Shown here one piece after another: positions 1 to 25,943 of a stretch of 25,943 nucleotides of DNA. The stretch comes from a virus. A model generated the notes under the pieces. That model was not told the DNA's origin, ran no database searches, and worked only from the letters and a program-made list of their open reading frames with translations. Each line of letters starts with the position of its first letter. Positions within the stretch are counted from its first letter, which is position 1. The position numbers and the translations under genes were made by a program. The stretch is taken from positions 1 through 25,943 of IMG/VR virus record IMGVR_UViG_3300046004_002748. One strand, given 5' to 3'.

Positions 1-120
1 AATGGGAACACGGCCACCTTCACCGCCTATGTGAAGAAATTCAACAGTCAGGGCGCAGTGGATCAGGCAATCCGGCGCTCGGCTGAATTGCGCATCTCCG
101 GCTCCATTACCTGGGCTTAA
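1..120 (+). CDS. Phage tail tube protein, C-terminal fragment
   Basis: The frame is open from the first base and stops with TAA at 118-120, giving the last 39 residues of a protein that begins outside the window. It ends in a beta-rich segment (ELRISGSITWA). Its place just before the G/G-T chaperone genes and the tape measure gene is the position of the major tail (tube) protein in lambda-like siphophages, where it polymerises around the tape measure to form the tail tube. The role is inferred from gene order and the general look of the C terminus; no diagnostic motif is present in so short a piece. Confidence 0.6.
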   Translation, partial: NGNTATFTAYVKKFNSQGAVDQAIRRSAELRISGSITWA

Positions 121-150
121 TTGCCTGTGCTTAATTTCTAGAGGACTTCC

Positions 151-594
151 ATGACACTACTTTCCAAAACTGCCATCCTCGCCGCCCAAGACCTGCAAAC
201 CGAAGACGTCGAGGTTCCCGAATGGGGTGGTGCCGTGCGCGTTCGATGTTTCACCGGTCGCGAGCGCGATGCCTTCGAAGCCAGCATGGTCCGTGGCGAA
301 GGCCGTGACCGCAAGGTTGACCTGACCAATATGCGCGCGCGTCTCGTGGGTCTTACTGTGATTGATGAGACCGGCCAGCGATTGTTCACCGACGACGAGG
401 TCGATCTGCTGGGGGCCAAATCCGGCGCAGCACTGGACCGGGTCTTTGCCATTGCGCAAAAGTTAAACGGCCTGTCGGGCGCAGATGTGAATGAACTCTC
501 AAAAAACTCCAGCGGCGTCCCGAGCGCCGTTTCTACTTCCGCCTCTGCCTTGCCCTCGGGTTCGCCCACCCTGACCACCTCCTCGAACGCTTAA
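151..594 (+). CDS. Tail assembly chaperone, lambda gpG-like (unshifted product)
   Basis: A 147-residue protein with a GAGGA Shine-Dalgarno at 141-145 and an ATG 5 nt later. In lambda-like phages this position holds gpG, a chaperone that binds the tape measure protein and recruits tube subunits but is absent from the finished virion. The first ~115 residues look like a folded domain (VPEWGGAVRVRCFTGRERD near residues 23-41). The tail after residue 117 is Ser/Thr/Ala-rich low complexity, as expected for a short, non-functional end read only when the ribosome does not shift. Slippery sequence A AAA AAC lies in frame at 501-507, so a fraction of ribosomes should make the longer G-T product listed separately. 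Function is inferred from position, size and the frameshift. Confidence 0.8.
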   Translation: MTLLSKTAILAAQDLQTEDVEVPEWGGAVRVRCFTGRERDAFEASMVRGEGRDRKVDLTNMRARLVGLTVIDETGQRLFTDDEVDLLGAKSGAALDRVFAIAQKLNGLSGADVNELSKNSSGVPSAVSTSASALPSGSPTLTTSSNA

Positions 595-854
595 GCAGTC
601 AGCAGGTGGCTGAATGGATGGCGTTTGCCGGGCTCGAAGGTATGCCGGATGCGCGGGCGGATTTCGGGTTCGGGCAGATCTGCGCAACGCTCGCCAACGT
701 GCACCGGCGCGAGGGCCAGGACGCCTATCAGGCGGACGATTTCATGCCGGCACTTCGCGGAGCTGCCGAGTCCCGGGTTCCTGCGGCAGACACGCCGCCC
801 GAGCCCGAGGCGCACAGCCGATTGATCTCTGCCCTTTTGGGTAAAAAGGAATAA
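151..854 (+). CDS. Tail assembly chaperone G-T fusion made by programmed -1 frameshift
   Basis: Reading 151-504 in frame 0 and slipping back one base on A AAA AAC continues in the -1 frame to the TAA at 852-854, giving about 234 residues. The shifted part begins KLQRRPERRFYFRL and continues through HPDHLLERLSSQQVAEWMAF, a pattern typical of the phage T-domain (DUF4035-like). The T part has ATGs at 606 and 642, but it is far better explained as the extension of the upstream protein: the -1 frame has no stop between the slip site and 852, and the recognisable T-domain starts well before 606. In lambda, gpG-T links the tape measure to tube subunits and is made in a small fraction relative to gpG. 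It ends 7 nt before the tape measure gene. Confidence 0.82.
501..531 (+). promoter_or_regulatory. -1 ribosomal frameshift site: slippery A AAA AAC plus hairpin
   Basis: The heptamer at 501-507 is in the correct phase (tcA AAA AAC) for simultaneous P- and A-site slippage. A GC-rich stem-loop follows: CGGCG at 513-517 pairs with CGCCG at 525-529 around a 7-nt loop, extendable by G512-U530 and A511-U531. The 5-nt spacer to the core stem is a normal distance for a stimulatory structure. The shifted frame encodes a recognisable T-domain, so the signal has a clear product. Confidence 0.85.
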
Positions 855-861
855 ACGCGCC

Positions 862-3369
862 ATGGCAACCCTTGCGAGTCTCGTGGTCAGTCTCGAGGCC
901 AATGTCGCCCGTTTCGAGTCCGACCTGAACAAGGCCGAGTTCATGGCCAGACGCGCCATGGATTCGATCAGCAATGTGTCAGACACCGCCATGAAAGCGG
1001 TCAAGGGCGCAGTGGCAGCGATGGCGGCGGCCTACACCTTTGATGCTTTCGCTGATGGCATCAAGGGGGCGATTTCGTCGGCTGCCGAACTTGATCACAT
1101 GGCCAAGAAGACCGGTGCCACGGTCGAAGCCCTCTCGGGATTGAAGTCGGCGGCCAAGTTGTCCGGCACCGGTCTGGACGAGGTCGGCGGCGGCCTGCAA
1201 AAGCTCTCCAAAGCGATGTTTGAAGCGGCAGGCGGCAGCCAGAAGCAATCCGACTTGTTCAAATCTTTAGGCATTGAAGTCACCGATTCGTCAGGCAAGT
1301 TGCGCGATTCGGGCGAAGTGATGCTGGACTTGGCGAAGAAGCTCGATTCGATGGATAGCAGCACGCAGGCGGTGGCGACCGCGCAGATGATCCTGGGCAA
1401 ACGGGGTGCGCAACTGCTGCCGTTTATGCAGGACCTGGCCGAGATTGGGGAGTTGAATGCCAAGGTCACCGCCGAGATGGCGGCCGAGGCCGATGCCTAC
1501 GAAAAAAACCTGGTGCGCATCGAAGGCCGCAAGAAGTCCCTCTACAACACCATCGCCGCCGGGTTATTGCCGGTGATGGTGGATTTAACCGATGCCATGC
1601 TCAATGCCGGCAGCATGACACAACGCTTAACCGAAAAGGCCCGCGAATTAAACGAGAACAACGTAATCGAGACCTGGGCCCGCAATGCCCTGCGTGCGGT
1701 GGCCGCCCTCATTGATGTGTTCGACGCGGTGATTCGCATCGTGCGCATTGCGGGAAACGCTTTAGCTGCGGTGGCCGCGGACATGATGTCGGTGGCGCGG
1801 CTAATGGACGGGATTGGCGGGGAGATGATCAAAGCGCGCAGCCTTGAACCTGGCAAGCGACGGTTTGCTACGTTCACCTCGGATCTCAAAAGCCACGCCC
1901 AGTCCTTTAACGAGGACATGGCAAAGATCTGGGATGCCCCGCTATTTCTAACCAAGCTCGAGGACCAGTTTGCTAAGCGCGATGCGGGGCTGAAGAAGGC
2001 AGCATTGTCGACACCAAAGGTATCGTTTGCTATCCCCGATCAGCGCCCCGACAAGACCAGCCCGTTTGATTCCTATCTGGACTCTCTGAACGTCGAGGCC
2101 ATTAAAGACAAGTTCGGCAAGTACGAAGCCATGGTCGAGAAGGGTCGTCTGCTGGCCGTCAAAGAAAGCCGCTTGGGGGACATGGCCAAGGTGACCGCCA
2201 CCGTTTCCAGCATTCAGAACATTGATGAGGGAAAGCGCATCGATGCTTTCGCGCACAGCCTGGATGTCGCCAACCAGCAATACCAACTTCAGAACACCTT
2301 GATTGGGCTAAACGCCCGTGATCAGGCGCTCGCCACCGAGGGTCGTAAAAACTTCCTGGCCGTGGAGCAACAAATCTGGGATGCAGAAAAGAATGGTGCC
2401 AAACTGTCCGCCGAGGCGCAGCAACGCCTGCGCACCGAGGCCACCAAGTCGACCGCCACCTTGGTGCAATCTGTCAATGAACGCTTTGATGCGCAGCAGA
2501 AGTTCGATGAGGGCAAGCGTATCAATGCGTTCACCCACAGTCTGGCGCAGGCCAACGAGCAGTACGTCTTTCAAACTGAGCTGATCGGTGCGAACGCACG
2601 CGCGCAGGAAATTGCCAACGTCAAACGAAAGAACTTCCTGGCGGTAGAACAGCAGATCTGGGAGGCCGAGCAAAGTGGCACGCAATTGAGCATTGCCACC
2701 CAGCAGCGCCTGCGTGATGAAGCTGTCAAATCCACTGTCACTATTATCAAAGCGATCGATGCAAGGTGGGAAGCGGAACGCGCTTGGGAAACGGGCGTCA
2801 CCAAAGCGCTCAACAGCTACATCGAGAGCGTCACGAATGCAGCAGCGCAGGCAGAGCGGCTCTTCACCAACGCCTTCAAGGGCATGGAGGATGCACTGGT
2901 GCGCTTTGTGCAGACCGGCAAGCTCGATTTCAAAAGCCTTGCCAACTCCATCATTGCCGATCTGATTCGCATCCAGATCCAGAACAGCATCATGAAGCCG
3001 TTGGCACAGGCGACGAGCGGGATGTCACTCTCGGGCATGTTCAGCAGTGCTGGCAATTTTATCTCCGGCCTCTTCAAAGCTGGTGGCGGGCCGGTGGCAG
3101 CGAATCAGCCCTACATCGTCGGCGAGGAAGGCCCCGAGTGGTTCGTGCCCAATGGCGCGGGATCGATCATTCCAAACGGCCAGTCGCCGGCAACGTCTTC
3201 GACCACAAGCAGCAGCGCCGCACCGCAGGCGCCGATCAACATTAATTTCTCAGTGCGCGCGATGGATGCGCGGAGCTTCCAGTCAGCGATGGTGCAAAAC
3301 AAGGCCGTGGTGGTGGGCATCGTGAACCAGGCGCTCAATATGCGCGGCCGGCATGGGATCACCGCATGA
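862..3369 (+). CDS. Tail tape measure protein (lambda gpH-like)
   Basis: An 835-residue protein that would act as the ruler for tail length and be ejected during DNA delivery. The N-terminal region is rich in Ala and helical (MATLASLVVSLEANVARFES, then AMKAVKGAVAAMAAAYTF), usual for tape measures. Residues ~454-641 contain two tandem 94-residue repeats. Residues ~645-720 (FTNAFKGMEDALVRFVQTGK, then DFKSLANSIIADLIRIQIQN) match the lambda tape-measure C-terminal domain, and residues ~740-775 carry GGGPV...PYIVGEEGPEWFVPN, also typical of tape measure C termini. An AAGGA lies 11 nt before the ATG. Its stop overlaps the next start (ATGA at 3366-3369), so translation is probably coupled. Confidence 0.93.
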   Translation: MATLASLVVSLEANVARFESDLNKAEFMARRAMDSISNVSDTAMKAVKGAVAAMAAAYTFDAFADGIKGAISSAAELDHMAKKTGATVEALSGLKSAAKLSGTGLDEVGGGLQKLSKAMFEAAGGSQKQSDLFKSLGIEVTDSSGKLRDSGEVMLDLAKKLDSMDSSTQAVATAQMILGKRGAQLLPFMQDLAEIGELNAKVTAEMAAEADAYEKNLVRIEGRKKSLYNTIAAGLLPVMVDLTDAMLNAGSMTQRLTEKARELNENNVIETWARNALRAVAALIDVFDAVIRIVRIAGNALAAVAADMMSVARLMDGIGGEMIKARSLEPGKRRFATFTSDLKSHAQSFNEDMAKIWDAPLFLTKLEDQFAKRDAGLKKAALSTPKVSFAIPDQRPDKTSPFDSYLDSLNVEAIKDKFGKYEAMVEKGRLLAVKESRLGDMAKVTATVSSIQNIDEGKRIDAFAHSLDVANQQYQLQNTLIGLNARDQALATEGRKNFLAVEQQIWDAEKNGAKLSAEAQQRLRTEATKSTATLVQSVNERFDAQQKFDEGKRINAFTHSLAQANEQYVFQTELIGANARAQEIANVKRKNFLAVEQQIWEAEQSGTQLSIATQQRLRDEAVKSTVTIIKAIDARWEAERAWETGVTKALNSYIESVTNAAAQAERLFTNAFKGMEDALVRFVQTGKLDFKSLANSIIADLIRIQIQNSIMKPLAQATSGMSLSGMFSSAGNFISGLFKAGGGPVAANQPYIVGEEGPEWFVPNGAGSIIPNGQSPATSSTTSSSAAPQAPININFSVRAMDARSFQSAMVQNKAVVVGIVNQALNMRGRHGITA
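2221..2784 (+). repeat. Two tandem 282-bp coding repeats in the tape measure gene
   Basis: Residues 454-547 and 548-641 of the tape measure align without gaps by eye. Both copies start (I/F)DEGKRI(D/N)AF and share NFLAVEQQIW, followed by a conserved LS...QQRLR.EA.KST block. The nucleotide sequences have drifted, so the duplication is old or selected at protein level. In tape measures, added helical repeats would lengthen the tail; that consequence is inference. Confidence 0.85.
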
Positions 3370-3965
3370 GCGGCAGCTTTCCGACCAGCCCCGCTCCCAG
3401 TGCCCTCAAAATCCAGTCCTACCAGCCCACGCGCGTCTCGCTCTCGCACAACCTGCGCCGCAGTGTGCGCACGAACGGCGCGCAGCGCTGGGTGATTACC
3501 GCCGACTGGGTCGGTTTGACGCGCGCGCAATTTGCGCCGATTCAGGCGTTTGTTCTGGCCCAGCGCGGGCAGTGGGATTCGTTTACCGCCGCACTCCCCG
3601 CACACAAGTTGCCGCAAGGGGTGGCCACCGGAACACCGGTGGTCAACGGTGCCAACCAGCAAGGGCGCAGCCTTGCGACCCGGGGCTGGTCGGCGAATCT
3701 GGCCGGCGTCATGAAAGCCGGGGATTTCCTGGGTATTGCGGGCCAAACCAAGGTCTACATGGTCACTGCGGACGCCAATTCTGACAGCACCGGCTCGGCG
3801 ACATTATTGATCGAACCGGCACTGCTGATGGTGCCCAGCGACAACGTCAGCCTGGTGGTGCGCAACGTGCCGTTTACCCTGGCCATGGGTGGCGACACCC
3901 TTGAGTCTGCGGTATCGCCCGGGTCGATCTACAACTTCAGCTTGCAACTGGTGGAGGCTTTTTAA
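3366..3965 (+). CDS. Phage minor tail protein, lambda M position
   Basis: A 199-residue protein immediately after the tape measure gene, overlapping it by ATGA. It is Ser/Thr- and Val-rich with predicted beta character and no membrane segment. Residues ~118-165 (GDFLGIAGQTKVYMVTADAN, then a SATLLIEPALL stretch) resemble the closing beta-domain of minor tail proteins that sit at the tube-tip junction. Lambda gpM is the positional counterpart, but sequence alone does not prove homology. Its last codon overlaps the next start (TAATG at 3963-3967). Confidence 0.7.
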   Translation: MSGSFPTSPAPSALKIQSYQPTRVSLSHNLRRSVRTNGAQRWVITADWVGLTRAQFAPIQAFVLAQRGQWDSFTAALPAHKLPQGVATGTPVVNGANQQGRSLATRGWSANLAGVMKAGDFLGIAGQTKVYMVTADANSDSTGSATLLIEPALLMVPSDNVSLVVRNVPFTLAMGGDTLESAVSPGSIYNFSLQLVEAF

Positions 3966-4528
3966 TGGACCGCGGCGCGAGCACCGAATTCATTGCCGAA
4001 CTCCTGAAGTCGAGCAACCAGCCGGTGTATCTGGTCGAGGTGGTCTTTGACGACGGCACCATCCGCATGACCGACGCCTGGATCAACGTCATTTGGTCTG
4101 GCAACGCGTTTACTGCCAACGGGCACTTTCTGGGATTTACGGGTCTGTCGGAGACCAGCGACATGAGCATTCCGAATGTCACGGTGCAAGTGTCGGCGGT
4201 AGATCAGCTATGGATTTCCATTGCGCTATCCAAACCCTACATCGACCGGCGCATTGCGATCTACAAGGCGTTTCTCGATTACCGCCTGGCCCTCATCAGT
4301 AATCCCTTGCTGGTATTCGATGGCCGCATCGATGCGATGGAAATATCGGACGACCCGGGCAACGGCACCTGCACGATTGCGGTGACGGCCAGCTCGCAAT
4401 GGGTGGATTTCCAGAGGACGCCGGGCCGGCACACCAATGACCCGGAAGAACAGATCTGGTTTCCGGGCGACCGTGGGTTTCAGTTCGTTACCAACATCAA
4501 CCAGCAGATTAAATGGGGCGCTGCTTGA
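3965..4528 (+). CDS. Phage tail hub / minor tail protein, lambda L position
   Basis: A 187-residue protein between the M-position gene and the acetyltransferase gene. It contains a run that I recognise from siphophage tail-tip proteins of the DUF2163-like type: LVEVVFDDGTIRMTDA near residues 23-38, DGRIDAMEISDDPGNG near residues 119-134, and the closing block SSQWVDFQRTPGRHTND followed by QIWFPGDRGF. Such proteins usually form a ring at the tail tip below the tube. It starts at ATG 3965 sharing one base with the previous stop, and its end is overlapped by the next gene. The family assignment is from memory of the pattern, not from a search. Confidence 0.7.
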   Translation: MDRGASTEFIAELLKSSNQPVYLVEVVFDDGTIRMTDAWINVIWSGNAFTANGHFLGFTGLSETSDMSIPNVTVQVSAVDQLWISIALSKPYIDRRIAIYKAFLDYRLALISNPLLVFDGRIDAMEISDDPGNGTCTIAVTASSQWVDFQRTPGRHTNDPEEQIWFPGDRGFQFVTNINQQIKWGAA

Positions 4529-4977
4529 GCTACACCTATGCGCGCATCTCGGTGGGTTCGGCGATTGGCGAATTGCAGGGGCTGGCCGCGTGCGAATACG
4601 ACGAGGTTGGTCAGAAGGATTTGGATCACCTGAACATCGACTGGAAACGCTACTGCGAGCTGGATGCGGCGGGGAAATTAGCCACATTCATTGCCAAGCG
4701 TGACGGGGTGATTGTCGGTTACGCGAGTTTCATCGTGCAAACCCACATCCATTACTGCGAAGCACTGGTCGCCGCCAACAGCGCGGTCTATGTCGTGCCA
4801 GAGGCTCGGATCGGGCGTGTCGCGTTGAAGCTATTGCGCTATGCGGAGATCGGTTTGAAAGCCCAGGGCGTGAAGAAGATCTACTACCACGTGAAGCAAG
4901 AAAAAGACTTCGGCCGCCTGCTTGAGCACCTGGGTTATCGGGACAGCGAACGCCTCTTTGCCAAGGTAGTCCAGTAA
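4513..4977 (+). CDS. GNAT-fold N-acetyltransferase-like protein in the tail module
   Basis: A 154-residue protein. Residues 59-76 (FIAKRDGVIVGYASFIVQ) form the strand pair preceding the acetyl-CoA site. YVVPEARIGRVALKLLRYAE (93-112) is the motif A region, although the usual Q/RxxGxG/A loop is degenerate. FGRLLEHLGYRDSERLFAK (133-151) is the typical GNAT C-terminal segment. The ATG at 4513 overlaps the upstream gene by 16 nt; an in-frame TTG at 4525, overlapping the upstream stop, with a GGGG 6 nt before it, is an alternative start. The gene sits where lambda has K (an NlpC/P60 and JAMM peptidase), and its stop overlaps the start of J. Substrate unknown; it may act on a virion or host protein. 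Confidence 0.75.
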   Translation: MGRCLSYTYARISVGSAIGELQGLAACEYDEVGQKDLDHLNIDWKRYCELDAAGKLATFIAKRDGVIVGYASFIVQTHIHYCEALVAANSAVYVVPEARIGRVALKLLRYAEIGLKAQGVKKIYYHVKQEKDFGRLLEHLGYRDSERLFAKVVQ

Positions 4978-7946
4978 TGGCTGGCATTGTGATCGGTGCC
5001 ATTGTCGGCTCGGTGGTGTCGGAGGCCGTGGGCGCAGTGGTGGCCGATGCAGTATTGGGCATGGTGATCGAGTCCGGTATCACGGCAGCGGCAGCCGATG
5101 TGCTGGGGGCGTCACTTGCCACAGCCAGTTTCATTGGCGGGGCGACAGGCCTTGTAGCCGGTGGTGTGGCAAGCCTCGCTGTGCAGTCGGTGATCGGCAG
5201 CAACGGGCCAACGAGCGCTCAGTCGGCTGTGGCCGCTGCGCAAGCGCAGGGCATTCTCCTCAACTCGCAGAGCAACGTCGATCCGATCCCCGTGATCTAC
5301 GGACGACGACGCGTGGGCGGCACGCGGGTGCTGATCGAAGTGTCAGGAACCAGCAACGAATATCTGCACATCGTTGTTGTTCTCGCCGAGGGTCCGGTGG
5401 CTGCGATCGACAACGTGTATCTGGATGATCTGCTCGCGACCGATGCCAAGTTCGCGGGACTGGTGACAGTCAATAAGCACCTGGGCACCGCGAATGAAGC
5501 AGCCGACAGCGAGCTGATCAGTGCCGTGCCGAAATGGACCACCGAGTGCAAGCTCGCCAACTGCGCCTACGTCTACGTCAAGCTCAAATACGACAGCAAC
5601 GCGTTCTCGGGTTTGCCGACCATCACGGCGGACGTGCGCGGACGCACGCTCGTTGACCCGCGCGATGGACAGACCCGTTATACGAATAACGCGGCGCTGG
5701 CCGTACGTGATTACCTGACAAACCCACTCTACGGACGTGGCGTTGGAACAACCAACGTCGATGACCTGAGTTTCATAGCAGCAGCAAACGCCTGCGATGC
5801 GCGGATCACAGCGCCCGCATTCTCAGACACTTTTACCGCCGATGCGGCGAGCGCTACCTTGACCTTTGCGCAGTCGCTGCCAATCGATACCGGCGACGGC
5901 ATCAAAGTGAGTTCGGTAGCAACACTGCCAACGCCACTCACCGCCACGACAACCTACTACGCGATTAAGTCAACGGACACGGATTACCAGTTGGCAACGA
6001 GTGCGGCCAATGCGTTTGCGGGCATTGCCGTGGATATCACAAGCGCCGGTGTCGGCACGCACACGCTAACGCAAGCCGACTATGCGGCCTACACGTGCGA
6101 CGGCACGGTTGACACTAATCAGACGGCCTACGACAACATCCGGGCCTTGCTCACGGCGTGCCGCGGCATGCTCATTTTTAGCGGCGGAAAATATCGGTTG
6201 GTGCTCGATATCGCAGCTGCCGCCTCGAGCTTCGGATTTACGGAGAGCAACATCACCGGTTCCTGGGTCATCAGTCAGGCCGGCAAGCGTGCCAAATACA
6301 ACCGGGTGACGGCAGGGTTTTATAACCCCGCCAAGAAGTGGCAGCCGGATCTGGCGATGATCGAGTCGACGTTGTTGCGCGCGACCGACAATGCCTTGAT
6401 TCTGGAAGCGAAGATCGATCTGCCGTTCACCGCCAACAGTTACCGGGCGCAGAACATCGGCCAGTTGACCCTGAACCAGAGCCGCTATGGGCTGGTCGTC
6501 AAGTTCTCCGCGTTTCAGGAAGGCCTGCGCTGCGAGGTCGGCGATGTCGTGCCGATCACGCACTCGACGCCGGGTTGGAGCGCTAAGCTCTTTCGCATCC
6601 TGCAAATCGAAATCAAGGACAACGACGAGGTCTATGTCGTTGCCCGTGAATACAACGCCAGTATTTATACGCAGGCGGTATTGGCGCCGGCGGCGGTGAT
6701 TGCCGAATCGAACCTGCCGGATCCGTTTAGCGTGCCCACCGTGGCCGGACTCACCTTGGAGAGCGGCACGGCCGAGTTATTGCGCCTGGCCGATGGTTCG
6801 GTGATTTCGCGTATTCGTGTGGGCTGGACGGCGCCTACCGACATCTACGCGCAAAAAGGTCAGATCGAGGTGCAGTCGCGCCTAGCTAACGAATCGGCCT
6901 GGTCACCCGCAGATATCGTTGCAGCCGACCTCACGACCGCGTGGATCGCACCGGTGCAGGATAGCGTCAATGTTGAGGTGCGTGTGCGAGCGGTCAATTC
7001 GATCGGCGTGCGCGGGGACTGGACCCAAGCGAGCGTGGCTGTGGTGGGTAAAACCGCACCGCCATCGAACGTGCCGTGGTTACGCCTGGATGGCACACGG
7101 CTCACCTGGGGGGCAGTCGATGACATTGATCTGGCCGGTTACAGCGTGCGCTGGCAACCGGGGGCGAGTCGATCATGGGCGGACGCGCTTGAACTGCATA
7201 CCGGTTTGTTATCGGTTTCACCTTGGGATCTAGTCACCATTCCTTACGGCGCAGGCCAGATTCTGATCAAGGCGGTGGACACCACCGGCAACGAGAGCGT
7301 GGCGGTGACTGTCGTGTCCTGCAACCTTGGTGACGCGCCGGTTGAGAACATCTTTGCCAGCACAACCTTAAACAGCACGCCGGTTAATGCGATCGACGCC
7401 TCACGCATGTGGGGTAACCCCGCCTCCGAATTCTGGACGTCGGACGCGGCGGTGTTTCTCGTGCCGCAATACCAACCGATCGTCTGGACCGGGAGCACCG
7501 TCTTTGCCGATAGCGGCAGCCTGACACTCGCCGTCTCGGTGACCGGTTACGCGTGGAAGATCACGTGGAAGAAATCAACGGACGCCGCCTACGTGCCGTT
7601 TCCGGGTCGCGCCTGGGCGGATGCCGGTGTGACCTATCAGTTTCGCATCGACGTCGAGCAAAGCAGTCAGCCCGCATTTGTAGGCGCTGTCATTGCACAA
7701 ATCGATGTGCCGGACAAAACCATACGCCTGCCGAATGTCGCCATTGGAACAGGTGGCGCACGTCTGGCAATCGGTGCGGGTTGGAAAAGTGTCGTGATCG
7801 TGAACCTCACGCTGCAAGGCGATGGGGGATCAGCTACGACGGCACGTGTTCTCGATAAATTAACCAGCGGTCCGCTGGTGCAGTGTTTTAACGCCAGTGG
7901 CGCTGCCGCTGCCGGAACTGTTGACGCCTACGTACAAGGATATTGA
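4977..7946 (+). CDS. Tail tip / host-specificity protein J
   Basis: A 989-residue protein at the lambda J position. Residues 1-75 are a Gly/Ala/Val-rich hydrophobic stretch like that of lambda gpI or of J proteins that carry such a segment fused at the N terminus. Then follow PIPVIYGRRRVGGTRVLIE (103-121) and DYLTNPLYGRGVG (about 245), both typical of the J hub region. Residues ~282-365 form a separate beta-rich insert (FTADAASATLTF to GVGTHTL). Residues ~600-700 look like fibronectin type III (GSVISRIRVGWTAP, VEVRVRAVNSIGVRG), and a second such module spans ~705-790. The last ~160 residues are beta-rich and probably lie near the receptor-contacting end. It starts on ATG 4977 sharing a base with the GNAT stop. 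Confidence 0.9.
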   Translation: MAGIVIGAIVGSVVSEAVGAVVADAVLGMVIESGITAAAADVLGASLATASFIGGATGLVAGGVASLAVQSVIGSNGPTSAQSAVAAAQAQGILLNSQSNVDPIPVIYGRRRVGGTRVLIEVSGTSNEYLHIVVVLAEGPVAAIDNVYLDDLLATDAKFAGLVTVNKHLGTANEAADSELISAVPKWTTECKLANCAYVYVKLKYDSNAFSGLPTITADVRGRTLVDPRDGQTRYTNNAALAVRDYLTNPLYGRGVGTTNVDDLSFIAAANACDARITAPAFSDTFTADAASATLTFAQSLPIDTGDGIKVSSVATLPTPLTATTTYYAIKSTDTDYQLATSAANAFAGIAVDITSAGVGTHTLTQADYAAYTCDGTVDTNQTAYDNIRALLTACRGMLIFSGGKYRLVLDIAAAASSFGFTESNITGSWVISQAGKRAKYNRVTAGFYNPAKKWQPDLAMIESTLLRATDNALILEAKIDLPFTANSYRAQNIGQLTLNQSRYGLVVKFSAFQEGLRCEVGDVVPITHSTPGWSAKLFRILQIEIKDNDEVYVVAREYNASIYTQAVLAPAAVIAESNLPDPFSVPTVAGLTLESGTAELLRLADGSVISRIRVGWTAPTDIYAQKGQIEVQSRLANESAWSPADIVAADLTTAWIAPVQDSVNVEVRVRAVNSIGVRGDWTQASVAVVGKTAPPSNVPWLRLDGTRLTWGAVDDIDLAGYSVRWQPGASRSWADALELHTGLLSVSPWDLVTIPYGAGQILIKAVDTTGNESVAVTVVSCNLGDAPVENIFASTTLNSTPVNAIDASRMWGNPASEFWTSDAAVFLVPQYQPIVWTGSTVFADSGSLTLAVSVTGYAWKITWKKSTDAAYVPFPGRAWADAGVTYQFRIDVEQSSQPAFVGAVIAQIDVPDKTIRLPNVAIGTGGARLAIGAGWKSVVIVNLTLQGDGGSATTARVLDKLTSGPLVQCFNASGAAAAGTVDAYVQGY

Positions 7947-7947
7947 G

Positions 7948-8286
7948 ATGAGCCTGCAGACGACAACCCCATTCAAGCGGGGTGACACCTTCGCTTTGTC
8001 TGGAATTTATCGCCAAAACGGTGTTGCCATTGCCCTGTCGACCCAAGTGATCCGTTCGCAATTGCGTACCAGCATCGGCACGCTGGTGGCCACCCTGGTG
8101 GCAGTGATCGATGCCAATCAGACGGCGAACCCGGGGCGCTTTTATCTGGGGCTCGCTAACCCGGCGCAATCGGCAACATTTCCCGCACCCGCCAACCTGT
8201 ATTGCGACCTCGAGGTGCAGGTCGGGGGTGTGGTTCGCTCGACCGAAACCTTCATCGTGCCGGTTTTGCCGGACATGAGCCAATGA
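7948..8286 (+). CDS. Small beta-rich tail-end protein, function unknown
   Basis: A 112-residue protein starting at ATG 7948, chosen over the in-frame ATG at 7897 because AAGGA lies 7 nt upstream (7936-7940) and the longer form would run 51 nt into J. It begins MSLQTTTPFKRGDTFALSG and has a pattern of alternating hydrophobic residues with a late TFIVPVLPD strand. Small proteins of this look often occur between J and the fibre genes in phages, and resemble the N-terminal beta-domain of baseplate upper proteins. That comparison is weak. Its stop overlaps the next start (ATGA, 8283-8286). Confidence 0.65.
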   Translation: MSLQTTTPFKRGDTFALSGIYRQNGVAIALSTQVIRSQLRTSIGTLVATLVAVIDANQTANPGRFYLGLANPAQSATFPAPANLYCDLEVQVGGVVRSTETFIVPVLPDMSQ

Positions 8287-8450
8287 GCGGTGAGAGTGTC
8301 AGCCTGAATCCGCAATGGTTCAGCGTCACGATCGAACTCACGCTGGCCGTGCCCGGCCCGCCGGGACCAAACGGCGCACGTGGTGAGGTCGGCCCCGTCG
8401 GGGCCATGCCGGATGTCACAACGCTGGCGCTGGACGCTGGCTATTTCTAA
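8283..8450 (+). CDS. 55-residue protein with a collagen-like segment
   Basis: A short gene whose ATG overlaps the upstream stop. Residues ~24-41 are a Gly-X-Y run (VPGPPGPNGARGEVGPVG), including the Pro-Pro-Gly triplet that favours a collagen triple helix. N-terminal to it is a strand-like WFSVTIELTLAV. It could trimerise as a short fibre connector. It stops 12 nt before the next ATG. Only translational coupling and the collagen pattern support it. Confidence 0.65.
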   Translation: MSGESVSLNPQWFSVTIELTLAVPGPPGPNGARGEVGPVGAMPDVTTLALDAGYF

Positions 8451-8462
8451 ACGGAGAACCCT

Positions 8463-9248
8463 ATGCCCAACCTGATTCAAATCAAACGCTCGACCACCAC
8501 CGCCACACCGCCCACGCTGGCGGTAGGCGAACTGGCCTGGTCAGAACTCACTGACAATCTTTTTATCGGCGAGTCCGGCAACGTGGTGACCGCGATTGCG
8601 GGCCCTGGCACGTATCTTAAAAAAACTGAGGCTTATACCAAGGCCGAAACAGACACGCGAATTCAGGCAGTGGTGGGTGCTGCACCGGCGGCGCTCGATA
8701 CCTTGACCGAACTCGCTGCTGCTTTGGGTCAGGACGCCAATTACGCAGCCACCATTACCACGGCGCTGGCCGCCAAAGCGGCCAGTGATCTCTCCAACGT
8801 GGGCACGCTGCCGGCGGGGGTTGTGACCCAGTTGAAGGGTGCCACGGGAGCAACGGGTACTACCGGCGCGCAGGGCATTCAAGGTTTGACGGGGGCCACA
8901 GGGACTGCTGGTGCCACCGGCGCTACGGGGCCTACCGGAGCGCAGGGCATTCAAGGCCTTACCGGTGCGACTGGCGCTGCCTCGACCGTAGCAGGGCCCA
9001 CGGGTCCGACCGGAGCGACCGGCGCCAGTGGCACAACGGGGGCAACGGGTGCACAAGGTATTCAAGGTCTGACTGGTGCTACCGGCGCAGCTTCCACTGT
9101 AGCCGGCCCCACCGGGGCAACTGGTGCTACCGGACCTGCAGGCACCACCACCTGGTCGGGAATCACGACGAAGCCGACCACCTTGTCGGGCTTTGGTATC
9201 ACCGACGCACTGTCCACCAGCGCGACCATTGATGGCGGGTCGTTCTAG
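8463..9248 (+). CDS. Collagen-like tail fibre protein
   Basis: A 261-residue protein with GGAG 6 nt before its ATG. Residues 1-45 carry [20 protein letters not shown] and a following DNLFIGESG turn, an N-terminal attachment motif shared with the next gene and with phage receptor-binding proteins of the Mtd type. Residues ~53-115 hold a trimeric-fibre segment ([19 protein letters not shown]). Residues ~126-227 are Gly-X-Y repeats with three copies of [13 protein letters not shown], broken twice by AASTVA. The C terminus ([19 protein letters not shown]) is a common fibre ending. It is probably a trimeric side or tip fibre; collagen-like repeats can change length by recombination. Confidence 0.85.
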
Positions 9249-9250
9249 TC

Positions 9251-9445
9251 ATGGCCAACGCCATTCTGCATAAGCGCAGCAGCACGGCGACGGCTGTGCC
9301 AACGGCCGCGCAAGTCACGCTAGGCGAACTGGTGATGAACGTGGCCGACGGCAAACTTTATCTCAAACGCACAGACGGGGTGATCGTCACCTTTGTGCCG
9401 GGCTACGTGCCAGGCCAAGGGGATGCCGCACCGATGTGGAAATAA
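9251..9445 (+). CDS. 64-residue fibre N-terminal-like protein
   Basis: Starts 2 nt after the previous stop. Its sequence ILHKRSSTATAVPTA followed by LGELVMNVADGKLYLKR matches the N-terminal motif of the preceding fibre ([22 protein letters not shown]). It is a stand-alone copy of the beta-hairpin attachment module without a shaft. It may cap or adapt a fibre at the tail tip. It ends 13 nt before the next ATG. Confidence 0.7.
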   Translation: MANAILHKRSSTATAVPTAAQVTLGELVMNVADGKLYLKRTDGVIVTFVPGYVPGQGDAAPMWK

Positions 9446-9458
9446 CCGGAGACATTCA

Positions 9459-10196
9459 ATGACCGCCTTACCCTCAAAGCCCAGTTTCACCGGATCGACG
9501 GTGACGCAGGGGCAATTCAAAACTGCACTCGATAACCTCAACGATTATCTGACTGGCCTCTTCGGTGCAGATGGCACGGTGGGCACCGCCAGAAGCACGC
9601 TCAACATCGTCAACCCGAGTGACCCCACTTATACCCAGGTGGTCAACGCGTTGGGCTATACGCCGTATAACGCGGCCAGTGCAACGGCCAAGCTCGATAA
9701 ATCCGGCGGCACCATGACCGGCAGTATCACCATGAGCAGTGGCGCCTTGATCTATTCGAGTCAGGGTGGCGGTTCAGACAACGCCCGCAACACTGGCTAC
9801 AAGATGAATGACGGTCAGGACATCGGCGAGATGAACCGCTCGAGCCAGTATTACGACGACCGGGCCGCCAACTGCAATGGCTATGTGCCAAACGGCAACT
9901 GTCAGGGCAACAGCTTGTGGACCCCGCCGAACGGCAATTGGTGGGAATGGTATTCCGCCATCGGCCAGAGCGCTTGGCACAACAGCGGCTCATTCGACTA
10001 CGCCGGAGGCGCGACCTACGCCAACAACCCGGTCTCAGTTAGCTACAACTACGACGGCTATTACCTCGCCGCGGACGAGATTGGCGGCGGCGAATACCAC
10101 CGTAACTACCGCAACTGCAATTGCGGCGCGTTCAACTGCGTCACCAACTGCAACTGCAATTGCGACTGCAACTGCAACTGCGCCTGTTGCGACTGA
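9459..10196 (+). CDS. Tail fibre-like protein with a Cys-rich (Asn-Cys)n C terminus
   Basis: A 245-residue protein. ATG 9459 is chosen because GGAG lies at 9448-9451; the in-frame ATG at 9393 would sit inside the preceding gene. Residues ~18-95 are fibre-like: LNDYLTGLFGADGTVGTA, then ALGYTPYNAA and LDKSGGTMTGSI, a standard phage tail-fibre hallmark. Residues ~130-215 are Asn/Gly/Tyr/Trp-rich with Cys139 and Cys148. The last 26 residues (220-245) contain 11 cysteines, mostly as NC or DC pairs, ending CACCD. No other tail protein here shows this. Immediately downstream are an oxygenase and a radical SAM/SPASM enzyme. I infer that the tract is either post-translationally modified or binds metal; neither is proven. 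Confidence 0.85.
   Translation: MTALPSKPSFTGSTVTQGQFKTALDNLNDYLTGLFGADGTVGTARSTLNIVNPSDPTYTQVVNALGYTPYNAASATAKLDKSGGTMTGSITMSSGALIYSSQGGGSDNARNTGYKMNDGQDIGEMNRSSQYYDDRAANCNGYVPNGNCQGNSLWTPPNGNWWEWYSAIGQSAWHNSGSFDYAGGATYANNPVSVSYNYDGYYLAADEIGGGEYHRNYRNCNCGAFNCVTNCNCNCDCNCNCACCD
10146..10181 (+). repeat. Six in-frame hexamer repeats (consensus AACTGC)
   Basis: Six consecutive 6-bp units: four AACTGC, one AATTGC and one GACTGC. They encode five Asn-Cys and one Asp-Cys dipeptides. Unit length is a multiple of three, so slippage would change Cys number without breaking the frame. Confidence 0.9.
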
Positions 10197-10203
10197 GGCC
10201 ACC

Positions 10204-10884
10204 ATGCTAAACAAAATCATAGGCGTTTCGCTAGAAAAAGCGCTGGACGCCGACATCGTCTGGACAAAAACCCCTGACGGCTATATCGCCTCCTGTGATG
10301 CAGAAAAGAAACCGTTAGTCATCACCATCGACGAATTGCCGCCGGACGCACGGCGCGACGATCACAGCTTGTTCACGTTTGTGACTGGCGATGGCATAGA
10401 CCCGGCGTGGATTAACACCTATCAACTATCCCAGCCATGGCGTCGATCGACGGTCGATGCGATGCGATTTGCGGGCTATCGCTGGTACGCCAACTTGGTC
10501 GTGCCGTTCGCCGATAGCCCGCCCACACTGGTTTTATTCGGGCGTGGCGAATCCGCTTTTACGGCCGCTGAAGTGACCGAGGTCTACGATCACCGGACCT
10601 ACGACGCAACCATCCGACAAACGCTACGCTCCGATCTGCGATTGAGTGTAACGGCGCAAAACGGTATCGCGCAGCTCGAGGCACAACTGTTGGAGCCCGG
10701 CGGCGCGGTCTGCACGCGCACGGGTGTGACCGTGTACTGGGAGAGCACCGGCGGATATTTTTTAAGCGCTCGGACCCAAAGCATCGACGGCAAAGCGACT
10801 GCGGTGCTTAAAGACTACGTCCAACCGTGCGTTGTTAAAGCCGGCTTCCGGCATTTCCCAGCCAAATCAGAGGTCACACTATGA
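10204..10884 (+). CDS. Putative virion protein with C-terminal Ig-like (Big-1 type) domain
   Basis: A 226-residue protein from ATG 10204, with GAGG at 10195-10198 overlapping the stop of the fibre gene. Residues ~146-226 look like a bacterial Ig-like domain: LRLSVTAQNGIAQLEAQL, then TGVTVYWESTGGYFLSA and DGKATAVLKDYV, the usual G-V-x-V / G-x-A-T-A-x-L pattern of invasin-type repeats. The N-terminal 145 residues are not recognised; they contain several aromatic residues and a WINTYQLSQPW segment. Ig-like domains are common on phage surfaces. Its position between the Cys-rich fibre and the modifying enzymes suggests a tip or fibre partner, or a second substrate. It overlaps the oxygenase gene by ATGA. 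Confidence 0.7.
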   Translation: MLNKIIGVSLEKALDADIVWTKTPDGYIASCDAEKKPLVITIDELPPDARRDDHSLFTFVTGDGIDPAWINTYQLSQPWRRSTVDAMRFAGYRWYANLVVPFADSPPTLVLFGRGESAFTAAEVTEVYDHRTYDATIRQTLRSDLRLSVTAQNGIAQLEAQLLEPGGAVCTRTGVTVYWESTGGYFLSARTQSIDGKATAVLKDYVQPCVVKAGFRHFPAKSEVTL

Positions 10885-11465
10885 GCCTGCAAGTAATCGA
10901 CGACGCAGTGCCCGCGGCACTGTTTGTGCAATTTCAGGACTGGTTTGCGAACCTCGCGATGTTGCCTGGTTGGCGCGCGAGCAAAACAGCGCCGGGTTCG
11001 TTCTGGCATCGAAACTTCGTGCTCTCCGGTATTTTTAATCATCACTATAGCCCCGGCGCAGTCAATCCGGGCATGACGCACGAAGCGTTGATCTGTCAAA
11101 CGCACCCACTGGCCCAGATCGCGCGTCAGTTTAGCGAACAGCATTTTGCAGGCCTCGCCTTTAGCCGGGTCTGGATCAACGTCCAGGGCTTTGGTGAGGA
11201 CGCCGCAGTACATCGGGATTTCGAGCGTGAATATGACGGGCGATCACGTGCAGCGGTCTGGTATCCGATGCCAGTGTGGGAGTTGGATTGGGCCGGTGAT
11301 TTCACTGTGTGGAATGACGCGAACGAGATTGTGCGGTCGGTAGCGATCAAACCAAACCGACTGGTGATTTTCGATGGCAATCCGCCGCATGCCGCCAGAC
11401 CCCTTTCCCGATTTGCCACCGAGCGGCGCGTATCAGTGGCGTTCGGCCGCGAAGTGATGGAGTAA
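10881..11465 (+). CDS. 2-oxoglutarate/Fe(II)-dependent oxygenase
   Basis: A 194-residue protein of the double-stranded beta-helix oxygenase superfamily, close to the prolyl 4-hydroxylase-like group. The iron triad is visible: H111-x-D113 in AVHRDFERE and H170 in FDGNPPHAARP. Arg182 or Arg183 in ERRVSVAF is the likely 2-oxoglutarate carboxylate ligand. INVQGFGEDAAVHRD is the typical strand leading into the HxD. Such enzymes hydroxylate Pro, Asn, Asp or other side chains, or catalyse other C-H oxidations. The start overlaps the previous stop (ATGA), and the 61-residue gene follows 3 nt after its stop. The neighbourhood makes a virion protein, including the Asn/Asp/Cys-rich tail, a plausible substrate; this is inference. 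Confidence 0.85.
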   Translation: MSLQVIDDAVPAALFVQFQDWFANLAMLPGWRASKTAPGSFWHRNFVLSGIFNHHYSPGAVNPGMTHEALICQTHPLAQIARQFSEQHFAGLAFSRVWINVQGFGEDAAVHRDFEREYDGRSRAAVWYPMPVWELDWAGDFTVWNDANEIVRSVAIKPNRLVIFDGNPPHAARPLSRFATERRVSVAFGREVME

Positions 11466-11468
11466 GCG

Positions 11469-11654
11469 ATGCACATTAAAAAAACCATCGAAAAAATCGA
11501 CGAAACCCATATCCGGATGATTGTAGAAGTGATGGATGCAGAGCGCGTGCGCGGCCGCCGGACTTACAACCTCGTCAAATCCCCGACGCAGAATACCGAA
11601 GAAGTGTGTCGTACGGCCTGCCCTGAAGCGTTTGCCGAAGCCACAACATCATGA
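11469..11654 (+). CDS. 61-residue protein between oxygenase and radical SAM genes
   Basis: Starts 3 nt after the oxygenase stop with a GGAG-type site at its end (11459-11462), and its own stop overlaps the radical SAM start (ATGA at 11651-11654). I do not recognise the family. The first half is charged with alternating hydrophobics (MHIKKTIEKIDETHIRMIVE), compatible with a small beta-hairpin/helix fold, and a CX3C pair occurs at residues 47-51 (VCRTAC). Gene packing argues that it is real and translated with its neighbours. It could be a peptide-binding partner for the radical SAM enzyme, but it is shorter than PqqD-like recognition domains (about 90 residues). Confidence 0.7.
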   Translation: MHIKKTIEKIDETHIRMIVEVMDAERVRGRRTYNLVKSPTQNTEEVCRTACPEAFAEATTS

Positions 11655-13003
11655 CCGCCTTCACTATTCACGCCCGACGCGCAGCCGATGGGGTCGAGAC
11701 CACGTTTAGCTACGACAACCAGACTTCAATGTTCCTGCGTGCGGATGGCACACCGGTGATTCCGAGCCGGCCGATGCAGTTTGGCGACGCCGAGGTCGTG
11801 TCCGTCAACCAGCCTGGGCGCAAGGGTGACATCAAAACCCTCAAGATCAGTCTGGGCCTATCCTGCAATTACGAGTGCGGCTACTGCAGCCAGCGTTTTG
11901 TGCCACACGCAGAGCAAACCAATCCTGGCGATGTCGGCCCGTTCGTGGCGCAACTGACCGCGAGCCTGACAGCACCGCCCGCGCGGATCGAATTCTGGGG
12001 TGGTGAGCCGTTTGTGTATTGGAAGACGTTGAAACCGCTGGCCGAAGCGCTCCGCGCGCTGTATCCGGCGGCGCATTTCAACATCATCACCAACGGCAGT
12101 CTCCTCGATCTCGACAAAAACGCCTGGCTCGTGGAGTTGGGATTTAGCGTGGGTCTGTCGCATGACGGGCCCGGTTATCACGCCCGCGGTGCGGACCCGC
12201 TGGATGACCCGGAGAAACTGGCGGCGATCATGGATTTGTGGGCGCGCTTGAAGCCGCTCGGGCGTATGAGTGTGAACGCCATGATGCACCGGGACAATCA
12301 GAGTCGGGCCAATGTGCAGGCCTGGTTGCAGGCGCGCTTTGGAAATGATGTGCCGATTGGTGAAGGCGCCTACATCGACCCCTACGACGAAGGCGGCATG
12401 GCAGCTGTGCTGCGAGATCCAGCCGAGCACATGCTGTACCGCGCCCGGGCGTTTACCGAATTGCGCCAAGGGCGGGTCGCGAATTTCTCCATCGCACGAC
12501 AGAAGATTCAAGGCTTCGTTGATTCCATCCGCAACCAGCGGCCGGCCAGCAGCGTGGGCCAGAAGTGCGGCATGGACAAAGCGGACAACCTGGCCGTCGA
12601 TCTTGCCGGCAATGTCATCACCTGTCAGAACGTATCGGCGAAGGCCGTCGCACCGAACGGACAGGCCCACAAAATCGGCCACCTCTCGGATCTGCCGAGC
12701 GTACAACTCAAAACAGCCACCCACTGGAGCCAGCGCCGCGACTGTGCAGCCTGTCCGGTGCTGCAGTTGTGCCAGGGCAGTTGCATGTTTCTCGAAGGGC
12801 CGCTCTGGGAGGCTGGGTGCGACTCGGCCTATTCCGACAATGTGCCGTTCTTCGCAGCGGCAATCGAATTTCTGACCGGTTGCACGCCGTATTACATCGA
12901 AGGCGAATTCAGGGACGACCGCAAGGACCTGTTCGGCCGGGTGCGCGGAGTCCCGGCAGTTAAGACAAAACGCGTCATTGAGATTCACGCCGTGCCTGCA
13001 TAG
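11651..13003 (+). CDS. Radical SAM enzyme with SPASM domain
   Basis: A 450-residue protein. The radical SAM cluster motif CX3CX2C is C72, C76, C79 (SCNYECGYCSQ), followed by the SAM-binding GGEP at 117-120 and the FNIITNGS strand. The C-terminal SPASM domain is complete: C306...G320-x4-C325, then C365-x2-C368-x5-C374-x3-C378 and C390, so it can hold two auxiliary Fe-S clusters. Known SPASM enzymes modify ribosomal peptides (thioether or C-C crosslinks), activate sulfatases, or make peptide cofactors. Residues 1-65 are an extra N-terminal segment of unknown role. It is last in the run of overlapping genes that starts with the Cys-rich fibre, and is followed by a terminator 21 nt downstream. 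The peptide substrate is inferred to be encoded in the same operon. Confidence 0.93.
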   Translation: MTAFTIHARRAADGVETTFSYDNQTSMFLRADGTPVIPSRPMQFGDAEVVSVNQPGRKGDIKTLKISLGLSCNYECGYCSQRFVPHAEQTNPGDVGPFVAQLTASLTAPPARIEFWGGEPFVYWKTLKPLAEALRALYPAAHFNIITNGSLLDLDKNAWLVELGFSVGLSHDGPGYHARGADPLDDPEKLAAIMDLWARLKPLGRMSVNAMMHRDNQSRANVQAWLQARFGNDVPIGEGAYIDPYDEGGMAAVLRDPAEHMLYRARAFTELRQGRVANFSIARQKIQGFVDSIRNQRPASSVGQKCGMDKADNLAVDLAGNVITCQNVSAKAVAPNGQAHKIGHLSDLPSVQLKTATHWSQRRDCAACPVLQLCQGSCMFLEGPLWEAGCDSAYSDNVPFFAAAIEFLTGCTPYYIEGEFRDDRKDLFGRVRGVPAVKTKRVIEIHAVPA

Positions 13004-13024
13004 ATCGACTGTTTTTAATCAACC

Positions 13025-13057
13025 GCCCGCCTGGCTTGCGTCAGAGCGGGCTTTTTT
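13025..13057 (+). terminator. Intrinsic terminator after the radical SAM gene
   Basis: GCCCGC at 13025-13030 pairs perfectly with GCGGGC at 13046-13051 around a 15-nt loop, followed by six T residues (13052-13057). It lies between the radical SAM stop and the holin gene, so transcription into the lysis genes would need read-through or antitermination. Confidence 0.8.
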
Positions 13058-13072
13058 ATGGAGATGACCACC

Positions 13073-13456
13073 ATGCCAGAACCCACCACCAGCAGCGTTG
13101 CCGGGGCTGCGGCCGCTTACAACGCCATCAACGGGAGCGCACTGGCCGCCGCCGGCGGCGCAACACTCGCAGCAGTAGTGACCATGTTGATGACACCACC
13201 GCGCACGACCCGCGAATGGGCCGTCGGATTGATCAGCACCGTGGTGTCGAGCATTGGGGGCGGCGCTTTCACTGTCGAATATTTCCAATTTCACCACTGG
13301 GCGTTCTCGACGCTGGGCCTCTGCGCAATGGGCGGCTTGATGTTCGCCTGTGGCCTGCCGGGTTGGGCACTGGTGCGCTGGATCTTCAACTTTATCGACA
13401 AGAACCGCGATGCCTCCATTGACGACATCGCCAAAAACGCCAAGGAGATTTTATGA
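13073..13456 (+). CDS. Putative holin (three hydrophobic segments)
   Basis: A 127-residue protein from ATG 13073, chosen because GGAG at 13060-13063 is 9 nt upstream; in-frame ATGs at 13058 and 13064 are less well placed, the first abutting the terminator T-run. Hydrophobic segments lie at about residues 24-42 (AAAGGATLAAVVTMLM), 50-70 (VGLISTVVSSIGGGAF) and 77-102 (FSTLGLCAMGGLMFACGLPG), and the C terminus is charged. Position directly before the endolysin and the spanins supports a holin that makes the inner-membrane lesion releasing the endolysin. No holin family is diagnosed by motif. The stop overlaps the endolysin start by ATGA. Confidence 0.75.
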   Translation: MPEPTTSSVAGAAAAYNAINGSALAAAGGATLAAVVTMLMTPPRTTREWAVGLISTVVSSIGGGAFTVEYFQFHHWAFSTLGLCAMGGLMFACGLPGWALVRWIFNFIDKNRDASIDDIAKNAKEIL

Positions 13457-13914
13457 AACCGCAGGAATTTATTGCTTTGATCGGGCCGGCAGCACAAGCC
13501 TCTGCTGCGAACACCGGTGTGCCAGCGAGTTTTACCGTGGCGCAGGCCGCCCTCGAATCGGGGTGGGGTACGTCTTCCCTCGCGCGGGACGGCAAGAACC
13601 TCTTCGGCGTGAAGGCCGATCCGGCGTGGCATGGCGATGTCTTGTACATCAACACGCGTGAATTCCTGAACGGCGCGTGGACAACGGTAGCGGCGCGCTG
13701 GCGCAAATACACCGACTGGCAGGACTGCATGGACGACCATGCGGCGTTCTTACATCAGAACCGCCGCTACGCGGCGTGCTTCTCGTGCACCACCGGCGAA
13801 GCGTTTGCGAAGGCCGTTGCTAAAGCCGGCTACGCCACCGACCCGGATTACGCCGCCAAGCTCATTTCCATCATTGACCAGTACCGTCTCGCCGACCTTG
13901 ATGGGGATGCGTGA
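13453..13914 (+). CDS. Endolysin, FlgJ-like glucosaminidase domain
   Basis: A 153-residue single-domain peptidoglycan hydrolase. AQAALESGWGTSSLA contains the expected catalytic Glu (E35), and NLFGVKADPAWHG (49-61) is the conserved block of the glucosaminidase / GH73 (FlgJ-like) family. The C-terminal half includes ARWRKYTDWQDCMDDHAAFL, typical of phage members. It would cleave the glycan strand of peptidoglycan. There is no signal peptide or SAR domain, so it should depend on the upstream holin. The start overlaps the holin stop and its own stop overlaps the Rz start (TGATG). Confidence 0.92.
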   Translation: MKPQEFIALIGPAAQASAANTGVPASFTVAQAALESGWGTSSLARDGKNLFGVKADPAWHGDVLYINTREFLNGAWTTVAARWRKYTDWQDCMDDHAAFLHQNRRYAACFSCTTGEAFAKAVAKAGYATDPDYAAKLISIIDQYRLADLDGDA

Positions 13915-14414
13915 TGTTTCCGATCTTGAACATCTTGGCCGCGCTGCCGTGGCGTCTGATCGGGGGCGCTGTGCTGGCCGCGGTGCTGTTTGCCGGTGGG
14001 TGTCAGTTTGGCGCATACCGCGTCACCGCCCAGTGGGATGCTGAAAAGGCCGCCACGTCACAGGTCGTCGCGAAACAGGCCGAGCACGTAGCAGCCGTCA
14101 CCGTCCAACAATCCACTATCAACCAGGAGATTTCGAATGTCTTTCAGAAAGCCAAGGCGGCGATTACTTCTGATCGCCAGCGTCTGCTTGCCCGTGTTCC
14201 TGAGCGCGTGCGCGTCGACGCCCCAGATCATTCCAGCACAGTGCCCGCCGTTCCCGGCGTTGCCGCCGGAATTGATGCAGCTACCGCCGACCCTGTATCT
14301 GCTGCCGTCTGTGAAAAACTAGCCGAGGATGCGGCGCAGACGACGCTGATGGTTGTGGAATTTCAGCGGTGGTATCGGGGGCAGGTTAAGGCTCTTGCCC
14401 CGTCACGCGAGTGA
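13914..14414 (+). CDS. i-spanin (Rz-like)
   Basis: A 166-residue protein from ATG 13914, which shares a base with the endolysin stop; a GTG at 13911 is the alternative start. Residues ~10-30 form a single N-terminal membrane helix (LIGGAVLAAVLFAGGCQFGA), followed by a periplasmic helical segment (AEKAATSQVVAKQAEHVAAV) compatible with coiled coil. This is the layout of inner-membrane spanins that, with the o-spanin, fuse inner and outer membranes at the last step of lysis. A lipoprotein gene is nested within it in another frame, which is decisive for the Rz/Rz1 assignment. Confidence 0.88.
   Translation: MFPILNILAALPWRLIGGAVLAAVLFAGGCQFGAYRVTAQWDAEKAATSQVVAKQAEHVAAVTVQQSTINQEISNVFQKAKAAITSDRQRLLARVPERVRVDAPDHSSTVPAVPGVAAGIDAATADPVSAAVCEKLAEDAAQTTLMVVEFQRWYRGQVKALAPSRE
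14137..14322 (+). CDS. o-spanin lipoprotein (Rz1-like), nested in Rz
   Basis: A 61-residue protein wholly inside the i-spanin gene in the +1 frame, with AGGAG at 14125-14129 and 7 nt to the ATG. The N terminus is basic then hydrophobic (RKPRRRLLLIASVCLP) and ends in the lipobox LSAC, with Cys25 as the acylated residue. The mature part of ~37 residues is Pro-rich (PPFPALPPELMQLPPT). This is the classical outer-membrane spanin subunit. Confidence 0.92.
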   Translation: MSFRKPRRRLLLIASVCLPVFLSACASTPQIIPAQCPPFPALPPELMQLPPTLYLLPSVKN

Positions 14415-14464
14415 GCCACTCTTCGCTACTGACCGGTTGGTTTGGCGCTGATGTCTGAAACGCG

Positions 14465-15589
14465 CTACTGAAGCAAAGGCTCGCAAAAACGCAGTAGCTG
14501 AGATCGAATCTCAGCGGGCGATGCAGTCAGATCGACCGTGGCAAATCGGATGCGATGCCCTTGGATTATCACCGTTTCATCAACAGCCTCGCCGACGGAA
14601 GGGTGAAGCAGCAACCCACTGGCGCAATCCGCAAGCGGATCGCCACGTCCGACCTGGGATCGAAGGTAGGCGTAGATCTGATAAACGTACCCGCTGCGCA
14701 GCGTTTCCTCTCGATACCAGCCCTTAGTGACGATTGACGTGAACTTGGTGTCGATGATGATTCGCCGACCGGTCGGCGGGTGATCGAGCACCACGTCGGT
14801 CCGCATCGCCGGCATGATCTTGTCAATTCCCGACGTCTTCTCTTCTACCTGCCAGCTGAGGGTACCGGCGCACCGAACACGCCAACCTTGAGGCTGCAGA
14901 ACAACGTCGTAGAAGCCACCTACGGCTTTCTCGAACAGTCGGCGGACCCACGTGACCTCGCGGTCCGGCAAAGTAAGCACGTTCATCCCCGCTGTCTCAG
15001 TTGGCAAGGCAAGATCAAAGGCCAGCTTTGCCGCAGCCACCATGAATCTCTCGTCCGCGTCATTACGGCCAAAACGATCGGTGCTCATTTCGGTGCGAGA
15101 GGGAGCATCACCAGAGACACCCATGTTCTTCATGGCATTCGCCAACGACCTGCAACGGTGCGCGACATCTTTTCGCCTCGCGACCCTTGAGATGGTCTCC
15201 AATGCGGCACGGACAAAGCGATTGCGATGCGTGTCGATGGTCAACTCATCAAATCGACATGCCACCAGGCCACGATCCAGCAACTGATGTCGCTCAGTGT
15301 TCAGGAGATCGATTCGCCCGCGTACGCGATTGAGGACGGCGTCCCGAGAACGATATCCAAGCCTCAGACGGCGGCGCTGCCTGACTTCGACTGCGTGCGC
15401 CAGGATCTCGGCGACGAGATCAGGCAGATCGTCTGGGTTGTCCTCCAGTCCGACGTTGCCGATCCCGCGACTGCGGAACAAGTCGGAGGCATACAGCATC
15501 AGCAACCACAGATTGCGCAGCGGAATACGTCCGATGTAGCCTTCTGCGTCTACCGACAAATTCTCGACTTGCACCGCGACCGCAGTCAT
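14465..15589 (-). CDS. mcrC: McrC-like nuclease subunit of type IV restriction system
   Basis: A 374-residue protein starting at ATG 15589-15587, which overlaps the McrB stop (TGATG); a GTG three bases upstream is an alternative. Residues 21-38 (RIPLRNLWLLMLYASDLF) are the recognisable McrC N-terminal block. The PD-(D/E)xK nuclease core is visible as MRTDVVLDHP (D265) and IIIDTKFTS (D280, K282), with the later YVYQIYAYL helix typical of the fold. McrC associates with the McrB GTPase ring and cuts DNA carrying modified cytosines. It is convergent with the phage lysis genes, whose last stop is 50 bp away. Confidence 0.9.
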   Translation of the reverse strand: MTAVAVQVENLSVDAEGYIGRIPLRNLWLLMLYASDLFRSRGIGNVGLEDNPDDLPDLVAEILAHAVEVRQRRRLRLGYRSRDAVLNRVRGRIDLLNTERHQLLDRGLVACRFDELTIDTHRNRFVRAALETISRVARRKDVAHRCRSLANAMKNMGVSGDAPSRTEMSTDRFGRNDADERFMVAAAKLAFDLALPTETAGMNVLTLPDREVTWVRRLFEKAVGGFYDVVLQPQGWRVRCAGTLSWQVEEKTSGIDKIMPAMRTDVVLDHPPTGRRIIIDTKFTSIVTKGWYREETLRSGYVYQIYAYLRSQVGRGDPLADCASGLLLHPSVGEAVDETVIIQGHRIRFATVDLTASPAEIRSQLLRFCEPLLQ

Positions 15590-17808
15590 CACCAGATCTG
15601 AATCAGCCGTGCGCGCGCCTTCTGCGCTTCGTCAGGTGCGTCGAACCAATACTCGTCTAGCAGAGGCCCGATCTCCGTCTCGACCACCTGCTTGAACCAC
15701 TTCTTCGTGTTCCCAGCTTCCAGTCTGTAGGCAGGCGTCACGTAGCTGTGGCCGATCCGGAACTGCCTTCCCAGACGGGCGTCAGCCGCGATCTGGTCAT
15801 TCAGTTCAACGATCCGATGCTCGATATCCGCAACCAGAGCCGGATCGACAGCACACTCCTTGACCACCCAATCCCGCCACGCGGTACCCAGCTTCGGCTC
15901 CAGACCAATGAAGGCAAAACGGCGACGCAGCGCGAGGTCTACAAGAGCCAGCGACCGGTCTGCGATGTTCATCGTGCCGATCACATAGAGATTCTCGGGG
16001 ACGTGGACAGGGCGCCGCTTGCCGTCAGCATCCGGGTAGCACAGCTCCAACGCCTCGTTGGGCGTGCGCTTCCCTGCCTCCAGCAGCGTTAACAGTTCGC
16101 CGAAGATCTGCGCTGGGTTACCACGGTTGATCTCCTCAATCACCACGACAAACTTCGATGACGGCTCTTTGCTGGCAGCCTTGATCGCTTCCATGAATAC
16201 CCCGTCTGCCAGCGACAACTTGCCTTCTCCAGTCGGGCGCCAGCCTCGGACGAAGTCCTCGTAGGAGAGGTTGGGATGGAACTGAACCGCTCGGACTTTG
16301 CTGTCGTCCTTCTGCCCCATTAGCGCGAACGCCAGTCGCTTCGCCAGCCACGTCTTGCCAGTGCCCGGTGGCCCTTGAAGGATCAGGTTTTTCTTGGTTC
16401 GTAGCCGATCAAGCAAAAGATCAATTTCGGATCGATCAAGGAAGCATCCGTCTTTCAGAATGTCATCGACCGAGAATGAAATGATCGGTGCGGCTGCTTG
16501 AAAGGCTTCACGAACCTCACCGCCTGTTGCCTGTTCCTCAGCGGCACCATCAACATCACCGGGTAAAACTGGCTCGTCGACAGGGTCCTTGTACATCCAG
16601 GACGCCAGCGACAGATCTGGAAAGCTGTGGACCGGATAGCCGTCTTCGCCGAAGCGCGCACGCAGATCATCCACCAGCTTCAGATAACTCCGAGCATCAC
16701 AGGGCCCTTGCTGACCACTGATGGCGACATTCAGGCTGAGCCGCTTGTTGATGTAGTGGCGCGACTGGCTGTCGAGTGTCAGAAACTCCCACGGATGCGT
16801 CCAGTAAAGGCCTGTCGAGAGATTCCAGGCAACGCCCCACACTTGGGTAGCCTCATCGTAAGCCTGGATGAACGAATCTCGAGCGTCCGATTGGTCGCCG
16901 TCCGCCATCTTGCTCGCGGCAACGAATACCTTCCACAACGCGGCGATGTCACCGGCCCCGCGTTTATCGGCATAGGCGAAGAACCAAGATCGTTGATTGT
17001 TGAGGACGGGGATGCCTTCGAATGAGGGCGGCACAGGGACTGTCACACCCAGCATTTTGGCAAGCTCACCCGCGATGATCTTGCGGTTAGCATCTGTCAT
17101 GGAACGGTTGAAGGTTCCCATCGTGGTGAACGGGCAAATATCCCGCAGCGGGCCGCTGGTGCCATCGGGAAACTTATCCTGCAGGTAGCCCAATCCAGGC
17201 GCGCGCGAGGCCATTTCGTGGATGCCCTCGATGAGTGGGGTTCGGTCGTCCGCGTAGGTCAGCAGCTTTTCGGCCACCGCCTCGTAGAAGTCCGTCCATT
17301 GGAAACGCTGCTTTTCTGGCGAAGTAGTCCCGTAACGCTCTCGCCAGAAGGGTTCGTTGCGAAAACGATCTAAATCCTGCGGTTTACCTTCGAACGCGAA
17401 CGCGATCAGCGCATCGTTCATCCAGTCGCCAGGTAGCACACGCCAGATCGTTCCCCTGTGGGTGTAAAAGTACCACTCACGCACCGGTTCGACCTTAGTC
17501 CAGTCTACCTTCACTCGTTTTCCGTCGTTCAGATTCTCTGTGATCGTGCCGACTGCTTTGATCCCCATGACTGACACCGCACGGCCTCGGCTATCGAAAG
17601 GCAGACCGTGTTTGCGTGTGTAAGAGGATTTGATGGCGATCCGTTCTCCTGGCCGCATGGACAGCACCACATCGAGGTGCTTGTCGTCGTAGCCATTTTC
17701 CCAAATACCCTCTGACAGAAATCTAGGCATCTGGTCGTCAGTGCCGCCGTAGCTCGCGCCAACGAACCAACTGACAGGCGCGGCTGGTTGATCATTAGTT
17801 GTTGTCAT
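15589..17808 (-). CDS. mcrB: McrB-like AAA+ GTPase of type IV restriction system
   Basis: A 739-residue protein with a strong AGGAGG 4 nt before its start (CCTCCT at 17813-17818 on the plus strand). The AAA+ motor is C-terminal: Walker A GPPGTGKT (479-486), Walker B FVVVIEEINRG (553-563), and MNIADR (613-618), the McrB signature for GTP specificity, followed by LALRRRFAF. Residues ~15-130 resemble a PUA/EVE-like recognition domain (MGIKAVGTITENLNDGK, then EWYFYTHRGTIWRV); this is an inference from pattern. Residues ~130-440 are an additional region absent from the short E. coli McrB. It would bind modified DNA and drive McrC cleavage after translocation collision. Confidence 0.92.
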   Translation of the reverse strand: MTTTNDQPAAPVSWFVGASYGGTDDQMPRFLSEGIWENGYDDKHLDVVLSMRPGERIAIKSSYTRKHGLPFDSRGRAVSVMGIKAVGTITENLNDGKRVKVDWTKVEPVREWYFYTHRGTIWRVLPGDWMNDALIAFAFEGKPQDLDRFRNEPFWRERYGTTSPEKQRFQWTDFYEAVAEKLLTYADDRTPLIEGIHEMASRAPGLGYLQDKFPDGTSGPLRDICPFTTMGTFNRSMTDANRKIIAGELAKMLGVTVPVPPSFEGIPVLNNQRSWFFAYADKRGAGDIAALWKVFVAASKMADGDQSDARDSFIQAYDEATQVWGVAWNLSTGLYWTHPWEFLTLDSQSRHYINKRLSLNVAISGQQGPCDARSYLKLVDDLRARFGEDGYPVHSFPDLSLASWMYKDPVDEPVLPGDVDGAAEEQATGGEVREAFQAAAPIISFSVDDILKDGCFLDRSEIDLLLDRLRTKKNLILQGPPGTGKTWLAKRLAFALMGQKDDSKVRAVQFHPNLSYEDFVRGWRPTGEGKLSLADGVFMEAIKAASKEPSSKFVVVIEEINRGNPAQIFGELLTLLEAGKRTPNEALELCYPDADGKRRPVHVPENLYVIGTMNIADRSLALVDLALRRRFAFIGLEPKLGTAWRDWVVKECAVDPALVADIEHRIVELNDQIAADARLGRQFRIGHSYVTPAYRLEAGNTKKWFKQVVETEIGPLLDEYWFDAPDEAQKARARLIQIW

Positions 17809-17845
17809 CGATCCTCCTGTTCAATCTTCAGTTCATTGGTTGACG

Positions 17846-17974
17846 CTACTGGTGGCATTCCTCGAAACCGTCCACGTCGAGGATAGTGCCTCGGCTTTCT
17901 GCAGTACCGTTTGCACGGCCGGGCGCTTCAATCGCTTCCCGATAGGCTTGGTCGGCTTCAGCGAATGTGCGCAT
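17846..17974 (-). CDS. Possible 42-residue ORF upstream of mcrB
   Basis: ATG at 17974 (minus strand) to TAG at 17846, encoding MRTFAEADQAYREAIEAP and ending GFEECHQ. It fits neatly: 11 nt after the stop of the 83-residue gene and 37 nt before mcrB. The composition looks protein-like and the first half is amphipathic helix. No good Shine-Dalgarno is seen (an AGGGG lies about 15 nt upstream), so it may be chance or a leader peptide. Confidence 0.35.
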   Translation of the reverse strand: MRTFAEADQAYREAIEAPGRANGTAESRGTILDVDGFEECHQ

Positions 17975-17985
17975 GGTGGGAGGGA

Positions 17986-18237
17986 CTACCCCTTCGCTTT
18001 CAATGCCGCATCGTTCGCCGCTATAAACGACCGGATGGCGTCAGACATATCCAGCAGCTTCAACCACTGCTCTTTGTAGGGCGTGATCGGGAAGCGTCCC
18101 ATACCGTAGACCGAGAGCCGGCTTTTTTCACTAACATTCATCGTGATGCCGGTCGCAGCACCTTTCTTCAGCCAGGCATTTTCACTACGCAGGCGCTCGA
18201 GTTCAGCTTTCATTTCTTCTTCGGACGTGGAAATCAC
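17986..18237 (-). CDS. 83-residue conserved-looking protein with coiled-coil start
   Basis: Starts at GTG 18237; an in-frame ATG at 18213 after GAAGAAGAA is an alternative. Residues 5-25 (SEEEMKAELERLRSENAWLK) are a short coiled coil. The second half, RLSVYGMGRFPITPYKEQWL and then LLDMSDAIRSFIA, is a pattern I recognise from widespread small proteins of unknown function, in which SVYGLGRFPVTLYKEQW is near invariant. It has no catalytic motif. It is the first gene of the minus-strand set leading into mcrB. A role as regulator or accessory factor of the McrBC locus is possible but not shown. Confidence 0.7.
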   Translation of the reverse strand: MISTSEEEMKAELERLRSENAWLKKGAATGITMNVSEKSRLSVYGMGRFPITPYKEQWLKLLDMSDAIRSFIAANDAALKAKG

Positions 18238-18297
18238 CTTTGGTGAGGTTCGGCAAATATCGGTCAGTCTAACCGTACTGCGCGCAGCGACAACCTC

Positions 18298-18779
18298 TCA
18301 CTTTTTATGCCGCCACTCCCACGGCGCAACAAGGGGCACGTCTTGCCACAGCCCCACACGCGCGGCCCGGGCTGCAACCTCTGAATCGGAATACGTGCCT
18401 CGGTCATCTGGCGACCGATCCCGCGCATGCTGCTTGTAGTGCCATGCCAGGGCGGATTTGCTCCAAGCAAACGTCCCGATCATTGACTGAAATCTTGCCA
18501 ATAATCCGACCGTAGCGATCCCTTTTATCCCAGCTCATATCCCAGATCATCGTCACCTCCCGGCAGAAAATCTGGTCGGAGAGGCATATTTTCGACGCCT
18601 GACCGAACGCCTGCGCCTTTTCTGGCGCGGCGATGCCGGCGAACCGCACCTTGTATTGGTGCCGCTCAGCGTCCAAAACACGTCACCGTGTCGCCGTCGG
18701 ACCGCTACTACGTTGCCCCGCAAGTCGGCGGCATGGACGCAGTCCGCGAGGCACAAGGCTAGAAACAGGACGTTTTCAT
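18298..18779 (-). pseudogene. Decayed staphylococcal nuclease-like (thermonuclease) gene
   Basis: Fragments in different frames match one SNase-family protein. The start reads MKTSCF then a stop at 18761-18763. LCLADCVHAADLRGNVVAV follows in another frame, DGDTVT in a third, and a long piece with YKVRFAGIAAPEKAQAFGQA, DKRDRYGRIIGK and VCLEQIRPGMA comes next. Then a jump leads to AWHYKQHARDRSPDDRG and an end at EWRHKK. The family motif IDAPE reads IAAPE, so a Ca-binding Asp is lost. The last break (near 18450) looks like loss of one copy of a 5-bp ATGGC direct repeat: expected GMAWHYKQ, found GMA and AWHYKQ in adjacent frames. Once probably a secreted or periplasmic nuclease; now non-functional. 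Confidence 0.85.
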
Positions 18780-19143
18780 GATTAAAGCATAGGGCATTGG
18801 GGGCTCACCAAGTGAGCTTGCGGGGGAGGGGGGGCGACCGCCGAGGCGGCGTTCTACCGATGTTATTTCTCTGACGCAAGGCGTCAGTAGCTCCAGTTTT
18901 ATGATGGCGTCTTTCTTCGGAACCTTTCCCATGGCTCCGAAAGGCCGGCTGACATATTTCGCCAGCTATTATTATTAAAGTGTGCGCACACATTTTATAT
19001 TATCTATAAAAAATATACGGTTACAGATTATCCAGAAGGTTTATAAAGCGCCGGTAGCCACCGGGTCAGAATGGGTAATGGGAGCGCAAGTGAGCCCAGG
19101 ACCGCAGATACTGGTGGGCAGGACGTAACTAAAAATAAATACA
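18780..19143. other. Gene-free AT-rich intergenic region with hairpins
   Basis: No convincing gene is seen. Hairpin-capable sequences are GCTCAC-caa-GTGAGC (18803-18817), CTGACGC-aag-GCGTCAG (18871-18887) and CCGGT-agcc-ACCGG (19051-19064). A G-rich stretch (18821-18837) and an AT-rich block (18993-19020) flank a perfect 12-bp palindrome. The region separates the divergent defence units and may hold regulatory or recombination sites. Confidence 0.5.
18981..18992. promoter_or_regulatory. Perfect palindrome GTGTGCGCACAC
   Basis: A 12-bp perfect palindrome followed directly by a very AT-rich stretch. It looks like a dimeric regulator site, but no bound protein or adjacent promoter can be assigned. 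Confidence 0.4.
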
Positions 19144-19155
19144 TGTGACATCACA
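19144..19155. promoter_or_regulatory. Operator-like inverted repeat, copy 1 (TGTGACATCACA)
   Basis: TGTGA-N2-TCACA, 6 bp upstream of the -35 box of the methyltransferase operon promoter. An identical-arm copy lies 52 bp downstream, centre to centre. Confidence 0.6.
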
Positions 19156-19161
19156 ATAATG

Positions 19162-19190
19162 TTGACAATTCAAACTCGCGTCTTTATATT
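19162..19190 (+). promoter_or_regulatory. Sigma70 promoter of the methyltransferase operon
   Basis: A consensus -35 TTGACA (19162-19167), a 17-bp spacer and a -10 TATATT (19185-19190). Transcription would begin at about 19196-19198, at or next to the GTG start codon of the first gene, so the mRNA is probably leaderless. Confidence 0.8.
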
Positions 19191-19195
19191 CTCGT

Positions 19196-19207
19196 TGTGA
19201 CTTCACA
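19196..19207. promoter_or_regulatory. Operator-like inverted repeat, copy 2 (TGTGACTTCACA)
   Basis: The same TGTGA-N2-TCACA arms as copy 1. It covers the predicted transcription start and the first codons of the HsdS-like gene, where a bound dimer would block initiation. Confidence 0.6.
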
Positions 19208-20585
19208 CGTAACCATATCTTTCGTCTCGCCAGACCTACTCCAGGCTGCTCCCGGTTGGTCTCCGGCTTACTTTGCTGGGCCCGCCGCGGTGGCTCTGCG
19301 CGCTGGTCAGCATGGCTCCACAATCGAAGATCTCGGCGGTCGTGTGCTCGAGGGTTGGCGCGTGAGTGAAACGCCCGGTTCACTAACATATGACCCCCGA
19401 GCTGCGACGACTCCCATCTACCGCCAGTCGAACATCGGGAGGCTGCGCCTGCAGCTAGCCGGGCCCCATTGGGATCCGCCGCAAATCGCGGAGCGCTGGT
19501 GTGTTCAGCCCGGTGACGTAGTATTAAATAAACTCGCCCCCGTGCGGGCCGCCTTGGTTTCCGGCGCAGCCCGGCGTCATCCGGTCGATGGCAACTCGCT
19601 CATCGTTCGGGGCCTCCCAAGGCCGATCGCAACCTGGCTCGCGCTGTGCCTCAACCGCCCAGAGTACGAACAGCTGCTCCTCGTTGAGTCTGGTGTATTA
19701 CGTCGCGTAGGCCTCGGAACCCTCGCCAACCTGCGTCTGCCGCCACTACCGCGACAAATAGATAGCTTCTCCCGAACGCTGGGAGAACTGCTCGATGAGA
19801 TGCTCCTCATCGGCGAAAGTATCCACCGGGCCAAGACCGAGGCAGAGCAGGTGGCGGTTGTGCCGTCCGTTCGGCAAAACCTCCATGACGGAACATTTTT
19901 CGAGCCGGACTCGATGTCGAACGACAGCTGGTTGCCGGACGCCATTGCGCTGCGCTCAGACCAGTCCGCACTTGCTGAAGAGCTCGATTGGCTACCCGTT
20001 CGGTCTCTAGCCAGTGCTGAACCTCGTCACCGGCTATTTTCCGCACCCGACCGGGCCCGCGCGCTCCGGCTCAGCGACGTTGCGGACGATCTATTCGTGG
20101 GGCCGGCAGAAGAAATCGCAGAACCCGTCGTCCTCGCCACGGGGCGCACTCTCGGCAAACATCTTGTCGCGGGCGAGGTTCTACTTTCCACCTTGGGCGC
20201 CAGCTTCCGTGTCGCTTATGTCGACGACGACGTACAGCCAAACACATTCCCCACAGATAGCTGGGTTCGCCTGCGATTTCGCGAGACGCCAGCGGCGTGG
20301 GCATTGCTCCTCTCCACACTTCAGACTCGTTGGCAGACTGCCCGCCTAGCGATTGGCTCGGTCCGGCAGTTCGTCCCACCTGAAGCTCTTCTGTCCATTC
20401 ACGTCCCCACGCCGGAGCGCGAGACTCGCGATCGATGGCAGCGGGCCGTCGAACGCCACCACGCCCAGCGTCGCCTACTTGACCACCGCTGGAATGCGCT
20501 AATGAACGATTTCTTGCGAGTTTTTGATAGTGCACACGGAATCTCTGCGAGCCCTACACTGCAAGGCCAGGGGGTGTTGCAATGA
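19197..20585 (+). CDS. HsdS-like DNA specificity protein 1
   Basis: A 462-residue protein from GTG 19197, the only usual start codon before the conserved N-terminal block SPDLLQAAPGWSPAYF. It has two half-modules as in type I specificity subunits. In the first, QPGDVVLNKLAPVRAAL (about 104) precedes GLGTLANLRLPPLP and a helical spacer (LLDEMLLIGESIHRAKTEAE). In the second, AGEVLLSTLGASFRVAY (about 325) precedes FVPPEALLSIHVPTP and another helical segment. In type I systems HsdS contacts DNA and bridges HsdM subunits. The first gene of the operon, it overlaps the next by ATGA. Sequence is diverged, so a structural role without DNA specificity is possible. Confidence 0.75.
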   Translation: MTSHVTISFVSPDLLQAAPGWSPAYFAGPAAVALRAGQHGSTIEDLGGRVLEGWRVSETPGSLTYDPRAATTPIYRQSNIGRLRLQLAGPHWDPPQIAERWCVQPGDVVLNKLAPVRAALVSGAARRHPVDGNSLIVRGLPRPIATWLALCLNRPEYEQLLLVESGVLRRVGLGTLANLRLPPLPRQIDSFSRTLGELLDEMLLIGESIHRAKTEAEQVAVVPSVRQNLHDGTFFEPDSMSNDSWLPDAIALRSDQSALAEELDWLPVRSLASAEPRHRLFSAPDRARALRLSDVADDLFVGPAEEIAEPVVLATGRTLGKHLVAGEVLLSTLGASFRVAYVDDDVQPNTFPTDSWVRLRFRETPAAWALLLSTLQTRWQTARLAIGSVRQFVPPEALLSIHVPTPERETRDRWQRAVERHHAQRRLLDHRWNALMNDFLRVFDSAHGISASPTLQGQGVLQ

Positions 20586-20965
20586 CGCCGCAACAAGCAG
20601 AAGAGATTCTTCGCGCGCTGAAGCACAAGTCGCAAACGCTCGCGGAGCTCCACGAGCGGGTAAGGTCCACGGGAAGCGCATGGACCCTGGATCAACTGCA
20701 GCTTTTCCTGCTCTGCGCCCCGGACGTTCAACACGACCAGGCCGCCGGCACGTTCCATGTTGCACCGCGCGGCGGCGAAGAAGAGCTACAGGAAGCCATC
20801 GTCGAAGCGGTGCGCTCTTTCGCAGGAAGGCCTGTACCGGCGGCGCAGGTACGCGCCCGCCTCCCCAACCAATTCATCACAACAGACGAACAGATTATCG
20901 CCGTCGCACGGCGCACCACTGGGCTCGAGGTGTTCGGCCCGAAACTAATCCGCATCGCCCAGTAG
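20582..20965 (+). CDS. Small protein with two winged-helix-like halves
   Basis: A 127-residue protein overlapping the previous stop (ATGA). Two similar units can be seen: PQQAEEILRALKHKSQTLAE leading to a hairpin ending FHVAP, and ELQEAIVEAVRSFAGRPVPA leading to VFGPKLIRIAQ. Each looks like helix-helix-helix-wing. It may be a DNA-binding regulator of the operon, perhaps the one that reads the paired operators, or a structural adaptor of the modification complex. Neither is proven. The methyltransferase gene starts 17 nt downstream. Confidence 0.65.
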   Translation: MTPQQAEEILRALKHKSQTLAELHERVRSTGSAWTLDQLQLFLLCAPDVQHDQAAGTFHVAPRGGEEELQEAIVEAVRSFAGRPVPAAQVRARLPNQFITTDEQIIAVARRTTGLEVFGPKLIRIAQ

Positions 20966-20982
20966 GACCACAGGAGAACCCC

Positions 20983-23046
20983 ATGGCACGACCCAAAAAA
21001 GCCCAGACCGAAGTAGCAGCCAACAAGAGCCCCGTTGTCTCCGAGGAGACGGGCGTCCTCAAGAGCTTGTTGCACACCCTATCGGGGGCCGGCTTCGAAC
21101 AACAGAACGAGCTCAAGCCAAGCGAAGCTGGAATGTCTGCGGCTATCGCTTGGGGGCGCCACGAGGGCATCGAGACCCCGCGTGTGCTGGCGTTGGTCCT
21201 GCCAGCAGGCGCTTGGGACCGCAGTAATGCCGACTCGGTGCAGATGCTTTCCTATACGCTTCCGCCAGCCGAAACCGCACCCGACCAGTTCCCGCAGTTC
21301 GCCGCGGTGCGTGACGCCGAAGGCAAGCTCGAGGCGTTTTTTGATCTTGCCTACCCGCCCCATCAGATCGACAAGATGCCCGGGCTTCGTGAGATTAATG
21401 AATACAAGCGCATTAAGGCTGACCCGACCTACCGCTGGTCGATGAAGATGTACGACCGCCTGATGAAGGGTTTCAACGCGCTGCACGAGCGCATCTACCA
21501 GACGCATAAGGACAGGGTGAATGGCAAGAACGACATCATCGAGGAGGTCGCGAAATTACTTTTCCTTGAGTCGTTCCGGCTGCATCACGAGGGCGATCTG
21601 ACCTTTGAGCACGAGGGAAAAAAGCTCGATCTACGGGACGTCTTCACCACCGCTTATGTGAAGGCGAAGGGCGCGGCTGCGGTCGCCGCCATTCAGTCCG
21701 GGTTCGAGCACGTCAAAGGGCATCCGGACTACGTTGTCACTGATGATGCTGGCGAGAAGCACCCGATCTTCGACAAGAACACCCACCTTCGCCTTGCGCA
21801 GCCTGGCAACTACGAGGCGGTGCTCTCACTCATTCAGGACCTCGGGCCCGTCACCGACAACCGCGGCGGCATCGTGAAGAAGCAGGGCACGCTCGCGGAC
21901 GTTGCCGCTGATGTGCTCGGCCGTGCGTTCGACGTCTTCCTCCGTGCCAACTTCGAATCAAAGGGCGGACTCGGAATTTACCTAACGCCCGCGCCGGTGA
22001 AGCAGGCGATGCTGGCGATGGCGTTCCACGACCTCAAGGAGAGCACCACCGACGCCGCTGGCCTCGTCGCGCGCGACGGCAAGGGCCGGCCGTTATTTCA
22101 GTTTTGCGATCCCACGTGCGGGAGTGCAGGCTTCGTCTCCGTTGCGCTGAGCCATCTGAAGCGCGCTCTGGACGAGATAGGTGGCAAGGCAACCGCGAGC
22201 GATGACGCGCGCAAGAAACTTTTCGCTGATTTGTGTGAGCACAGCTTCGTTGGAGGTGACGCATCCCCTCAGATGGTGATGTTAGCTCGCGTAAATATGG
22301 CTCTACTTGGTGCACCGAAGGCACGAATCTTTTATACGCAGAACTCGCTCACCAGTCCTCAGCTTAAACCCGGAAGCTATGACCTTATCTGCACAAATCC
22401 CCCCTTCGGCACGCCTAAATTCAGTAAAGGTCAGGACGAAGCAAAAAAGAATCACGAGCAGGCGATGGAGCGCATCCTCGAAACCTACCGGTCCGACCTC
22501 ACCCCGCGCGAGGGACGCGGCGGCGGTTTCGATTACTCGCCTTCTGTTACAGGTCTCGCGATGGGCGGATCACCTAACAGAAAAGGTGTCTGGAACAAGG
22601 CGTCGACAAACACCGATCCCGCAGTGTTGTTCATTGATCGCTGCCTTCAACTGCTGAAGCCTGGCGGACGGCTGCTGATCATTTTGCCGGATGGTGTGCT
22701 CTGCAACTCCGGCGACCGCTACGTGCGCGAGTACATCATGGGCACAAAAGACGAGGCTACCGGTGAGTTTCACGGTGGCAAGGCCATTGTGAAGGCCGTA
22801 ATTAGTCTGCCAGCCGATGCATTCAAGCTTTCGGGTACGGGCGCGAAGACCAGTGTTCTCTATCTCCAGAAGCGCCACGCTCGAAAAGATGATCCCGATA
22901 AATTTCAGGACGAGCCGCAAACCGATGTGTTTATGGCTGTTGCCGAAACGCTCGGGTACATCGTCAAGAACAATGTCGAGGACTACAGTGCCGGCGTTCC
23001 AAATGACCTTGCCTCGATAGTCGGCGCGTACATACGGGGGGAATGA
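20983..23046 (+). CDS. N6-adenine DNA methyltransferase (HsdM-like)
   Basis: A 687-residue protein from ATG 20983 with AGGAG at 20972-20976; the open frame extends further upstream to 20524, but that part lies over two other genes. The SAM-binding motif I is FCDPTCGSAGF (374-384) and the catalytic motif IV is NPPFG (472-476), the gamma-class N6-adenine order used by HsdM. LGIYLTPAPVKQAM (about 331-344) is the family block before motif I. The first ~150 residues are an extension beyond a typical ~500-residue HsdM (VLKSLLHTLSGAGFEQQNEL). No nuclease or helicase motif is fused. It probably methylates adenine at sites chosen by one or both neighbouring HsdS-like proteins. Confidence 0.92.
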   Translation: MARPKKAQTEVAANKSPVVSEETGVLKSLLHTLSGAGFEQQNELKPSEAGMSAAIAWGRHEGIETPRVLALVLPAGAWDRSNADSVQMLSYTLPPAETAPDQFPQFAAVRDAEGKLEAFFDLAYPPHQIDKMPGLREINEYKRIKADPTYRWSMKMYDRLMKGFNALHERIYQTHKDRVNGKNDIIEEVAKLLFLESFRLHHEGDLTFEHEGKKLDLRDVFTTAYVKAKGAAAVAAIQSGFEHVKGHPDYVVTDDAGEKHPIFDKNTHLRLAQPGNYEAVLSLIQDLGPVTDNRGGIVKKQGTLADVAADVLGRAFDVFLRANFESKGGLGIYLTPAPVKQAMLAMAFHDLKESTTDAAGLVARDGKGRPLFQFCDPTCGSAGFVSVALSHLKRALDEIGGKATASDDARKKLFADLCEHSFVGGDASPQMVMLARVNMALLGAPKARIFYTQNSLTSPQLKPGSYDLICTNPPFGTPKFSKGQDEAKKNHEQAMERILETYRSDLTPREGRGGGFDYSPSVTGLAMGGSPNRKGVWNKASTNTDPAVLFIDRCLQLLKPGGRLLIILPDGVLCNSGDRYVREYIMGTKDEATGEFHGGKAIVKAVISLPADAFKLSGTGAKTSVLYLQKRHARKDDPDKFQDEPQTDVFMAVAETLGYIVKNNVEDYSAGVPNDLASIVGAYIRGE

Positions 23047-24587
23047 TGGATTTCTCTAGGGTGACCCGTCAGCTCCTCACGGAGCGGCTTGACGCTGAGT
23101 TCTACCGACCCGCTTTCCTAGCGAACGATAAACTGCTCCGCGCGCTTGGTGTTTGCGTCCCACTTTCGGAGGCAACGACAGAGATTCAGCTTGGATATAC
23201 CGGGCCAACCGAGGAATACTATTCAGACGGCCGCTCTGGGGCCTACTACCTCTCCAGCAAAAACATCGTTGACGGATGGGTGGAGCTCACCGATGGCACT
23301 GATCGCATCAGCGTTGCGGCCCACAACAACCAGCTCCGCAAGACGCAGGTCAGATCTGGCGATCTCCTTATAAGCCGCACCGGTTCCGTCGGCAAGTGCG
23401 CGGTTCTATTTGACAGCACTTGCGACTACAACATTGCTGCGCACCTAATTGCATTGCGCATTAATCACGAGTTCGACTCCGCTTTCCTTGGTGCTTTTTT
23501 CAATTCGATGCACGGCAACCAGCAATCTGTTCGCCTACAACGCGGGACCATCATCCACGGTCTCAGCGTCTATGACGTTCCTGAGATGCTCGTGCCACGG
23601 TTCAGCGCTGGATGTCAGCGTTACATCGGGTACAAGGTTCGCCAGGCAGAGCGATTGCATTCGCGGGCTCGTGTTTTCGAAGCGCGTGTCGCGAAGATCC
23701 ATGCGAATTACATCACACTGCCGGTGGGGATCGACTTCAGCAAGCGTACTCGGCGATTGCCTTCACGCGACCTAACAGAGCGGCTCGATGCTCACTTCTA
23801 TCCGGCAGCAGTCGAACAGTATTTCAAGCAGGTTGTGGGACAGCCAAAGTCGCTTGAAAAACTGACATTTCTCGTGTCGAACGGACAGACCCAACGAGAG
23901 GCTGAGGTCGGGGTGCTCCAGGCTACCGTGACAAACCTCGGTCGGAGCTTCCTCGAAGGGGAATTGCGTACCGTCGAGCGTCCGAGCGGCGACTCGCGAA
24001 TGCTCAGTGCGCACGACCTGCTCCTTTGCAATGCGGCACATAACAAAAGCTATATCGGACGTGACGTAACTTATTGCCAAACGGATGCCGGCGTTTACCC
24101 ATCGACGGAGGTGATGGTTCTTCGGGTGGATCGTGAGCAGGTCCCAGCTTCATTTGTCAGGCAGTATCTCAAGTCAGACATCGGTTTCCTGCAGATTCAG
24201 TCGACGATTCGTGGCATCACCGCGCACTCTTATCCAGGTGATGTGAGGCTCATTAAAGTTCCGGTTCCAGACGTGCCGACAGGTGAACGTGCCGCATGGT
24301 TCGCGACCGACGACCAGATGCTTCGCGCGGGCCAGTGTGTGGATGCGGCAAAGCTCCTAACTGCTGCAGCGACTCAGCTGGTCGAACTGCTGATCGAAGG
24401 TGAGCGCTCGGAGGCAGACTTTGTCGCCGCACAGAAAGGGCTAGAAGCCGGTGATCAAACCCTTGATCGTGCGGTGCTGCAAACACTGAGGCGTGGCGGT
24501 AACGGGGATGGACCGGCGCTATTCTCGGACCTGGAGGCCTTCTACGCACTCCTCGACGAGGTGGATAAGGCTGGGGGTGGTGGCTAA
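23043..24587 (+). CDS. HsdS-like DNA specificity protein 2
   Basis: A 514-residue protein overlapping the methyltransferase stop (ATGATGGA, with two possible ATGs at 23043 and 23046). Two homologous halves each begin with the same motif: LTERLDAEFYRPAF (about 12-25) and LTERLDAHFYPAAV (about 244-257). The first target-recognition-like domain has YYLSSKNIVDG and SGDLLISRTGSVGKCAVL, classic for HsdS. The second has SAHDLLLCNAAHNKSYIG in the equivalent place, followed by IRGITAHSYPGDVRLIKVPV. This is the more canonical of the two specificity proteins and probably sets the methylation target. The next gene starts on its stop codon (TAATG). Confidence 0.85.
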   Translation: MMDFSRVTRQLLTERLDAEFYRPAFLANDKLLRALGVCVPLSEATTEIQLGYTGPTEEYYSDGRSGAYYLSSKNIVDGWVELTDGTDRISVAAHNNQLRKTQVRSGDLLISRTGSVGKCAVLFDSTCDYNIAAHLIALRINHEFDSAFLGAFFNSMHGNQQSVRLQRGTIIHGLSVYDVPEMLVPRFSAGCQRYIGYKVRQAERLHSRARVFEARVAKIHANYITLPVGIDFSKRTRRLPSRDLTERLDAHFYPAAVEQYFKQVVGQPKSLEKLTFLVSNGQTQREAEVGVLQATVTNLGRSFLEGELRTVERPSGDSRMLSAHDLLLCNAAHNKSYIGRDVTYCQTDAGVYPSTEVMVLRVDREQVPASFVRQYLKSDIGFLQIQSTIRGITAHSYPGDVRLIKVPVPDVPTGERAAWFATDDQMLRAGQCVDAAKLLTAAATQLVELLIEGERSEADFVAAQKGLEAGDQTLDRAVLQTLRRGGNGDGPALFSDLEAFYALLDEVDKAGGGG

Positions 24588-25783
24588 TGAACCTTTCCGC
24601 CCTCCACGGGCGCACCCTCGTGCGCCTTGTTGACGATCTCAAGGCGCTTATCGCCTGCGGTGAGGTCGCATGCCAATCACTGCGGACACTATCTGCGCCT
24701 CGGGACGCGGGACTATGGTTTGACGACAAGACTCGGCTCGTCGCGACATCGCAGCTGGTCAGTCTGGCAAACGTTCTCCCGAGCTATTCCGAGATTGTTC
24801 CGGCAATCTTTTCGCTTGTCTCAGACCAGCGGGCGGCTTGGTTGCGGATCCTCCTTGCGCGGATCAAGGAGATCGGTGAGCGGAACGACTTAGCAGACCT
24901 TTGCGAAGCGGTAACAGCGTCGGGCCGTCTTGCCTCAGAGCTTGTCACGGGGATCGCACCTTCGCTTGCGGCGACGCCGACCGGGGAGCTCGAGCAACTG
25001 GTGTTGCCTGCAGCCGCACACGAGGCACAGGCGTTTCCGGTCCTACTGCGCGCACTCGCGGCGACAGCAGGCTTGGGTAAAGCGCCGACGAATTCAGCGG
25101 TTTCAATCCCGGATATTGTTTGGGATGACCCCTCGAAGACCTGGCAGCCAGGTCGGTTGATCAGACTCCCATTGATGGATGACAGGGCGCCGGCGACGGC
25201 CGTACTGACGGGTGCGCTTGACGACAGCGTCGGTGATGGCGATTCGATGCGCTGGGTACTTCATCGGCCATGGGCGTTCCTCCTTGGCCAAATGGTGTTT
25301 ACAAAAGAAGCTTGGGAGGCAGAACGGGTTTCAGGGAGTCTGGCGTTTGAATTGGAGCAGGCACACGTCGCCTTATTCCAGAACCCGCCTCGCGTCGATG
25401 TCGTTGTGACGCTCCCCACCGGCGAGGAAATTCGTTGTGGTTCGTTTGGTGAGTTTGTGTTGCAGACGCTTGCGCAGTTGGGTGTGACCGTTCTCGCCCA
25501 CCGCGTATCAGCCACCGTGCTTGATGACCATCTCGGTAGCGTAATTGAGGCGCTCGTGCGACGAGAGGTCTGGCGGTTCGATCATGGAACCGGCGGCAGT
25601 CGCCCCGGGTACGCAATCCACCCATCATTTTCAGATGCCTGTTACCGCGCCCTCGGCAGCCGCGCCTTCTACCGACTGGGTTCACACATCACCGCAGCTG
25701 TGCGTCGCGTCGCAGAAACTTGGGCACGCGGGAGGGTTGCTCGCGCTGGTGGCAGTGTCCCTGGCGAGGGCGCGACGAAATGA
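24587..25783 (+). CDS. Unrecognised 398-residue protein of the methyltransferase operon
   Basis: I do not recognise this protein. It starts on an ATG sharing a base with the upstream stop, and its own stop overlaps the next start (ATGA), so it is clearly part of the operon. The first ~170 residues are helical and Leu/Ala-rich (LVRLVDDLKALIACGEVA; AAWLRILLARIKEIGERNDL). The middle has TWQPGRLIRLPLMDDR. The last third includes RVDVVVTLPTGEEIRCGSF followed by a possible winged-helix segment (LVRREVWRFDHGTG, YAIHPSFSDACYRALGS). No Walker, nuclease or protease motif is visible. It may be an adaptor or regulator specific to this type of methylation-based defence system. Confidence 0.7.
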   Translation: MNLSALHGRTLVRLVDDLKALIACGEVACQSLRTLSAPRDAGLWFDDKTRLVATSQLVSLANVLPSYSEIVPAIFSLVSDQRAAWLRILLARIKEIGERNDLADLCEAVTASGRLASELVTGIAPSLAATPTGELEQLVLPAAAHEAQAFPVLLRALAATAGLGKAPTNSAVSIPDIVWDDPSKTWQPGRLIRLPLMDDRAPATAVLTGALDDSVGDGDSMRWVLHRPWAFLLGQMVFTKEAWEAERVSGSLAFELEQAHVALFQNPPRVDVVVTLPTGEEIRCGSFGEFVLQTLAQLGVTVLAHRVSATVLDDHLGSVIEALVRREVWRFDHGTGGSRPGYAIHPSFSDACYRALGSRAFYRLGSHITAAVRRVAETWARGRVARAGGSVPGEGATK

Positions 25784-25943
25784 GCGTCCTTCATTTAGAG
25801 CGGCCGTCCTTCTGGACCGATACGCGCGATGGCGAAGCATGGTTTCGTGCACTCGCTACGCTGAAGCGCGTTGATCCGGCGCTTTGCAAGGGAAGCCCAC
25901 GCGTGGTCTGGCAACATGTCCTCGCCAAGACGCTTTCGCGCCC
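25780..25943 (+). CDS. Start of a further operon gene, cut by the window edge
   Basis: ATG 25780 overlaps the previous stop and the frame stays open for 54 codons to the last base. It begins MSVLHLERPSFWTDTRDGEA and continues with WFRALATLKRVDPAL. There are too few residues for a family call. Being translationally coupled, it should be another component of the same system, possibly leading towards the missing effector genes. Confidence 0.6.
   Translation, partial: MSVLHLERPSFWTDTRDGEAWFRALATLKRVDPALCKGSPRVVWQHVLAKTLSR

Follow-up and report, generated by a model that had tools for sequence, protein, structure and literature searches.

Alternating Asn-Cys tails of phage fibres are paired with a radical SAM/SPASM gene and are probable substrates of its enzyme

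The window, that is, the whole stretch of DNA that was analysed, is a 25.9-kb virus record (25,943 nucleotides) carrying the tail and lysis genes of a siphovirus-like phage. The following features were identified:

within the window: tape measure (PF09718 match)
4977-7946: TipJ-like protein
8463-9248: collagen-like Gly-X-Y fibre (Pfam Collagen, E 4.5e-14)
9251-9445: fibre-like protein, 64 aa
9459-10196, + strand: tail-fibre/tail-tip protein, 245 aa, bearing the Cys tail
10113-10193, + strand: Cys tail, NCNC-GAF-NC-VT-(NC)3-DC-(NC)2-AC-CD, its strictly alternating part at 10146-10187
10204-10884, + strand: conserved partner protein, 226 aa, with a C-terminal Ig-like domain
10881-11465, + strand: 2OG-Fe(II) oxygenase (PF13640, 34.5 bits)
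11469-11654, + strand: small conserved protein, 61 aa, overlapping the start of the radical SAM gene
11651-13003, + strand: radical SAM/SPASM enzyme (phrog_1802, E 8.9e-55)
14465-17808 (- strand) and 20977-24587 (+ strand): restriction/defence genes

The fibre gene was recognised by its open reading frame and translation, by a weak tail-fibre match in PHROG (phrog_8443, E 0.0047) and by relatives with the same tail; as a query against annotated phages its sequence gave no match, and it matches 33 loci in IMG/VR. Further along, the lysis genes are directly followed by two defence systems, one an McrBC-type pair matching PF10117 and AAA_5, the other a type I restriction-modification set with its methyltransferase (1e-255) and specificity subunit (6e-127), and the record therefore probably runs from a prophage into a host defence region or else carries defence genes of its own.

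The fibre ends in ...HRNYRNCNCGAFNCVTNCNCNCDCNCNCACCD. An earlier note on this DNA had pointed to 11 cysteines in residues 220-245, and these are real and C-terminal: they occupy positions 220, 222, 227, 231, 233, 235, 237, 239, 241, 243 and 244 of a protein with 13 cysteines in all. The tract, which the note had opened at 10116, starts one codon earlier, at 10113, with a second patch (N219-C220-N221-C222), and alternation is strict over residues 230-243. Its description of Asn or Asp before most cysteines holds for the mostly Asn positions and for Asp at 236, but residue 242 is Ala. None of 20,000 composition-preserving shuffles gave 11 cysteines in 26 residues and only one of 20,000 held five consecutive xC units, which rules out a chance origin.

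Phages with an xC tail and a downstream radical SAM gene are many and come mostly from environmental DNA. The radical SAM enzyme matches 305 loci in IMG/VR, of which 80 were retained, and over all loci read there are 139 distinct tail-bearing proteins, in which the tail usually lies 0-4 residues from the C-terminus. It takes the form (xC)3-10, with x far more often Asn than Ala or Asp, and is carried by many different phage fibres as well as by proteins of 65-130 aa; the consensus among relatives of the window fibre is NCNCG-x-F-NC-x-T/S-(xC)n. As to whether cysteine spacing or only cysteine number is conserved, it is the i, i+2 spacing that is constant; tails have anywhere from 3 to 10 units. 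Among the protein bodies preceding the tail, at least 12 groups with no detectable similarity to one another can be distinguished, the largest having 119 members because common fibre domains join them.

Before the cysteines stand N (540), A (79), D (72) and Q (13), with S 2, G 2, H 1, K 0 and I 0, so that S, K, H and I are rare despite being single-base neighbours of Asn codons. The repetitiveness of the tract might suggest a low-complexity DNA repeat or a misread frame. Adjacent NC units in the homologues, however, are identical at the DNA level in 122 of 382 cases, against about 150 expected from each gene's codon usage, and the repeat is thus kept at the protein level and not by slippage; the preference for Asn, Ala and Asp before Cys also speaks against a DNA repeat, and the tract is in the frame of the fibre. 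Slippage or misreading, refuted by these three observations, has a negligible probability. A scan of host genomes with the pattern TGYNNN was uninformative because of microsatellites.

A 24-base DNA pattern for NCNCNCNC was scanned in IMG/VR, a design that avoids selecting loci by their enzyme, and at least 120 stretches were obtained. Among the matches listed, in-frame NCNCNCNC ORFs that had 4.5 kb or more of downstream sequence were followed by a same-strand phrog_1802 radical SAM gene in 47 of 48 cases, and those with at least 3 kb in 67 of 71. The lone exception of the 48 (L197) is, by eye, an unrelated small heat-shock-like protein, and one miss at the shorter distance (L222) has a tail identical to that of L064, where the radical SAM gene is 5.4 kb away. 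Among the listed matches that are not in-frame C-terminal tails, which served as controls, the gene was present in 1 of 24, and this single positive is apparently L226, a true tail followed by a Hint domain that the position filter misplaced.

In the direction from enzyme to tail, loci with at least 3 kb upstream were counted. The earlier note had named homologues with the same enzymes but no tract as evidence against its reading; a tail lies upstream in 55 of the 61 IMG/VR radical SAM loci, and in at least 57 after inspection of the misses. Of these six, two (L013 and L020) carry a tail farther off, at about 6 kb upstream; that of L033 is degenerate (TACNCAGGACDCG), and none is visible on the partial contigs L006, L066 and L080. 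Radical SAM loci in bacterial genomes (again with at least 3 kb upstream) have the tail in 23 of 27 cases, and a comparable C-terminal run occurs in 11 of 1,764 opposite-strand ORFs, taken as background. The radical SAM gene begins 45-72 bases past the tract in some loci, and one locus (L106) has two tail-enzyme pairs. The bacterial copies, mainly in Burkholderiales and Rhodospirillales, are presumably prophages. The tail is tied to one enzyme family, and the pairing is near-obligate in both directions.

The window enzyme, the presumed maturase of the tail, has intact cofactor motifs. In alignments of 114 and 62 sequences, C72, C76 and C79 of the CX3CX2C cluster motif are invariant, as are seven SPASM cysteines (C306, C325, C365, C368, C374, C378 and C390) and G320, in agreement with the SPASM motif CX9-15GX4C...CX2CX5CX3C...C; the SPASM model TIGR04085 scores 31.8 bits (cut-off 27). 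The closest fold to its AF2 model (pLDDT 95.3) is that of CteB, the thermocellin thioether enzyme (Z 24.0, rmsd 4.1, 355 residues), followed by ChlB (Z 21.9) and anSME (Z 21.1), with TigE and SuiB also similar. Since anSME and ChlB share the fold at close Z ranks, the fold alone leaves the reaction unfixed. The top NCBIfam scores are those of the geopeptide maturase and PapB, both far under their cut-offs (46.1 bits against 340 for the PapB-family model NF047865). Before residue 60 the model has three strands only, in which no clear RRE was recognised. For the NCBIfam names FlmC and FlmE, no source paper was found in the open-licence literature.

Q326, which is 99% conserved, aligns with the catalytic residue of anSME, the Asp directly after the second SPASM Cys (D277 in anSMEcpe), and the sulfatase motif C-x-P/A-x-R is absent from the tail. 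Both facts disfavour formylglycine formation of the sulfatase-maturase type, and the label 'anaerobic sulfatase-maturating enzyme' on the phage JWF homologue is probably wrong in function because Gln326 replaces the catalytic Asp. The earlier note had proposed that the tract suits regular cross-linking; now that a radical SAM/SPASM enzyme related to makers of Cys thioethers is seen to accompany the tract nearly always, this idea gains strong indirect support.

The pair sits within a larger cassette. Its recurrent order is the tail protein, an Ig-like partner, at least one 2OG-Fe(II) oxygenase, sometimes a protein of 61-77 aa, and then the radical SAM enzyme, and the genes from 10204 to 13003 match this order, with ORF ends overlapping at 10881 and at 11651. 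The partner family (cluster 0, 83 members) follows the tail gene in most loci. The window partner, modelled by AF2 at pLDDT 88.9 with a novel N-terminal part, has no Pfam match, and Foldseek gives only partial intimin/Ig-like matches and unnamed phage proteins; it is possibly a fibre chaperone or maturation partner. The oxygenase, above the PF13640 gathering cut-off of 27 bits and with HRD and PHAARPLSR motifs, is likely a second tailoring enzyme. Related oxygenases lie between tail and radical SAM gene in most loci (clusters 1, 5, 6 and 10; cluster 5 is above its Pfam cut-off, cluster 1 matches PF13759 below the cut-off, and 6 and 10 were recognised by eye). None of the four clusters was detected in 49 of the 139 tail loci, some of them truncated, and hydroxylation may therefore not be essential everywhere. 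The Asn fraction of the tail showed no link to oxygenase presence (mean 0.79 with, 0.75 without). Relatives of the 61-aa protein (cluster 4) occupy the same place in 12 sequences, and some loci include a further radical SAM gene (cluster 8) or a protein that, judged by eye only, looks like a desaturase (cluster 7). In one locus (L004:3125-4642), two desaturase-like proteins with histidine boxes, likewise recognised by eye and without a Pfam match, lie between fibre and radical SAM gene.

In at least eight fibres among the relatives, though not in the window, a Hint domain of the self-cleaving type directly follows the tail; two are from the cultivated Achromobacter phages JWF (KP202971) and 2-1. 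In JWF, 2-1, L045, L226, L256, L262, L263, L264 and L265, the last Cys of the tail is also where the Hint-like domain starts. The Pfam Hint matches of JWF (E 3e-12) and 2-1 (E 5e-12) are above the cut-off, and the others are below it. Hint domains cleave at their starting Cys, and by analogy cleavage could expose the Cys tail as a new C-terminus, which would make these fibres self-trimming. Because lineages reach a terminal tail either by the end of the gene or by presumed self-cleavage, a free C-terminal tail seems to matter. A Hint domain directly after an xC tail was also noted at L235:5844-7295 (Achromobacter phage JWF), at L300:5635-7077 and in L272.

Several known systems resemble this arrangement in part. 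QhpD is a radical SAM enzyme that installs Cys-Asp/Glu thioethers in an entire protein, not in a short peptide, during maturation of quinohemoprotein amine dehydrogenase; the window enzyme matches its model TIGR03906 weakly (28 bits against a cut-off of 453), and substrate and host context differ here. The fold is shared with anSME (Z about 21), which also acts on a protein Cys, but the window enzyme has Gln for the catalytic Asp. As in ranthipeptide and sactipeptide RiPPs, a gene for a Cys-rich substrate adjoins a radical SAM gene; in place of a short precursor with a removed leader, however, the window has a 245-aa fibre, although versions of 65-130 aa exist elsewhere. The PapB/freyrasin and CteB/thermocellin ranthipeptide systems likewise have a Cys-rich substrate beside a radical SAM enzyme with SPASM auxiliary-cluster cysteines, but here the substrate would be the tail at the C-terminus of a virion fibre that runs to hundreds of residues and not a leader-core peptide, and a strict xC repeat, extra oxygenases, an Ig-like partner and Hint domains are added, with no RRE seen. 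PapB takes Cys-Xn-Asp substrates with n anywhere from 0 to 6 (PMC9413430), which makes a link between adjacent residues chemically feasible. The window enzyme is a member of phrog_1802, annotated in PHROG as 'radical SAM domain-containing protein' without a stated function, to which the pairing with a Cys tail is added here.

The tail is very probably a substrate of the radical SAM enzyme, and the locus, in our favoured reading, is a RiPP-like cassette in which the tract is the 'core', modified at the C-terminal tip of a tail fibre; we consider this reading probable. The fibre would be made with an extended C-terminal tail alternating a small residue and Cys, and the enzyme at 11651-13003 would abstract hydrogen from carbons of Asn, Asp or Ala and join them to the Cys sulphurs as ranthionine- or sactionine-like thioethers. 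Gene association carries no information on which atoms are joined, and thioether cross-linking, the likeliest reaction, is favoured at a strength only somewhat better than even. As Cys is invariant and its partner is Asn, Asp or Ala, hardly ever Gly or Ser, the acceptor may be the beta carbon, as in ranthipeptides, with an alpha linkage as the alternative; the frequency of Ala before Cys indicates that an Asn or Asp side chain is not required. The 2OG oxygenase probably hydroxylates residues of the same fibre protein, although such oxygenases may act on the tail or on the upstream collagen-like fibre (8463-9248), which could be an alternative substrate. The order of these steps is tentative, and the proteins at 10204 and 11469 may help with binding or assembly. 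A rigid, chemically inert tip for host contact would result, proof against reduction and resistant to proteases; that role is suggested by position only and extends to adsorption. Where a Hint domain comes after the tail, as in some of the phages, it would presumably be cut off, exposing the finished C-terminus.

Among other accounts, the most serious is that the enzyme modifies the tail by a different reaction (epimerisation, C-C or ether cross-links, Asn beta-modification or Cys oxidation), yielding for example a beta-helical or membrane-active tip, with alternating D/L residues if epimerised. It fits the same gene association; a strict two-residue period would suit alternating stereochemistry, and the similarly folded SPASM enzymes ChlB, TigE and SuiB do varied chemistry. 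Yet thioether enzymes are among the nearest characterised relatives, by sequence as well as by fold, the invariant tail position is Cys and not its partner residue, the GAF and VT spacers break the two-residue register in the window family, and a formylglycine variant conflicts with Q326 and the missing C-x-P/A-x-R. We regard this account as rather unlikely. The cysteines might instead bind a metal or Fe-S array in the virion tip, as the earlier note had also considered, the radical SAM enzyme being incidental or a helper in cluster assembly. The Cys density of the tail and a trimer that possibly clusters the tails would agree with this, but the neighbourhood gives no pointer to metal handling: the recurrent neighbours include no metal chaperone or transporter and are oxygenases and a radical enzyme resembling peptide maturases, and the tail has no Cys-His pattern. 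This makes a metal array quite improbable. The trimer with over 30 thiols pictured in that note is an assumption; if the enzyme acts, free thiols in that number are unlikely.

It is more improbable still that the radical SAM and oxygenase genes benefit the host as auxiliary metabolic genes, with the tail an unrelated structural feature. Two published sets of phage radical SAM genes were described with no mention of a fibre link: those in pelagimyophage host-recognition regions were noted without function (PMC7029224), and the many radical SAM genes of Campylobacter phages were described as metabolic (PMC2853527). The fixed gene order and the near-obligate two-way association oppose this explanation, and Campylobacter phage CP220, in which part of the radical SAM genes stand with sugar-related ones, was rejected as an instance of the same system, no (xC)4 run being present in its first 100 kb.

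The gene content of these loci suggests that phages remodel, by chemical means, the structure with which they contact the host. We give about even chances to the broader view that a class of phages builds its receptor-binding tips by dedicated chemistry, the virion-protein counterpart of RiPP biosynthesis. Such phages would place a modular (xC)n acceptor on unrelated fibres, to be cross-linked by the radical SAM enzyme and decorated by oxygenases, with Hint domains freeing the C-terminus in some, and a tip so modified may be able to bind or breach the host surface as plain polypeptide cannot. The chemistry would be a variant of known radical SAM protein and peptide maturation, and the dedicated tailoring of virion tips would be new biology; no link between phage fibres and radical SAM modification was found in the open-licence literature, which is weak evidence of novelty. 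If correct, this would explain what a large orphan group of radical SAM genes in phages, now filed as metabolic or unknown, is for, place enzymatic tailoring among the means by which phages are known to shape host recognition, and offer xCxCxC as short, genetically fusible tags that an enzyme may cross-link.

Two kinds of small protein were observed in addition. One comprises Cys-rich proteins (130-175 aa; L137, L159, L132, L221, L245 and L213) that have several xC patches, lie about 15-30 bases upstream of the radical SAM gene and resemble classical RiPP precursors more closely. Proteins of 67-79 aa with ...ST(AC)NCNCNCNC near their end (L121, L162, L127, L170 and L186) form a separate sub-branch, several of them adjoining a series of divergent radical SAM genes.
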